Assembly (NCBI RefSeq): GCF_014651515.1
Contig: NZ_BMXA01000002.1
Coordinates: 717,501-781,500, forward strand
Origin: Arenicella chitinivorans
Lineage (GTDB): Bacteria > Pseudomonadota > Gammaproteobacteria > Arenicellales > Arenicellaceae
DNA: 64,000 nucleotides
Direction of reading: 5' to 3'
Part shown: positions 1 through 64,000 of the stretch, piece after piece
How the letters are laid out: every line of letters starts with the position of its first letter
How positions within the stretch are numbered: the stretch's first letter is position 1
Translations under genes and position numbers: made by a program
Notes under the pieces: model-generated
The model's input: only the letters and a program-made list of their open reading frames with translations
Database searches by the model: none
Told to the model about the DNA's origin: nothing

Positions 1-609
<609 letters not shown>

Positions 610-948
610 ATAACACCCAAAAGGTTTGGTCGTTTACCTTGGTAAACACTGAAACTAGAAAGTGATATTGGTTAAGTAATTTAATATGATATTTATTAGC
701 GAACGAAGTTTACTGCTCCCAATCATATGATTGGTAAGTAGGTTGATTGAATGAGCGAGTATGATTACATATCAAGAAAGTGATACAAAAAAGTGTGGTT
801 ATTGTTATAAACCCACCTCTTAACAACTACTAATTTTATTGGCAATAGCCGAGACAAGCCCAGATACCGAGTTGCGTAGCGATACGATGCTCTGAAAAGT
901 AAAGAAGAAGATCCGCAGCTGTTTGCTTAGGACGTTCTTCGAACGGTT
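610..948 (+). other. 23S-5S internal transcribed spacer
   Basis: About 340 bases separate the 23S and 5S rRNA genes. The stretch is AT-rich and no tRNA cloverleaf could be made out in it. It is expected to be transcribed and removed during rRNA processing. This is long for a 23S-5S spacer; in E. coli the distance is about 90 bases. Confidence 0.7.
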
Positions 949-1064
949 TTCTGGCGACAATAGCGACTGTGAACCACCTGATCCCATCTCGAACTCAGAA
1001 GTGAAACCAGTTAGCGCCGATGGTAGTGCGGGATTACCCGTGTGAGAGTAGGACATCGCCAGAT
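949..1064 (+). rRNA. rrf: 5S ribosomal RNA
   Basis: The 5S rRNA is recognised by CCACCTGATCCCATCTCGAA and by CTCAGAAGTGAAAC, followed by AGCGCCGATGGTAGTG and GAGAGTAGGACATCGCC. The terminal helix pairs TCTGGCGA at the 5' end with TCGCCAGA at the 3' end, which sets the length at about 116 bases. It closes the rRNA operon and is followed directly by a strong intrinsic terminator. Confidence 0.96.
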
Positions 1065-1071
1065 TTAAATT

Positions 1072-1108
1072 AAAAAGCCCTGTAAGTTAGTTCTTACAGG
1101 GCTTTTTT
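1072..1108 (+). terminator. Rho-independent terminator of the rRNA operon
   Basis: AAAAAGCCCTGTAAG pairs with CTTACAGGGCTTTTTTT across a loop of about six bases. The uninterrupted GC-containing stem with a T run starts eight bases after the 5S gene. Confidence 0.95.
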
Positions 1109-2027
1109 TATGGGTATTCGAAACTCAGTTTTATCGATTGCTGTAGCTCTGCTCGTACTTTGGATTAGCATGCAAGAAAATTCATACCATTAACCTCTAG
1201 CGGGTGGTGACGATAAACTGGTACGGCCATGAACTATCGAATCTAGCAGGATATTACCGCTAATGCGGTCACGCTCGGAGAAAACATTTAGGCTCAGCCA
1301 TTGAACGGCTTGACGGTTAGAAGCGTACAAATAGAATGAAATTGCGGCGGAGTATTACGTTGGGTCGTAAAATCAGTTGTCTAATTGAGTGCATTGTCGG
1401 GGCAATACAACGAGCTTAGCGCTTGTGATAAGTGTACGCGTAAATCAGTCCTTTCTATTCAGACTACCCTTTGGCAATGTCTGTGGCGTAGAGTAGGTGC
1501 GGCTAGGTTGTTCACCAACTGGTCGACATTGCGGTAAGCAATAGTTTTTTAGCGTGTATTTTTTAGTTTTTTTGTTTGCGGTCTTCTAAAGAGGTAGCAA
1601 CGCTAAGGGGATAGATAGTGTTCTTCAGCCTACTGCTTCTCACGTTTCAGCGATGGAAAATCTCTACCCCAGGAGTCAAGTCCAACTAGCGTATTTAAAT
1701 GACGCAGTAGGTTTTGGCAAACTACGCCAAACACAGCTGATTAGATATAAATTGTGGATCGCCATCATCCGAACGCATTGCGATAGTTTCACTGTGAAAA
1801 CCACGATTGACTAACGAGCTCTCTCAGCGCGTGAGCATTGCGGCTCTGAAATTATCCTAGCAGGTACGATGCGAAGGGTTTGGTATTGCCGTGACGGTAA
1901 AAGAACAAAACAAGAATGCGAGCGCTCCGGCATAAAAGTGGGCAGCGCAACAGCATCATGTCGTGTAAATATTGTTATTTTTTGCGGTTTTTTATAGCGA
2001 TAGACGTTCAATTTCTAGGCATCTTGG
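1109..2027. other. Gene-poor stretch downstream of the rRNA operon
   Basis: About 920 bases lie between the rRNA terminator and the end of fadH. No tRNA, clear coding region, insertion sequence or strong inverted repeat was recognised. The longest open frame (1811-2011, minus) has no recognisable domain and no good ribosome binding site. T-rich runs occur near 1545-1575. It may hold decayed sequence. Confidence 0.5.
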
Positions 2028-4097
<2,070 letters not shown>

Positions 4098-4294
4098 TTA
4101 TAAATACCTCGTATTTTCGAACATTTGCTCGCTTTCCGCAATGGCGTAAAACAGCTTTCCGTTTCCTTCATCTCGCTTAACCTCACCACTCATTGACGAC
4201 AGGATTAAATTTTTCATTGGAGTAAGACAATGCTAGAGCAGCATTCAATATTTGTTTATAGTCAGGGGATACAACAATAGTTCGGAGACTGCCC

Positions 4295-6280
4295 TTGAAA
4301 ACCTACCTCTACCTTGCTCTGACACTACCTATCTACCTAGCTGGGTGTAATAACGAAAAAATCGATGCGTCCGCCGAATTGCAACCGACTGAACCTCAGC
4401 AAAAAGTGATCGAGCCAGTGGCAGTTGAGCGGCCGGCACCCGAAGTTAGCCTAGACCAGAACGAAGCGTTTGAAGCCTTCAAAAATCACTTTCTGGAGAG
4501 TTTGTGGGCATTGAACCCGAGTTATGGAGTGTATGTGGGGTACTACAAGCATGCCGATCAGCTCCTCGTACCCGATGGTGAACTGCGTGGCCGAAGACGC
4601 GCATTTTTTGTACGTGAACTACAGGCGCTCAAAAGTTTTAACGCGAATCGTTTGAACGCCGCGAACGCCACTGACCTGGCAATCATCGAAGGTAAAATAA
4701 AGTCTAGCCTCTGGTATTTTGATGTCTTTCGCAGCTACGAGTGGAATCCTGCGCAATACAATCCCGCCGGTAGCTTTGGTGTCATTCTGACAACCGAATA
4801 TGCGCCGCTCGAGGAGCGCTTGGCGGCGATCTCCAATCGTTTGCAGAATGTGCCTGCGTATTACGATGCAGCCAAAGCGAACCTAAAGACGCCGACGCTG
4901 CCGCATCTAGGGCTCGCGATTCAGCAGACCAAAGGCGCTTTAGGTATGTTCAAATCTCAGATTCCAGCGAAAGTCACCATTGCCAAGGACGCAGGGACGA
5001 TTGACGAAGTAGGCGCGTCGGCTCTCGACGCGCGTCTTGCGGACGCTGTAACCGCGGTACAGGGTTATTTGGAGTGGTTGGAAGCCAAAGAGGCAGAACT
5101 GAAAGCTAGTGGTGAGGCACGGAGTTTTCGAATCGGTGCGGAACTGTACGAAAAGAAGTTCAAGCACGATATCGCCTCTGGCTACACTGCGGCCGAGCTG
5201 TACCAGCTTGCGTTGGACGCTAAGCAAAATTTGCATACGCAAATGATCGAAATCACCGAGCAGCTCTGGCCAAACTACTTCGCAGAGCAAGCGATTCCAG
5301 AAGACCGGCTGGTGGCCGTGAAACAATTAATCGATCAGCTCTCGCTAAAACATGTTGCCCGAGAAAATTTTGTTGATGAAGTGCGCCGGCAAATTCCTGT
5401 TCTTCAAGCTTTTGTTGATGAGCACCAACTGCTTGATTCTGATCCAACGCGACCACTGGTAGTGCGTTTGACGCCAGAGTATCAACGCGGGTTTGCGGGG
5501 GCGTCGGTAAATGCACCTGGTCCTTATGATGCAACGGCGAATACTTATTACAACGTCTCGCCACTGGACGATTATACGGAGGCGCAGGCAGAGAGTTATT
5601 TGCGTGAGTACAACCACTGGATATTACAGATTCTGAATATCCATGAGGCCATACCCGGGCACTACACCCAATTGATGCATGCGAATAAATCGCCGAGTAA
5701 AATCAAGTCGATTTTCGGCAATGGCGCGATGGTGGAAGGCTGGGCTGTTTACTCAGAGCGCATGATGCTCGAAGCGGGATACGCTAACGATGAACCTGAA
5801 ATGTGGCTGATGTACAGCAAATGGAATCTGCGTGTTGTGGTTAACACCATTCTAGATTACAGCATCCAGGTGCTTGGCATGGAACAGGAAGAGGCATTGG
5901 ACTTGCTGATGAATGAAGCGTTTCAGGAACGCACCGAAGCAGAGGGAAAATGGCGTCGCGCAACCGTGTCACAGGTGCAACTAACCAGCTACTTCGCCGG
6001 GTATTCTGAAATCATGGCGTTTCGTGAGCAGCTGAAGGAGAGATTGGGTGATCGGTTTGACTTGCGCGAGTTCCACAATAAGTTTTTGAGTTATGGTAAT
6101 GCGCCGGTGCCAGTGATTAAGAACTTGATGCTGGCCGACATTGAAGCCGCTGAAGTGGTGCGGGCTCGGACACCTCGGGTTGAAACAACCGAGTCTTTGC
6201 CGATTGAGAACTCAGCAGCAACTGAACTTGATAACCCAGCTGACGTGCCGGGCGAGGATCAAACTCAAGGCCAAAATTAA
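4295..6280 (+). CDS. DUF885 family lipoprotein, probable zinc peptidase-like
   Basis: The 661-residue protein starts at a TTG codon preceded by a CGGAGA ribosome binding site; this start gives a complete lipoprotein signal with lipobox LAGC at about residues 15-18. The rest matches the DUF885 family. HEAIPGH near residues 449-455 and EGWAVYSE near 480 resemble the HExxxGH metal site and downstream glutamate of gluzincin-like peptidases. By inference it is a membrane-anchored, periplasm-facing metallopeptidase; substrate unknown. The last 30 or so residues are acidic and glutamine-rich and look disordered. It lies alone between fadH and the sensor kinase gene, which converges on it. Confidence 0.85.
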   Translation: MKTYLYLALTLPIYLAGCNNEKIDASAELQPTEPQQKVIEPVAVERPAPEVSLDQNEAFEAFKNHFLESLWALNPSYGVYVGYYKHADQLLVPDGELRGRRRAFFVRELQALKSFNANRLNAANATDLAIIEGKIKSSLWYFDVFRSYEWNPAQYNPAGSFGVILTTEYAPLEERLAAISNRLQNVPAYYDAAKANLKTPTLPHLGLAIQQTKGALGMFKSQIPAKVTIAKDAGTIDEVGASALDARLADAVTAVQGYLEWLEAKEAELKASGEARSFRIGAELYEKKFKHDIASGYTAAELYQLALDAKQNLHTQMIEITEQLWPNYFAEQAIPEDRLVAVKQLIDQLSLKHVARENFVDEVRRQIPVLQAFVDEHQLLDSDPTRPLVVRLTPEYQRGFAGASVNAPGPYDATANTYYNVSPLDDYTEAQAESYLREYNHWILQILNIHEAIPGHYTQLMHANKSPSKIKSIFGNGAMVEGWAVYSERMMLEAGYANDEPEMWLMYSKWNLRVVVNTILDYSIQVLGMEQEEALDLLMNEAFQERTEAEGKWRRATVSQVQLTSYFAGYSEIMAFREQLKERLGDRFDLREFHNKFLSYGNAPVPVIKNLMLADIEAAEVVRARTPRVETTESLPIENSAATELDNPADVPGEDQTQGQN

Positions 6281-6313
6281 AGCAGTGAGTGCACGCCGGT
6301 TTGCGCTTAGCTG

Positions 6314-8035
6314 TTAGAGCAGTGACCGCATCATACGTTGTAGTTGACTGGCAGAAGCGGGTTTGTGCAACAGCAGTGCGTCAACTGACTGCGCTTCCTT
6401 GATTCGCTCCTTGCCGGTGTCGCCGGTGATAATGATGGCTGGCACAGATTGTTGCGATGTTGCGCGTAGTACGTGTATCGCATCGCGCCCGGTTTTACCT
6501 TCACGCAGGCGGTAATCGACCAGCATCAGGTCCACCGAGGTACCGTTAAGTGATGCAATGGCTTCTTGCGCGGACTCGGCATCAATACACTCACATCCCC
6601 ATGTTTCCAACAAGCTACGCATTGAAATGCGAATGCGTTGATCGTCATCAATAATCAGTACGCGCTTGCCCATAAACTCATGCATGGAAGTTGCGTTGGG
6701 TAGATCTGCAATTATTTCAGCGTCGGATGCCGGTATCGCAAAACGGAAGACTGTGCCTTTCCCCGGTTTTGACCGTACTCGTATCTCGCTGTCGATTGTC
6801 TTGGCCAGCCCTTGAGCAATAGCCAGACCGAGTCCAAACCCTTTTTGTGCGTCCCGTTCCGGGTTGTCTAACTGTTTAAATTCACGGAAAATGTCGTCGA
6901 GCTGGTCCGGCTGCATCCCAACGCCCGTATCCCAAACCTCGATCATCAGCAGATCTGCTGGTCTTCGTCGACAGCCTACCAAAAGGCCTCCTTGTTGAGT
7001 GTATCGAATGGCGTTCGCAATCAAATTGCGTAGGATAAGCTCGACAATAAACGGATCTGAATGCGCTGCTGCGATGGTTTCCCGCGTTCGATAGATCAAA
7101 TTATTTTCATCCGCTGTTGGTGCCAGTTCAGCCTCAAGTTTGGTAAAAATTGATTGTACTAAAAACGGCCGAGGCTCCGCAGAAATAGCTCCGGCATCAA
7201 GTTTTGAAATATTTAGCAGCGAGTCGAGCATCGTTCTGGTCGATTCCACTGCCGACATCATGTGCGTCTGTACCAGTTGTTGGTTCTCATTGAGATCGGT
7301 TCCGCCCAGGGTTTCTGTTAGTAGACCAAGTGCATGCAGTGGTTGTCGCAGATCATGGCTGGCGGACGCCAGAAACACGGATTTTGCACGATTCGCTTCT
7401 GCAGTCTGTGTTAGTGCGGAGCGAAGCTTGTGGATTAGGCCATTGTTCTCGAATCGCAAGATGATTGCATTCTGGATAGCGCGTTGAAGATTAAAGGCAA
7501 ATAACGACAGCGCCACAAGCAGAATGAGGACGCCCAATGCGAGCCCTTGATAAATCGCTTCTTCTCGTAGTGATAGGCTATAGGCTAATGCGCCCATCTG
7601 AGTGCAGTTAAACCCCAGAAAGACGGGAAGCCAGCTTGATTGCATCGATATGCTAGCGGCGGCCAAGGCGGTGCTAGCGAAGACGATCCACATGGTGATT
7701 TCGGCGGTCGCTTCAGGCACAACCATCAGCGGCAAAAACGCAAACAAGACACCATTGATGGTTGCCATGACGGTTTCGGATACACCAATTCTCAGTGGTT
7801 CATCCAGCACATCGTCGCGAAAGATTACCGCGCGCGCAAGCCCGAACCCATTGATGATAAATACCACTAAGGCCCAGATAATCACGCGGATGTCCTGCGA
7901 CCAACGATAGAGTAAAAAGGCCACTAGGGCCACAACTAAGGTGTACGCCGCTATCTGAGGCAGAAGGTTGCTGTGAAGTTGCTTTAATTGCTCACGTAGA
8001 ACTGTTTTCTTGGCAACCGACGCAGAGGGTCTCAT
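6314..8035 (-). CDS. Hybrid sensor histidine kinase with C-terminal receiver domain
   Basis: A 573-residue membrane kinase. Several hydrophobic segments fill about residues 25-195. A HisKA domain follows with the phospho-acceptor histidine in SASHDLRQPLHAL at about residue 228. The ATPase domain has N-box LILRNLIANAIRYT, then DTGVGM and GFGLGLAIAQGLA. A receiver domain ends the protein with aspartates in LIIDDDQ and the probable phosphorylated one in LMLVDYRLREG. No periplasmic sensor domain is evident, so the membrane part probably senses. It lies 21 bases downstream of the NarL-type regulator gene on the same strand, which makes a two-gene two-component operon. Signal unknown. Confidence 0.93.
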   Translation of the reverse strand: MRPSASVAKKTVLREQLKQLHSNLLPQIAAYTLVVALVAFLLYRWSQDIRVIIWALVVFIINGFGLARAVIFRDDVLDEPLRIGVSETVMATINGVLFAFLPLMVVPEATAEITMWIVFASTALAAASISMQSSWLPVFLGFNCTQMGALAYSLSLREEAIYQGLALGVLILLVALSLFAFNLQRAIQNAIILRFENNGLIHKLRSALTQTAEANRAKSVFLASASHDLRQPLHALGLLTETLGGTDLNENQQLVQTHMMSAVESTRTMLDSLLNISKLDAGAISAEPRPFLVQSIFTKLEAELAPTADENNLIYRTRETIAAAHSDPFIVELILRNLIANAIRYTQQGGLLVGCRRRPADLLMIEVWDTGVGMQPDQLDDIFREFKQLDNPERDAQKGFGLGLAIAQGLAKTIDSEIRVRSKPGKGTVFRFAIPASDAEIIADLPNATSMHEFMGKRVLIIDDDQRIRISMRSLLETWGCECIDAESAQEAIASLNGTSVDLMLVDYRLREGKTGRDAIHVLRATSQQSVPAIIITGDTGKERIKEAQSVDALLLHKPASASQLQRMMRSLL

Positions 8036-8056
8036 CGTTCTATGCGTACAACCAGG

Positions 8057-8677
8057 TTAGTTCGTGATGCCTTCACGTTGTGCGATCAGAATCGCCTCGG
8101 AACGATTTTTAGCGCCAAGCGCTGAGAGTATGGCTGAGACGTGTACGCGAACGGTGTTCTCAGACATGTCGAGTTCTCGTGCGATCAGTTTGTTTGGTTT
8201 ACCCTCGCAAAGGTAGATTAACACCTCGGTTTGTCTCGGCGTCAGCGTATGGCCGCCAGTATGCATTGCTGGGGCAGGTTGACTATCAACACCTGCCGGA
8301 AAACACTGGCCGCCACCTAGGACATGGGTAATCGAGTTAACTATCTCCTCAGCTAATGCGGCTTTATTCAGAAAACCGGCTGCCCCCAGTTCTTTTGCTT
8401 GGCGGATCGATGCTAGCTCGGAACTCGCTGATAGGATGATAATCGGTACGCCAGCAAACTTCTCGCGCATTGGTTTTATGCCGTCAATGCCGTTCAGCCC
8501 TGGAAGATGGATGTCTAAGAGAATGAGGTCAACGCTGGACTCATCAAAATCAAAAGCCTCGCGAACTGAGCTGGCTTCTGAGACCCCACGAGCGCCACCG
8601 ACTTGCGTCAAGATCATCTGCATACCAGTTCGAAACAGCGTGTGGTCGTCGACCAGTAATATGTGGGTGCCTAGCAT
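8057..8677 (-). CDS. NarL/LuxR-family response regulator
   Basis: The 206-residue protein has an N-terminal receiver domain (acidic pair in LLVDDH near residue 8, phospho-acceptor in LILLDIHLPG near residue 55, and lysine in LNKAAL). A C-terminal LuxR-type helix-turn-helix follows, with TPRQTEVLIYL and NKLIARELDMSENTVRVHVS. It is the first gene of a two-gene operon with the downstream hybrid kinase, its probable partner. Targets are unknown; the divergent glycine-rich protein gene 156 bases away is a possible one. Confidence 0.93.
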   Translation of the reverse strand: MLGTHILLVDDHTLFRTGMQMILTQVGGARGVSEASSVREAFDFDESSVDLILLDIHLPGLNGIDGIKPMREKFAGVPIIILSASSELASIRQAKELGAAGFLNKAALAEEIVNSITHVLGGGQCFPAGVDSQPAPAMHTGGHTLTPRQTEVLIYLCEGKPNKLIARELDMSENTVRVHVSAILSALGAKNRSEAILIAQREGITN

Positions 8678-8833
8678 TTTGTATTCCCATTCAGTAGTGG
8701 TGTTGGGTAGCCTAGCGGTGGTTAGTCGGGTGCTTTGCTGTGCTAATCATACCACTAGTCTAATTGTGCTACATACAGCGTGGTGGGATAAGCCTACACT
8801 TTTCTCATTCAAATCAAAAGAAGGTGATCAAGC

Positions 8834-9634
8834 GTGAAACGTGAGTTGATTCCAAGCAGCGAGATTGATTCTGTACCCATGGCGAAATTGCCACACCTTG
8901 ATCACGATTCGGCTGTCGAACGCGTCAGCTTGACGTTCACCAAGTCCGAAATATTTGTCATACCAGAGGGTGTCAGCGAAGTACGGATTTTCGCTGTTGG
9001 TGCTTCAGGAGGGTCAGGGAATGGGTTTGGAATTCTCCTGAACAACGGTGGTGAGGGAGGCACCGCTGTCTCGAACATCAACGTCAGTCCAGGTGAGTCA
9101 CTGGATGTTTTTGTTGGCGTTCGTGGCATGGATGGCGAGCTGCCGGATGGCGGCAAAGGCGGCTGCTCCGCCCCAGGGTTTGAGGGCGGAACAGCTGCTT
9201 CAGGGAAGGCTGGCGGTGGCGGCGGTGGCGGTGGCGCCAGCGGCGTAATTCGCATCCGGGGAGATGAAATTCTGGTGGTTGCCGGCGGTGGCGGTGGTGG
9301 TAGCGGTGTTGGTAATGGCGGCGTGATTGGGCGGGGTGGCGCAGGTGGTTCCTTTGGTACCAATGGTAGAGGTATGTCGCCAGGTAAGGTCAAACACGGT
9401 ATCGGCACGCGTGGTGGCGACGGCCCGCAATCGTTCGACGTTGGTAGCGGCGGCGGTGGTGGGGGTATTTACGGCGGTGGCGCAGGATCTAGCGTTGACG
9501 GTACGCTCGGTGGCGGCGGTGCCGGTGGTACTGGCACTGTGGAGCAGGGTAGTGTGAGTGCAGATGGAGGTGGTCAGGCTAACGGTCTGGTGATTGTTTC
9601 CTTCGACGCACCAAGCTCTGATAAAAACGACTGA
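8834..9634 (+). CDS. Glycine-rich protein of unknown function
   Basis: A 266-residue protein starting at GTG with AAGGTGA seven bases upstream. After about 25 residues comes a beta-type segment (FTKSEIFVIPEGVSEVRIFAVG), then a long glycine-rich body with runs of up to eight glycines, and a hydrophobic end (NGLVIVSFDAP). This layout resembles the glycine-rich domain found in some bacterial surface and phage tail-fibre proteins. No signal peptide or membrane segment is visible. The single cysteine lies in the first glycine-rich part. Its last 61 bases overlap the end of the converging hydrolase gene. Function is unknown; a structural or adhesive role would be a guess. Confidence 0.75.
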   Translation: MKRELIPSSEIDSVPMAKLPHLDHDSAVERVSLTFTKSEIFVIPEGVSEVRIFAVGASGGSGNGFGILLNNGGEGGTAVSNINVSPGESLDVFVGVRGMDGELPDGGKGGCSAPGFEGGTAASGKAGGGGGGGGASGVIRIRGDEILVVAGGGGGGSGVGNGGVIGRGGAGGSFGTNGRGMSPGKVKHGIGTRGGDGPQSFDVGSGGGGGGIYGGGAGSSVDGTLGGGGAGGTGTVEQGSVSADGGGQANGLVIVSFDAPSSDKND

Positions 9635-10515
9635 TACGCATCCAGCACAGTTTGCGGCGCTTCGACCTGAGGGTAGTGACCGGTGGTGGGCAGCTCAGCT
9701 AAATAATCCAAACGACAGTCGAGTTCTTTGTATCGTTTTACCAGATGGGCTCCGGAAACCGGATCGACCGAGCCGTTGATCAAGGCAATTGGCACGGGCG
9801 CGTTCTGCAACGCTGAGACCCAGCGTTCGCGGTGAGTTCGTCGGTCATTCATGTATGTGATCAAGTTATGGAATACATGACGTCCTTCATTAAAGTTAAT
9901 CGCCTCCCAAAACTCTTGTAATTCTTGTTCACTCGGCTGACTTCCGGCACCGAAAACCGATGAAAATGACTTAGAAAACTGTTTGAATCCTGTCAGGTAA
10001 TTGATGTATTTGCCGAGCGGACTGAGCATCAATTTTTGGATTAGAATGGGGTGATGTGCCTCTGGAAATAGACCGCCGTTGAGCAAACACAGGGATAACC
10101 ACTGGCTTGTATGGCTTGGGGTATGGCGCGCAAGCAGCTCCTGCGCAACGGATACGCCATAATCATGCGCAATCACGTGGTAGCGATGGATGCCAAGTTC
10201 GCTGATTAGCGCCTCAAATAAGTCGGCTTGCTGATGGATGGAATAGCAACGTGTGTTGGGTTTATCGGAGAAGCCAAAACCCCACATGTCCAACGTTACG
10301 GTGCGAAACTGCCGACTCAGAGCAGGCCATATCGGCTCCCAGTCCATAGACGAGGTTGGGAATCCGTGTATCAAAACCACGGCCGTATCGAATTCGGAAC
10401 CTTCATCAATAGTGAAAATTGACTTGCCGTGAAGGTCACGCAACCTACCTCGCTGGTACCACTGTTGTACACGAGTATTGATAAATGAGGGTGCTGTGGT
10501 TGTCGTCGAGACCAT
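9574..10515 (-). CDS. Alpha/beta hydrolase, epoxide hydrolase/haloalkane dehalogenase-like
   Basis: The 313-residue protein shows the alpha/beta-hydrolase fold signatures: oxyanion motif HGFPTSS near residue 50, nucleophile elbow AHDYGVS near residue 123, acid candidate in NGSVDPVSG and catalytic histidine in TGHYPQVEAP near the end. The elbow carries aspartate rather than serine, which is typical of epoxide hydrolases and haloalkane dehalogenases. Substrate cannot be told. It is transcribed away from the TetR gene, with the 46-bp palindrome between them, so it is probably a target of that regulator. Its 3' end overlaps the converging glycine-rich gene. Confidence 0.86.
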   Translation of the reverse strand: MVSTTTTAPSFINTRVQQWYQRGRLRDLHGKSIFTIDEGSEFDTAVVLIHGFPTSSMDWEPIWPALSRQFRTVTLDMWGFGFSDKPNTRCYSIHQQADLFEALISELGIHRYHVIAHDYGVSVAQELLARHTPSHTSQWLSLCLLNGGLFPEAHHPILIQKLMLSPLGKYINYLTGFKQFSKSFSSVFGAGSQPSEQELQEFWEAINFNEGRHVFHNLITYMNDRRTHRERWVSALQNAPVPIALINGSVDPVSGAHLVKRYKELDCRLDYLAELPTTGHYPQVEAPQTVLDAYQSFLSELGASKETITRPLA

Positions 10516-10549
10516 GGTCTGATATCAGTCGGTTTGATTCGTCAACTCA

Positions 10550-10595
10550 GTCTGTTCTAAATCGAACTTGACGTCAAGTTCAATTTAGAACAGAC
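10550..10595. promoter_or_regulatory. 46-bp near-perfect palindrome, probable TetR operator
   Basis: Two 23-base arms match in inverted orientation at 22 of 23 positions. The core GAACTTGACGTCAAGTTC (10564-10581) is fully palindromic, and the outer arms are CTGTTCTAAAT and ATTTAGAACAG. The site lies between the divergent hydrolase gene (start 10515) and the TetR gene (start 10640). TTGACG reads from its centre on both strands, so -35 elements may be embedded. Binding by the adjacent TetR protein is inferred from position and symmetry. Confidence 0.8.
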
Positions 10596-10639
10596 TTGGC
10601 GATCACCAGCAATTGATCATAACGTTCGGAGTATAGATT

Positions 10640-11254
10640 GTGAAACCCATGCCAACTCAGGCACGCGCAATACGTAAGCGTGAGGCATTGCTCGATGCAG
10701 CGGAACGGGAGTTTGCTACTCGGGGTTTCGACGAGACGACCGCCAAGTCCATCGCCGCAGATGCTAAGGTCGCTGTTGGCACCTTTTATCAGTATTTTGA
10801 AAATAAAAACGATATCTTGCGAGAAATTGCCCGTCGTGGCCTAGAGTTGATCCGTGACCATCTGCCGCCATTTTCACTCACCGAATCAGATACGCTGAGT
10901 GCGCAGCGACTGCACCAATTGTTTGTGCGCGCCCTTGAGTTTGTGTATGCGTATCACGCCAATAAACCAGAACTGCATCAGGTGCTTGAACAACGCCGCA
11001 GTGTGGATGCGGAGCTTGGCGTGATTATGCGCGAGGGCGAAGATGCACTGCGCAATCACATACGGCTGTTCGTACAGACTTTCAATTTGCCATCACCGGA
11101 AATTGTCACGCATAACCTTTTCGCCATGGGAGAGGGGATCGTGCATCGACAGGTCTTCGACCAAAACACGTTGCCGCCAGAGCAGGTTATCGAGGTCGGC
11201 GCTTCGATGCTGACGGCATACTTCAACCAACTCAGCAACGTAATAGATCAATGA
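10640..11254 (+). CDS. TetR/AcrR-family transcriptional regulator
   Basis: A 204-residue regulator. The N-terminal TetR helix-turn-helix is clear at about residues 10-55 (AAEREFATRGFDETTAKSIA, then VAVGTFYQYFENKNDIL). The C-terminal ligand-binding half is helical and typical in length. The start is GTG at 10640; an ATG at 10649 is also possible. The stop overlaps the downstream amidohydrolase start by 4 bases (ATGA), so the two are translationally coupled. The palindrome just upstream is the likely operator, which would give autoregulation and control of the divergent hydrolase. Confidence 0.93.
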   Translation: MKPMPTQARAIRKREALLDAAEREFATRGFDETTAKSIAADAKVAVGTFYQYFENKNDILREIARRGLELIRDHLPPFSLTESDTLSAQRLHQLFVRALEFVYAYHANKPELHQVLEQRRSVDAELGVIMREGEDALRNHIRLFVQTFNLPSPEIVTHNLFAMGEGIVHRQVFDQNTLPPEQVIEVGASMLTAYFNQLSNVIDQ

Positions 11255-13158
11255 AATTCGACACTCTAATTCAAAACGCGCGCGTGTTTAATAACGGTGA
11301 GCCACCAGTCACAGAAGACATCGGCATCAAAGATGGTCGAATTGTTGCACGCGGTCATCGCCTTCCTGTAGACCTAGCGACCGATGTAATTGATGCAACC
11401 GGTTTGTGGGCTATGCCTGGATTGTTTGACATCCACACACACTATGATTTGGAACTAGAGGTTGCGCCCGGCCTGCCGGAGTCAACGCGTCATGGCACCA
11501 CCACCGTGGTTATTTCAAATTGTAGTCTCGGCTTGGCATTCGGTAGTCAACGTAAAGACAGTTATGACCCGATTGTGGATTGTTATGCGCGGGTCGAAAA
11601 TATGCCAAAATCAGTGCTGAAAGCGTGTGCTGATCGCGTGGATTGGAGTACTAGTGCTGACTATCTCACGCATCTGGAGGGCTTAAACTTAGGCCCTAAT
11701 GTGGTCACAATGATTCCTCATTCTATGCTGAGGATCGAAGCCATGGGGTTTGCGGCCAGTGTTGAGCGTGATCCGACTCAGGCTGAGCTCGACACCATGT
11801 CGCAATTATTGCGTGATGGGTTAACGCAGGGGTTTGCGGGCTTTTCTACCGACGCATTACCGTTCCATTATTTGGCCAATCAACCGAATTGTCACAAGAC
11901 GATTCCAACTCAATTTGCTAAATACGGTGAAATAAAACGTCTCACACAAGAAGTGCGGAATGCTGGCGCGGTCTGGCAAGCCACACCGCCAAAGGATCGT
12001 CCACTGGAGGTGTTTAAAACCTTTTTGTTGTCATCTGGACGCTTACACGGCAAACCATTGAAGACCACGGTTGTCGCGGCGCTCGATGTGGCGTCAAACC
12101 GAAACATTATCAAGTTAACACGGTTGTTGACCAAACTAATTAATTCCCGCTTTTTTCGTGGTGACTTTTACATGCAGGCTTTGGGTGCCCCGTTCAAAAC
12201 GTGGTCGGATGGTGCGGTCACGCCTTTAGCCGAAGAAATACCAGAACTCCGTGCGCTCAATGAGACTGATCTAGAAGACGTTGCCGCACGCCAAAAAATT
12301 TTGCGCGACCCGGATTACATTAAACAGTTCCGCGCGATGTGGTTGAAAGGCAAAACCGGCTTCAATTTAGCGCGGTTAAAACGCTGGTTAAGGCTCGAGG
12401 ATTACGCCTTCGATCGAGACTTTCGCAATATGACCGTGGACGTCTGCCCGCTGGCAACTTGGCAAGGTCAAACGTTTCAGGCACTGTTTGAGCGCGTCCT
12501 TGAGATCAAGCGTGGCGTTGAACCACGCGCACTCACTGCCGAAGAACAGAGCTTGGTTGAACAGGATTTTTATTGGGTCAGCGATGAAGCTGATTTCATG
12601 TTGCAAGTACTGCGCAGTTTTGACACCAAGATTTCCTGGTACACCATTACCGCCAATCGCGACATGAAAACAGTGCGGCGCCTACTCATGGATCCAACCC
12701 TATTGCCTGGTTTCAATGACAGCGGTGCGCATCTCACGAATATGGCGTTTTATGATGTCAATCTACGGAGCTTAAAACTGGCGGCTGAAGGTGGCGAGCA
12801 AGATGTCTCTTATATGGTGAAGCGGCTCACGAAAGACGCAGCTGACGTGTTCAACGTGGAACGCGGCACGATCTATACAGGCGATATTGCTGACCTAATT
12901 CTGGTGGATCCTAAGCAACTGGTAGATTACGACGGCGAAGCCAATGTTGTACGCGTATTTCGCGACGAGTTTCAGCACCCGCAACTGGTGAATCGCTCTG
13001 ATGAGGTGGTGCCGTATGTGTTTATTCGTGGGCATACCGCGTGGCGGGGAACCGAGTTTGCGCCAGAGCTAGGACACATCCAGCTGGGTCAATTGTTGCG
13101 GGCAAGACATAGCAATTCGGAACTATCAACGGATGCGACGCAAGTGAAAGCTGCCTGA
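11251..13158 (+). CDS. Amidohydrolase, N-acyl-D-amino-acid deacylase-like
   Basis: The 635-residue protein belongs to the D-aminoacylase/dihydroorotase branch of the amidohydrolase superfamily. It has the metal motif DIHTHYDLE near residue 62, a barrel, and a late DSGAH motif near residue 490, followed by the small beta domain that supplies ADLILVDP. No signal peptide, so cytoplasmic. The family removes acyl groups from D-amino acids or opens related amide bonds; the real substrate is unknown. Its start overlaps the TetR stop, so it is a likely target of that regulator. It is followed after 112 bases by a TonB receptor gene. Confidence 0.87.
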   Translation: MKFDTLIQNARVFNNGEPPVTEDIGIKDGRIVARGHRLPVDLATDVIDATGLWAMPGLFDIHTHYDLELEVAPGLPESTRHGTTTVVISNCSLGLAFGSQRKDSYDPIVDCYARVENMPKSVLKACADRVDWSTSADYLTHLEGLNLGPNVVTMIPHSMLRIEAMGFAASVERDPTQAELDTMSQLLRDGLTQGFAGFSTDALPFHYLANQPNCHKTIPTQFAKYGEIKRLTQEVRNAGAVWQATPPKDRPLEVFKTFLLSSGRLHGKPLKTTVVAALDVASNRNIIKLTRLLTKLINSRFFRGDFYMQALGAPFKTWSDGAVTPLAEEIPELRALNETDLEDVAARQKILRDPDYIKQFRAMWLKGKTGFNLARLKRWLRLEDYAFDRDFRNMTVDVCPLATWQGQTFQALFERVLEIKRGVEPRALTAEEQSLVEQDFYWVSDEADFMLQVLRSFDTKISWYTITANRDMKTVRRLLMDPTLLPGFNDSGAHLTNMAFYDVNLRSLKLAAEGGEQDVSYMVKRLTKDAADVFNVERGTIYTGDIADLILVDPKQLVDYDGEANVVRVFRDEFQHPQLVNRSDEVVPYVFIRGHTAWRGTEFAPELGHIQLGQLLRARHSNSELSTDATQVKAA

Positions 13159-13176
13159 CAATAAAACTACAAACAA

Positions 13177-13197
13177 AAATGAGATAGATTCTCATTT
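13177..13197. promoter_or_regulatory. Fur-like operator upstream of TonB receptor gene
   Basis: AAATGAGA and TCTCATTT form an inverted repeat around TAGAT. The right half (ATTCTCA) matches the Fur 7-1-7 half site ATTATCA at 6 of 7 positions; the left half matches less well (4 of 7). It lies 74 bases before the TonB receptor start, a usual place for iron-controlled receptor genes. Iron control is an inference. Confidence 0.5.
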
Positions 13198-13270
13198 GCC
13201 ATTGAAGACCTAGTTCAACATCAGTATATTCCGGTTACCCAAACAATACCCATAGTAGGGACTGGATTTT

Positions 13271-15505
13271 ATGCTGCAAACAAAGAATCTGTTCGCGCGT
13301 GCACTGTGCGTGGCGGTAACGATGGGGCAGGTCTGCGCCACCGCAATGGCGGCAGAAGCAGATGTGCCACTGGATGAAGTGCTGACAATTGGCAGTCGTG
13401 CCGATATCGACAATATCACGGGTTCGGCTCATCTAGTAGATGCCGCTGAACTTGACAAATTTGAGTACGCTGATATCCAGCGGATTACGCGCTCTATTCC
13501 CGGTGTTTCTATCCAAATCGAAGACGGATATGGTTTACGCCCCAACATCAGCATTCGTGGTGTGGCGACGGAGCGAAGTGGCCGTATCACCTTGCTAGAA
13601 GACAACGTTCTGATCGCACCAGCGCCATATTCTGCGCCGTCGGCATATTATTTTCCGACCGCCGGTCGCATGCAGGCGTTTGAAGTTGTCAAAGGCCCCG
13701 CCGCGATTACACAAGGCCCATACACCATTGGTGGCGCATTAAACATGGTGTCAACGGCAATCCCGACACAAGCGGGTGGTATGGTCATGCTCGAGTATGG
13801 CCAAGACAGCACCGCGCGTTTGTTAGCACAGTATGGCGACACGCTGGACAATGGCGTCGGATACTTGCTAGAAGTACAGCAGTGGCAGTCAGACGGTTTT
13901 CAGGTAATCGATAAATCAGACGCCGATAGCGGTTTAGATGTGACTGATTATATGGTCAAGCTGGCCTATGCCCCGGCCGATAGCCGTCACTCCGTTGAGC
14001 TGAAATTACAAAAAGCGGATCAGGACTCGAATCAGAGTTACCTGGGGCTAACCGACGTTGACTTTCGCGCCAACCCGGACCGTCGTTATAGTTTGTCTGA
14101 ATTGGATAACATTGAAACCGCCCATGAGCAGGCAATTTTCCAGTACCGCTTTGAGATCTCTGAATCGCTGTCGTTAGCAGCCACTGCGTACAACAATACG
14201 CATGAACGTGATTGGTTTAAAACGGAAGGCATTGACTTGGACGGAAGTATGACGGCGCAGGATTATTCGGGCACAAGTTGGTCGAATGTGATCGGTGCGG
14301 TTAATACGGGCAGTGACCTCAACGGCGTCTCCGCAACACAATTGAATGCCATTCTAAACGGTAGTGTGGATACTGCGTTCGGCAGTATCCAGTTGCGTTC
14401 AAACGCTCGTGAGTATTACTCCCGTGGGCTGCAAACCAAACTGGACTGGAAACTGCTGGTTGGCGACGTCAGTCATGAGGTGGAAGTCGGTTTGCGTTAT
14501 CACGAGGACGAGGAAGATCGACTGCAACAAAACGATACATACCAACAAATTAACGGTAAGCTGGTTCTGAATGACTTGGGTGAACTGGGTAATGCCGGCA
14601 ACCGAATTCAGCAGGCGGAAGCCATTGCATTGCATGTTTACGATCGCATTGAATTTGGACAATGGACGTTAACCCCCGGGTTTCGCTACGAATCAATTGA
14701 TCAGTCGCGTACACGCTTTCGTGATGGTGCGCAGCGTAGTTTCCGTGACGCACGCGAGAACCACACCTCAGTATTTTTACCGGGTTTGGGCGCGATCTAT
14801 CGCTTGAATAACAATTTGTCCTTAGTGGCAGGCGTCCATAAAGGTTTTACGGCACCTAGCAATTCACCCGGCGTACGCGAAGAGGAAGCGGTTAATGCCG
14901 AGTTTGGTTTTCGCTTCAAGAACGACTCGACTGCGTTTGAAATAATTGGTTTTCAGAGTGATTACAGCAACTTGTTAGGTGAGTGCACCGCATCATCAGG
15001 CGCCGACTGTGAAATCGGCGATGCGTTTAACGGTGATGCCGCTACGGTGCGCGGGGTCGAAGTGTTCGGTTCAAAACAGTTCCTACTGTCTGATGATTTG
15101 AGCCTAAATACCCAAGTTGCGTACACTTACATCGATGGTCAATTCGATACCAGTATTGCCGATACCGATTTCTTTGGTGATGTGGATGCCGGTGACCCGA
15201 TTCCTTATATTCCTGAGCATCAACTCCAGTTATCGATTTCTTTGGATGCCGCAAAGTGGCAGCTCAGTGCTAATCTCGGAAGAGTCGATGCGGTGTGCAC
15301 GCGCGCAAGCTGTGGCGTCTTCGAAAAAACCGATTCCGCAACTAATTTGGACTTTGCGGCGCAGTACTATGTGCAGGATAATTTGAAGTTGTTTAGTCGA
15401 ATTGAGAATGTGACCGACGAACGCGATATCCTTGGCCGTCAGCCTTACGGTGCGCGTCCAAATAAAGATCGCACCGCCTCAGTAGGAGTTGAATTACGCT
15501 TTTAA
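13271..15505 (+). CDS. TonB-dependent outer-membrane receptor, FecA-like
   Basis: A 744-residue outer-membrane receptor. The signal peptide (about residues 1-28) ends at ATAMAA. A plug domain follows with ITRSIPGVSIQIEDG, NISIRGV and the VVKGPAAITQGP segment, then a beta barrel ending in the aromatic C-terminus VGVELRF. The plug resembles iron(III)-dicitrate-type receptors, but substrate cannot be read from sequence. A Fur-like box lies upstream. Downstream, after 69 bases, is the lasso cyclase gene on the same strand. Lasso clusters in proteobacteria often include a TonB receptor, so either siderophore or lasso peptide uptake is possible. Confidence 0.92.
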   Translation: MLQTKNLFARALCVAVTMGQVCATAMAAEADVPLDEVLTIGSRADIDNITGSAHLVDAAELDKFEYADIQRITRSIPGVSIQIEDGYGLRPNISIRGVATERSGRITLLEDNVLIAPAPYSAPSAYYFPTAGRMQAFEVVKGPAAITQGPYTIGGALNMVSTAIPTQAGGMVMLEYGQDSTARLLAQYGDTLDNGVGYLLEVQQWQSDGFQVIDKSDADSGLDVTDYMVKLAYAPADSRHSVELKLQKADQDSNQSYLGLTDVDFRANPDRRYSLSELDNIETAHEQAIFQYRFEISESLSLAATAYNNTHERDWFKTEGIDLDGSMTAQDYSGTSWSNVIGAVNTGSDLNGVSATQLNAILNGSVDTAFGSIQLRSNAREYYSRGLQTKLDWKLLVGDVSHEVEVGLRYHEDEEDRLQQNDTYQQINGKLVLNDLGELGNAGNRIQQAEAIALHVYDRIEFGQWTLTPGFRYESIDQSRTRFRDGAQRSFRDARENHTSVFLPGLGAIYRLNNNLSLVAGVHKGFTAPSNSPGVREEEAVNAEFGFRFKNDSTAFEIIGFQSDYSNLLGECTASSGADCEIGDAFNGDAATVRGVEVFGSKQFLLSDDLSLNTQVAYTYIDGQFDTSIADTDFFGDVDAGDPIPYIPEHQLQLSISLDAAKWQLSANLGRVDAVCTRASCGVFEKTDSATNLDFAAQYYVQDNLKLFSRIENVTDERDILGRQPYGARPNKDRTASVGVELRF

Positions 15506-15546
15506 GGTTAAGCTGTTGGTGGCTGTGCCATAAAACCCTAATGCGA

Positions 15547-15591
15547 AGGCGCTCGTAGCTGGTAGACTCCGGTTATGAGCGCTTTTTTTTT
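15547..15591 (+). terminator. Terminator-like hairpin over the lasso cyclase start codon
   Basis: AGGCGCTC (15547-15554) pairs with GAGCGCTT (15577-15584) through eight pairs including one G-U, and nine T residues run from 15583. The ATG at 15575 lies at the loop-stem border. It could end TonB receptor transcription, limit read-through into the lasso genes, or hide the start codon. The T run is also coding (Phe-Phe-Phe), so chance is possible. Confidence 0.45.
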
Positions 15592-17443
15592 CGCCCTGAA
15601 TCGTCAGGGGCAATTAGTCGATCCATCGCGTGCTGAGCGCATGATGACGGCATTAGAAGCTTATGGGCCGGATGCCAGTCGACTAATTTGTGACACACAC
15701 TTTGCGATGGGTTATCAGTCTCGCTGGGATGTGCCCGAGGAAGTAGGGGAACGTCAGCCTCTCTTTGATCACACATCTCAACAATACTTCGCTTTCCACG
15801 GGCGGATCGACAATCGTGAACGCTTGCTCAAGGAGTTGCCAGATGTAGGCGCTGAGAACACAAGTGACGCGCAGCTACTCTTTGCGTACCTGCAAGCATT
15901 TGGTGAGCACGGTATTAACGAGGTGATCGGCCCTTTTGTATTCGTCTGGTTTGATCAGCAACAGCAGCGTGTGCTGGCTGCACGCGATGCGATGGGTGGC
16001 CGTTGCTTATTTTACTATCTCGATGACGAGTTGTTTTTGATCTCCACATCTGAGGCGTGTCTAATTGCATATGGTGTTGTTCCGTTTGAATTCAATGAAG
16101 CGAAGGTCGGCCGTTTGCTCGTGGGGGAAATGGATGTGAAGCCGACGAGCGTGATTGCATCGGTCTCAGTATTGCGGCCGGGACAGTGCGCGTTAGTTGC
16201 GCCAGGAATGCACAGCCTCAAGCGTTTTTATCAGGCGCCAGATTTGAAGTTTAATGGCTGGACTGATGTTGATTATGCAGGTGAATTTCGACGCTTGCTG
16301 ACACAGGCAACCCGGCGCCGTATGCGTTCCGTGGGTCGGGTCGGCACTATGTTAAGCGGTGGGTTAGACTCCGTACCGATGACAGTGTGTGCGGCTGAGG
16401 AATCGGTCGAAGGTGTTGATGCGTACTCTTGGGTGTTCGATGTGTATCCGGAAGCCGATGAGCGGCATTACTCTCAAGCCGTCTGTCGGAATTTCAACCT
16501 CACTCAACACGAGATAGTGTGTGATCATCAATGGCCCGGGTTTGATGATACGATGTTTTTGAATCCAACACTCCCGGTGGGGACGCCCTATTCCGAGTTT
16601 CAGCAAGAGACCTTTCGTCGCGCTCGGGCTCAGGGGGTACGTGTGTTACTCACCGGTATTCATGGGGATTTGTTGTATGAATCCACGCACGGGCTCTTGT
16701 ACGATTTGTCTAAGCAAGGACGTTGGCGTGATGCTTGGTCCGAATTCCGGCGCCTATGGCGCGCGGTACCAGAATCATGGTTGGTGGTGAAATACTATCT
16801 TCTATTACCAATTCCCTGGGTGGCTCGCGTGTCGTCGTGGCGTAAGCGACAACGTTATAACGCGCACCCGAGTTTACAGCCAGATATCGCCAAGCAATGC
16901 GCTGCGCAACAATCGCAGTCCCACTGGTTGGCGGATGAAAGCCGAGGTAGGGCTAGACCCGAACAGTGGCAGGTGGTGATGGATCATTTTGCCGGCGAAG
17001 ACATGGCTTACGGGCGCGTCATGGAAGCCAAGTTTGATATCGAGCGGCGTTATCCCTATCGCGATCGTGAGCTGTGTGAATTTATGCTCTCAGTGCCGAG
17101 TGATCAGCTTTATTTTCAGGGCGTTAAACGGCCTATTGTTAAGCGAGCCTTTCACGATACATTGCCGGATCCGATACTCGGAAGGAACAATAAGACCAGC
17201 TTTAACACGGTGATTGACGCTGGCATTCAGCGTGACTTTGAGCGGTATGACTGGTTTGATGATTCACCTCGGCAATGGCAAGGTATTGTTCGCCCAGCTT
17301 TTTTTGACGATTTGACGCCGGAAAATAGTAAAAATAACTTGCTGAGGTGGCGTTGTGCTTACTATGATTATTGGAAATCAGTGTGTTACAATCGGATGCT
17401 CTGCGAGTTGGGGCAGATTGACAACAATAACGAATCCTTATGA
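15575..17443 (+). CDS. Asparagine synthetase-like lasso peptide macrolactam synthetase
   Basis: The 622-residue protein has the two-part asparagine synthetase B layout. The N-terminal Ntn-like glutaminase domain starts MSAFFFALNRQG, without the Cys2 nucleophile needed for glutamine hydrolysis. The C-terminal AMP-forming domain has the PP-loop motif LSGGLDS near residue 264. Loss of Cys2 with an intact SGGxDS motif is usual for lasso cyclases, which adenylate an Asp/Glu side chain of the precursor to form the macrolactam. The identification rests on the 68-residue precursor gene whose ATG overlaps this stop by 4 bases. No leader-binding (B1/RRE) or leader protease (B2) gene lies in the window. 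A non-lasso asparagine synthetase paralogue is the alternative. Confidence 0.85.
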   Translation: MSAFFFALNRQGQLVDPSRAERMMTALEAYGPDASRLICDTHFAMGYQSRWDVPEEVGERQPLFDHTSQQYFAFHGRIDNRERLLKELPDVGAENTSDAQLLFAYLQAFGEHGINEVIGPFVFVWFDQQQQRVLAARDAMGGRCLFYYLDDELFLISTSEACLIAYGVVPFEFNEAKVGRLLVGEMDVKPTSVIASVSVLRPGQCALVAPGMHSLKRFYQAPDLKFNGWTDVDYAGEFRRLLTQATRRRMRSVGRVGTMLSGGLDSVPMTVCAAEESVEGVDAYSWVFDVYPEADERHYSQAVCRNFNLTQHEIVCDHQWPGFDDTMFLNPTLPVGTPYSEFQQETFRRARAQGVRVLLTGIHGDLLYESTHGLLYDLSKQGRWRDAWSEFRRLWRAVPESWLVVKYYLLLPIPWVARVSSWRKRQRYNAHPSLQPDIAKQCAAQQSQSHWLADESRGRARPEQWQVVMDHFAGEDMAYGRVMEAKFDIERRYPYRDRELCEFMLSVPSDQLYFQGVKRPIVKRAFHDTLPDPILGRNNKTSFNTVIDAGIQRDFERYDWFDDSPRQWQGIVRPAFFDDLTPENSKNNLLRWRCAYYDYWKSVCYNRMLCELGQIDNNNESL

Positions 17444-17646
17444 AAACGAAAAATAACCGGGTCTTAGATACTGGGGTAGGGGCTTTTCAGGTGGAAAAGC
17501 ACACATCTAAGAAGCCGTATGAAAAGCCTGCTTTGGTCTGCTATGGCGACGTCCGAGATGTAACTCTGGGGCCGACCTTAGGTGGTGGTGAGAGCGGCTG
17601 TGAAGGTGTCTTCCGCGTAGGACCGGGCGGGTGCCCAATCCCATAA
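17440..17646 (+). CDS. Lasso-type RiPP precursor peptide
   Basis: A 68-residue peptide with the lasso leader signature. Y27 and P30 give YxxP in PYEKPALV, followed by YGDVRDVTL with threonine T42 at the second-last leader position. Cleavage after L43 would leave a 25-residue core starting at G44. E51 then falls at core position 8, the usual acceptor for an eight-residue macrolactam ring (GPTLGGGE). The tail holds two cysteines at core positions 11 and 22 and ends GCPIP. The start codon overlaps the cyclase stop as ATGA, which supports coupled translation. Cleavage, ring and any disulfide are inferred from family rules. Confidence 0.82.
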   Translation: MKTKNNRVLDTGVGAFQVEKHTSKKPYEKPALVCYGDVRDVTLGPTLGGGESGCEGVFRVGPGGCPIP

Positions 17647-17819
17647 GCGTTGTTTGCGCGGCATCAACGCCTTTCTCGCTGAGCTTTGATCATGGGGTTC
17701 TGTGCGTTTACATCAACGTTGTCGCTCACCCTATTGGCTAGCCAGTCACGTTTCACGTTAATTAACTTTCACGTGCCTATTGCGTTTCTGCGCGACCATG
17801 ATCCCCTGTAGCGTCGATA

Positions 17820-19082
17820 TCAACTCAATTTGAAGTCCGGCAGTTTTTTACCTACTTTCTGTTTACGCAAGATGACGTAATTTGGTAGGCCTCGTGTGTA
17901 AGGCGGGTAATCTTCGCCTTGAATCAGCGGCGATAGGTATGCGCGTGCCGACTCTGTGATGAAAAAGCCGTCGTCGGAAATATAGTCTCTCGGTAGCTTT
18001 TCTTCGACGTTCGCGACATCTGCCAGTGGCGCATGCCCAAGGGTCCACTGGTAGGGACCGTTACTGGTTCGCACGATGGTTGGCATCACGGCATTGGCGC
18101 CCTGAACGGCAAGGTCAACCGCCGCTTTACCCAATGCATAGGCTTGTTCTACGTCCGTTTTTGAGCCAATGTGGCGGGCTGCGCGTTGCAAGTAGTCACA
18201 CACCGCCCAGTGGCATTTGTGCCCCAACCCTTGTTTGATCATGTTGGTGACCACGGGTGCAACGCCGCCAAGTTGAGCGTGGCCGAAAGCGTCTTTGACA
18301 CCTGAATCGGCTAGGAACCGACCGTCCGGATATTTCGCGCCTTCAGACACAACGATGCTGCAATGGCCTTTTCGTTTGACCGTTTCGTCGACTTTTTGCA
18401 AAAAATCCGTTTGATTGAATTCAATCTCCGGAAACAGAATGATATCTGGCCCTAATTCGCGTTGATCGGCAGCCAAGCCGGCTGCAGCAGCAATCCACCC
18501 AGCATGTCGGCCCATGACCTCCATCACGAACACCTTGGTTGAGGTGGAGCTCATCGAGGCAACGTCCATCGACGCTTCAAGGATTGAGACAGCGACGTAC
18601 TTAGCGACTGAGCCAAAGCCTGGCGAGCAATCGGTAAACGGTAGGTCATTGTCGATTGTCTTGGGCACGCCAATACAAGTGATTGGGAAGTCCATGGACT
18701 CGGATAACTGAGATACCTTGTAAGCCGTGTCCTGAGAGTCGCCGCCGCCGTTGTAAAAAAAATAGCGGATATCATGAGCTTTGAATACCGCGATCAATCG
18801 CTCGTACTCAGCACGATGTTCTTCCAGTGACTTGAGTTTATAGCGGCATGAACCGAATGCGCCCGAGGGCGTGTACTTTAACGCCTCAATATCAGCCGGC
18901 GCTTCGAGGCTGGTATCAATCAGCTCTTCCTGTAGTGCGCCGAGAATACCATCTTGCCCGGCATACACTTTCTTGATGTGTTCAGGGTATTGTGCAGCGG
19001 TTTGAATTACACCTGCGGCAGAAGCGTTAATGACGGGTGTGACGCCGCCGGACTGGGCATAGAAAGCATTGTAAGCAGGCAT
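17820..19082 (-). CDS. 6-phosphofructokinase, pyrophosphate-dependent type
   Basis: This 420-residue phosphofructokinase acts on fructose 6-phosphate in glycolysis. Two positions separate PPi from ATP enzymes. The nucleotide-site motif reads GGGDS near residues 113-117, with Asp where ATP enzymes have Gly (GGDGS). The substrate motif reads PKTIDND near residue 142, with Lys where ATP enzymes have Gly. Both point to PPi as phosphoryl donor and a reversible reaction. The length is near that of single-subunit PPi enzymes. It converges on the lasso precursor gene across about 170 bases and is divergent from the ferredoxin gene. Confidence 0.92.
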   Translation of the reverse strand: MPAYNAFYAQSGGVTPVINASAAGVIQTAAQYPEHIKKVYAGQDGILGALQEELIDTSLEAPADIEALKYTPSGAFGSCRYKLKSLEEHRAEYERLIAVFKAHDIRYFFYNGGGDSQDTAYKVSQLSESMDFPITCIGVPKTIDNDLPFTDCSPGFGSVAKYVAVSILEASMDVASMSSTSTKVFVMEVMGRHAGWIAAAAGLAADQRELGPDIILFPEIEFNQTDFLQKVDETVKRKGHCSIVVSEGAKYPDGRFLADSGVKDAFGHAQLGGVAPVVTNMIKQGLGHKCHWAVCDYLQRAARHIGSKTDVEQAYALGKAAVDLAVQGANAVMPTIVRTSNGPYQWTLGHAPLADVANVEEKLPRDYISDDGFFITESARAYLSPLIQGEDYPPYTRGLPNYVILRKQKVGKKLPDFKLS

Positions 19083-19212
19083 AATATTTGTCTAACTGGA
19101 TTTTTCAAATCAAGGTATGTTACAAAACGAAGGCCACATAGCAGCAACGACAGCGAGTATAACGCATGCTGAGCGACACAGCAGTTGCAAAAACGCTGCA
19201 GTACATGAATAA

Positions 19213-19551
19213 GTGAGTAAATATAAGACAATGAAACAGATAACAGTAACGGACATGCAAGGCCAGACGCGTGAAGTTGAAATTAACCCTGGCTGGAGCC
19301 TGATGGAGTTGTTGCGGGAAAACGATTACGACGAAATACTGGCTATGTGCGGAGGTGCGTGTTCCTGTGCGACCTGTCACGTGCATATACGGAACGCCGA
19401 TCAGCTCAAGTTACCGCCCGTTGAAGAAGATGAAGAAATGTTGTTGATGACCACTGAGGCGTATGACGCCGAGCGCTCACGACTCTCATGTCAAATACCC
19501 ATGACTGAAGCAATGGACGGCATGCAGGTGCAAATTGTGGAAATGGATTAG
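19213..19551 (+). CDS. [2Fe-2S] ferredoxin, adrenodoxin type
   Basis: A small electron carrier of about 106-112 residues. Cluster cysteines are in CGGACSCATC and the later SCQI, the adrenodoxin/putidaredoxin spacing. TDMQGQTREVEINPG at the N-terminus is typical. Starts are possible at GTG 19213 or ATG 19231 (MKQITVTD); the second gives the usual family length. Its redox partner is not in the window. The YdjM-like gene begins three bases after the stop, so they may share a transcript. Confidence 0.93.
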   Translation: MSKYKTMKQITVTDMQGQTREVEINPGWSLMELLRENDYDEILAMCGGACSCATCHVHIRNADQLKLPPVEEDEEMLLMTTEAYDAERSRLSCQIPMTEAMDGMQVQIVEMD

Positions 19552-19554
19552 CTA

Positions 19555-20616
19555 ATGGACCCGTTAACACAAGGCGTGGTCGGGATCACCGCTTCGCAGC
19601 TGGTGGCTAAGCGTAGTCAAAAAATGATTGCCGCTGGGCTCGGCTTTTGCTCCGGTATGGCAGCGGATTTAGATGTATTAATCAAGTCCGACACCGACCC
19701 ATTATTGTTTCTGGAATATCACCGTCACTTCACACACGCACTGGTGTTTATTCCTGTCGGTGCACTGATCTGTGCGCTTATTTTCGCTGGCGTGTTTCGA
19801 CATTGGCGACGGCGTAGCGAACTCAGTTTTGGTGCTATTTATCGGTTCTGTTTTGCCGGCTACGCGACCCACGCAGTCTTGGACGCGTGCACGACTTATG
19901 GCACCCAGTTGTTCTGGCCGTTCAGTGATGCACGTATTGCCTGGAACAGCGTGTCTGTTGTGGACCCCTTATTTACCTTGCCGCTATTGACGATCATATT
20001 GGTTGCGGTACTGCGCCGTTCCCACCATGCTGCACTATTCGCCATGGTGTATGCGCTGGGGTATCTTGGTGTCGGTGCGGTGCAGGAACATCGTGCTTTG
20101 GACGCCGCGCGTGCGCTCGCAGCAAGTCGTGGGCACGCACCGGTTCAGCTCGGTGTAAAACCGAGTTTTGGTAATCTGATCGTTTGGAAGAGTGTGTATC
20201 GGCATGGCGACAGTTATTACGTGGATGCCGTTCGGGTGCTGGCTAAGCCGGAAGTCTATGTGGGAGTCTCAGCGCCGAGACTCGATCTCAACCAACACTT
20301 TCCCTGGTTGGAGCGGGAAAGTCAGCAAGCTCTGGATGTCGCTCGCTTCGCCTGGTTTTCAAACCAGCACCTTGGGATCGACCCTCAAAACCCGAATCGG
20401 ATCATTGATATACGCTACTCCTTGATCCCAAATCAGATAACCGGGATGTGGGGTATCACGTTGGATCAGAATGCGACGACGGCTTCTCATGTCGCGTGGA
20501 GTAACAGTCGTCCAGCAGGTGATGCAGCAAGGCAGCGCCTACGTGAACTATGGCAGATGATTCGAGGCGATGGCGCCCAGCCACTCGACAGCATAATTAG
20601 AAACCGTACATCATAG
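19555..20616 (+). CDS. YdjM/LexA-regulated-type inner-membrane hydrolase-like protein
   Basis: The 353-residue protein begins MDPLTQGVVG and carries the metal-dependent hydrolase-like motifs of the YdjM family (DUF457): ADLD near residue 40, EYHRHFTHAL near residue 59, and later THAVLDACTTYGTQLFWP. Several membrane segments occupy residues 60-190, and a soluble C-terminal domain follows. Histidines and aspartates in these motifs suggest a membrane metal site, but no activity is known. It follows the ferredoxin gene by three bases; its end overlaps the converging SLC13 permease gene by 20 bases. Confidence 0.83.
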   Translation: MDPLTQGVVGITASQLVAKRSQKMIAAGLGFCSGMAADLDVLIKSDTDPLLFLEYHRHFTHALVFIPVGALICALIFAGVFRHWRRRSELSFGAIYRFCFAGYATHAVLDACTTYGTQLFWPFSDARIAWNSVSVVDPLFTLPLLTIILVAVLRRSHHAALFAMVYALGYLGVGAVQEHRALDAARALAASRGHAPVQLGVKPSFGNLIVWKSVYRHGDSYYVDAVRVLAKPEVYVGVSAPRLDLNQHFPWLERESQQALDVARFAWFSNQHLGIDPQNPNRIIDIRYSLIPNQITGMWGITLDQNATTASHVAWSNSRPAGDAARQRLRELWQMIRGDGAQPLDSIIRNRTS

Positions 20617-22417
20617 GGACAATCAGGCTGATCGCCACCAGCATAATAATGGTTAACGGTACGCCCGCTTTCACAAAGTCCATAAAGGTATACCCGCCTG
20701 CGTTCATCACCAATAAATTGGTTTGATAGGCCATGGGGGTAGCAAAACTCATGTTTGCACCGAACAGCACGGCCAACACAAACGCCTCGGGTGGCAGACC
20801 GAGTTGGGTTGCAATACTGATCGCAATCGGAGTGCCGATGACTGCGGCTGCATTGTTGGAGACGATGTTGGTGAGTATTGCCATCAATAACATCAAGCCG
20901 GAGAAAATGACCCGGTCAGACATGCCTGCGGTGATGCTCACAAACTCGTGCGCCACCCAGACTGTGGCTCCGGTTTGGGTCAAGGCGGTACCAAGTGCCA
21001 AGCTGGCCACAACAATCAGAATGACTTGTGCACTCAGTGCGCGCTGAATATCCTGCCATTTTAAGCAGTTGGTGAGGACCATGGCGAGTGCCCCAGCCAC
21101 CGCGCTGATGGCTATTGGCACTAGGCCAAGAGCTGCCGCAAGAATCGTGAGCCCCATAATAATCACGGCTCGCCCTGCGTATTTGGTTGAGGGCAGCTCT
21201 GTTGTTGCGTCTAACACCAGAAAGTGACCGCGGTTCTTAACCTCTTCGATACTCTCGTTGGAGCCCTGGACTAACAGAATGTCCCCCAGTCGCAACGGAG
21301 TTTTTGCTATCCCTTGCGGCATGTTTTCGAGCACCTTACCTTTGCGGTGAATTGCCAATGTGACCAGTTGATACACGTCCGAAAAGTGTACCTCGTTCAG
21401 CGTGCGGTGGATCATTGGTGAGCCACGGTCAATCACCAGTTCAGCAAGGTGTTGTGAGTCTTCTGATAGCGGGTTGTCATCACTGACTTCATGCCCTTTG
21501 GAATACAGCGTTGCACCGAGTACGCGTTCATATTCTTTGAGTTGCGTTGGAGTGTCTCGCACCAGCAGTCGGTCGCCTGCACGGATTTTCGCATCGGGTA
21601 ACGGAACGGTGAATGTGTTCTCCGAGCGGCGAATACCTGAGACCTGAATAGCACCTTCGGTTTTTTCAATAATCTCGGTCAGCGTCTTGCCGTCAGCGAA
21701 AGAGCCAGACTTAACATGCAGGTGCGCGGTGAAAATACGCGGTCCGCTATTCTCAAGGTTGGGGGTACGGTTAGGTAACAGTTTTGGGGCGATCAACCAC
21801 AGATAAACGATGCCGATCAACCCAGCCAGCGCTGCCGGCATAAAGAAATCGAACATGCCAATTTCTTCTAACCCCATATCCGACGCTACACTTACTACCA
21901 ATAGATTGGTAGAGGTGCCGATGGTCGTCGTCATGCCGCCTAACAAGGTTGCCAACCCCATGGGCATCAGGATGCCGGACGGTGAGTTTTTAGTTCGAAT
22001 CGCGACATTCAGCATTATCGGTAGCAATAACACCACGATCGGCGTGTTATTCACCACGGCGCTCAATAACGCGGAGACCAGAAGCGTGATCAGTACCGAT
22101 AACATAGGGCTGAACGACCACAGTTTTGCAAGGCCGCGCCCGATTGGATCCAGCGCACCAGTGCGGACCAAGGCATAGCCCGCGACCATTAATCCGCACA
22201 CAGCAACCAGTGCTTCATGTGCGAACCCGGCAAAAAACATCACTGGTCGCAGCGTTTGTCCGGCGCTGTTCTGATACGGGAATACCTGAAAACTGATGGC
22301 GAGAATCACAACCACCATGAGGCTTGACGTTTCCAAGGGAATTCGTTCGCGTGTAAACAGAATAAGTGCGAAGACGGTGAGGCCGAGTGCCCACATCGCA
22401 TGAGGGTCAAGCTGCAT
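20597..22417 (-). CDS. SLC13-family permease with two RCK-C (TrkA-C) domains
   Basis: A membrane transporter of about 606 residues. Two transmembrane halves flank a soluble middle with two TrkA-C-like domains (RAGDRLLVRDTP and LRLGDILLVQGS). Helix-hairpin signatures of the SLC13/DASS group appear as NNTPIVVLLLPI and TTIGTSTNLLV in the first half and NIVSNNAAAVIGTPIA in the second. The start is placed at ATG 22417 (MQLDPHAMW), which sits next to the first membrane helix; an upstream ATG at 22468 would add 17 unlikely residues. Probable Na+-coupled uptake of a dicarboxylate, sulfate or similar anion. It is divergent from a second SLC13 gene. Confidence 0.9.
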   Translation of the reverse strand: MQLDPHAMWALGLTVFALILFTRERIPLETSSLMVVVILAISFQVFPYQNSAGQTLRPVMFFAGFAHEALVAVCGLMVAGYALVRTGALDPIGRGLAKLWSFSPMLSVLITLLVSALLSAVVNNTPIVVLLLPIMLNVAIRTKNSPSGILMPMGLATLLGGMTTTIGTSTNLLVVSVASDMGLEEIGMFDFFMPAALAGLIGIVYLWLIAPKLLPNRTPNLENSGPRIFTAHLHVKSGSFADGKTLTEIIEKTEGAIQVSGIRRSENTFTVPLPDAKIRAGDRLLVRDTPTQLKEYERVLGATLYSKGHEVSDDNPLSEDSQHLAELVIDRGSPMIHRTLNEVHFSDVYQLVTLAIHRKGKVLENMPQGIAKTPLRLGDILLVQGSNESIEEVKNRGHFLVLDATTELPSTKYAGRAVIIMGLTILAAALGLVPIAISAVAGALAMVLTNCLKWQDIQRALSAQVILIVVASLALGTALTQTGATVWVAHEFVSITAGMSDRVIFSGLMLLMAILTNIVSNNAAAVIGTPIAISIATQLGLPPEAFVLAVLFGANMSFATPMAYQTNLLVMNAGGYTFMDFVKAGVPLTIIMLVAISLIVPMMYGF

Positions 22418-22620
22418 AAAGTGTCTAGTTGCTGTTAGTGAGGCTTCATTATAAGAGCAACATCGCACATGGTTTCAAGCGATAAATTTTCTTTCTGCGC
22501 TTGCATTTTCTAAAAACGTTTCCTATTCGCATCAGTGATGTAGAAGGGCACGTATGTTACGCCTGCGCTATGATAGAATACTCGGAACACTAACCAGCCA
22601 ATTATCATAAAACAAACAAG

Positions 22621-24474
22621 ATGTTAGAAGTCGCGCTGACGCCCGAAATAATAGCCGTTCTGGGAATTTTGGTTTTTGCTGTGACTCTGTTTGTTTTTGA
22701 GGTGGTGCGAGTCGATGTCGCCGCCTTGCTGGTGTTGGTTTTGCTCGGTCTATCCTCGCAGGTAGAAGCCTTTAATGGTGGATTGATTCCAACCTATCAG
22801 CTGTTTGAAGGCTTTTCGAGTAATGCGGTGATGTCAATTATCGCGGTGATGATTATCGGGGCAGGTCTCGATAAAACCGGTGTGATGGGCGTTATGGCTG
22901 CGCAAATATTAAAACGCGCGGGTAAAACTGAGTCGCGCATCATGTTCGTGCTTTCCATGTGCGTCGCTTATATTTCCAGCTTCATGCAAAACATCGGTGC
23001 GGCCGCCTTGTTCCTGCCGGTAGCCAGTCGGATCTCGCGTCGGACAGCGATCCCGTTGTCACGCTTACTGATGCCCATGGGGTTTTGCGCCATTCTTGGC
23101 GGCACCATGACCATGGTTGGGTCGAGCCCGTTAATTCTGCTTAACGATTTGATTGAAAGCGCCAATTTACATTTTCCGGACAACGCCATTCCCATGGAGC
23201 AGTTCGACTTATTCTCGGTGACCCCAGTGGGGTTTGCGCTGGTAATGAGTGGCATTACTTATTTCCTATTATTCGGCAAGAAAATCCTGCCGATGGCTGA
23301 AAAACAGACGCTAACCACCGAGAATTTGCAACACTACCGTGACGTGTACGGAATTGACGGGCGTATTTTTGAAGTCCGTGTGACCGAAGATAGTGACCTG
23401 GCAGGCTTGCGTTTGGGTGAGGTGCAGGGGCACGGACGCTCGGGTTGGATTTTGGGGATCAAGACGACAGAGTCAACGCAAATCATTCCACCTCAGGATG
23501 CACTGATTCCATCCGGCGCGTTGCTGGCCATTATGGGGGCGCGTCAGGAGATTCAAGATTATGCCGAAGCGCATCAACTGGAAATTAGCCCGTTTCTCAA
23601 TGAGTTTGCAGAAGCCCTGAACCCGACTACCGCGGGGATTGCCGAAATTGTTATTCCGCCAGACTCTGATCTGATCGGCAAAACGATCTCAGAGTGTGAT
23701 ATTCGTAAGCGCTTTGGTATGCGTGTGTTGGCGGTATTTCGCATCGACACCGTGATTGATGATGCGTTATCGAGCCTTAAGTTGCAGGCCGGAGACACCA
23801 TGGTGGTTCACAGCCGCTGGCAGGACATGATCCAGGTCGCAAAAGACAAACGCTTTGCGGTGGTGACAGACTTCCCGAAAGAGGAGTTTCGGACCAATAA
23901 ACTGCGCAATGCTTCAGTGGCGTTTTTAATTGCGATTAGTTTGGTATTGTTTAGTGATCTACCGTTAGCACTGTCGCTGATGGTCGGTGCCGTCGGTATG
24001 GTGCTTGGCCGCGTTTTAGATATGGAGGAGGCCTATAATGCCGTATCTTGGCAGACTGTGTTTTTACTGGCCTGTCTGATTCCGCTTGGCCTAGCCATGC
24101 AGCAGTCTGGTGCTGCCGCGTACCTGGCATCCTTGGCGCTTACAGTGATGGATGGTTTGCCGGTCTGGGTGATCCAATTGTTTCTCGCCATCATCGCGAC
24201 CGTGTTTACCTTGGTCATGTCGAATGTTGGTGCAACTGTACTGTTGGTGCCATTGGCAATTCAAATCGCGTTGGGGGTAGGTGCCAATCCCGCTGTGTTC
24301 GCACTGACTGTTGCACTGGCTACATCCAACTCCTTTCTCATTCCGACGCACCAAGTAAATGCACTGATCATGGGACCGGCCAGTTATAAGGTCGTGGATT
24401 TTATGCGTGCCGGTTTGGGCATGACTGTGTTGTTTCTGACCGTCATGCTGGTGATGTTGAACTTATTTTATTAA
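22621..24474 (+). CDS. SLC13-family permease with RCK-C domains
   Basis: A 617-residue homologue of the divergent neighbour, with the same plan: transmembrane half, two soluble TrkA-C-like domains (IPSGALLAIMGARQE and LKLQAGDTMVVHS), transmembrane half. Signatures include YISSFMQNIGAAALFLPVA and GGTMTMVGSSPLILLNDL. The first-half motif differs from the neighbour (QNIGAAALFLP against NNTPIVVLLLP), so the pair are diverged paralogues, not recent copies. Substrate is unknown. A TATGAT -10-like hexamer lies about 50 bases upstream. Confidence 0.9.
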   Translation: MLEVALTPEIIAVLGILVFAVTLFVFEVVRVDVAALLVLVLLGLSSQVEAFNGGLIPTYQLFEGFSSNAVMSIIAVMIIGAGLDKTGVMGVMAAQILKRAGKTESRIMFVLSMCVAYISSFMQNIGAAALFLPVASRISRRTAIPLSRLLMPMGFCAILGGTMTMVGSSPLILLNDLIESANLHFPDNAIPMEQFDLFSVTPVGFALVMSGITYFLLFGKKILPMAEKQTLTTENLQHYRDVYGIDGRIFEVRVTEDSDLAGLRLGEVQGHGRSGWILGIKTTESTQIIPPQDALIPSGALLAIMGARQEIQDYAEAHQLEISPFLNEFAEALNPTTAGIAEIVIPPDSDLIGKTISECDIRKRFGMRVLAVFRIDTVIDDALSSLKLQAGDTMVVHSRWQDMIQVAKDKRFAVVTDFPKEEFRTNKLRNASVAFLIAISLVLFSDLPLALSLMVGAVGMVLGRVLDMEEAYNAVSWQTVFLLACLIPLGLAMQQSGAAAYLASLALTVMDGLPVWVIQLFLAIIATVFTLVMSNVGATVLLVPLAIQIALGVGANPAVFALTVALATSNSFLIPTHQVNALIMGPASYKVVDFMRAGLGMTVLFLTVMLVMLNLFY

Positions 24475-24585
24475 CGCTCTGAAAAGTAACCCGTTTTGCC
24501 TTATGGCGTGTGGCAGAATTTGTTAATCTTGAGACCGGTGGCGTATGCCTAAAACCGATCAATCTGACTATAAAACCCAATTATT

Positions 24586-25044
24586 ATGAAAAGACTTCTC
24601 GTTCTGTTTGCGCTGTTGTTTGTAGCCGCTTGTGATGACGGCGACAGTGATTCCGGAGGCATGGTAACCCCAACTCTACCGGGTACCGATGTGCCATCCA
24701 CATTTGTTGGTGTTTATAGGGGTACTTTGGAGGTCACTGCTGAAGCGTTGGGCATTCGAGAAACCGACTCGTTCCCGATCACCGTGACGGTGACTGAGGA
24801 TGCAAGAATTCGGTTTGATGGTGATGACCCTGACGAGACGTTTACGGTTGGTCTGAACAACGATGGGTCATTCAGTGGCAATTTGCCGATCACTGAGGAC
24901 GACTGTCAGGGCACTGTGGGCGTGACCGGAACGGTCGATGGGACCACCGTATCCGGAACGGTCTCGGGTGATGGAAAATGTAATTCAGGCGGGTTGGATT
25001 TTGACGTAACCTTGAGCGGTACGTTTAACGCAACACGCTCTTAG
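24586..25044 (+). CDS. Small lipoprotein of unknown function
   Basis: The 152-residue protein has a clear lipoprotein signal (MKRLLVLFALLFVAAC, cysteine at residue 16), an acidic Asp/Ser/Gly linker, and a beta-rich domain of about 110 residues with repeated T-x-T patterns and two further cysteines (DDCQG and GKCNSGG) that could form a disulfide in the periplasm. It resembles small lipocalin-like or META-like lipoproteins in composition only. It stands alone and converges on ispG. Confidence 0.78.
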   Translation: MKRLLVLFALLFVAACDDGDSDSGGMVTPTLPGTDVPSTFVGVYRGTLEVTAEALGIRETDSFPITVTVTEDARIRFDGDDPDETFTVGLNNDGSFSGNLPITEDDCQGTVGVTGTVDGTTVSGTVSGDGKCNSGGLDFDVTLSGTFNATRS

Positions 25045-25057
25045 TCCCTTGTAAACA

Positions 25058-25085
25058 CGGCAGGCTTGGGAGTCGAAGCCTGCCG
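25058..25085. terminator. Hairpin between converging lipoprotein gene and ispG
   Basis: CGGCAGGCTT pairs with AAGCCTGCCG, a perfect 10-bp stem with an eight-base loop, in the 54-base gap between two converging genes. There is no T run on either side, so it may mark an mRNA 3' end rather than a classical intrinsic terminator. Confidence 0.6.
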
Positions 25086-25098
25086 AGTGGATTGCTGG

Positions 25099-26241
25099 TT
25101 AGATCTGAGATTTTTGTGCAATCAGGGAATCCAGTTCGACTTTGAGTTTGTCGAGAATGGTATCGTAACCATACGCCCCCAACTTTTCCCCGCGCCGCTT
25201 TAGGTTTACTTGGCGCGGCCCACACCACAAGCCTAGGTCTGCATCGTCTGTTTCGCCTGGCCCGTTCACACGGCAACCCATTACGGCGATGGTGATTTTA
25301 TGCTCTTCTGCGTACGCGGTCATCTCTTTGACATCTTGTGCCAGCTCAATGAACGCCTCGTTTTCAACGCGCGAGCAGCTTGGGCAGCTGATGATATTTA
25401 ATTTGTCTGGGTCAAAGGCAACAACACTACGGACGCGTCCGGCATAAATGTCATCAATTATTTCGTGGCCTGCATCGACTTCGTCTGCTTTGATCTTATT
25501 CGGTAGTGTCAGTGACACACGCACGGTGTCGCCGATGCCGCGGCTAATCAGCTGCTCAAAGGCAATTCGAGTTTTGATGATACCCATCGGCGGCATGCCA
25601 GCCTCGGTCACACCTAAGTGTAACGGCACATCGGGGCGAGCCTCGGCAAAGCGAATATTAGCGGTAATAACTTTCTGCGGATCCGAATCTTTCAATGAAA
25701 CGCAGTAACGTGTAAAGCCAATCGAGTCCAGGTATTCGCAATGTTCCAATGCCGAGTCCAACATTGGCGATACGGAGTCGCGTGGATCGTATTTTTCAAG
25801 TTTGTCCGGGTCAACGGAGCCGCAGTTAACTCCTACCCGCATTGCACAATCATTATCACCAGCGATATTGGCAAGATAACGGACTTTTTCCTGCCAGGTT
25901 TTTGCGCGCTCGTGATGAAACAGGTGTCCAGGGTTGTAGCGGATCTTGTCCACATGCGGGGCAACCAATTCTGCCATTCGGTAATTTTCTTGCAGGTCAA
26001 CCGACAGGATCGCGTCGGTTTCTTTACGAATTTCAGCCAGTGCTCTGGCATCGGCTTTGTTGTCTACAGCAATGCGGACAACACCGGCTTTGCGCGCGTG
26101 CAACGCATTGGTTTGTTCGACCGTCGCAGCAATGTCTTGTGTGCGCGTGGCGCACATGCTTTGTACTAGAATCGGATGGTGGTTGCCAATAAAGCGTTTT
26201 CCGATGGCAACTTCGCGTGTCGGATTGCGTTTGATCTTCAC
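25099..26241 (-). CDS. ispG: 4-hydroxy-3-methylbut-2-enyl-diphosphate synthase
   Basis: The 380-residue protein matches IspG (GcpE), the iron-sulfur enzyme that turns methylerythritol cyclodiphosphate into HMBPP, the step before IspH in the MEP isoprenoid pathway. The N-terminal barrel begins [12 protein letters not shown] and carries the HPILVQSM segment. The [4Fe-4S] cysteines are in ISCPSCSR near residue 272 and [10 protein letters not shown] near residue 308, where the glutamate is the fourth ligand. Length is close to E. coli IspG (372). It lies 69 bases downstream of the CcsA-like gene on the same strand. ispD and ispF lie elsewhere in the window. Confidence 0.95.
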
Positions 26242-26310
26242 GAGATATCTATTCTTAAGGTTGACGATAGTAGACGCGTCACGGGGCTGCCCAGCGACGC
26301 CGGCGCTAGT

Positions 26311-27141
26311 TTACTGCACGCTTAGGCTTTCTGACACGATTTTAGTACCGAAATAACCTAATTGTATTAAAAGGAAGCCACCAACGGTCCATAGTACCGC
26401 TTGTGAACCACGCATGCCGTGGCGAACTCGACGGTACAGTAGTGTCGCAAATACCAACCATCCGAGCATCGCCAGAATGGTATGGTGCTTGAAGATGAAT
26501 GGATTGCCAAAAATTTGTTGGCTGAATATAGCGCCGCTCGCCAGGGTGAGGGTGAGTAACACGAAACCCATCCCGGCTAAGCGAAACAGTAAGACTTCCA
26601 TAGTTTGCAATGGCGGCAAGGCCATTAACATGCGAGGGCTGGCGCGGTGTTTGATCTGACGCTCTTGATAACTGTACAGCAGTGCTTGTACCGCAGCCAG
26701 TGCCAGCATGGCGTAAGCACAGATCGACACCAGTAGGTGGAGTCGAAAGGTGGTGCTGGTGTTGCGCATAATCAGCGGTGCATCGTCCCACAGCAGGGTG
26801 AATAGCAACGAGGCAATGGTCAGCGGGAACACTAAGACACCTAGGCGTCGGATCGGTAAGGCCGTGCTACCCAGTAAAAAAATGCCGACCACCACAGCGC
26901 TGACCACGGTGGTCATGCTATGGAGCCCAAAATTGAACGCGGTACCAGTTTGACTCAATTGCCAAGCGGCAGCGATGTGCAGTAAACAGGCTAGGGTGCC
27001 AAACGCGAATGCCGCCCGGATGTAGGTTTTTCTTGGTGGTGCGTTGTTACCGGACACGGTGTTGCGAATGTGCATCACAATGAGCAGGGTGGCGACCAGA
27101 TACAACGCCATTGCGACACTTATTTGCAATGTTATGGGCAT
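26311..27141 (-). CDS. CcsA/HemX-like inner-membrane cytochrome assembly protein (YpjD type)
   Basis: A 276-residue integral membrane protein with about eight hydrophobic segments. Conserved histidines in RLHLLVSICAYAMLALAAVQ and FKHHTILAMLGWLVF and the aromatic-rich late loops fit the CcsA/HemX group of cytochrome c assembly proteins. It is divergent from ffh, the same neighbourhood as ypjD-ffh in many gammaproteobacteria. Haem handling is inferred from family only. Probably co-transcribed with downstream ispG. Confidence 0.87.
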   Translation of the reverse strand: MPITLQISVAMALYLVATLLIVMHIRNTVSGNNAPPRKTYIRAAFAFGTLACLLHIAAAWQLSQTGTAFNFGLHSMTTVVSAVVVGIFLLGSTALPIRRLGVLVFPLTIASLLFTLLWDDAPLIMRNTSTTFRLHLLVSICAYAMLALAAVQALLYSYQERQIKHRASPRMLMALPPLQTMEVLLFRLAGMGFVLLTLTLASGAIFSQQIFGNPFIFKHHTILAMLGWLVFATLLYRRVRHGMRGSQAVLWTVGGFLLIQLGYFGTKIVSESLSVQ

Positions 27142-27229
27142 ATCGCTGCGTAAAACTCGGTTGTTAGGGTGAGATTTTGAATCAGTGCGAGTAGAATATC
27201 ACACCTGTTTCTGAAGCCAATGAATAACT

Positions 27230-28624
27230 ATGTTTGAACAACTCGGTGATCGTTTACAAGGTACGCTCAAAAAATTACGCGGCCAAGCCCGACTGACGGA
27301 AGAAAATATTTCTGATGCCATGCGCGAAGTCCGAATCGCGTTACTCGAAGCGGATGTCTCCCTGCCGGTGGTAAAGTCTTTTATCGGCAAGGTTAAAGCA
27401 AAAGCCATTGGTACAGATGTATCCAAGAGTCTGAATCCTGGCCAGATGGTTATCAAGATCGTTCAGGATGAGCTGGTCGAATTAATGGGTGCCGCCAATG
27501 ACGCACTGAATTTGGCACAAACGCCACCGGCGGTAATTCTGGTTGCGGGTCTGCAAGGTGCGGGTAAGACCACCACGGTCGGTAAACTGGCGAATTTACT
27601 CAAACACAGAGAAGGGAAACGTGTCATGGTGGTGAGCGCGGACGTGTACCGTCCCGCTGCGATCCTGCAGCTGAAAACCTTGGCCGAATCGATCGACGTG
27701 ACCTATCACCCGAGTTCGGCTGACCAGAATCCAGTTGATATCGTCAATGGCGCCAAGTTAGCGGCAAAAAATGCGGTCATGGATGTGTTGATCGTGGATA
27801 CTGCGGGTCGACTGCACGTCGACCAGCAGTTGATGCAGGAGATCAAGGCCGTCCACGCAGCAGCGAATCCGGTCGAAACCCTCTTTGTGGTTGACAGCAT
27901 GACGGGCCAGGATGCGGTGGTGTCAGCCAAAGCGTTCGATGAAGCCTTACCGTTGACGGGTGTCATCTTAACCAAAACCGATGGCGACGCGCGTGGTGGT
28001 GCAGCGCTGTCGATCCGAGAGGTTACCGGCAAGCCGATTAAGTTTTTGGGTATCGGCGAAAAAATAGACGGCATCGAAGCCTTCCACCCTGATCGTATCG
28101 CATCGCGCATTCTCGGAATGGGCGATGTGATGACCTTGATCGAAGAGGCTGAGCAAAAAGTTGACAAAGAAAAGGCTGAAAAGCTGGTCAAAAAGCTCAA
28201 GAAAGGCAAAGGCTTCGATCTGGAAGACTATCGTGACCAGGTTGCACAAATGAATAACATGGGTGGCATTGAAAGCCTGATGGGCAAGCTGCCTGGCATG
28301 GGTAATTTAAATCTGCCAGCCGGTGCCATGGGGGGCGTGATGGGCGATATGAATAAAAGTGTCGCCATTATCAATTCGATGACACCGAAAGAGCGTCAGT
28401 TTCCAGCGCTCATCAAGGGCAGTCGCAAAAAGCGTATAGCGTTAGGCTCAGGTACTCAGATCCAGGACGTCAATAAAACGCTGAAGCAATTTACGCAGAT
28501 GCAGAAAATGATGAAGAAGATGGGCAGTAAAGGCAAGATGATGAAAATGATGCGAGGCATGGGGGGGATGCCTGGTATGGGGGGTAAATTCCCTCCGGGC
28601 GGCGGTGGCGGGATGCCGTTTTAG
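27230..28624 (+). CDS. ffh: Signal recognition particle GTPase Ffh
   Basis: The 464-residue SRP54-type GTPase binds 4.5S RNA and signal peptides and delivers ribosome-nascent chains to FtsY. The N domain comes first (MFEQLGDRLQGTLKKLRGQ). The G domain holds the P-loop GLQGAGKTT near residue 107, DTAGR and TKTDGDARGGAALS. The methionine-rich M domain ends with repeated MxxM and a GGGGGMPF tail. Length and all motifs are normal. It is transcribed away from the ccsA-like gene across about 90 bases. Confidence 0.97.
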   Translation: MFEQLGDRLQGTLKKLRGQARLTEENISDAMREVRIALLEADVSLPVVKSFIGKVKAKAIGTDVSKSLNPGQMVIKIVQDELVELMGAANDALNLAQTPPAVILVAGLQGAGKTTTVGKLANLLKHREGKRVMVVSADVYRPAAILQLKTLAESIDVTYHPSSADQNPVDIVNGAKLAAKNAVMDVLIVDTAGRLHVDQQLMQEIKAVHAAANPVETLFVVDSMTGQDAVVSAKAFDEALPLTGVILTKTDGDARGGAALSIREVTGKPIKFLGIGEKIDGIEAFHPDRIASRILGMGDVMTLIEEAEQKVDKEKAEKLVKKLKKGKGFDLEDYRDQVAQMNNMGGIESLMGKLPGMGNLNLPAGAMGGVMGDMNKSVAIINSMTPKERQFPALIKGSRKKRIALGSGTQIQDVNKTLKQFTQMQKMMKKMGSKGKMMKMMRGMGGMPGMGGKFPPGGGGGMPF

Positions 28625-28640
28625 GACGCAAATTATGCGT

Positions 28641-28689
28641 GCAACGCTTGATGTGTTGGGTTTTCGGACTCAACGCTAATAAGCGTTGC
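28641..28689. repeat. Nested hairpin downstream of ffh
   Basis: GCAACGCTT (28641-28649) pairs perfectly with AAGCGTTGC (28681-28689), and inside it GTTGGGT (28655-28661) pairs with ACTCAAC (28668-28674) with one G-U. A second inverted repeat follows: AACAGCGAG at 28751-28759 and CTCGCTGTT at 28794-28802. No T run follows the first, so it is a weak terminator at best; a structured 3' UTR or small RNA is possible. It occupies the gap between the converging ffh and DoxX-like genes. Confidence 0.5.
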
Positions 28690-28878
28690 CGGAAAGGGCA
28701 GGGGCCGGCTGGGCTTCCATTCCCGACCGACCCCATTAGCTGCGGCTAGTAACAGCGAGTCAACGTCTCTGTTGTGGTGCTTCATCCTGAAGCCTCGCTG
28801 TTGACGTAATAATAGGCAAGGCTTGTCGTATGCGCCTCACCCGGTCGGGTGAAATTCAGAATTGTGCTCGAAAATACA

Positions 28879-29325
28879 CTATGCAGTCTGCCGTTTCTTG
28901 GGGTCGCTGCTGAGTACAAAGATCAGAAAACAACTGATCCACACTCCGCAGGCCATATAAAACAGGGCGCCACCGTCGGTGTCACCTGCGGCGTTTATGG
29001 TGCGATCAATGCCAAGTGGTGTCCCAAGGTGAAAGAAGATCGCACCTGAGATCACAACCAGTCCGATTAAAGCACCCAGTCGGCGCGTTGTCGGGAAGAC
29101 CAGCAAGCCACTGGCAATCAGTTCTACGCCACCAACTGCGTAGCCACCAAAATTTGCAAACATAGGGGCAATCACGCCTAAGCCGATGTCGTGCATCCAT
29201 GCTGCGATCGTAGTGAAGATGATCGTAGTTTGTTCTGATCCAGCAAACTTAAAGACCAGCGACTGAACGAATACGAAGACGACGTATCCAATGAGAAGGT
29301 AGGTAAGCCCTTTTTTTAACGTCAT
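28879..29325 (-). CDS. DoxX-like small membrane protein
   Basis: A 148-residue membrane protein, starting at the ATG that gives MTLKKGLTYLLIGY; an ATG eight codons upstream (29349) is less likely. Four hydrophobic segments, with GVELIASGLLVFPTTRRLGALIGLVVISGAIFF in pieces typical of DoxX-like proteins, and an aspartate-rich loop (INAAGDTDGGALFYMA). No catalytic residues are evident and the function is unknown. It ends close to the ffh 3' region, which it converges on. Confidence 0.75.
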   Translation of the reverse strand: MTLKKGLTYLLIGYVVFVFVQSLVFKFAGSEQTTIIFTTIAAWMHDIGLGVIAPMFANFGGYAVGGVELIASGLLVFPTTRRLGALIGLVVISGAIFFHLGTPLGIDRTINAAGDTDGGALFYMACGVWISCFLIFVLSSDPKKRQTA

Positions 29326-29389
29326 GATGAAGCCTGCGTTGGTTAACAACAGGCCTCATCATAAACGATGTACTTAGGCGTATGCTGGA

Positions 29390-30979
29390 TTAATTAACCA
29401 TGGGCTCGTCGCCCCAGTCAGCATCTTCAATGGCCACAAAGTAATCGGGGTCTTCAACCACATTGACTTCCACCATGTCACCGGCTTTTTTCAACAGTTT
29501 CTTACATTCGCGGCTGAGATGGATTAAATGCAAGGTGCGATTGTTCTTTTTGTAGCGCATGGCGAGGGCGTCGATCGCTTCAATGCCGGAGTGATCGACC
29601 ACGCGTGAATCCGCGAAATCGATGATCACATCCGTATTGTCATCACGCGGAGTAAACTGCTCCGAAAAGCTCGCGGTGGACCCAAAGAATAGCGGGCCGT
29701 GTACAGTGTAATAGTGAGAGCCGTAGCGATTTTCGCGTTTTTCAACGCGAACTTCCTTGGCATGATTCCAAGCAAACACCAGCGCAGAAATAATCACACC
29801 AACAATCACTGCAACGGCCAAATCGGTGAAGACCGTGACCGCAGACACGGTGATCAAAACAAAGGCATCTTGACGTGGTACCCGCCGAATAATGCGAAAA
29901 CTACTCCATTCAAAGGTGCCAATAACCACGATAAACATCACGCCAACCAAGGCAGCAATCGGTATCTGCTCAATGAGCGACGAAGCAAATAGGATAAACG
30001 CTAAAAGCGAAATCGCCGCCGTGATACCGGACAAGCGTCCTCGGCCTCCGGAGTTTACGTTGATCATGCTTTGTCCAATCATGGCACAGCCACCCATACC
30101 GCCAAACAGGCCGGTGAGTGTATTCGCCAGACCTTGACCGAGACACTCACGGTTTCCGTTGCCGCGAGTTTCCGTAATCTCATCGATCAGGCGCAGTGTC
30201 AGCAATGATTCGATTAGGCCAATGGCGGCCAAGACCACCGCGTAGGGCAAGATGATCGTTAAGGTTTCAAAGCTAAATGGAACGCTCGGTATGTGGAAAC
30301 TCGGGAAGCCACCGGCGATCGAAGCGATGTCTCCGACCACTTTGGTGTCAACCTGGAGCCCAACCACCAATAGAGAAACCACCAAAATTGCTACCAGAGA
30401 CGATGGGATTGCGGTCGTCAGCTTCGGTAGAAAGTGAATGATCGACATGGTCAGCGCAATCAATCCCAGCATGACAGTAAGTTGGGCTGATGGCAGCCAA
30501 GCAACGTCGAGAATACTACCTTCGAGGAAGGTCCCAGCCGCCCAGCCAGTGCCACCGGGTTCGCCAAACTGTGATAATTGTGCCAAAAAGATGACAATCG
30601 CAAGTCCGTTGACAAAACCCAGCATCACCGGGTGTGGGACAAGGCGAATAAATCGTGCGATCCGCAGCACACCAGCCAGTAATTGGATTAGACCAGTCAA
30701 TACCACGGCGGCAAAGAGGTACTCAACGCCGTGATCCGCAACCAGGGCCACCATGACGACTGCCATTGCGCCGGTCGCACCGGAAATCATGCCCGGTCGG
30801 CCCCCAAAGATTGAGGTGATTAAGCCAACCATAAACGCCGCGTATAAGCCGACCAAGGGTTCGACACCAGCGATCAAAGCAAAGGCGACTGCCTCAGGAA
30901 CCAGAGCCAAAGCCACGGTGAGGCCCGACAAAACGTCGTTTTTCATGCTGCTTCTTAATGCAGCGGAGTTTTCAAACAT
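29390..30979 (-). CDS. SulP-family anion transporter with STAS domain
   Basis: The 529-residue protein begins with the SulP core: many membrane segments starting [19 protein letters not shown], then GLYAAFMVG and [19 protein letters not shown] cytoplasmic STAS domain occupies the last 110 or so residues ([20 protein letters not shown]). SulP proteins take up sulfate, bicarbonate or other anions. The motif set with [21 protein letters not shown] is typical of SulP symporters, but the ion is not deducible. It is divergent from the rpsP operon. Confidence 0.92.
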
Positions 30980-31105
30980 GGGAAAGTCCGGATGAATTTC
31001 GGGAGTAGCGGCTTAACCGCCTGATGGCCGCGAATTTTATTGGCCAGCCCCCATGAACACAAGCGCCTGACGCATATTTAGGTGCTTTTTGTATTATTTT
31101 CAGTC

Positions 31106-31114
31106 TGTTATAGT
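31106..31114 (+). promoter_or_regulatory. Extended -10 promoter for the rpsP operon
   Basis: TGTTATAGT gives a TGn extension and a TATAGT -10 hexamer. The -35 region (TTTTTG, 17 bases upstream) is weak, as expected for extended -10 promoters. Transcription would start near 31121 and give a leader of about 220 bases before rpsP. Confidence 0.5.
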
Positions 31115-31143
31115 CGCACTGCGGCGAGAATGGCGTTAAAAAC

Positions 31144-31250
31144 GGGCTTTGACTGATAAATTTACCGATTTTGCTGCAAAGCCCTTTTCTTTCCTTGCTT
31201 TAAGGGCTAAAATCGCGCGCCTTGTCAGGGTTAACCCGGTGTTAATCCTG
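31144..31250 (+). promoter_or_regulatory. Structured rpsP leader with mutually exclusive hairpins
   Basis: GGGCTTTG (31144-31151) pairs with CAAAGCCC (31177-31184), followed by the pyrimidine run TTTTCTTTCCTT, which resembles a terminator. The same downstream arm (AGCCCTT, 31180-31186) can instead pair with AAGGGCT (31202-31208). A third hairpin pairs CAGGGTTAAC (31226-31235) with GTTAATCCTG (31241-31250). Alternative pairing of one shared arm is the layout of an attenuator; regulation is inferred. Confidence 0.5.
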
Positions 31251-31340
31251 CTCAATCGAAAAGTTTAACATTTGCTGGCTGAACTCTGGATGCGTCCGGT
31301 TGGTCGGCGAGCATTTATAAAGACAAAAGAGCATTTAATT

Positions 31341-31766
31341 ATGGTAACAATTCGTTTAGCACGTGGCGGCGCCAAAAAACGTCCATTTTACGGCATTATG
31401 GTTGCTGACTCACGTCGTTCACCACGCGGCCGTTTTATCGAGCGTGTTGGTTTCTTTAACCCGCGTGCCGTCGGTGGCGAAGAGCGTTTGCGTATCGACA
31501 CTGAGCGTGTTGAGTACTGGGTTGGTAAAGGCGCGCAGCCTTCTGATCGTGTTGCAAGTCTGCTGAAAGAGTTCAGCAAAGGGCCTGAGGCGATCGAAGC
31601 TGAAAAAGCCAAACTTGCCGCCGCTGCCGAAGCGAAAAAAGCGGCTTCTGAGGCTGCGGAGGCGAAAGCTGTAAAAGTCGCCGCTGAAGCGGAAGCAGAA
31701 GCGAAAAAAGCAGCCGAAGCTGCTGATGCCGCTACAGAAGAAACTGCGGAAGATTCTGCAGAGTAA
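31341..31766 (+). CDS. rpsP: 30S ribosomal protein S16
   Basis: The S16 core is clear: [39 protein letters not shown] and the [13 protein letters not shown] segment. The start is the ATG at 31341, which begins the core directly; an in-frame upstream start at 31272 would add 23 non-conserved residues. The protein is 142 residues, longer than the usual 80-90, because of an Ala/Glu/Lys-rich C-terminal extension of about 55 residues likely to be helical or disordered. First gene of rpsP-rimM-trmD-rplS, behind a structured leader. Confidence 0.96.
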
Positions 31767-31809
31767 TTCGACGGCTGTTCGCAGTCTTTGCATCTCGGTT
31801 TTCTTCTAG

Positions 31810-32328
31810 ATGTATGTCGAACTAGGCAAGGTCGTCGGCGTTTGGGGCGTTAAAGGGTGGATTAAACTTCACTCATACACTCGACACCGTGCTGACATTG
31901 CTCATTACAAAACTTGGTATTTGCAACCGCCGCGACAAGGTGGTGACCCCGAAGCGATTGAGATACGTCAGTGTCGCGAACAAGGTCAGGGTATCGTAGC
32001 GCAGCTTGAAGGCATTACCGATCGCGACCAGGCAATGAGTCTGAACGGGTACAAAATATTTGTGCATCAACGTGATTTGCCTGAATTGCCCGCCGGCGAG
32101 TTTTACTGGCACCAGTTGGTTGGACTCCAAGTACGTAATAGCGATGGTGACATTGGAGCGATCGACTCAATTTTAGAGACCGGCGCTAACGATGTGCTGG
32201 TGTGTAAAAATAGCCAGTCGGGTCAACCCGATGTATTGATCCCGTACATCGATCAGGTGGTGTTGGGCGTCGACTTAGATGCCGGAACCATGACGGTGGA
32301 CTGGGATCCCAGTTATTTACTGGAGTAA
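31810..32328 (+). CDS. rimM: 16S rRNA processing protein RimM
   Basis: The 172-residue protein begins YVELGKVVGVWGVKGWIKLHS, the RimM start, and has the PRC-barrel half with GEFYWHQLVGLQV and VLIPYIDQVVLGVDLDAGTMTVDW. RimM helps assemble the 30S head domain and binds S19. Position as the second gene of the rpsP operon is conserved. Confidence 0.95.
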   Translation: MYVELGKVVGVWGVKGWIKLHSYTRHRADIAHYKTWYLQPPRQGGDPEAIEIRQCREQGQGIVAQLEGITDRDQAMSLNGYKIFVHQRDLPELPAGEFYWHQLVGLQVRNSDGDIGAIDSILETGANDVLVCKNSQSGQPDVLIPYIDQVVLGVDLDAGTMTVDWDPSYLLE

Positions 32329-32422
32329 GAGATTTGCCGGAGTAAGCTCCCGGATAATGAGATTCGTGCTGGTCAGCGAAAGCTGGTGAGGCGATGTTTT
32401 TTAATCGGAAAGGTGGATAAAA

Positions 32423-33199
32423 GTGGATTGTCACGTTATATCGATTTTTCCTGAAATGTTCAGCGTATTAACTGAGCAGGGTGTGATTGGGCGAGCGATT
32501 CAACAACGCGTGTTGTCGCTAACCGTACACAACCCCAGAGACTACGCTGACGATCGGCACCGCACGGTCGATGACCGGCCTTATGGCGGCGGCCCCGGCA
32601 TGGTGATGAAACCAGAGCCGATGTGTCGTGTGCTGGATGCGGCTAAACACGCTGCCAGGCCCGGTGCCAAGGTGATTTACCTGAGTCCGCAAGGGCGGCG
32701 GTTTGACCACCAGGCCGCGACCGAGTTTGCGCAGACTGACTCGCTGATATTTTTAGCGGGTCGGTACGAAGGCGTCGACGAACGCGTGCTGGCGTTGTAC
32801 GTCGATGAAGAATGGTCGATCGGCGACTTTGTATTATCGGGCGGTGAACTACCCGCCATGGTGATGATTGACGCCATTGCGCGACTATTACCAGACAGTT
32901 TGGGTAATGCGGAATCGGCCGTACAGGACTCATTTGTGAATGGTCTGTTGGACTGCCCGCATTATACAAAGCCGAGATTGTTTGAACCTGAACACGGGTC
33001 GGACTCGGCAATGAGTGTCCCTGATGTATTGCTTAGCGGCGATCATCAAGCCATCGAACGATGGCGAATGCAGCAGGCTTTGGGGCGTACTTGGTTACGT
33101 CGCCCGGAACTGCTGGAAGAATTAGAGCTGACAGATGAGCAACACCGTTTGTTGGATGAATTTAAGCGTAATTTAGACGATACTTCCTTTGAGCAATAA
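32423..33199 (+). CDS. trmD: tRNA (guanine-N1)-methyltransferase
   Basis: The 258-residue SPOUT methyltransferase makes m1G37 in tRNAs with a G36G37 sequence. Recognised by ISIFPEMF at the start, [28 protein letters not shown] and the knot segment [16 protein letters not shown]. The start is GTG at 32423 with AAAGGTGG upstream, and it gives the normal N-terminus. Third gene of the rpsP operon. Confidence 0.96.
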
Positions 33200-33228
33200 C
33201 GCGTCAAACAGTATCGCCGGAGACGAAG

Positions 33229-33576
33229 ATGACTAACATTATTGATGAGATCAACAGCGAACAGCTGAACCCAAATATCCCTGAGTTTGGCCCAGGTGAT
33301 ACGGTTGTGGTTCAAGTGAAAATTAAAGAAGGCAACCGTGAGCGTCTGCAGGCGTATGAAGGTGTGGTGATTGCCAAGCGTAATCGTGGTCTGCACTCAG
33401 CTTTTACAGTACGAAAAATTTCTTACGGCGAAGGCGTTGAGCGTGTATTCCAAACACATAGCCCGATGATCGACTCAGTGACGGTAAAACGTCGTGGTGC
33501 AGTACGCCGCGCCAAGTTGTACTACTTGCGTGAGCGCACCGGTCGTGCTGCGCGCATTAAAGAGAAACTCAACTAA
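33229..33576 (+). CDS. rplS: 50S ribosomal protein L19
   Basis: A 115-residue L19 of normal length, recognised by [26 protein letters not shown] in parts, [21 protein letters not shown] and [18 protein letters not shown]. It forms part of a 30S-50S bridge. Last gene of the rpsP operon, with a strong terminator 20 bases downstream. Confidence 0.97.
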
Positions 33577-33595
33577 GATTTTCTCGCATAATTTT

Positions 33596-33633
33596 AAAAA
33601 GCCCGCATGGTGTCTACCCTGCGGGCTTTTTTT
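33596..33633. terminator. Terminator after rplS, also usable by the converging gene
   Basis: AAAAAGCCCGCA pairs with TGCGGGCTTTTTTT. There are T runs on both strands, so it can end the rpsP operon and, in the other direction, the amidohydrolase lipoprotein gene. Confidence 0.93.
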
Positions 33634-33649
33634 ATGCGATTGTCGATGT

Positions 33650-35434
33650 CTACTCCGTACTCAGGTTTGTGGCGCGTGGATACTTGATTCCATCAATCAC
33701 CACGCCCCAGACTTCAATTTCACTCCATTCTTTTGCGTTACGTTGCAGCGGGTCTTCGCCCAAGATAGTGAAATCCGCCCGTTTACCGATCTCGATTGAG
33801 CCGATTTCGGCTTCTTTGCCCAATGCCCACGCTGCATCAATCGTGATTGCTTGTAATGCCGCGTAGGGCGTCAATGCTTCTGATGCGTTCGAGATGTGTC
33901 CTGCACGCGTTTCACGCGTGGTATGTACGGCGGCTGCCCGCAAAGGAGAAGGCGGTGCAAGCGGGGCATCGGAATGCAGTGTGGTTGGTATCCCACTGCG
34001 TTTGAGTGACGCCAAAGGGGTAATATGGGTGGTACGCTCGCCCAAGGCGGTTTGATAGCTGTCCCCCATGTAATAAACGTAATGGCTTGCTGCCGACACA
34101 CCGCCATCGAGCGTTTGAAGGCGTTCAATTTGTGTCGGCAACACCAACCCTGCGTGTTCAATCACAAACCGGTTTGAGACAGAGGGGTTATTTGCGCGTA
34201 CCGAGGTCATCGCATTCAGGGTAGCGGTTTGCGCAGCGTCGCCATTGGAATGAATTCGGATCCCAAAACCGGCATCCCAAAAGGGTTGAATCTCCTCCGC
34301 CAACATGGGTTCCGGTGTCACCCAGAGTCCGAGCTGGTGTTCTGTGTTCGCTGCTAGGTAACCAGGAGGATCGAGGCGCATGGTCTGAGAGTAAAACGCA
34401 CCGTCTGTGAAAAATTTTATTTGTCGCAACACCTGTGGTTTTCCACGGTCGGGTTCTTCTTCAGCGAGTGCCGCAACTGCGGTCACCGTGTCATCCCCGT
34501 AGACTTGTTGAAAGGCACGAAATTCCGGCACCAGGTAGAGACGGTACGGATCGTCGTCAGTGTACTCAAGCAGATAGTAAAGATCTTCAAGCCGACGCCC
34601 AAACAAGCCATAACCCAGCTCCGCTACGGTGGTCACACCACCATCGGCCAGCAGCCGCTCAAAACCATTAAATCCACGACGAACATTGCCGGGTGTGAGT
34701 AGTTGGAACGCGAGTTTCTCAAACAGGTATTTTGGTGCGTCCTCGTAAAGCCGGCCCGTGAGTTCGCCATTCGAGTCCAGCTCCACACCGACATAGCGTG
34801 CGCTCAGGTTCGCATCTACCTTAGCCCATTCCAGCGCGGCGGAATTGAGGTAGAAGTCATGTGCGGAATAGTGCCAGAGCAGGATGGGGCGTTGGGACGA
34901 TACGGTGTCCAGGTCATGACGCGTTATCTCACCGTGAATCAAGTTATGGTAGCCATACGTGATGAGAGGTGTGTTTTTATTGCTTAACTGGGCGTCGAGC
35001 TCCTTAAGACGGGCCAGTAGCGCTGATTTGTCTGCCAGGCCTTTCACGATACCCTGTGGCGTCTGCATATCCCAGGGTGGGGTAAATGGGCGTGAATAAA
35101 TCAACGCGCCCAATAGCATGTGGACATGCGGGTCGATGAACCCAGGGTAAATTATGTGTTGCGCAAAACTGTCGTCAAGTTGTGCCTGTGGTTTTACTGC
35201 GCGTAAGTCGGCAACCGAGCCAACTCCAGTGATCAGGCCGTCTTCTACCAGTACCGCCGTAGCTTCAGATCGTGAGGCGTCCATCGTCACGATGCGTTTA
35301 GCGGGATAAATGATGCTGTCGGGTTGTGATGGACCGCATGCGGTGAGCAGTCCGCAGAACAACAACAGAATCAAGCCGTGCAGTGTTCGGAGTCGCACGG
35401 CGACAACGCTAAAGTGAGTACCTGAATACCTCAA
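33650..35434 (-). CDS. YtcJ-like amidohydrolase lipoprotein
   Basis: The 594-residue protein has a hydrophobic N-terminus with lipobox LLTAC near residue 33, so it is probably anchored in the cell envelope. The rest is a YtcJ-type amidohydrolase-3 protein: YPGFIDPHVHM near residue 97, KFFTDGAFYSQ, RIHSNGDAAQ, and the late LHSDAPLAPPSP and RADFTILGEDP. Substrate unknown. It overlaps nadC upstream by 4 bases (ATGA), so the two are co-translated, although no metabolic link is obvious. Confidence 0.88.
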   Translation of the reverse strand: MRYSGTHFSVVAVRLRTLHGLILLLFCGLLTACGPSQPDSIIYPAKRIVTMDASRSEATAVLVEDGLITGVGSVADLRAVKPQAQLDDSFAQHIIYPGFIDPHVHMLLGALIYSRPFTPPWDMQTPQGIVKGLADKSALLARLKELDAQLSNKNTPLITYGYHNLIHGEITRHDLDTVSSQRPILLWHYSAHDFYLNSAALEWAKVDANLSARYVGVELDSNGELTGRLYEDAPKYLFEKLAFQLLTPGNVRRGFNGFERLLADGGVTTVAELGYGLFGRRLEDLYYLLEYTDDDPYRLYLVPEFRAFQQVYGDDTVTAVAALAEEEPDRGKPQVLRQIKFFTDGAFYSQTMRLDPPGYLAANTEHQLGLWVTPEPMLAEEIQPFWDAGFGIRIHSNGDAAQTATLNAMTSVRANNPSVSNRFVIEHAGLVLPTQIERLQTLDGGVSAASHYVYYMGDSYQTALGERTTHITPLASLKRSGIPTTLHSDAPLAPPSPLRAAAVHTTRETRAGHISNASEALTPYAALQAITIDAAWALGKEAEIGSIEIGKRADFTILGEDPLQRNAKEWSEIEVWGVVIDGIKYPRATNLSTE

Positions 35435-36291
35435 CGGTAATCAAATAACATAGACAAATCTAATGCGCGGACGTGTTTGGTGATCGAGCCCGAGGAGATG
35501 TAATCCACGCCAGTCTCTGCAATCTTGGCGATCGTATCCAGTGTGACCCCGCCTGAGGCTTCCAGGTCAGCCTGATCGCCAGTCAATGCCACAGCTTCAC
35601 GCATGTCGTCCAAGGTGAAGTCGTCCAGCATAATGCGTTTAGCACCAGCGTGCAGTCCGCGTTCCAGCTCTTCTATGGTTTCGACTTCAAGCTCCACCAG
35701 CGTGCCTGAAGGCATTGAAGCGATGGCATCGGCAACGATGCGCTCCAGGCTTTTACCACTGCGCAGGTGGTTCTCTTTGATGATAATGCCATCGTACAAC
35801 CCCATTCGGTGATTGACACCGCCGCCGCAGAGCACGGCGTATTTTTGTGCTTCTCGCATCATTGGCAGCGTTTTGCGCGTATCCAATAGTCGCGCTTTAG
35901 TGTGCGCGATGGCGTCCGCGTATTGACGCGTAATGGTTGCCGTTCCAGACAAGGTTTGCAGGATATTCAATGCGGTGCGTTCGCCAGACAAAATAGGGTG
36001 CGCGAAGCCTTCGAACCGGCACAAAGTTTGATTCGGTTCGACTTGATCACCGTCTTGTACTTTCCAGTCGATTTCGATTTTGGTTTTATGGCGTTTGCCA
36101 ACCTTTCGAAACACTTCATCAACCCAGGCGGTGCCGCACACGACGCCCAGCTCACGGGTAATGATTTTGCCATCAATCTCGCTTTTCTTCGGCGTAAGAC
36201 GCGCAGTCAAATCACCGCTGCCGATGTCCTCTTGGAGCGCGTATTTGACCAATCGTTTGATAACTTTTCGGTCCGGAAGAGGGTGTGACAT
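35431..36291 (-). CDS. nadC: Nicotinate-nucleotide pyrophosphorylase (carboxylating)
   Basis: The 286-residue NadC converts quinolinate and PRPP to nicotinate mononucleotide in NAD synthesis. Recognised by ALQEDIGSGDLTARL, SGERTALNILQTLSG, DTRKTLPMMREAQKYAV and the late LEASGGVTLDTI with YISSGSITKHV. Normal length. First gene of a two-gene unit with the amidohydrolase lipoprotein; divergent from clpB. Confidence 0.95.
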   Translation of the reverse strand: MSHPLPDRKVIKRLVKYALQEDIGSGDLTARLTPKKSEIDGKIITRELGVVCGTAWVDEVFRKVGKRHKTKIEIDWKVQDGDQVEPNQTLCRFEGFAHPILSGERTALNILQTLSGTATITRQYADAIAHTKARLLDTRKTLPMMREAQKYAVLCGGGVNHRMGLYDGIIIKENHLRSGKSLERIVADAIASMPSGTLVELEVETIEELERGLHAGAKRIMLDDFTLDDMREAVALTGDQADLEASGGVTLDTIAKIAETGVDYISSGSITKHVRALDLSMLFDYR

Positions 36292-36371
36292 GAAGGAGGC
36301 CTCGTTGCAGAAATAGGTGACTTTTACCTTGTCAGAATAACAGAAACCGACTGCAAGAAAAAATGGCGCAG

Positions 36372-36400
36372 CTTGTTTTTCAACGAATCCCCCCCAAATT
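36372..36400 (+). promoter_or_regulatory. Sigma32-like heat-shock promoter for clpB
   Basis: CTTGTTT (36372-36378), a 13-base spacer and CCCCAAATT (36392-36400) fit the sigma32 pattern CTTGAAA-N11-16-CCCCATnT reasonably well, 36 bases before the clpB start. ClpB is a standard member of the heat-shock regulon, which supports the reading. Confidence 0.6.
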
Positions 36401-36435
36401 AATGGTAGAAAAATTTTACCTAATCGAGGTGTCCC

Positions 36436-39021
36436 ATGAGAATGGATAAACTAACTTCAAAGTTCCAGCTTGCGTTGGCTGACGCGCAAAGTCTGGCGGT
36501 GGGGAAAGACCACCAATTCATCGAGCCGGTCCACGTGCTGGCGGCGATGTTTCAGCAAGATGGCGGCAGTGTTCGACCGTTGTTGGCGCGCGTCGGTGTG
36601 CAAGATCGTGCCCTGAGTGATTTATTGAATAAAGCCTTGGCTGATCTGCCACAAGTACAAGGGCAGGCTGGTGAGGTACATTTGTCTCAGCAAACAGCGC
36701 GCATCATCAATGTCGCCGATAAGCTGGCTCAGGAGCGAGGTGACTCGTTTATCTCCAGTGATTTGTTTTTGCTCGCACTGATTCGCGACAAAGACAAAGC
36801 CGGCGTGCTGCTGCGCGAAGCTGGTGCCACCAAAGAAGCGCTAGAGAAAGCCGTGAACGACGTCCGCGGTGGTGCCAACGTTGACGACGCCAATGCGGAA
36901 GACACACTGCAAGCGCTGGAAAAATACACCATTGACATGACTGAGCGCGCTGAGCGCGGCAAATTGGACCCGGTGATCGGACGTGATGACGAGATTCGTC
37001 GCACAATTCAGGTATTGCAACGTCGTACCAAAAACAATCCGGTACTGATTGGTGAGCCCGGGGTTGGTAAAACCGCGATCGTTGAAGGCCTGGCGCAACG
37101 GATTATCAATGGCGAGGTGCCTGAAGGGATCAAAAACAAGCGTTTGCTGGCTTTGGATTTGGGTGCCCTGATCGCTGGCGCGAAGTTTCGTGGTGAGTTC
37201 GAAGAGCGCTTAAAGGCGGTGCTTAAGGACTTGTCCAAACAGGAAGGCCAGGTCATTCTGTTTATTGATGAATTGCACACCATGGTTGGTGCCGGTAAGG
37301 CCGAAGGCGCAATGGACGCCGGTAACATGCTTAAGCCAGCCCTCGCTCGCGGTGAATTGCACTGCGTCGGCGCGACCACCTTAGACGAATATCGCCAATA
37401 CATTGAAAAAGACGCAGCGCTGGAACGTCGATTCCAGAAGATCGTGGTGGACGAGCCATCGGTGGAAGACACCATTGCGATTCTGCGTGGATTGAAGGAA
37501 AAATACGAAGTCCATCACGGTGTCGACATCACCGATCCGGCCATTGTGTCGGCAGCAACGTTGTCGCATCGTTACATCACCGACCGTAACTTACCAGACA
37601 AGGCCATTGATTTGATCGATGAGGCGGCGAGTCGCATTCGTATGGAAATTGACTCCAAACCGGAAGCAATGGATAAACTCGAACGGCAAATCATTCGTCG
37701 CAAGATCGAGCGTGAAGCACTGAGCAAAGAAAGCGACGAGGCCTCGAAAAAACGTTTGAAGGATTTGCAGGCCGAAATCGATGAGCTGGAAAAAGAGTTC
37801 GGCGAGTTGAACGAAATTTGGATGGCTGAGAAATCCGCCGTGCATGGTGCGCAGCACATTAAGGAAGAGCTAGAAGCCGCTCGACTGGAGATGGACGTCG
37901 CACAGCGTGCCGGTAACTTGGCCAAGATGTCGGAGTTGCAGTATGCGGTGATCCCGGAATTGGAAGCGCAGCTTGCTAAGGCACAAAGTAACGAAAACAA
38001 CGGTAAGCCCAACCAGCTTCTGCGCAGCAATGTGACTGATGAGGAAATCGCCGAGGTGGTCGCCAGTTGGACCGGTATTCCGGTGGCGAAGATGCTGCAA
38101 GGCGAACGTGAGAAGCTGCTGACGATTGAAAACAAGCTACATCAGCGTGTTATTGGTCAGGATCAAGCCATCACGGCTGTGGCGGATGCGCTGCGTCGTT
38201 CCCGTGCAGGCCTGTCTGACCCGAATCGACCGTCTGGATCATTCCTGTTCTTAGGCCCCACTGGGGTCGGTAAAACAGAACTGACCAAGGCGCTGGCTGA
38301 GTTCATGTTTGACACCGATGACGCCATGGTACGTATCGATATGTCGGAATTTATGGAGAAGCACTCCGTGGCAAGGCTGATCGGCGCACCGCCAGGCTAC
38401 GTTGGCTATGAGGAGGGCGGCTATTTGACCGAAGCGGTGCGGCGCAAACCGTACTCTGTGATCCTGTTGGACGAAGTCGAAAAAGCGCATCCTGATGTGT
38501 TCAATATTCTGCTGCAAGTGCTGGATGACGGACGTTTAACGGATGGACAAGGCCGCACAGTTGATTTCAAAAACTGCGTCATTGTGATGACGTCCAATCT
38601 TGGTTCTCAACGTGTGCACGAACACGATGGCGACTACGAGTCGATGAAAGCCGAGGTGATGGAAAGCGTCCGCGCGCATTTCCGCCCCGAGTTCATCAAC
38701 CGAGTAGACGACATCGTGGTATTTCACAGCTTGGATCAGGCCCACGTGCGTGCCATCTCGACGATTCAGGTCGACATTTTGCGCAGCCGCTTGGCCCAGC
38801 AAAACGTCAAACTGGATATCTCAGACGCCGCACTCGACCTAGTCGGGCAAGCCGGGTTTGATCCGGTCTACGGCGCGCGACCACTTAAGCGCAGTATTCA
38901 AACGCTAATCGAAAATCCGCTGGCACAACGCCTACTGGGCGGAGAATTCGGACCCGGTGATGTCGTGCATATCGGTGTCAAAGACGATGAGCTGGTGTTT
39001 CAGAAAGCGGTCGAGCACTAG
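36436..39021 (+). CDS. clpB: ATP-dependent disaggregase ClpB
   Basis: The 861-residue protein matches ClpB in length and order: Clp N domain; first AAA+ module with Walker [10 protein letters not shown] near residue 205 and Walker [13 protein letters not shown]; the coiled-coil M domain (about residues 410-525); second AAA+ module with Walker [10 protein letters not shown] near residue 607 and [19 protein letters not shown] in parts. It works with DnaK to dissolve protein aggregates in the cytoplasm. The start could be ATG 36436 or, two codons on, ATG 36442 (MDKLTSKFQ). Confidence 0.97.
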
Positions 39022-39130
39022 TCGAACTGTATGGCCATTCTCACCGCGCGGCTAAGTGTCGTGTGGTGAGTTTTTATGTGTGATCTTGGCAGTGTGTTAA
39101 AGTGATCTTTAACTTGAACTTAGCGATACC

Positions 39131-39367
39131 ATGACTCGGATTACCGCATTGGCTTGGCGTTCCAGGCTACTATTTGCCTTCCTGATCAGTGCAGTTTTCT
39201 GGATTGGTAGTGTGCTTAGAAACGCCTTGTCGCAGTCCGCCATCCGCGATGTCATTCCTTGGGCAGACAGCTTGGTCAAATCCAGTACGCTATCCGGTCT
39301 GCTGTTTGTCTCTATTTTTCTGATCGCACTGTACTTAGCGGATGACGACAGTGATGATGGCAGGTAG
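39131..39367 (+). CDS. Small two-helix membrane protein, hypothetical
   Basis: A 78-residue reading frame with two hydrophobic segments (about residues 12-30 and 50-68) and an acidic tail ADDDSDDGR. The start ATG follows a short gap after clpB. No family recognised and no strong ribosome binding site; the helix-loop-helix pattern with charged flanks favours a real protein. Confidence 0.4.
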   Translation: MTRITALAWRSRLLFAFLISAVFWIGSVLRNALSQSAIRDVIPWADSLVKSSTLSGLLFVSIFLIALYLADDDSDDGR

Positions 39368-39706
39368 ATACTTATACCTGATCTTTAGCGCTATGTAATC
39401 GTACGCCGTATATCCTGATTTATGGGGATAACGCTGCGCAACTTCGATGGTGGTTGGTACATTGTCTCCATTTCTGGAGGTTGTGGCGAAAACTCTCTCA
39501 GTTCGCACACAGCCCCTTTGCGGTGAGTATTCTGCAGGGCTCTCTGTTGGGATGCTCTTTTACACAGTCGCCATCAATTCAGTCTCGGCCGATTTGCAGG
39601 CATTTGATGAGGTGTTTTATTTATTCATGTTAGTGATAACAGCTTGAGGCAGGCGAGTGATACCCTAGATGCCTAATGAAAGTCAATAATTTGAGGGTCT
39701 CATCAA

Positions 39707-40234
39707 ATGCGGCAATTTGTTAACTGTTTCACCACTATTTGCATGCTCATGTTGTCAACAATGGCCAGTGCTCAGAATAAGGTTGTTGTCGTTCCGTTGT
39801 TTGATTCAAGTCCGACGGGTGTGGGCGCGATTCCGGTTTACTGTCGAGAAGTCGTCTTATCAAAAAACGCGTCTGAATCGGACAACGTGACTTGTTATCG
39901 TTCAGATACTAGGCAACCCGTGATCCCGGTGCCGCAGGGGCATATGCTGATGATAACTGACATGTTCGTGGTTGGTAATGCGCTGTTCGAAAGCGACAGA
40001 ACTGCGAGTATCAGCTACGGGCGCGATGGTGGCGGGGTTTTTCCTGCGCAGCCGTCTCACAGGCTAAGGTTTCAACTGGGACGACTAAACCATATGAGTA
40101 TGTCAACGCCCTATCTGGTACTGCACGGCGGTGAGAGTATGTTGGCATATAACGGTGATGTCTCGACGACAGGGGCCTCGGTTAACGTCTCGTTTAGCGG
40201 CTACTTGATACAAGGAACCACGTTTGGGAATTAA
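39707..40234 (+). CDS. Exported protein of unknown function
   Basis: The 175-residue protein has a signal peptide ending at STMASAQ near residue 22. The mature part is beta-rich with two cysteines (YCREVV and VTCYRS) that could pair in the periplasm, and no recognised domain. A TTGAGGGTC stretch sits upstream as a possible ribosome binding site. It stands alone. Confidence 0.72.
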   Translation: MRQFVNCFTTICMLMLSTMASAQNKVVVVPLFDSSPTGVGAIPVYCREVVLSKNASESDNVTCYRSDTRQPVIPVPQGHMLMITDMFVVGNALFESDRTASISYGRDGGGVFPAQPSHRLRFQLGRLNHMSMSTPYLVLHGGESMLAYNGDVSTTGASVNVSFSGYLIQGTTFGN

Positions 40235-40272
40235 GTGTCAACGTGAAGTCGTCTTATCGTAGTTAAAAGGGG

Positions 40273-40401
40273 GACTAGTTTAATGTATCAGACTCAAGTA
40301 AGTTGGAACCTTTATAGCGCTATAAATAAGGAGAAGATGAGCCCAGAGTTCCATTCAATCAGGCCTCGGCTAACGACAGCTTGGGTTAGATTAAACTAGT
40401 C
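40273..40401. repeat. MITE-like segment with 12-bp terminal inverted repeats
   Basis: GACTAGTTTAAT at 40273-40284 is the exact inverted copy of ATTAAACTAGTC at 40390-40401. Inside lies a 16-bp perfect palindrome TTTATAGCGCTATAAA (40311-40326). Size and layout fit a miniature inverted-repeat element; no target-site duplication was seen. Confidence 0.4.
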
Positions 40402-40445
40402 TCTGTCAATATCTATTCCATCAAGCAAGAGCAGCCACAAGATCC

Positions 40446-40472
40446 GTCATTCTGAGCGGAGCGAAGAATCCT
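40446..40472. repeat. Dispersed-repeat-like sequence (GTCATTCTGAGCG type)
   Basis: GTCATTCTGAGCGGAGCGAA followed by GAATCCT matches a short sequence type that occurs in many copies in intergenic DNA of various bacteria. Only one copy was noticed here, so the repeat nature rests on recognition of the motif, not on repetition inside the window. Confidence 0.4.
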
Positions 40473-40569
40473 TAGATCGGAATCAAACTGAGATGAGAAA
40501 GGGGGTTCATTATTTAGTGCTCTGCCTTTTGGGCATGGTGTGTTCCCACGCAGTGTTGAATGTGGCAGG

Positions 40570-41106
40570 TCAAAACGGGTTGAGTGTGTAGCCCTGTTGT
40601 TGCAGTAATGCATTGGCCGTCATCGCAGACAGTGACATCTGAACGCCGTCAATTAATTGCGTGCGATCGATGCCTAAATAGCTCGCCGATTGACCACATA
40701 AAAATATTGCTACGTCGTTAGCCAGCAGTTCAGAAACCAACTCAGCGCTGGCATTATTGTGATCAAACTTGGCTTGATAAGCGTCACTTTGAAGAACGTC
40801 GAACGATGCTTTTCCATGCACCACGAGCGCAACGGCTATGTGCTCGCGTGGCACGCCGGCTCGGACGTGCATGTTTATAAAACGAGCAATGCTATCAAAT
40901 TGGCGGTTCACGACATTGTTCTCAGCGCTTTTTGCCACGTCGAACACAACTTTAAAGTGTTCTTCTTGAGGGGTCGCCAAGCCACCTTCGATGGTGATGG
41001 TGCTTCCGTAGTTTAAAAACACCGGGCCCTTTGAAAACGATGGGTCTGATGCCGATGCGCCGTTTAGGCCCAGTAAGAAAACACAGATCAAACTCATATA
41101 ACGCAT
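40570..41106 (-). CDS. Exported DsrE-family protein
   Basis: The 178-residue protein has a signal peptide (residues 1-19, ending GASAS) and a DsrE/DsrF-like fold with a VFDVAKS strand, ALVVHGKASFDVL, and VAIFLCGQSASYLGI, where one cysteine sits at the position of the sulfur-relay cysteine of DsrE proteins. Periplasmic DsrE-like proteins are common but their role is unknown. A persulfide or redox function is conceivable from the conserved cysteine. Confidence 0.82.
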   Translation of the reverse strand: MRYMSLICVFLLGLNGASASDPSFSKGPVFLNYGSTITIEGGLATPQEEHFKVVFDVAKSAENNVVNRQFDSIARFINMHVRAGVPREHIAVALVVHGKASFDVLQSDAYQAKFDHNNASAELVSELLANDVAIFLCGQSASYLGIDRTQLIDGVQMSLSAMTANALLQQQGYTLNPF

Positions 41107-41278
41107 TCTTTTTAACTCCTGATCAAGGTCGACGGGTTGTCCGATAGTGCGTGTCTTTACCGCTGTAAGGTGTGCGTTGCTTTTGACATGCTACGGATAA
41201 TTAGAGTCACTGTAGCAAATAAACCGAGGCCAAACTACATGCTGCCGGTATCTCGACGTGTTGCCAAGAGCAACCGTC

Positions 41279-41929
41279 TTAAGCTAAAGCGCGTAGTGCC
41301 TCAATAATATCATCCGGCTCTGAGCGTGTTCGATAATCCACGTCAACGTAACGCCAAGTGATCGTGCCATCACGGTTTATGACAAAGGTGGCCGGGATTG
41401 GCAATACATGGGCATTCCCATTATTGAGTTGTTCGAGGTCGAGCTGACGGTCTACCCGCATGTGTTCAAGTAGAAAGTCGGGAACACGCCAGGCAACGCC
41501 ATACTGTGCGGCGACGATGGCATCTTGATCAGACAATACGATGAAATTCATCGCGCTTATTTCGTCTTGCGTCATTGATCCGTCTGGCACTTGCGGACTG
41601 ATCGCAATGAGCTCGGCCCCTAGCGCCTGAATGTCGGCTGTCCGTGCTTGCAAGGCTCTTAGTTGCAGGTTGCAATAAGGACACCAACTACCTCGATAAA
41701 AAGTGACGACCACTGGCCCCTTGGCTAGCATATCGACCAATATGGTCGACTTATTCTGTTGGTCAGGCAGCACAAATTCTGGTGCCTTTGCACCAACCTC
41801 AATAGCGTTACTGCCTTGTTGGAAGCGTTTCGCTTGATCGATAATATCATCGACTTTTTTCATGAACTCAGGGTTGGCTTGGCGCCCAGCTTCAATTTTA
41901 GCCGTGGTTTGCTTTTTTAACGTTGTCAT
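41279..41929 (-). CDS. AhpC/TSA-family peroxiredoxin-like protein
   Basis: The peroxiredoxin-like thioredoxin fold starts after about 45 residues: GAKAPEFVLPDQQ, VVVTFYRGSWCPYCNLQLRAL with a CxxC pair, and ATFVINRDGTITWRYV. The start is placed at ATG 41929 (MTTLKKQ), giving 216 residues; an upstream ATG at 42025 would add 32 unlikely residues. The CPYC pair in place of a single peroxidatic cysteine is seen in the AhpC/TSA-like thioredoxin branch. Probably cytoplasmic; substrate unknown. Alone on the strand. Confidence 0.87.
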   Translation of the reverse strand: MTTLKKQTTAKIEAGRQANPEFMKKVDDIIDQAKRFQQGSNAIEVGAKAPEFVLPDQQNKSTILVDMLAKGPVVVTFYRGSWCPYCNLQLRALQARTADIQALGAELIAISPQVPDGSMTQDEISAMNFIVLSDQDAIVAAQYGVAWRVPDFLLEHMRVDRQLDLEQLNNGNAHVLPIPATFVINRDGTITWRYVDVDYRTRSEPDDIIEALRALA

Positions 41930-42188
41930 GGTTTGTCTCTTGGCAGTGATATTTGGCTGGAACTCAGCTGAAGCGACAGTGTTAGATTGATCCTGCCACA
42001 GTTGAAAGTATCGGTTCGCGTACAAGGGGAATAAAGCCGGCCACTAACTTCCTGAGAATCGCACGAATTAGATAGGCATGGCTATTTGGCCAGTTGTTTA
42101 CGGTTCGGTTTGTCACGTAAGGTGTCGCATTATCGTTTATGTCGTGGTTTTAGCGGCCTAAATTTACCCCTTAACGAAGACAATCAAA

Positions 42189-43583
42189 ATGTACCCTACT
42201 TCACAGTTAAAGTTAGTATCAATACTCGCGTTATGCACGCTAATCAGTGCGTGCTCTGTAGATCACACAGGCATAGGGCCAGCGGATATTCAAGGTCAAG
42301 TTTACGAAGTTGAGTGCTTTGTATTGCTTGATTACAGAGATCCAGAGATGGGTCCAAATTCTGCGGAGTTACTCGAAACTCAAAAAGTATGTAGCAACGG
42401 GCCGCCCAATACCGAGTTGCTTCCAGCGGCGTGTGAAGTGCTTGTGCGCACCAACAGGGAAAACTTCGAGATGATGTACCCAGGGTACCGAGGTGATCCA
42501 TATTTCGAGGCCAGAGAGTCGAGTGCGATCGAGTCAGAGACTTGCCAGTTATCAGGCTGGACGGACGAGGGCGATGGCGACGTTGTCGGCCGCACAGATA
42601 TGCTCGTAATTGGTGCGGCGGATGATGTCACGCTATTGAATGATGATACAGGCCAATTGTTGGGTGTTAACTCAATCACTAATTCTCGTTCCGTGCTGGT
42701 CGACTCAGAAATTAGAGTTGGCGCAAAATTTGCCGCGTGGCGCTACGCTAATACCACAGCAGAAGGGTCGATTGACTACGACCGTTTCAACTGCAGTAAT
42801 GGCTTCGAGTGTGACGTTATTTTGCGCAATATCTCTTTACAGTTCGAGGATTTTACCATTGTGCGACCAACCATCTTTGCGCGAGATGTGTCGGTTAAAG
42901 ATTCCCGACTGTATTCACTAAAGAGCTACGCCACCAGAACGGATAGTGCCGGGCGTTTCACGATTAGCAATATTGATGCAATTGTTAGCAGCGTCATCGA
43001 CGGTGACGAGGTGAACTTGTTGAATACGCAAGGGCTTAAAATTGAAGGGCAGTTTACGGATTACTTACATGGCCAAAGCCATGCGCCATTAACGCTGACC
43101 TTAAAGATCGAAGATGGGAATGGACAATACTCCGTCAATGCGCTCGCAAGGCTTCAAACGCATAAGTTTCCATCTAAACTGGCGAATGGCAAACAGGGGC
43201 GTTTATGTTTGACCGCCGGCCCCAAAAAAGTCTACCAAGAAGCACGGGTAAGCGAGTGTGACTATAAAAAACCGTTCCAAGTCTGGTCTTTTGAGATCAA
43301 AGGGCGTTATTTACGGATCAGGCAGCCACTCACAAACACGTGCTTGAATGTTAAAAGTGCAAGTGAAAACTACAATGGCGGCATCGTCAGCATCGTGAAT
43401 TGCTCGGACCATTGGGATCAGCTGTGGCGGGTAGATAACGACTTCAACGTTATCAATCTGCATACCCGAAAGTGTCTTGATATTGGCGGTAACAAAAACC
43501 GTGGCGAAGATGACTTGGTGACTATCCATGCATGCAACAGCAAAGTGGACACCCAAAACTGGGTGATGCGTCGGCCTGATTGA
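42189..43583 (+). CDS. Lipoprotein with C-terminal ricin-type beta-trefoil domain
   Basis: The 464-residue protein has a lipoprotein signal (lipobox LISAC near residue 22), a central region of about 300 residues of unknown fold, and a C-terminal ricin-B-like lectin domain (about residues 335-464) with repeated LC/CL-QxW signatures: RLCLTAG, FQVWSFE, TCLNVKS, DQLWRV, KCLDIGG and QNWVM. This suggests a surface or periplasmic carbohydrate-binding lipoprotein. The next gene starts 13 bases after its stop, with GGGAGA as ribosome binding site, so it heads a three-gene set. Confidence 0.83.
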   Translation: MYPTSQLKLVSILALCTLISACSVDHTGIGPADIQGQVYEVECFVLLDYRDPEMGPNSAELLETQKVCSNGPPNTELLPAACEVLVRTNRENFEMMYPGYRGDPYFEARESSAIESETCQLSGWTDEGDGDVVGRTDMLVIGAADDVTLLNDDTGQLLGVNSITNSRSVLVDSEIRVGAKFAAWRYANTTAEGSIDYDRFNCSNGFECDVILRNISLQFEDFTIVRPTIFARDVSVKDSRLYSLKSYATRTDSAGRFTISNIDAIVSSVIDGDEVNLLNTQGLKIEGQFTDYLHGQSHAPLTLTLKIEDGNGQYSVNALARLQTHKFPSKLANGKQGRLCLTAGPKKVYQEARVSECDYKKPFQVWSFEIKGRYLRIRQPLTNTCLNVKSASENYNGGIVSIVNCSDHWDQLWRVDNDFNVINLHTRKCLDIGGNKNRGEDDLVTIHACNSKVDTQNWVMRRPD

Positions 43584-43596
43584 TCGGGAGAGACGA

Positions 43597-44988
43597 ATGA
43601 ATACCACCGGTCAATATATTACTGCCCAGCGTAACTTGTCATTAATGCACGGTCTGCTTATCGCCGTGTCGCTTACGCTAGGTCTGCTGGTAACTACCTC
43701 GAACACGTTAGCTGCAACGATTCATGTGGTCGCACTGCCCGGTGCGCCCGGTTGTGATTTAGTGGATGCAATTAACTCCGCGAACACGGACTCAGCGGTT
43801 GGCGGTTGTGCGGCGGGCACTGATGGGCTCGACACCATTCTATTTTCGCCTTTTTTTAGCCGTTATGAACTATCAGCAATGGCGTATAGCCACCCTAGTC
43901 GAGGCAGTTCAGCAACGCCCGAAATCGAGTCGGAGATTCGCATAGTCGGTCCTGGCGACAGATTGTTAGAGATCGCCAGGACACTCAGTGCGGATTCGAT
44001 ACGTTTGTTTACCGTCGCTTACAATGGCGACTTACAGCTGGAAAATTTATCATTGCAGGATTGGAGGCAAAGCGGTGGGTTTGACGGCGGCACTATTCGC
44101 GTGGCGGGTGAACTATCAATGACTAATGTCGAAATCACCGGGAGTGCCGCAAGCTACGGTGGTGCCATTTGGGTTCAAAGTGGTGACGCCGTGATCCGCA
44201 ATAGCCTATTACAAGGCAATTCCGCCGGACAGAGTGGCGGTGCGATCGGCCTTGCTGCGAATAGTAGTGTAACCATATTGGATTCGACCGTTTCAGGCAA
44301 TTCGGCGACAGAAGGCGCAGGTGTTTCGCTTGGTGCTGCGCCGAATGCACAACTCTCGATTTTTAATTCTACGATCACTGAGAACACAGCGCTGTCAATT
44401 GGTGGTGGTATCACGCTGTTTACCCCGTTCGTGACCGGGCAAAGTCAAGGGAATTCCGTCATAATTCGAAACACGATTATCGCGGGGAACTCGGCAGCAG
44501 AAGGTGCTGAAGTTGTGTTTATCAGTCCTGGTGACGCGCAATTAATGGATTTGTCCCATAATATTTTGGGAACCAATGCGCTCAGCTATGGTGATGCCAC
44601 TAACAGCCCGCTCTTTGTTGGCAACGACAATCAGTTGCTCACCAGTGACTACCACAGTACTGCGCTGAGATCGATCATTGGGCCACTGCAAGATAATGGG
44701 GGTAACACCATGACGCACGCGCTGGCTGCCAATAGCCCGGCAATTGATGCGGGCTTGCCGTTCAAAGTTAGTGTCGGCTTTCCCTTTGCTGTTATCTACT
44801 ATCATACCGGCTGTCGTGGAAGCGGAGCTGAATTAGCACTTAGCCTGGGTGATTATCGTGCAGATCAGCGCGGCGTGGAACGTCCCTTAGGTGATGAGTG
44901 CGACATTGGCGCGTATGAAGCGCCGGCTGAGGATGCGTGTTTTGTCGTGAAGGCGGTTAACAATCATGTTCTTGCATTTTGTTTATAA
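43597..44988 (+). CDS. Secreted beta-helix protein, choice-of-anchor Q type
   Basis: The 463-residue protein has a signal peptide ending TLAA near residue 38, a CSLREA-like opening (LVDAINSANTD), and a right-handed parallel beta-helix body with repeated patterns such as GGAIWVQSGDAVIRNSLLQGNSA and GGGITLF. It ends in the choice-of-anchor Q signature (RGVERPLGDECDIGAYE). A surface-displayed or secreted protein is likely. It lies between a ricin-B lipoprotein gene and another lipoprotein gene with 13-base gaps on both sides. Confidence 0.83.
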   Translation: MNTTGQYITAQRNLSLMHGLLIAVSLTLGLLVTTSNTLAATIHVVALPGAPGCDLVDAINSANTDSAVGGCAAGTDGLDTILFSPFFSRYELSAMAYSHPSRGSSATPEIESEIRIVGPGDRLLEIARTLSADSIRLFTVAYNGDLQLENLSLQDWRQSGGFDGGTIRVAGELSMTNVEITGSAASYGGAIWVQSGDAVIRNSLLQGNSAGQSGGAIGLAANSSVTILDSTVSGNSATEGAGVSLGAAPNAQLSIFNSTITENTALSIGGGITLFTPFVTGQSQGNSVIIRNTIIAGNSAAEGAEVVFISPGDAQLMDLSHNILGTNALSYGDATNSPLFVGNDNQLLTSDYHSTALRSIIGPLQDNGGNTMTHALAANSPAIDAGLPFKVSVGFPFAVIYYHTGCRGSGAELALSLGDYRADQRGVERPLGDECDIGAYEAPAEDACFVVKAVNNHVLAFCL

Positions 44989-45001
44989 CCTGGAAAGACC
45001 T

Positions 45002-45925
45002 ATGAAAATCGTTAATATTGTTTTGCTCACGATGGCGACTTTAATTGCTGGGTGCGGAGCTGAGTCGAATGAGTCAGACGCCGGTGTTTTATCCGGTCAG
45101 CTAGCTGAAATGCAGTCGACCACCTCGATCACAAACACGTCAGCATGGAATGGTGTTCCCAGCGGCTATATAAGTGATGGCGATCCAAAAAGTGATCGAA
45201 CCGAGCTGTTTGTTCGTTTCGGTCAAATACTGGCAGCTACCACTGTGTATCGGCGTCGGGCCGAGGGTTTTCGACCTCGAACGACACCGGCTCCTGAGCA
45301 AATGCAAAAACAGATAGCGCATGTGGCGGCCGCTATAGATGATCAGGTTCGTGCCTCCAGTGCCGCCATTGCGCCGGTAATCGAAGCGAAAATGCATGAA
45401 GTAAAACAAACGTTTATGATCCACGACCTCTTGCTCGGGCTCACTCAGGAGCAACAGCTACAGGACTTACTCAATCAGGATCGTTCAAAGCGTGACGTGC
45501 AGCAAAAGGCTAGACAGAATATATTCGATTTACAGAGCCGGCTTTACTCAGCAATAGTGGCTTTTTTTCCATCTCGACATGAGTTTATGTTGGCTTCCTC
45601 CGCATTGATTCGCGAGGCGGGCGATAAAATGGCTACCGCGGTCTCTAGTGAAGGCGTCATAGTTGACATTGACCTACTCGAGCAAGCTTATTCGCTTATT
45701 GATCTTTCGGTAAAGCTCGACCCTAAAAATGTGACTTTTTGTGAGTCACAACGAGCACCGATACGTAATCACAAGTCCGCGATCGATGAACTTTTGAGCG
45801 CAATGGTGCCGTTAGTGCAGGGCCAAAAAATCAAGGTGACCGCGAGCGAGGCCTATGAGCTAGCCGCACGGGCTCAGGCTATTGGCGAAGGCTTTCCCAA
45901 AAAGGACAGTAACCAATGCAGTTAG
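45002..45925 (+). CDS. Lipoprotein of unknown function
   Basis: The 307-residue protein starts at ATG 45002 (MKIVNIVLLTMATLIAGC), which gives a proper lipobox LIAGC with cysteine at residue 18 and a GGAAAG site upstream; an in-frame ATG at 44966 would bury the signal. The mature part is mostly helical and highly charged with no recognised domain. Third of a three-gene set with the ricin-B and beta-helix proteins. Confidence 0.75.
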   Translation: MKIVNIVLLTMATLIAGCGAESNESDAGVLSGQLAEMQSTTSITNTSAWNGVPSGYISDGDPKSDRTELFVRFGQILAATTVYRRRAEGFRPRTTPAPEQMQKQIAHVAAAIDDQVRASSAAIAPVIEAKMHEVKQTFMIHDLLLGLTQEQQLQDLLNQDRSKRDVQQKARQNIFDLQSRLYSAIVAFFPSRHEFMLASSALIREAGDKMATAVSSEGVIVDIDLLEQAYSLIDLSVKLDPKNVTFCESQRAPIRNHKSAIDELLSAMVPLVQGQKIKVTASEAYELAARAQAIGEGFPKKDSNQCS

Positions 45926-46149
45926 TCCGGTGTGAGTATAATCAGAGATGATCGTACTCTCGCTCAATTGTAGTTTAAATATTCAGGCCTGCGCGATGAG
46001 TCTACTTGAGTTGATTTGAGGGTATAAAACGAGTTTTATACCAACTATTAGTCGCGTAATCTAAGGTCCGTGATTCGTCCTTTAGTATGCACAACTGGCA
46101 TTTTGTTGATTGCAGCCCTCGTGGTTCGATGGTGGTATGCATGCCTAGC

Positions 46150-49100
46150 CTAGCCCTCATTCTTCTTGCCACTTTCTCGTCTACGTGTTGTTTCCGAAGC
46201 ATGTTTGCGCGCGACTTCGATTTTGCTGGTCAACTCCTGGATTCGTTCTAGGGTACGCAGATCGATGTCCATTTTTTTCTCCATGCTCAGAATTAATGGT
46301 TGAATGCTGTTTTCCATGGCGCTGGCGAGAGCATCCAAAGTGCTGACGATTTTGGGCGATGGTGTATTGACGACTTCGACCACCGGCGAAGGTTGTTCGC
46401 GCAATGATTTGCCAATTTGATCCATCGAGTGAATAAGTGCCGATAGCCGTTCCTTGGTTTCTTTGCCTTGTTGCTTGGACAAGCTCGAGATGAGTGTCGT
46501 CTGTTGTGCCGCTTGTGCTTCCAAATGAGACTGGGAAGAGGTTTCCAACGAAGTTTTTAACAAGCCCACGCCTTTAACCAGATCCATCACCTGATTCGCG
46601 ATACGAGTACCTGCGTCGGCATCGTCGCCACCCAGAGATTTGGTCCGACGAAAGTCCTCTTTAATTTGCTCCCAGCGGCGCGCTTGATCTTCGGTCATAT
46701 TGCCGCGTAACTCGGCCAGTTTAAGCAGGTTTTCCTCAGTGCCGTTGGTTAACAGTTGTGCTTCGCCTTGATAGTGATCTTCCATTAGCTGTAGTATTTC
46801 GGCGTCGTTCATTACGGCAGACACCTTCTCTGCCATCTTATTCATGTTTCGATAACTACCTTGGAGTTTGAAAGGCGGTTCTGTGCGATAACGATCGGCT
46901 TGGGCGGCCGACTTAATGTACTGCTGATTGACTTTTAAAATGAGTTCTTGGATTACGAATAATTTTTGCAGCACGTTGGTGATTTCATTTATTTCAGCTG
47001 CGCTGTATTGGTGACTCAGCTCGGTGGTGGCAATATTTTGTCCCTGAGCAATGCCCACAAGCTTATACAGATCGTTCATATCACGCGTGGCAAGTGGGGC
47101 TAAAACTGGATTTGATGTCAATGCATTTTCGATATAACTCAATGCAAACTGTGCTTCCATGCCGCCTAAGATGTCCCCTAAGTTGTATATGTCAGCACGA
47201 TTTGCAAGCATGTCTGGAACCTTAAATACTTCACCGGATTCGGTGTAAGGGTTACCAGCCATAACCACACAGAACTTTTTACCCCGCATGTCGTAGGTTT
47301 TGGTTTCGCCGCGCCACACGCCTTCGATTCGGCGTGTTCCATCACATAGTGAAATGTATTTTTGCAGAAACTCAGGATGGGTATGCTGGATGTCATCAAG
47401 GTACAACATAACGTTGTTACCCATCTCGAAAGCGAGGTTTATTTTCTCTAACTCTTGACGGGCGGTAGAGTTAGGGGCCTGCTCTGGATCAAGTGACGTA
47501 ACATCATGTCCAAGCGCAGGGCAGTTGATTTTCATGAAGATTAAACCCAGACGGTTTGCGACATATTCCATCAGAGTGGTTTTGCCGTATCCGGGCGGTG
47601 AAATCATCATCAGTAAGCCCATCAAGTCGGTGCGTTTGCTGTCGCCGACCGCCCCCATCTGCTTGGCCAGATTGTCGCCAATAATAGGCAAGTAAGACTC
47701 ATTCACGAGACGGTTGCGCACGAACGAGCTAAGGGGTTTAGCTTTGAATGAGTTCAGTTTCAGTCTCGCTCGCTCGCGCTTCATCAGCGCGCTACGTGAT
47801 TCAAGATACGCCAAATATTCAGGTACCACGTGTTGGTGATGGTGCGCCAATCGTTGCATGTACTCATCGATACTGAATTTAAGTGACTGCCCGTCAATGC
47901 GCGTATGGTCTCCGAGTAGGTCGTCGACCTGAAGTTGTAGTTTTTCGGAACATGGACGCAGCTCCAGTTTTGCGACTAAGTTGGCAGCTGCTTCCGGTAC
48001 AAACCGAAGTGTCGTTTTGTCGCCTTGATTGCGCGCAACAGCCTCAAGCCAATGCTTCGCGAGCGCCCATTGCTGGGCTGGTTCAGTTGCAAGGGTTTGT
48101 AATGATTCTTCGAGTGCGTGCCGTGAATCGGAATCAAGTACATGCTGGCAGTCGTCGATCAACGACTTGGCGTGCTGACTCTGAGCAAATCCCTTGTTTC
48201 CAAGTGCGAGTTCATCAACTAGGTATGCACTGACTCGGTTGGTGCTGGTTTGCGTCAACTTGATTGGGTGTGATGCTAAGAACGAATCGATTTCTCCAGC
48301 AAGCTCAGCGGACAGTTGTGCAAGGGCAGAATTGTCATTAAATAGGTGGTGTAAGCGCGCCGCCGATTGTGCTCTTTGCTGCCAATTTTGTCTTTTTGTT
48401 TCACCGTCATCAGGGTGAATCTGAGCGACTGATGCCCAAAATAGTTGCGCAATACCGCGCGCTTCCGGTTCGTATATCAAGGTCCCCGCTGCATCGATCG
48501 CAGGAAGTATGGCGTGTAAAATGCGCGCAGCATCGTGGTCATGAATCCCTTTCTGATAGCCATGTTTATACAATGGCGTTGAGAAGTCTCTTGCGATTTT
48601 AGTAAGTGCCCCTAAGTCTTGGGCGTCCACTAGGAGTTGCTGCATTGATAACTCGCCATTGCCACTTTGTGCAGTTTCGAGAATTAGATAGCTCAGATAT
48701 TCTGCGCGGTAGACTGTGTTGGTTTCGGATTCCTGAGACATCGCCCAAAATTGTTGGCTTTGGTGCAAGCGCTCATCTGCGACGGGTTCGTAGTAGTCGG
48801 TCCCGATAAGATGGAATGTAAGGCGGTCTTCCTTAGGAATGATGGTCAGATCGAGTTCTTGTTGATTGACACTGAATCTATGCTTAGGGCCCAGTTTGAT
48901 GACTTTGCCGCCATCTTCAAAAATATCTGTTTTATCGCGCAATGTTCGGATTGCTTGTTCTTTCAACCCCTTAAATCGAGACGCGATATCGTCAGCAGCG
49001 ACGTCGGCATCCAATTCACGCAGTTGTCCCACGATTTCTGTCGATTTGAGTACCAGCGCATCCGACGCGAAATAGGTATTGAGCTCATCAATCTCGGTCA

Positions 49101-51477
49101 ATCTGAGCGATCGTTTTTCGATGCTTGTGAGTATGCGCGCTGCGGAGTCGGCCAAAGTTTGAGCGCGACGTTGTCTAGCCTCCATTAGGCTTTGTTTGTG
49201 AGCTTCGAAGGCATCGTACAGCGCTTCGCGCTTTTCTAAAATGTCCGCTAAGAATTGTTCAAAACCACTGAATTGGCTTTCGAGGTCCTCGAGTTGCACC
49301 AGTAATTTGGCAAGTTGTTCGTCACATCTTTCCGGTGTGTCAGCAATGCCCAACGCATTGGTAATACTTTGTGAGAACAGTTTAAACTGGGCTGAAAACT
49401 GGGCGGTGGCTTCTTCCGAACCCAGACCTTTCTGTTTTTGCGAACCTTTGGCCTTAGTTTGATTTAAATTGGCGTAAACTTCTGAAATTCCATCGACAAT
49501 TCGGGTTCGTAGTGTCGTATCGTCAATCTTGAGTGTAGTGACCAGTTCAGATAACAAGTCCAGTTGCGCGGTAGTGTCATCGATGTCGGTGAGGACCGGG
49601 CGGATATCCGCGTTTGTCTCTGCGTTTTCGATTGCCGCTGCAAATTCAGTGGTGCGTTCCGTGTAGGTGGTCAGTGCTGATTCACGGCCAAGAAAATCAA
49701 CAGTGCTGGCTCCCAATGTCTGTTCTGCCTCAACCAGTTCAGCATCCATTTGCGCGAGGTCATCCTGATTAATGTATCGGTACTCGCGAATGGTCGCGAT
49801 GTGACCACGTTGTTTGCGAATGTCCGCGATCGCGCTAATAAACTGTGACGCGGTTTCCCATGTCGTTGTGGCGATGCGTGTGAGTAATGAGCGCTGTTGT
49901 GCTTTGGCCTCTTTAAGCGCCTGAGATGACTGCTTCTGAATGCTTTGGACTTTTTCGAATTCATCGATTACCAGTTCTGCAGTCTCTGCAATCTGGCGCA
50001 AATTTTTTGCGATGTCTGAATGGCGTGTGTCGTCCAGCCAATAGTGTTGGTCAAAGATTTTCTTGCTTACGGCATTGAGTTCTTCGTAATGACGCATCGA
50101 GACTTCATCGCTCTGAATTAGCTGGTTGATGGAATATAAGTCTGAAATTCCACGCACCAGCTCCGAGTTGCCAATGCGCCCCAGTTCGCTGGTGCTCTCG
50201 GGTTGTTGGCTCGCGTACTCGTCACTGATGTACGAAGTTTGCCAAACCTGCATGGGGTGAACTCGTGTTGGCTCCTGTTCCGCAGAGAAGACGATTAAGG
50301 TTCCATCATCGTACAGCGCATAGCCGTTGCTAAAGATTGGGTTTTGTAGGGACTTGGTGATTAAGTTGTAACTGAATAGGGCGACCTTGCCCGCCACGTC
50401 TTCGTAGAATACGAACAGCACGTCTTCGCCATTCGGTGAGCGAATGACCCGCTTGAATCGCAACCCATCAATGTCGCCAGGAAACGACTTGGTGTCCCCC
50501 GTTTCCAGATAGTAGCCACCTGGGAAGATAATGCCGTGGTCCTCTGGCAGTTGAATGCAGGAGTCACCAATGGCGTCGATGCGGTCGACATTTTCAGTTA
50601 AGGTGTTATACACCAAGTAGCGGGTTGTCGTTTCTTTGTACGGCGTAATCGCTAGCAGGACCAAATGTCCTACCAGCGCATAATTGATTTGGCCATCGTC
50701 GAGAGATTGGTTGGGTTCGTCTACCGGCTCGGAATATATCCCGAGACCGTCTTCTGTATTGTTCTCGATTTTGATCGTTAAGTCGCCACCAATGGTTTCG
50801 ACGAAAACTGTGTCAGCAATGTTGACGTGCGGATGTTTGCCGTGCACAAAGTGATCGCGATTGGTTTCGATCCACTCAAAGTCGTATTGATTCGGTAGCT
50901 GTATGTCTCGCTCGCCGCGATTGTCGATGTAGTCTAGCTGTTTGCCGTCAGGTGAGATAGACCACCTGAAAACTCGCAGGTCGTTCTCGCGTTCCCCAAC
51001 TTGGAAGCCAGCCAGAAGCTTGCCATTTTTATTGATCAGCTGAACTAATCGTGCCTCTTTGTAATAACGATAAAGTTCTTCAAAATCGCTTTTAAAGCGC
51101 GCTTCGAACAAAAAGGACTGGGTGATGTCGCTTTCAACCAGTTCCAGTTGATCTGCCTGGCGATCAAACGTAAACAGCGCGAAGACATCATTTACACGCG
51201 TGTCCTTTTTAAGTCCGATAAATACGTTGTAGCCGAACAATAGCTGGTCGCCGACCTGAACGATGTCTCGTGCGATGCAGTTATTCTCAGTGCGGATGCG
51301 TGTGCGTCCAATGGCGTTGAACTGAACGCCGCCGAACTCGGATAAGCGTTCGTTATTCAGAGTTTGTGTCAGCGTGCTAAGCGTGTGACCTTGTTCGGTT
51401 AGACGCTTGCGAATTATGTCGTACGCACCGGCTTGTGCGACGGCATTGTCGACAACTTGTGTATCGGTCTGCGGCAT
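46150..51477 (-). CDS. Giant AAA+ ATPase (DUF3686 type), membrane-stress operon
   Basis: A 1775-residue protein. The first 470 or so residues are beta-rich with DUF3686-like repeats. A coiled-coil region runs over about residues 480-950. A helical middle is followed by one AAA+ domain with Walker A SPPGYGKTTLMEYVA near residue 1295 and Walker B NVMLYLDDIQ near residue 1360. The C-terminal 250 residues are helical and coiled-coil. Relatives are often named DNA repair ATPase, but nothing here shows a DNA role. It is the last gene of the PspA-flotillin operon, 18 bases after the small TerB-like gene. By inference an ATP-driven remodeller acting on membrane-bound partners. Confidence 0.85.
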   Translation of the reverse strand: MPQTDTQVVDNAVAQAGAYDIIRKRLTEQGHTLSTLTQTLNNERLSEFGGVQFNAIGRTRIRTENNCIARDIVQVGDQLLFGYNVFIGLKKDTRVNDVFALFTFDRQADQLELVESDITQSFLFEARFKSDFEELYRYYKEARLVQLINKNGKLLAGFQVGERENDLRVFRWSISPDGKQLDYIDNRGERDIQLPNQYDFEWIETNRDHFVHGKHPHVNIADTVFVETIGGDLTIKIENNTEDGLGIYSEPVDEPNQSLDDGQINYALVGHLVLLAITPYKETTTRYLVYNTLTENVDRIDAIGDSCIQLPEDHGIIFPGGYYLETGDTKSFPGDIDGLRFKRVIRSPNGEDVLFVFYEDVAGKVALFSYNLITKSLQNPIFSNGYALYDDGTLIVFSAEQEPTRVHPMQVWQTSYISDEYASQQPESTSELGRIGNSELVRGISDLYSINQLIQSDEVSMRHYEELNAVSKKIFDQHYWLDDTRHSDIAKNLRQIAETAELVIDEFEKVQSIQKQSSQALKEAKAQQRSLLTRIATTTWETASQFISAIADIRKQRGHIATIREYRYINQDDLAQMDAELVEAEQTLGASTVDFLGRESALTTYTERTTEFAAAIENAETNADIRPVLTDIDDTTAQLDLLSELVTTLKIDDTTLRTRIVDGISEVYANLNQTKAKGSQKQKGLGSEEATAQFSAQFKLFSQSITNALGIADTPERCDEQLAKLLVQLEDLESQFSGFEQFLADILEKREALYDAFEAHKQSLMEARQRRAQTLADSAARILTSIEKRSLRLTEIDELNTYFASDALVLKSTEIVGQLRELDADVAADDIASRFKGLKEQAIRTLRDKTDIFEDGGKVIKLGPKHRFSVNQQELDLTIIPKEDRLTFHLIGTDYYEPVADERLHQSQQFWAMSQESETNTVYRAEYLSYLILETAQSGNGELSMQQLLVDAQDLGALTKIARDFSTPLYKHGYQKGIHDHDAARILHAILPAIDAAGTLIYEPEARGIAQLFWASVAQIHPDDGETKRQNWQQRAQSAARLHHLFNDNSALAQLSAELAGEIDSFLASHPIKLTQTSTNRVSAYLVDELALGNKGFAQSQHAKSLIDDCQHVLDSDSRHALEESLQTLATEPAQQWALAKHWLEAVARNQGDKTTLRFVPEAAANLVAKLELRPCSEKLQLQVDDLLGDHTRIDGQSLKFSIDEYMQRLAHHHQHVVPEYLAYLESRSALMKRERARLKLNSFKAKPLSSFVRNRLVNESYLPIIGDNLAKQMGAVGDSKRTDLMGLLMMISPPGYGKTTLMEYVANRLGLIFMKINCPALGHDVTSLDPEQAPNSTARQELEKINLAFEMGNNVMLYLDDIQHTHPEFLQKYISLCDGTRRIEGVWRGETKTYDMRGKKFCVVMAGNPYTESGEVFKVPDMLANRADIYNLGDILGGMEAQFALSYIENALTSNPVLAPLATRDMNDLYKLVGIAQGQNIATTELSHQYSAAEINEITNVLQKLFVIQELILKVNQQYIKSAAQADRYRTEPPFKLQGSYRNMNKMAEKVSAVMNDAEILQLMEDHYQGEAQLLTNGTEENLLKLAELRGNMTEDQARRWEQIKEDFRRTKSLGGDDADAGTRIANQVMDLVKGVGLLKTSLETSSQSHLEAQAAQQTTLISSLSKQQGKETKERLSALIHSMDQIGKSLREQPSPVVEVVNTPSPKIVSTLDALASAMENSIQPLILSMEKKMDIDLRTLERIQELTSKIEVARKHASETTRRRESGKKNEG

Positions 51478-51495
51478 GCTTGAATCCCTTTGCGG

Positions 51496-51753
51496 TTAGC
51501 CTTGATTGTTTACTTTGTCGAATAGTTCAGCCAGTTTGGCGCGTAGCGCAGGCGTGACTTCAGCCGGTTCAAGCCGCGCGATAATGTTTCGCAGTACACG
51601 AATTTCTTCCTGGTCAATCACGCTATCACGTTCTGCGATATCAATAATCGCTGTAAGTTCTCTGGCATCAAGTTTGCCGTCATTGGCAAATGCTTCAGCC
51701 GCCTTTAATGCCATTTCAACATGGTCGCGAGCGGAATCAGTTGAGTTGTTCAT
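51496..51753 (-). CDS. Small TerB-like helical protein
   Basis: An 85-residue acidic helical protein. LKAAEAFANDGKLDARELTAIIDIAERD and VIDQEEIRVLRNII (in pieces) resemble TerB-like domains. The start is placed at ATG 51753 (MNNSTDSARD), eight bases after AAGGAG; an ATG two codons upstream (51759) leaves only two bases. No activity is known. It lies between the flotillin and AAA+ genes and could act as an adaptor between them, an inference from position only. Confidence 0.75.
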   Translation of the reverse strand: MNNSTDSARDHVEMALKAAEAFANDGKLDARELTAIIDIAERDSVIDQEEIRVLRNIIARLEPAEVTPALRAKLAELFDKVNNQG

Positions 51754-51786
51754 TAACATTTCTCCTTCAGGTTGGTCGCGGGCAGT

Positions 51787-51815
51787 CGCCGAAGCCTGTG
51801 AAGCTGGCTTCGGCG
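51787..51815. repeat. Hairpin between flotillin and TerB-like genes
   Basis: CGCCGAAGCC pairs perfectly with GGCTTCGGCG, a 10-bp GC-rich stem with a nine-base loop, in the 78-base gap inside the operon. There is no T run downstream on the minus strand, so an mRNA stability or processing element fits better than a terminator. Confidence 0.55.
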
Positions 51816-51831
51816 CTCCATCATCAGATAA

Positions 51832-53682
51832 CTACTGAACTTCGTCAGGTTTGGGCATAAACTGAGAGAGTTGCCCCAATAGGTTTTGGATGGTATCGCT
51901 CTTATTAGTGAGGCCGTCGATCGCTTTGCCCATCGATAGTGACTTGGCGAAGGTGTCGAAGAAGTGCTCTTCACCACCGACGATGTCGATTTTTGCTTCG
52001 CGCAAGGCCGTGGCTAGCACTTCAGCATTCTCTTGCGATATCAGTTTACCGGCTTCTATAGAGGCCAATGTTTCTTTGAGCGCGGTTTCAAGCGTCATGC
52101 GGAACTCTTCATGAGATCGCGCGTCCTCGCTCATTGCATTCATGGCGGTGAACTTGTCGGTCAAACCTTCGGCCTCGGCTTTAAATTGTCGCAGTGTGAC
52201 TTCGGCTTCTGAGGTGCCCACTTGTAATTTGGCAGCGGCTTCGGACTCGCCTTTCTTGCGAATCACTTCGGCTTCTGAATCGCCCGTAGCACGAATAACC
52301 TCGGCCTGCGCTAGACCTTGGGCGGCTTCCTGTGCCTTAATGCCTTCTGCCAGTCGGATTTTAGCATTGGCGTCTTTATCTGCGGCTTCCAGATTGGCGC
52401 TGGCGAGCGTAGTGATCTCTACCGATTTGTGTTTGGCAGCAGTCTCGGCTGCTTCAGCTGCTTTCACTTCTCGCACCTTTTCTTCTTCGGCTAGCGCTTC
52501 AGCGGCTTTCACTTGAACTTGCTTGGCGCGATCAGCCTCAGAAACTTCGCGTACTTCGTTGATCTTCTCTTCCTCGATTGCAACGGTCTTATCAACCGCG
52601 ACGCGTTCGCGAATAATATCGGCGATGGCTTTCTTCTCACGTTCAACGTCTTTGTCGGCTTCGATGCGGGTCAGCTCGACTTCGCGGTCACTGTGGACCC
52701 GCTCCATGCGTTTGGTGCGGTCGACTTTTTCGACTTCGATCGCAACCGCGCGCTGGCGATTTTCATTGGCTATTTCAATTTCACGCTGTTGGTTCTCGGT
52801 TTGAATTGCTAGATCGCGCGCGACTTCGATAGAGGCGGTTTCTGCTTTGAGTCGTTCTTCTTCTTGAATCTTCAGAGTTTCAGCTTCCTCTCGGGCGATG
52901 ACTGTCGCCACTTCCCGTGCTTGTTTGGCCTCGGCATCTGCTTGTTGGCGCTCAAGTTCCAGCATGGCTTCACGAGCCTCTACATTTTTCTTAGTAATAG
53001 CCAATTCTTCGTCTTTCTCGAAGATATTGGTTTGAATGTTTTGGGTGGCAGTGAGTTCAGTAATTTTCTTGATGCCCTGTGAATCCAAAATATTGTGTGG
53101 ATCGAGTGCTGATTTTGGGGTTTGTTCAAGGTAGTCAATCGCCACGTCTTCGAGAGAGTAGCCGTTGAGGTCGCTTCCAATGGCGTCTACGATGGCGTCA
53201 CGAAAGCGTTGTCGGTCTTCAAATAGCTCCTCAAAGTCGACTTTCTTGCCCACTGTCTTAAGCGCTTCGGAAAATTTAGCAGCGAATAAGTCGTATACCG
53301 CATTGGTATCAGAGGCGCGTTGTGTGCCGACGCTTTTGGCGACGCGTAAAACGTCTTCTTCAGTCTCATTGACGCGTAGATAGAAGGCAACCGTGATATC
53401 GGCGCGCATATTATCTTTACAAATCAAGCCGTCTTTGCCGCGACGATCCACCTCGAGGGTGATGAGGGAGATTTTCATCAACTCCCTCATATGGATGATG
53501 GGTAAAACCATGCCGCCGGTGAAAGTCACCTTGGGCTTGGCGCGGAGTGTATTGATAATAAGCGCGGTGCCTTGTTCCACTTTGATGTAAAACTTCTTGA
53601 TAAGCATGAGCATGCCAAGAATAAAGACAATAAAGATGCCAACCCCGATCAGAAGTGGCGAGTAGACGGTGAGGTCTGCCAT
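51832..53682 (-). CDS. yqiK: Flotillin-family protein, YqiK type
   Basis: The 616-residue protein starts with a single membrane segment (about residues 8-28, LLIGVGIFIVFILGMLMLI). An SPFH/band-7 domain follows to about residue 190 (VEQGTALIINTLRAKPKVTF in part, ADITVAFYLRVNETEEDV). Then comes a long charged coiled coil rich in EAE/AEA repeats, as in bacterial flotillins that form membrane microdomain scaffolds. Pairing with the upstream YqiJ-like gene matches yqiJK of E. coli. The flotillin tail is probably cytoplasmic. Confidence 0.93.
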   Translation of the reverse strand: MADLTVYSPLLIGVGIFIVFILGMLMLIKKFYIKVEQGTALIINTLRAKPKVTFTGGMVLPIIHMRELMKISLITLEVDRRGKDGLICKDNMRADITVAFYLRVNETEEDVLRVAKSVGTQRASDTNAVYDLFAAKFSEALKTVGKKVDFEELFEDRQRFRDAIVDAIGSDLNGYSLEDVAIDYLEQTPKSALDPHNILDSQGIKKITELTATQNIQTNIFEKDEELAITKKNVEAREAMLELERQQADAEAKQAREVATVIAREEAETLKIQEEERLKAETASIEVARDLAIQTENQQREIEIANENRQRAVAIEVEKVDRTKRMERVHSDREVELTRIEADKDVEREKKAIADIIRERVAVDKTVAIEEEKINEVREVSEADRAKQVQVKAAEALAEEEKVREVKAAEAAETAAKHKSVEITTLASANLEAADKDANAKIRLAEGIKAQEAAQGLAQAEVIRATGDSEAEVIRKKGESEAAAKLQVGTSEAEVTLRQFKAEAEGLTDKFTAMNAMSEDARSHEEFRMTLETALKETLASIEAGKLISQENAEVLATALREAKIDIVGGEEHFFDTFAKSLSMGKAIDGLTNKSDTIQNLLGQLSQFMPKPDEVQ

Positions 53683-53722
53683 GACGTATTCCCTTTGTTA
53701 GTTGATTTGAGTGTTTAGTGAG

Positions 53723-54400
53723 TTACTCACCATTAAATTCAGATTTGGCGATGACGCGATATAAGTTGGTATTGCTTAGTTTTTCAATCACAACGACCTC
53801 ATCGCCTTTTTGAAATTCCTCATCACCGGTTGCGCGTACATTGAGCAAGATGCCAGCACCTCCATCGCTCATATAGGCTTCACCACGTTGTTGGTTCACC
53901 ACCGAAGAGCGCACCACGGCCTGTTGTCCGATAATATGTTTAGTTTCATCAATGTCGAGTTTGGCGAACAGCTTTCTAATCGGCTTGATTACCTGTGCGG
54001 TGGTCAGAACCGAGAGGTAAGTGGCAATAAAAAAAATGGCGATGCAAGCAATGAAATTTAGTAGCTTGGTTGGAACAATCTGCCCCGCGAAATAGCTTGA
54101 GTAGTAGCAAAGTATCCATCCAATCAGTGAGATAATGCTGAGTGTGATGGTGAGAGGAACACCACCTAGACCAAACTTAAGCAAGAGTCCGGCAATGCCC
54201 GTTTGTGCTTGTGCTGAGTCGGCAGCGTCAACATCGCCATCGTAGTCGAGATCCAAAATGTCGAGATCGACCATGCCCAATACAGCCACGATCCAGTAGA
54301 GTAGGCAGATGATCAACAAAAAGGTGTATATCACAGTTGGGAAAGAAGTCACCGTTTGATGAAACGGGTCCATGCTTTCATGTAAAAATATCGCGAACAT
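53723..54400 (-). CDS. yqiJ: NfeD/YqiJ-like membrane protein with OB-fold domain
   Basis: The 225-residue protein has an N-terminal membrane segment near residues 25-45, an acidic loop with LDLDYDGDVDAADS, two or three more segments at about residues 75-140, and a C-terminal OB-fold-like domain (IIGQQAVVRSSVVN, GDEVVVIEKLSNTNLYRVI). This is the YqiJ layout, the usual partner of YqiK flotillin. GGAGG lies directly upstream of the start. It is the third gene of the operon. Confidence 0.9.
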   Translation of the reverse strand: MFAIFLHESMDPFHQTVTSFPTVIYTFLLIICLLYWIVAVLGMVDLDILDLDYDGDVDAADSAQAQTGIAGLLLKFGLGGVPLTITLSIISLIGWILCYYSSYFAGQIVPTKLLNFIACIAIFFIATYLSVLTTAQVIKPIRKLFAKLDIDETKHIIGQQAVVRSSVVNQQRGEAYMSDGGAGILLNVRATGDEEFQKGDEVVVIEKLSNTNLYRVIAKSEFNGE

Positions 54401-54423
54401 CTATCCTCCAGTTTCGCAGGATT

Positions 54424-54463
54424 GGGGTTTTCGTCGGTGTTTTAACACATTTCTGAAAACCCC
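54424..54463. repeat. Hairpin between the PspA-like and YqiJ-like genes
   Basis: GGGGTTTTC (54424-54432) pairs with GAAAACCCC (54455-54463), and GTGTT with AACAC inside. The perfect outer stem sits in the 130-base gap between the second and third genes of the operon. It could tune downstream expression. Confidence 0.5.
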
Positions 54464-54530
54464 GGGGAGCTTGGCACTAGACTATATCAATGGCGTGCCA
54501 ATTCATGGCTGGTATTTTCAAACTGAATGA

Positions 54531-55223
54531 CTACTTTTTCTTTTGTTTAGCTTTGATGCGCTGCAGTACTTGATCCGCTGAATTCTCGCTGGTGATACCT
54601 GCGTCGCGAAGTTTTTGATCCAGCGATGAATTCGATGATTCTTCTGCCATTTCTGCCGCAGCGCTCATTTTCGCTGCATTCAGTTTTTGCTTCTCCTGAA
54701 TTCGCTCAAGTGAATCGAGTGCAGTGCGAAGCTTGGAATTGCTACCATTATGGCGTTCTGCGACCACGCGTTGCGCGCGCTGAACGGCCTCTGTTGCCTT
54801 GATAGTCTCGGTCTGCTGTTTCAGTTGTTTAATCTGGTGTTCTGCATTTTTCATCGAGTCTCTCAAGGCGTCTGCTTGAGACTTATATTGCTTGCCTGCT
54901 TCAGATTCCGCTTCGAGACGATCTTCGAAATTGGCGACACGCTCTGCAATTTCGACGGCCAACGACTCATCACCTTTTTCGAGCGCGCTTTCAATAAAAC
55001 CTTCGTGCTTCTTAATATCGGCTTTTAACGATGATGCGCGCTCCTCAGCTAGCTTTTGCTGAGCAATAAGCGATGCCAGTCCGTCCTTGGACTTGTTCAG
55101 CTCCTCTGATGCATCTCTAATCTCCTGGTCAAGAATTCGTAGCGCTTGCGCGTCGACAATTGCTTCACCAGCTTCGTTCACACCACCTCGAAGGGCAGTT
55201 ATCATTTTGGACCAAATATTCAT
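54531..55223 (-). CDS. yjfJ: PspA/IM30-family protein, YjfJ type
   Basis: The 230-residue protein is almost entirely helical with the PspA/IM30 start (MNIWSKMITALRGGVNEAGE) and long coiled coils (LKADIKKHEGFIESALEKGD and LRDSMKNAEHQIKQLKQQTE). PspA proteins assemble on stressed membranes, stop proton leakage and, in some bacteria, bind the PspF activator. It is second in the operon, 46 bases after the YjfI-type gene, the same pair as yjfI-yjfJ of E. coli. The lysine-rich C-terminus (IKAKQKKK) is notable. Confidence 0.93.
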   Translation of the reverse strand: MNIWSKMITALRGGVNEAGEAIVDAQALRILDQEIRDASEELNKSKDGLASLIAQQKLAEERASSLKADIKKHEGFIESALEKGDESLAVEIAERVANFEDRLEAESEAGKQYKSQADALRDSMKNAEHQIKQLKQQTETIKATEAVQRAQRVVAERHNGSNSKLRTALDSLERIQEKQKLNAAKMSAAAEMAEESSNSSLDQKLRDAGITSENSADQVLQRIKAKQKKK

Positions 55224-55269
55224 TGTGGACTCCGATCTATGGTTGTCAGTTCAGTGCCGTCCTGGCAGG

Positions 55270-55899
55270 TTAAATTTTTAAGAATGCTCTGAATGCTTCA
55301 GTTGCTTGGATAACGTTTTCCGCAAGGACTTCAATCTCGTGCACGACGTCATTAATGCTGGATGTGGCGCTGAGTGCGCCGAACATGTGGTAGTAGTCAC
55401 CATGTGTTTCATCGTGGTCAAGGCTAATTGTCGAGAGCGGTAAATACTTGTGTGTCTTTAACACATACTCGTTGAATTTGGCGGTGTCTTTGACATCGTC
55501 GGCCGAGAACAGAACCGCCTCAGCCAGTATCTGATCGCCACCTGCTGTGATGAAAATTGGTAGATCTCCGTATTCGTGCATGGCGATTACTATTGACGAG
55601 TCGATGCCATCAATGATCTCAATTGAGCAGCTGCCGTTGCTGAATGTGGGGCGATCTTTTAAGGCGGTAAAAAGGCTTTCTGTTGTCCAGCGGTGTGCGA
55701 CGCTATTGTTCATGTTTTTTTGTTCTCCTATGTCTAATCCTGTGCTGCCGTTCAGCTGAGAATAGCGAAGCATTTTCTCAACCTTGTTTAGCTGAGTGCC
55801 ATTCTCTGGAAGTATCCAGACTTCTTTTTTAACCAGGCCCTGTTCTCGCAATCTTTTGCGGTATTCTCGCTGATAGTCTGCTGATGTTTTTCTCTTCAT
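55270..55899 (-). CDS. yjfI: YjfI/DUF2170 protein with basic N-terminal extension
   Basis: The 209-residue protein has a DUF2170/YjfI domain from about residue 63 to the end (MHEYGDLPIFITAGGDQIL, THKYLPLSTISL, YYHMFGALSATSSINDVVHE). YjfI of E. coli is about 133 residues. The extra N-terminus begins KRKTSADYQREYRKRLREQG and VKKEVWILPENG, a strongly basic segment resembling short ribbon-helix-helix-type DNA-binding regions. The first ATG is apparently leaderless, seven bases after the -10. A second in-frame ATG (MNNSVAHRW, 55711) has AGGAG ten bases upstream, so two products are possible. First gene of the operon and possibly its own regulator. Confidence 0.87.
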   Translation of the reverse strand: MKRKTSADYQREYRKRLREQGLVKKEVWILPENGTQLNKVEKMLRYSQLNGSTGLDIGEQKNMNNSVAHRWTTESLFTALKDRPTFSNGSCSIEIIDGIDSSIVIAMHEYGDLPIFITAGGDQILAEAVLFSADDVKDTAKFNEYVLKTHKYLPLSTISLDHDETHGDYYHMFGALSATSSINDVVHEIEVLAENVIQATEAFRAFLKI

Positions 55900-55949
55900 G
55901 TAAATAGAATATATATTACATGTAAATCTGTCAATGGTGTTACATGTAA
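55894..55949 (-). promoter_or_regulatory. Operator-promoter region of the YjfI-PspA-flotillin-AAA+ operon
   Basis: On the minus strand a perfect -35 (TTGACA, 55929-55934) is followed after 17 bases by TATTCT (55906-55911). The palindrome TTACATGTAA occurs at 55916-55925, between the two boxes, and again at 55940-55949, upstream of the -35. A third, 8/10 match (55894-55903) overlaps the start codon. Spacings are 22 and 24 bases. The ATG is seven bases after the -10, so the transcript would be leaderless. Confidence 0.75.
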
Positions 55950-56245
55950 TATTTTCTTTGGTTTAAGATTTTCTTAGATAAGGTTAAAAAATTGCCGTGC
56001 GGCGGTAGCGCGTTGTACATGCACTGCCAAAGACAGCGGGTAGCCGCGCTTGATCCGTGCGGTCCAAGCCTGTATTAACAAAGAGGTATTTTGGAAGCAT
56101 GAGTCGCCAGTGCAGGACGCTGCTGATAATTGGTCTCGACTATAATGTTGCTGGTATCGTCAAAAAACGGTCGTGCCGAGTGGGGTATCTCAGCGCAGTT
56201 TATAGCTCGTTTGGAATGCGCTTGCTGCATAAATCCTTCTAAAAT
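55950..56245. other. Intergenic region without clear genes
   Basis: About 300 bases between the YjfI-type operon promoter and the M14 carboxypeptidase terminator. A small frame at 56057-56242 (plus) has no recognisable features. It holds only upstream promoter DNA of the operon. Confidence 0.5.
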
Positions 56246-56274
56246 AGGTCTGGCTCAATCCGTGAACCAGACCT
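56246..56274 (-). terminator. Terminator of the M14 carboxypeptidase gene
   Basis: On the minus strand AGGTCTGG pairs with CCAGACCT, followed by ATTTTAG, starting 16 bases after the stop codon at 56290. Confidence 0.78.
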
Positions 56275-56289
56275 CAGCGATCTACTGTG

Positions 56290-58593
56290 TTAGTCAGGAC
56301 AAATTGAGACAGAGTCGATTCCGCCTTCTACCAAGTCGCCAGCACTCGGTCCGTCGCTGGCACTGATTCTGAGTACCACATTTGAACCTGCTGGAATGGT
56401 GGCGGAGGCCGTTGCCCATTGTGCCTGAGTGCGACTGTCGCCGATGTTCACGATCGAGTTGAAGTTGCTGCCGCCATCGGTTGAGTACTCAATCCGAAAG
56501 TAGTCGCCAGAGCTGTCGTCACCGGTATCGCGCTGGCCATGGAACCAGTCGAATGACAGGGTGGATGCGTCGCTGACCGCAATCGACGGTGAGGTAGCAA
56601 TGCACACACCGCCGTCCACGTCGTTTACGCCGGCAGATGAGTTACTGGCAGTGAATAATGCAAAGCCATCCGCGCCAGCATCACCACCGACTTGTGTTAC
56701 CACGCCGCCGTTGGTGATTTGATTCGGGTTGCCGCGAATGAAGGTGCCCGTGCTGCAGGTGGCGCTTGGTGAGTTTGACCAGCCGGTCGACGCTGTGAAG
56801 TTGTCCTCATAACTACAACTTGGCGGTGGGGTATCGGTGATGTTTAGAAAGATGGCAGATACGGCGCCCCAGTTGCCAGCGGAATCGCGGCTGCGCACGT
56901 ACACAATGTGTTGCCCGTTGCTCAAACCGCTGGTGTTGATGGTGCCGGAAATGCTCTCGGTTGTTTGGTTGAAGTTACCGTCGCTTGCGCTCAATGTGAT
57001 GGCCGATGCACCGGCTTCCCATGGGGCGAGATCAATATAATACTCGGCAGCGTTAATTGCTTGTGTGCTCTCGCTGCCGTTACTGTTGTTAAACCGGGTG
57101 TCCGTGGCGGTCGCCGTGAGCACCACCGGGGTACCTGCTAGCACGCCGCCGTTAGCCGCATTATTGCTGAGTCCGAGGTTGATGCTGTCGGGACCAGAGG
57201 GCGTTAAGTACGGTGTACGCACGACCTTGGCCGCGTATATTAGCGCAGGAAGATTGTCAGGTAAGATGGTGTTCTCGTACGTGTTGCATGCCTGAAAAAA
57301 GCTCGTGCCTAGTTCGAAGGTGTAGGCAGCGACCCCAAGTTCACCATAACTCACGCTGTCACTGGTGCCATCTGTCGGGTACAAGCCGATGGATTGTTGT
57401 GGTGTGTAACCGTTAAAGAAAGCAAATTTTCGACCCAGTGTCCGCAGTGCGGAACCATTCGGTGCAGCTTGATTCACGTCGCCCCACGGCCACAGTACCA
57501 ACTCGCTGTAACTGTGAATGTCGATATGAATACCGCTGGTATCAGAGGGGGCCGCATCGTTGCGATTCGGGCCGCGGCGATCGGGCCACAAACTTCGGAT
57601 ATACCCTTCTATCGCCTGAATCTCGGGCTCTGAACCCGCTTGTGGTCCGCGGTAGGTTAATGAACACTGGTTGCCGCTGGAGCCGTTGCCATTTGTGCTG
57701 TTCCAGCTAAACGTGAAGTTGCGGTTGAGGTCTACGCCTCGGTTATTGCTGGTAGGGCTGCAAAAATTTTGATTGGTGTTTTTGCGCCAGGACAAGCCGG
57801 ACTCGGCAAATTTTCGTCCATCTGGATTGGTTTGCAGCATTAGGTGGACTTCGTGGTGATTCAGTATCCATGTGGCGTCGGCATCATTGCCGTAGCCTTC
57901 GAGTAACCAGCGTGCAAAATCCAGATTAAGTGGGGCGGTGGTGTACTCACGGGCGTGAATTGCACTGTTGGCGAACAATATCGGTTTGTCGCCGACGGTG
58001 GTTTGATTGGTTAGTTTCAACACCCAAATATCATAACCACCCAGACCGACGGTTTTTTCCCAGGAGTTGCCGACATCAATCCATTCTGCCAGCTGCGGAT
58101 ACGTGCTGACTAAGTTTTGCGCAGCTGTGAACGTGTCCTCGACTGTTTCGTAACATGGGTAGCCTGGAATCGCCTGAATCGATACATCGGTGGTCGCGCG
58201 GCCAGCATCTGGCGGATCCGATCGAAAGGATTGCAAATTTCGCATTCGTTGTTGGCTAGATTCGAGTTCCAGTGCGCGTCGTTTGATGTAGCTCGATGCA
58301 TGTTGAACTTTGAATCCGAAGTGCTCTAGCTGCTCAATATCATCAGGGTCGAGTTGCAGAACCAGAAACCCGCCTTCTGAATTGGTCTCCAGTAGCTGGC
58401 CGTGAAAGGTGATGCTTGCCTTGCGGGCTAGCGCCTGCGATGGGTAATACGCGCGATAGATATTCGTGGTGGATTTTTCCTGCTCGAGCAATTGCAGGGT
58501 CTCGGTTGTGGACAGCTCGTTGGCAGTAATCACGGGGGCGCTAAACGCCAGAACGCTCCCCAGGATTGCCGTCAGAAGAGTAGGATTCTTCAT
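56290..58593 (-). CDS. Secreted M14-family zinc carboxypeptidase
   Basis: The 767-residue protein has a signal peptide (MKNPTLLTAILGSVLAFSAP) and a propeptide-like N-terminal 140 residues. The M14 peptidase domain spans roughly residues 145-430, with the zinc motif HAREYTTAPL near 215, the arginine-rich NNRGVDLNRNF, the zinc histidine in HIDIHSYSELVLWPWGD, and the catalytic glutamate in AYTFELGTSF. A beta-rich accessory region ends in an immune-inhibitor-A-like jelly-roll part (SFDWFHGQRDTGDDSSGDYF). Start ATG 58593 has GAGG seven bases upstream and is preferred over ATG 58605. It is an extracellular peptidase of broad or unknown specificity. Confidence 0.93.
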   Translation of the reverse strand: MKNPTLLTAILGSVLAFSAPVITANELSTTETLQLLEQEKSTTNIYRAYYPSQALARKASITFHGQLLETNSEGGFLVLQLDPDDIEQLEHFGFKVQHASSYIKRRALELESSQQRMRNLQSFRSDPPDAGRATTDVSIQAIPGYPCYETVEDTFTAAQNLVSTYPQLAEWIDVGNSWEKTVGLGGYDIWVLKLTNQTTVGDKPILFANSAIHAREYTTAPLNLDFARWLLEGYGNDADATWILNHHEVHLMLQTNPDGRKFAESGLSWRKNTNQNFCSPTSNNRGVDLNRNFTFSWNSTNGNGSSGNQCSLTYRGPQAGSEPEIQAIEGYIRSLWPDRRGPNRNDAAPSDTSGIHIDIHSYSELVLWPWGDVNQAAPNGSALRTLGRKFAFFNGYTPQQSIGLYPTDGTSDSVSYGELGVAAYTFELGTSFFQACNTYENTILPDNLPALIYAAKVVRTPYLTPSGPDSINLGLSNNAANGGVLAGTPVVLTATATDTRFNNSNGSESTQAINAAEYYIDLAPWEAGASAITLSASDGNFNQTTESISGTINTSGLSNGQHIVYVRSRDSAGNWGAVSAIFLNITDTPPPSCSYEDNFTASTGWSNSPSATCSTGTFIRGNPNQITNGGVVTQVGGDAGADGFALFTASNSSAGVNDVDGGVCIATSPSIAVSDASTLSFDWFHGQRDTGDDSSGDYFRIEYSTDGGSNFNSIVNIGDSRTQAQWATASATIPAGSNVVLRISASDGPSAGDLVEGGIDSVSICPD

Positions 58594-58818
58594 TGTTGGC
58601 CTCATTTCTGTGGTTTTTATTAATGCAAACTGGGGGGATATTTGCGTTTACACTTACAAATGTAAGTCTTGTCATGATAGCGGTCGCGTTTCGTCAAGTC
58701 TATGGTTTTTGTCGGTAAGACGTCATTGCCTTATTTTGAAACGAGGGAGCAAACAATTTAAACTAGGCGACTCGGATCTTTGAACTTTCAACTCAAAACG
58801 TAAAACTAAGGACAGGAC

Positions 58819-59304
58819 ATGAAACATCACCTAACTCGAGTAGCTGTAGCGGTCTGTGTTTTCACGGCTGCGTGTAATGCGTATGCGGACTCCCAACTTG
58901 ATCGATTAGAAAGCGCCACCACGACTATTTCGGACAAGACACGCGCGTTGTTTGAAGCGCAGGCGCCTGAGTTGGCAGAGTTGCTGCCAGACCCAACTTG
59001 GGATGCGCCGATGCGTGACGCGATGTCATGTTATTTGGGAGAAATCGAGCGTATTGTTGGAAAGGAGGCCGCAGAAAAGTATTTGGATGAATACGAGGCC
59101 TTCGCGCAACGTGAATTCAATGATCTAAAGACGCTGCTCGATGCGCCCGCACCGCTTCCAGACAGGGAGATGCTGCAAGCCAACGATACCTGTGGTGTGA
59201 TTGAATTGTCGCAAAAACGCATGGAGGAGAGTGGTTACACAAAGGTATTTAGCGATCCTGACTTGATGAAAAAACTCACTGAGTTGATGGGTAAAGCCGA
59301 TTGA
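58819..59304 (+). CDS. Exported helical protein of unknown function
   Basis: The 161-residue protein has a signal peptide ending CNAYA near residue 23, and a helical acidic mature part with two cysteines (MSCYLG and DTCGVI) that might pair. AAGGACAGGAC precedes the start as ribosome binding site. No recognised family. The next small lipoprotein gene follows closely, so they may be co-transcribed. Confidence 0.7.
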   Translation: MKHHLTRVAVAVCVFTAACNAYADSQLDRLESATTTISDKTRALFEAQAPELAELLPDPTWDAPMRDAMSCYLGEIERIVGKEAAEKYLDEYEAFAQREFNDLKTLLDAPAPLPDREMLQANDTCGVIELSQKRMEESGYTKVFSDPDLMKKLTELMGKAD

Positions 59305-59342
59305 AGGAGTTAGTCACTGCCTAAGGAGTGCACCGAATTAAT

Positions 59343-59798
59343 ATGATCAGCCGGATCGTGGTTATCGTGGGGTTGATTGTCAGTGCTTCGGCCTGTGCCA
59401 ATCGCCCGCAGCCTTACCTTGCGTCAGATTGCTACTTGGGGCAGGTAAACGAAAAGAACCGATCATATTTGCAAATTTGCTTTGTTGGCGATAGGGATTC
59501 ACGAGGGCGCTTTTTATTCTACTCAGAAAGTGTTGTTGGGAGTTCCAGAAAGTCACGCGGGTTGCTTTGTAAGCAAGCTTTCACATTTGCCGACAACGAG
59601 GGCGAGCTGTTGATCACGTCACAACGTGCGGAGTGTGGCATACGGCGAGGCTATCGCGCGTCGACACGCTATGATGTTCTCAAAGGCATGAAGTTCGATG
59701 CAGATGTCGAATTTTGCCGAGTTGTTAACTCACAGAAACTGGCGTGTGGGCTACGAAGCACTGAAACATTGGATCTGTTTCACAAGGTGCAGCGTTAG
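59343..59798 (+). CDS. Small lipoprotein of unknown function
   Basis: A lipoprotein of about 151 residues, starting at ATG 59343 (MISRIVVIVGLIVSASAC), which puts the lipobox at the usual place; a GTG at 59328 is an alternative. The mature part has several cysteines (DCYLG, CFVGD, LCKQ, ECGIRRG, FCRV, LACGL) and is rich in arginine. Multiple disulfides are likely. No family recognised. Confidence 0.68.
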   Translation: MISRIVVIVGLIVSASACANRPQPYLASDCYLGQVNEKNRSYLQICFVGDRDSRGRFLFYSESVVGSSRKSRGLLCKQAFTFADNEGELLITSQRAECGIRRGYRASTRYDVLKGMKFDADVEFCRVVNSQKLACGLRSTETLDLFHKVQR

Positions 59799-59968
59799 GC
59801 TACCGGTTAGGCCGGTTGGACAGCTAGGCTCACACCGCGTTCTTTATCACCGCATGGAGTGGTATTCATGTCAGCCAGACCCGAGCCGCTGGTCAAGACG
59901 CTGCCAATCGTCATAGAAACCCGCTAGAATATCCACATATTTAACTGCGTGACTGCGTACGGATACTG

Positions 59969-61108
59969 ATGAAAGCAATGATTCTGGCGGCGGGTAAAGG
60001 TACCCGCGTTCGTCCCTTGACCAATGAAATGCCTAAGCCAATGATTCCAATCGTTGGTAAGCCGGTAATGGAATATTTGATTGAAGAGCTGGCTCGCCAT
60101 GGCTTTGATGAGATTATGATTAACGTCAGCCATTTGCCAGAGAAAATCGAAAGCTATTTCGGCCATGGTGAGCGACTTGGCGTCCAAATAGGCTATTCAT
60201 TTGAAGGCCATATTGAAGATGCTGAAATCGTCTCCGAAGCGGTCGGTTCCGCTGGCGGTATTAAGCGCATCCAAGAGTTTGGCGGTTTCTTTGATGACAC
60301 GTTCTTGGTGGTTTGCGGAGATGCCTTGATCGACCTGGATCTGACCAAGGCAGTGCGAGAGCACTGGCGTAGCGGCGCAGTGGCGAGTATTTGCACGCTG
60401 GCGGTCGAGCCGGAAGAGGTTTCTGCTTACGGTGTTGTGGTGTCGGACGAGAATGGCCAGATCACATCGTTCCAAGAGAAACCAAGTGTGGAAGAAGCGC
60501 TGTCAAACAAAGTGAATACCGGTATCTATATTTTCGAACCGGAAGTGCTCGACCTGATCCCTGCTGGCGAAACCTATGATATTGGTGGTGACCTGTTTCC
60601 TAAAATCGTTGAAGCGGGTTTGCCGTTTCACGCTATTGACCTGCCGTTTAACTGGATTGACATCGGCCGTATCAGTGACTACTGGGAAGCTAATCAAAAG
60701 ATCATGAAAGGGGAATTACGCACGATTCCGATGCCGGGCACGCAGGTTCGTCCAGGCGTCTGGGTTGGTCTAAATACCAGTATTGAGTGGGACCAATGTG
60801 AGATTCAAGGCCCGGTGTACATCGGCAGTGGTACTCGTGTTGAGCCAGGGGCCATGATCGTTGGCCCAACCTGGATCGGCCATGGTTGTCATATTCGTGA
60901 GAATGCTCGTATTTCCAAAAGTATTATTTTTGAATACACACGGATCGGTTCGGCCAGTATCGTCAAGAACTCGGTGGCGTTTGGCCGCTTTTTTGTCGAT
61001 AAAGATGGCAACAGTTTTGAAAGTGAAGACATGCACCTTGATTGGGTAACCGATTCTCGTATTCCACCCGAGGCCCTTAAATCCTCGGCGGATGGCGATG
61101 AGACATAA
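59969..61108 (+). CDS. NDP-sugar pyrophosphorylase (mannose-1-phosphate guanylyltransferase-like)
   Basis: The 379-residue protein has a nucleotidyltransferase domain starting MKAMILAAGKGTRVRPLT, with MPKPMIPIVGKPVMEYLI, the GDALIDLD metal site and NTGIYIFEPEVLDL. A left-handed beta-helix follows, with hexapeptide-like repeats (VGLNTSIEWDQCEIQGPVYIG). The type is that of GDP-mannose or glucose-1-phosphate nucleotidyltransferases; the nucleotide and sugar cannot be told. Its end overlaps the shikimate-kinase-like gene by 17 bases, so the two belong to one transcript with ispD and ispF. Confidence 0.9.
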   Translation: MKAMILAAGKGTRVRPLTNEMPKPMIPIVGKPVMEYLIEELARHGFDEIMINVSHLPEKIESYFGHGERLGVQIGYSFEGHIEDAEIVSEAVGSAGGIKRIQEFGGFFDDTFLVVCGDALIDLDLTKAVREHWRSGAVASICTLAVEPEEVSAYGVVVSDENGQITSFQEKPSVEEALSNKVNTGIYIFEPEVLDLIPAGETYDIGGDLFPKIVEAGLPFHAIDLPFNWIDIGRISDYWEANQKIMKGELRTIPMPGTQVRPGVWVGLNTSIEWDQCEIQGPVYIGSGTRVEPGAMIVGPTWIGHGCHIRENARISKSIIFEYTRIGSASIVKNSVAFGRFFVDKDGNSFESEDMHLDWVTDSRIPPEALKSSADGDET

Positions 61109-61628
61109 TGGCAATATTGTCCTGATCGGCATGCCGGGCAGCGGCAAGAGTACCTTAGGTAAACGCTTGGCAAAACGACGAGGGCTGAACTTCTTGGACA
61201 CCGATAAGCTCATCGAGGCAGATCAAAACTTGCCAATTCAGGCGATTGTCAATTTGCGTGGTGTGCGTTATCTCCGACAGGTCGAGGAGCGCGTGCTGCT
61301 TGCTTTGGATTGCACACGGACGGTGATCGCCACAGGGGGCAGTGCAGTCTACAGTAAGTCGGCGATGAGGCACCTGGGCAATGGTGGCGTGCGCGTATAT
61401 CTACGCATCAATTTGCCGACCCTGTTACGACGGGTTTCGAATGTACATAACCGCGGGTTGGCGAAACTGCCGCAACACCCTATGGCACGTTTGTATTGTG
61501 AACGTCTTCCGTTGTACGAGACGGTGGCGGATATCACGGTGGACAATAATTGGCCGCTCACTGGCGTGCGTGTCGACCAGTGTCATCGGATAATCGATGA
61601 CTACCTTAGTACGTATACGGCAGGTTAA
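61092..61628 (+). CDS. Shikimate kinase-like protein
   Basis: The 178-residue P-loop kinase has GMPGSGKSTLG near residue 13, LDTDKLIE with the shikimate-binding aspartate, a YLRQVEERVL arginine equivalent to R58 of AroK, NRG in the lid, and CERLPLYE near the C-terminus equivalent to R136. The GGG motif that binds shikimate reads ATGGSAV, with one glycine replaced by serine. It may phosphorylate shikimate or a related substrate. Overlaps the NDP-sugar gene by 17 bases and lies 2 bases before ispD. Confidence 0.8.
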   Translation: MAMRHNGNIVLIGMPGSGKSTLGKRLAKRRGLNFLDTDKLIEADQNLPIQAIVNLRGVRYLRQVEERVLLALDCTRTVIATGGSAVYSKSAMRHLGNGGVRVYLRINLPTLLRRVSNVHNRGLAKLPQHPMARLYCERLPLYETVADITVDNNWPLTGVRVDQCHRIIDDYLSTYTAG

Positions 61629-61630
61629 CG

Positions 61631-62347
61631 ATGGCTCGTTATTGGTGTGTTGTTCCAGCCGCAGGAATCGGTTCGCGGATGCAGAGTGTTGTGCCCAAAC
61701 AATATCTACGCATTAACGACCGAACAGTGATTGAACATGCATTGACACCATTTTTAATTGCCAATGACATTGATGGCGTGGTGGTCGCGGTTTCACCGGG
61801 CGATGCAACTTGGCCGCAAGTTGAGCACAGCTTAAACACCCAGGGCATGCGCAAGCTGATCACCACGCAGGGTGGTCTGACCAGAGCTCAGAGCGTATTG
61901 AATGGCCTTGCTGCCTTGCAAGCACGTGCCGCCGATGACGATTGGGTGTTGGTGCACGATGCCGCGCGCCCTTGCTTTGGCGCTCAGGATCTCCGGCACT
62001 TGATGGTGCAGGTGGCAAATCATGCCGTTGGTGGTATTGTGGCGATACGTGCCAAAGATACCTTAAAGCAGGCTGAAGAGCGGGCTGACCGAATAGCTGC
62101 CACGATCGACCGAACACAGGTGTGGCAAGCGCAGACGCCGCAGATGTTTCGCTTTGGTCTTCTATATCGGAGCCTGCAAGCTGCACTGGCGGCAAAGGTA
62201 AGTGTGACCGATGAGTCATCCGCCGTGGAATGGGCCGGATACGCACCACTATTGGTCGAAGGTGATGCGCGCAACCTCAAGGTGACCACACCTGAAGACT
62301 TAGCGCTGGCGCGATTTTGGCTGAGCAATGCTGAGGTAAACAGTTAA
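61631..62347 (+). CDS. ispD: 2-C-methyl-D-erythritol 4-phosphate cytidylyltransferase
   Basis: The 238-residue protein matches IspD, which joins CTP and methylerythritol phosphate. Recognised by [43 protein letters not shown], the [13 protein letters not shown] segment and the late TDESSAVEW and [10 protein letters not shown]. Normal length. It lies directly before ispF, the usual gammaproteobacterial order. Confidence 0.95.
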
Positions 62348-62370
62348 TTGAAGTGGATGGGACAAGTGAG

Positions 62371-62844
62371 ATGAGAATTGGGCATGGTTACGATGTTCAC
62401 CGTCTGGTGGAAGGCCGCAAATTAATTCTGGGTGGTGTGGACGTGCCACATGACTTGGGCTTACTTGGTCATTCTGATGCTGATGTTTTACTGCATGCTA
62501 TTTGTGATGCCATATTAGGGGCGTTTGGATTGGGTGATATTGGTCAGCATTTTCCAGATACCGATGCCGCCTACGCTGGTGCCGACAGTCGTGAGCTGCT
62601 GCGTCACGTGGTAACGCTGATGCATCAGCAGGGTGCGCATATTGGTAATCTCGATGCGACAATCGTCGCACAAGCGCCAAAGTTGTCGCCCTTTCTTGGT
62701 ACAATGCGCGACAACATTGCCCGTGACCTGGAAACCGATTTGAATCGTGTGAATATTAAGGCCACCACCACTGAAAAGCTGGGCTTCGCTGGGCGTCAGG
62801 AAGGGGTAGAGGCGCATGCTGTTGTGTTGTTGACGTTCAATTAA
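62371..62844 (+). CDS. ispF: 2-C-methyl-D-erythritol 2,4-cyclodiphosphate synthase
   Basis: IspF is recognised by [12 protein letters not shown], the metal-binding [28 protein letters not shown] and the [19 protein letters not shown] segment. The start at ATG 62371 gives 157 residues, the normal length; an in-frame GTG at 62353 would add six residues. It cyclises the CDP-ME 2-phosphate made from the IspD product. Confidence 0.95.
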
Positions 62845-62887
62845 TCCCGTGTTGAGCGTTCCGCTGTTGTAAATGAGTTCCTTGAAA

Positions 62888-64000
62888 ATGACAGAAATCA
62901 ATTTAGAAAATCGTAAAAATCGCAAGTTAACGCAAGAGAAAGCATTGCAGGTAAATCTGGACAACCAGATTTACGGCACTATCGTTGAGATCGGTGCCGG
63001 ACAAGAAACCGCACGCCAGTTTTTCAGTGCCGGTGCGGCGGCGGGTACCGTTGCCAAAACTATGTCGGCTTATGACATGCAGGTCAGCGATGATGTGTAT
63101 GGCAAGGCAGGGCGGTATGTTAGTCGTGAGCGCTGCGAACAAATGATGCAGCATGAGTACGATTTGCTGGTGCGGCGCTTAGATGAATCACGCGGCGCCG
63201 AAAGCAGTTTCTTCGCCTATGCTGCAACCGTGACGGCACGCAGTTACAGTCAACGCAACGAATGTCATGGCTGGATTGGTGTGCGTCGACAACTCACGCC
63301 AAACGCGGAACCGAGCGAGATTATTCTGCACGTGCGTATGCTAGACGACACCAATCGCGAGCAGTCAGAAGCGCTCGGTATTTTGGGTGTTAATCTTGTT
63401 CATGGCGCGTACTATCACGCTGATAATCCGAAGCAAATTATCGATAATTTGCAAGATGGCATGGGGCATGACAAGCGTATTGAGATTGATTTGATTCATT
63501 TCTCAGGTCCGGATTTTGCCCAAGTTGAAAACCGCTTGATGAACCTGCATTTGATCCATAGTTGGTCTTGTCGTGCGGTCATGTTTGAACCGAATGGTGA
63601 ATCGATCGTTCCGGCATCAGCATTACGGAAGAAAGATACTGTCGTCATCCGCGGATCGTTTAAGCCACCTACAAAAGTTCATATGGACATGAAAGATGTG
63701 GCCATAAAAGCGTTTGCTCAGGAGGAAGGCGTCGAAGAAGACAAGATTATTGTGGTCGCTGAGATTACCATGAATGAGCTGTCGGGGAAGGGCGAGGATG
63801 CGGACTCGGACTTCTTGGCGCGCGTGGATTTATTGAATGAGCTTGGATTTTCAGTCTTGATTTCCGACTACCTACGCTTTTTCCGTCTGCGTTCCTGGAT
63901 ACGGCGCTACACCAAAAACCGTATTGGTATTGTGCTCAGTGTGCTCGACTTCGATTATCTATTTGCCGAAGAGTACTATGAAGGGCTTGAGGGCGGTATT
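62888..64000 (+). CDS. Conserved protein of unknown function, 3' end outside the window
   Basis: An uninterrupted reading frame of 371 codons from ATG 62888 to the window edge (an in-frame ATG at 62873 is also possible). It begins MTEINLENRKNRKLTQEKAL and continues LDNQIYGTIVEIGAGQETAR, with FFAYAATVTARSYSQRNECH, ILHVRMLDDTN, GVNLVHGAYYH and SWIRRYTKNRIG. The sequence belongs to a conserved bacterial family of unknown function; as I recall, relatives have been labelled inconsistently in databases, for example as nicotinate-nucleotide adenylyltransferase, but no nucleotide-binding motif of that enzyme is seen. No signal peptide or membrane segment. Confidence 0.8.
   Translation, partial: MTEINLENRKNRKLTQEKALQVNLDNQIYGTIVEIGAGQETARQFFSAGAAAGTVAKTMSAYDMQVSDDVYGKAGRYVSRERCEQMMQHEYDLLVRRLDESRGAESSFFAYAATVTARSYSQRNECHGWIGVRRQLTPNAEPSEIILHVRMLDDTNREQSEALGILGVNLVHGAYYHADNPKQIIDNLQDGMGHDKRIEIDLIHFSGPDFAQVENRLMNLHLIHSWSCRAVMFEPNGESIVPASALRKKDTVVIRGSFKPPTKVHMDMKDVAIKAFAQEEGVEEDKIIVVAEITMNELSGKGEDADSDFLARVDLLNELGFSVLISDYLRFFRLRSWIRRYTKNRIGIVLSVLDFDYLFAEEYYEGLEGGI

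What the first reader, a model, noticed from the sequence alone, without database searches (positions are those of the whole stretch)
46150..55899. Six-gene PspA-flotillin-AAA+ operon merging yjfIJ and yqiJK
YjfI-type, PspA-type, YqiJ-type, YqiK-type flotillin, a small TerB-like protein and a 1775-residue AAA+ protein lie on one strand with short gaps. E. coli has the two pairs at separate loci and lacks this arrangement. Membrane-stress coat (PspA), microdomain scaffold (flotillin) and an ATPase in one unit suggest a membrane repair or remodelling machine.
Basis: partly seen in the sequence, partly recalled or inferred. Interest (0 to 1): 0.75.

Follow-up and report, generated by a model that had tools for sequence, protein, structure and literature searches.

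The report
Membrane-stress operon that represses itself
This is an Arenicella-like bacterium's copy of an already described membrane-stress gene set (the Pseudomonas bac operon), but its first protein appears to carry an overlooked DNA-binding end that would switch the whole set off through matching DNA palindromes at its promoter.

Summary
The six genes are real and at the stated places. The arrangement is already in print: P. aeruginosa bac operon (PMC10948618; six genes joined by RT-PCR) and the CesT/Tir-PspA + flotillin + AAA+ + YqiJ operon of Ravi et al. (PMC11237479). Five of the six genes line up with the operon of a Pseudomonas-like genome; the TerB-like gene is a rarer extra. What appears new is regulation. 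BacA/YjfI here has ~50 N-terminal residues that the BacA crystal (8q8o) and E. coli YjfI lack. Palindromes TTACATGTAA/TCACATGTGA lie just before bacA in 62 of 64 non-redundant loci with this long BacA (>=2 copies in 56), against about 2 (0.02) in shuffles; short YjfI genes have two in 0 of 47. In the window's genome the only two copies in 4.03 Mb flank the -35 box and fill the spacer of a TTGACA-N17-TATTCT promoter. Where strand residues K25/V27 are H/T or H/A, the operator is TCACGCGTGA (14 of 14 loci, one origin). I conclude that BacA is probably an autorepressor, which would explain the published rise of BacB-F in a bacA mutant. DNA binding is untested. The AAA+ domain looks nearer to MoxR-type ATPases than to classic AAA, weakly.

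The parts
55270..55899 (-). bacA/yjfI, 209 aa: N-terminal DNA-binding-like domain plus DUF2170 (CesT/Tir-like chaperone fold)
55753..55899 (-). BacA residues 1-49: helix 6-19, extended 22-30 (holds VKKEVWI), helix 31-45; absent from crystal 8q8o and from E. coli YjfI
55940..55949 (.). operator 1, TTACATGTAA, 5 bp upstream of the -35 box
55916..55925 (.). operator 2, TTACATGTAA, lying wholly in the -35/-10 spacer
55906..55934 (-). sigma70-like promoter TTGACA-N17-TATTCT
   Evidence: consensus match only
55894..55903 (.). possible partial third site TTACATGAAG over the start codon (2 mismatches)
   Evidence: sequence
54531..55223 (-). bacB, PspA/IM30 family, 230 aa
53723..54400 (-). bacC, YqiJ/short-NfeD-like membrane protein, 225 aa
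   Evidence: family match weak
51832..53682 (-). bacD, YqiK-type flotillin, 616 aa
51496..51759 (-). 87-aa TerB-like accessory gene
   Evidence: weak
46150..51477 (-). 1775-aa DUF3686 + DUF7902 + AAA+ protein
46696..47724 (-). AAA+ domain, about residues 1252-1594; Walker A run SPPGYGKTTL, the two Walker B aspartates, sensor-1 N, R of NRAD and R of GSYRN are invariant in an alignment of 34 (motif names recalled)

Best explanation
This is the bac operon of an Arenicella-like gammaproteobacterium. Shown: the genes, their order, the operators and their link to the long form of BacA. Inferred: BacA dimers grip the palindromes with the strand VKKEVWI of an N-terminal ribbon-type domain, cover the promoter and repress all six genes. 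More speculative: the C-terminal chaperone-like domain binds a partner, most likely PspA, whose stress-driven move to the membrane frees the promoter. The products (PspA coat, YqiJ/flotillin scaffold, large AAA+ ATPase) would then maintain or remodel membrane complexes.
For: Operators in 62 of 64 non-redundant long-BacA loci (>=2 in 56), against means of 2.0 and 0.02 in shuffles and 2 and 0 of 64 inside the coding region. Short YjfI loci: >=2 in 0 of 47, >=1 in 7 (shuffle mean 3.0), of which 6 are near-copies of one start-codon stretch and one, L183, is a long BacA that my filter missed. Three loci whose BacA frame lacks the N-terminus (L170, L221, L222) have no site. Window genome: 2 copies, both here. 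14 other genomes: 26 of 48 copies at bacA, at least one in each. Changed strand goes with changed operator: H at 25 with TCACGCGTGA in 14 of 14, R.L with TCACATGTGA in 12 of 12; CTCACGCGTGAG occurs 16 times in 8 genomes, all within 350 bp of the bacA match. The N-terminus weakly resembles plasmid repression protein UrfF (29 of 31 members, best E 5.5e-5) and MazE-like antitoxin (16 of 31, best 0.0033). Published bacA mutant: BacB up 7.2-fold, BacC 7.9, BacD 13.5, PA14_16190 8.9, PA14_16200 6.1 (PMC10948618 passages). PspA follows bacA in 20 of 20 fetched loci, while C, D and F are found in 11; a strong BacA-BacB interaction is mentioned there as unpublished.
Against: No DNA-binding experiment. 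The fold is not a textbook ribbon-helix-helix: the AlphaFold2 monomer gives helix-extended-helix, block pLDDT 65-81, no strand; no PDB sequence relative of the N-terminus; family scores lie far under curated cut-offs (UrfF 15.3 bits against 100 for the window), and an unrelated ribosomal L25 model also reaches 0.0008 in 3 members. L189 has a long BacA and no site. The H-type change has one origin on the tree, and R.F and K.V loci carry either operator, so covariation is suggestive only. A -35-like match between paired sites is found in 20 of 56. PspA titration has no test here.
Confidence: 0.75

Rival explanations
1. BacA regulates after transcription or by partner binding alone, like T3SS chaperones ExsC or CesT; the palindromes serve another regulator.
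For: The C-terminal domain has the CesT/ExsC/YbjN fold (8q8o Z 22.5, rmsd 1.1 over 138; ExsC Z 12.8, 2.6 over 125); Wallart et al. favour a chaperone/regulator reading.
Against: Operators go with the long BacA and shift with its strand residues; short YjfI genes have a different palindrome.
Confidence: 0.12
2. The operon is driven by sigma54, as proposed for P. aeruginosa.
For: Sequence reading in PMC10948618 (passage).
Against: The window's 120 bp upstream hold no GG and GC at sigma54 spacing; over 64 loci 5 score >=8 of 12 against 6.1% of shuffles, about 4 expected. P. aeruginosa itself was not identified here.
Confidence: 0.05
3. The unit is an ESCRT-like machine in which the AAA+ protein disassembles PspA polymers as Vps4 does. 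This concerns the products and can be true together with autorepression.
For: Gene neighbourhood; an ESCRT-like role is proposed in PMC11237479.
Against: Best structural neighbours are MoxR-type CbbQ (Z 17.0, rmsd 3.5 over 252) and NorQ (Z 16.4, 3.6 over 242); p97 and Cdc48 score about 13, spastin appears at Foldseek rank 45; Vps4 is not listed, which excludes nothing. Flotillin and YqiJ, not PspA, are its most constant neighbours.
Confidence: 0.2
4. Anti-phage or other defence system.
For: Large AAA+ protein; relatives on Pseudomonas plasmids.
Against: PADLOC: only weak matches of PspA to long coiled-coil proteins (best E 0.0015), none for the other five.
Confidence: 0.03

Closest known systems
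P. aeruginosa bac operon, bacABCDEF (PA14_16140-16200)
   Same: BacA-PspA-YqiJ/NfeD-flotillin-AAA+ in this order in Pseudomonas-like genome G508, whose BacA passes NCBI's BacA cut-off
   Different: In G508 a rhomboid-like gene (by eye) follows the AAA+ gene; the window has a TerB-like gene before it instead. PA14 itself is not held, so which PA14 gene is the AAA+ one was not checked
CesT/Tir-PspA + band-7/flotillin + AAA+/propeller + YqiJ operon of Ravi et al. 2024
   Same: Same families
   Different: Passages seen do not mention a DNA-binding end on the DUF2170 protein; 'terb' has 0 occurrences; a separate ribbon-helix-helix gene is mentioned in another operon group
E. coli yjfIJ and yqiJK
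   Same: Homologous proteins for A, B, D
   Different: Two loci; E. coli YjfI is 133 aa without the N-terminal domain; no BLAST match of C to YqiJ
MazE-like antitoxins / plasmid repression protein UrfF
   Same: Short N-terminal similarity; autorepressor logic (recalled)
   Different: Below cut-off; fused to a chaperone-like domain; no toxin in the operon

Membership tests
bac operon | BacA (DUF2170) first, PspA second | tested here: met
bac operon | YqiJ/NfeD-like, flotillin and AAA+ genes follow in order | tested here: met
   YqiJ-like by order and tblastn to G508, weak in Pfam
bac operon | same sixth gene as P. aeruginosa | tested here: inconclusive
   G508 has a rhomboid-like gene after AAA+ and no TerB-like hit; PA14 not held
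bac operon | single transcript, raised in a bacA mutant | not testable with these tools
   published for PA14
bac operon | sigma54 site upstream (proposed in print, not defining) | tested here: not met
ribbon-helix-helix / MazE-like (PF11455) | profile score over the curated cut-off | tested here: not met
   14 bits against 22
ribbon-helix-helix / MazE-like (PF11455) | strand-helix-helix order forming a swapped dimer (recalled) | tested here: inconclusive
   monomer model gives helix-extended-helix at moderate confidence; dimer not modelled
PspA/IM30 | PF04012 over cut-off across the protein | tested here: met
   152.1 bits, residues 2-228
YqiK-type flotillin | similarity to E. coli YqiK over most of the protein | tested here: met
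   31% over 461 columns, E 6e-44; no Pfam match
MoxR-type AAA+ | closest fold among AAA+ classes | tested here: inconclusive
   CbbQ/NorQ rows Z 15.2-17.0, next class (dynein) 14.1
Vps4-type AAA+ | classic AAA domain with MIT domain (recalled) | tested here: inconclusive
   no MIT hit in Pfam at E 0.1; Vps4 not among listed rows
TerB | PF05099 over cut-off | tested here: not met
   13.3 bits against 24.4; 6 of 8 relatives weakly, EF-hand models similar

The most novel reading that the evidence does not exclude
BacA is a one-protein stress switch: a DNA-binding repressor fused to a PspA-binding chaperone domain, so that PspA moving to damaged membrane pulls the repressor off its own promoter. 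This would be the reverse of the E. coli circuit, where PspA restrains the activator PspF (recalled). Operator specificity has been re-wired at least once together with two strand residues.
Probability: 0.35. Interest if true: 0.65.

Novelty: new member of a known kind. Interest (0 to 1): 0.45.

Why it matters
The operon is known, but how BacA lowers its expression is open: the published work solved a crystal without the N-terminal part and proposed sigma54 and chaperone-type control. A defined operator, a defined reading strand and a natural altered-specificity variant make that question testable with one gel shift and one reporter. It also gives a regulon test for a PspA-type stress response in many Gammaproteobacteria.

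Tried and rejected
Vps4-like reading of the AAA+ protein: not preferred, see rivals. Vps4 is absent from the listed VIA rows, which is no proof. Defence system: no real PADLOC support. sigma54 control: no enrichment. Sequence relatives of the BacA N-terminus in the PDB: none (one chance-level row, E 1.7). TerB-like protein in the PDB: EF-hand and other chance-level rows, best E 0.081.

Stand-alone ribbon-helix-helix genes beside short YjfI genes: L019 4604-4954 and L035 4766-5092 look so by eye, Pfam does not confirm.

The first script that sorted BacA loci used too narrow a motif and put 12 long BacA loci with the short ones; mended. Even then L183, a long BacA with one TCACATGTGA, stayed among the short and is not in the 64. 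The long-BacA set is not a random sample: loci are the best-scoring matches of each search, and 11 of 75 were dropped as near-copies. In one search one of 82 was dropped likewise; the tree and counts use all 82. L221 and L222 were fetched and left out because no strand was found. Of 49 short loci 47 were long enough for the control. Class names are by half-site share (TTACA or TCACG at least 50%, TCACA at least 75%). Search 45 mostly repeated 44 on the same genus.

Full report
WHAT IS THERE. Six minus-strand ORFs run from 55899 down to 46150 with gaps of 46, 130, 40, 72 and 18 bp. Upstream lies a 771-aa M14 peptidase gene 390 bp away; downstream a convergent gene without a Pfam match. The closest relatives of the AAA+ protein include Arenicella (70-71% identity), so the organism is Arenicella-like; two genomes of the same genus were searched.

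IDENTITY OF THE PARTS. A is DUF2170/YjfI and aligns from residue 68 to P. aeruginosa BacA crystal 8q8o (E 7.8e-35). B is PspA and matches E. coli YjfJ (E 1.8e-32). D matches E. coli YqiK (E 6e-44). C does not match E. coli YqiJ by BLAST and only weakly by Pfam, but it matches the third gene of Pseudomonas-like G508 (38%, E 9e-50); a 2026 paper calls PA14_16160 of P. aeruginosa a short NfeD (PMC13086221, passages). F has DUF3686, DUF7902 and a C-terminal AAA+ domain. E is TerB-like only weakly, and EF-hand models match about as well.

HOW COMMON. Of 344 relatives of F the 80 best were kept. Of these 80 loci 74 hold D, 71 C, 17 A, 17 B and 5 E within the fetched flank; all six are in 5, and in the window's order in 3 (L002, L004, L015). 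Some loci are cut by contig ends, and in L078 and L081 D lies about 7 kb or more from F. Seen from BacA: of 20 loci fetched around long BacA genes, A-B is in 20 and A-B-C-D-F in 11; the other 9 show no C, D or F hit (L207 is cut at 8.1 kb). So C-D-F is one module and A-B another.

ALREADY IN PRINT. Wallart et al. 2024 (PMC10948618; abstract, passages, sections 2.7.1 and 3.6 seen) show six bac genes joined by RT-PCR and a rise of the other five proteins by 6.1 to 13.5 fold in a bacA mutant. Ravi et al. 2024 (PMC11237479, passages) describe the CesT/Tir-PspA, flotillin, YqiJ and propeller-AAA+ combination. The 2026 SPFH paper (PMC13086221, passages) finds SPFH proteins of P. aeruginosa largely dispensable in the laboratory, with small biofilm effects, which speaks against a strong role of the flotillin under those conditions. 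DUF2170 appears in 3 papers of the library; DUF2170 with ribbon-helix-helix in one, where the latter is a separate gene. In the listings of searches, and in the passages I read, I saw no paper that gives BacA a DNA-binding domain or this operator; searches were listed only in part. Subscription papers and preprints are mostly not held.

THE OVERLOOKED PART. BacA residues 1-49 are absent from E. coli YjfI (133 aa) and from the crystal, which covers 69-209 of the model. Its chain numbers 37-177 suggest a reference sequence about 30 residues shorter than the 206-position NF050185 model, so the published reading may start late (inference). K4, Y9, R14, G21, K24, P31, L37, E41 and R45 are invariant in 41 sequences. 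AlphaFold2 gives helix 6-19, extended 22-30, helix 31-45 at moderate confidence. Profiles: UrfF in 29 of 31 members, MazE-like in 16 of 31, all below cut-off; scattered other families also appear.

OPERATORS. Two perfect TTACATGTAA sites, 24 bp apart, flank the -35 box and fill the spacer. They are the only copies in 4.03 Mb. Over 64 non-redundant long-BacA loci, 62 have at least one and 56 at least two sites (up to one mismatch) in 150 bp; 100 rounds of shuffling give means of 2.0 (maximum 6) and 0.02 (maximum 1) loci; the coding-region control gives 2 and 0. The two without are L146, which has CTCACGCGTGAG twice, and L189, which has none. Short YjfI loci: at least one in 7 of 47 (shuffle mean 3.0; six are near-copies of one stretch, one is a misfiled long BacA), at least two in 0. 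Start-to-start spacing is 21-25 bp in 36 of 56 pairs, with a second group of 14 at 44-52. Sigma70-like sites of 9 or more of 12 are in 48% of loci against 24% of shuffles. In 14 further genomes 26 of 48 copies lie at bacA; the pattern read backwards occurs 34 times, so the 22 others fit chance.

COVARIATION. At strand positions 25 and 27: K.V 36 of 40 mainly TTACA half-sites and 4 mainly TCACA; K.I 2 and 1; R.L 12 of 12 TCACA; R.F 7 TTACA, 5 TCACA, 1 none; H.T 13 of 13 and H.A 1 of 1 TCACG. L224 (H.A) carries one site of each kind. On a tree of the rest of the protein the H.T group needs one change and R.L two, so few independent events stand behind the counts. In 8 genomes with the H type, all 16 copies of CTCACGCGTGAG lie within 350 bp of the bacA match.

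THE AAA+ PROTEIN. In an alignment of 34 the run SPPGYGKTTL, two aspartates of Walker B, sensor-1 N, the R of NRAD and the R of GSYRN are invariant (motif names recalled), so it should be an active ATPase. The model (pLDDT 83.1) shows a two-strand hairpin before the sensor-1 strand. Best matches are CbbQ and NorQ, MoxR-type ATPases (E 4.9e-7; Z 17.0 and 16.4), then dynein, ClpB and p97 at Z about 13-14. This favours a MoxR-like complex remodeller over Vps4, weakly. The Pfam description 'ATPase involved in DNA repair' was not tested.

MECHANISM. Shown: long BacA and operators go together and shift together. Inferred: BacA binds them and represses the operon, in line with the published mutant. 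More speculative: PspA titrates BacA, because PspA follows long BacA in 20 of 20 loci, the DUF2170 domain has a partner-binding chaperone fold, and a BacA-BacB interaction is mentioned as unpublished. What the products do at the membrane is inferred from family membership only.

LIMITS.

Noticed in passing
loci of short YjfI genes, e.g. L035 2790 and 2824, L024 3938, L019 3385: Short YjfI genes (no N-terminal domain) often have another palindrome, GACATAATATGTC, upstream: 28 of 47 loci with <=2 mismatches against a shuffle mean of 0.4, two or more in 14 against 0.0. A different regulator probably serves them.
   Followed up: partly
L124, L125, L126 (pQBR103-type Pseudomonas megaplasmids): YjfI and PspA genes followed by DUF2491, DUF350, DUF1190 and glutathionylspermidine-synthase-type genes; on pQBR103 an SPFH gene and a 'DNA repair ATPase' gene follow, so both operon types meet on one plasmid.
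   Followed up: partly
L191 (reverse complement 10558-11058), L197 10786-11337, L019 13863-14444: A rhomboid-like gene follows the AAA+ gene in these loci (by eye); pQBR103 has an annotated rhomboid gene after pspA.
   Followed up: no
G000:C8:128012-128536 (L232): A second, weak PspA-family match in the window's genome (34.9 bits, cut-off 33.9).
   Followed up: no
PDB 8q8o: Chain numbering 37-177 against model residues 69-209 suggests that the deposited BacA sequence uses a later start codon than NF050185.
   Followed up: no
G876:C1:4606799: A third CTCACGCGTGAG copy about 340 bp upstream of the bacA match in one Pseudomonas-like genome.
   Followed up: no
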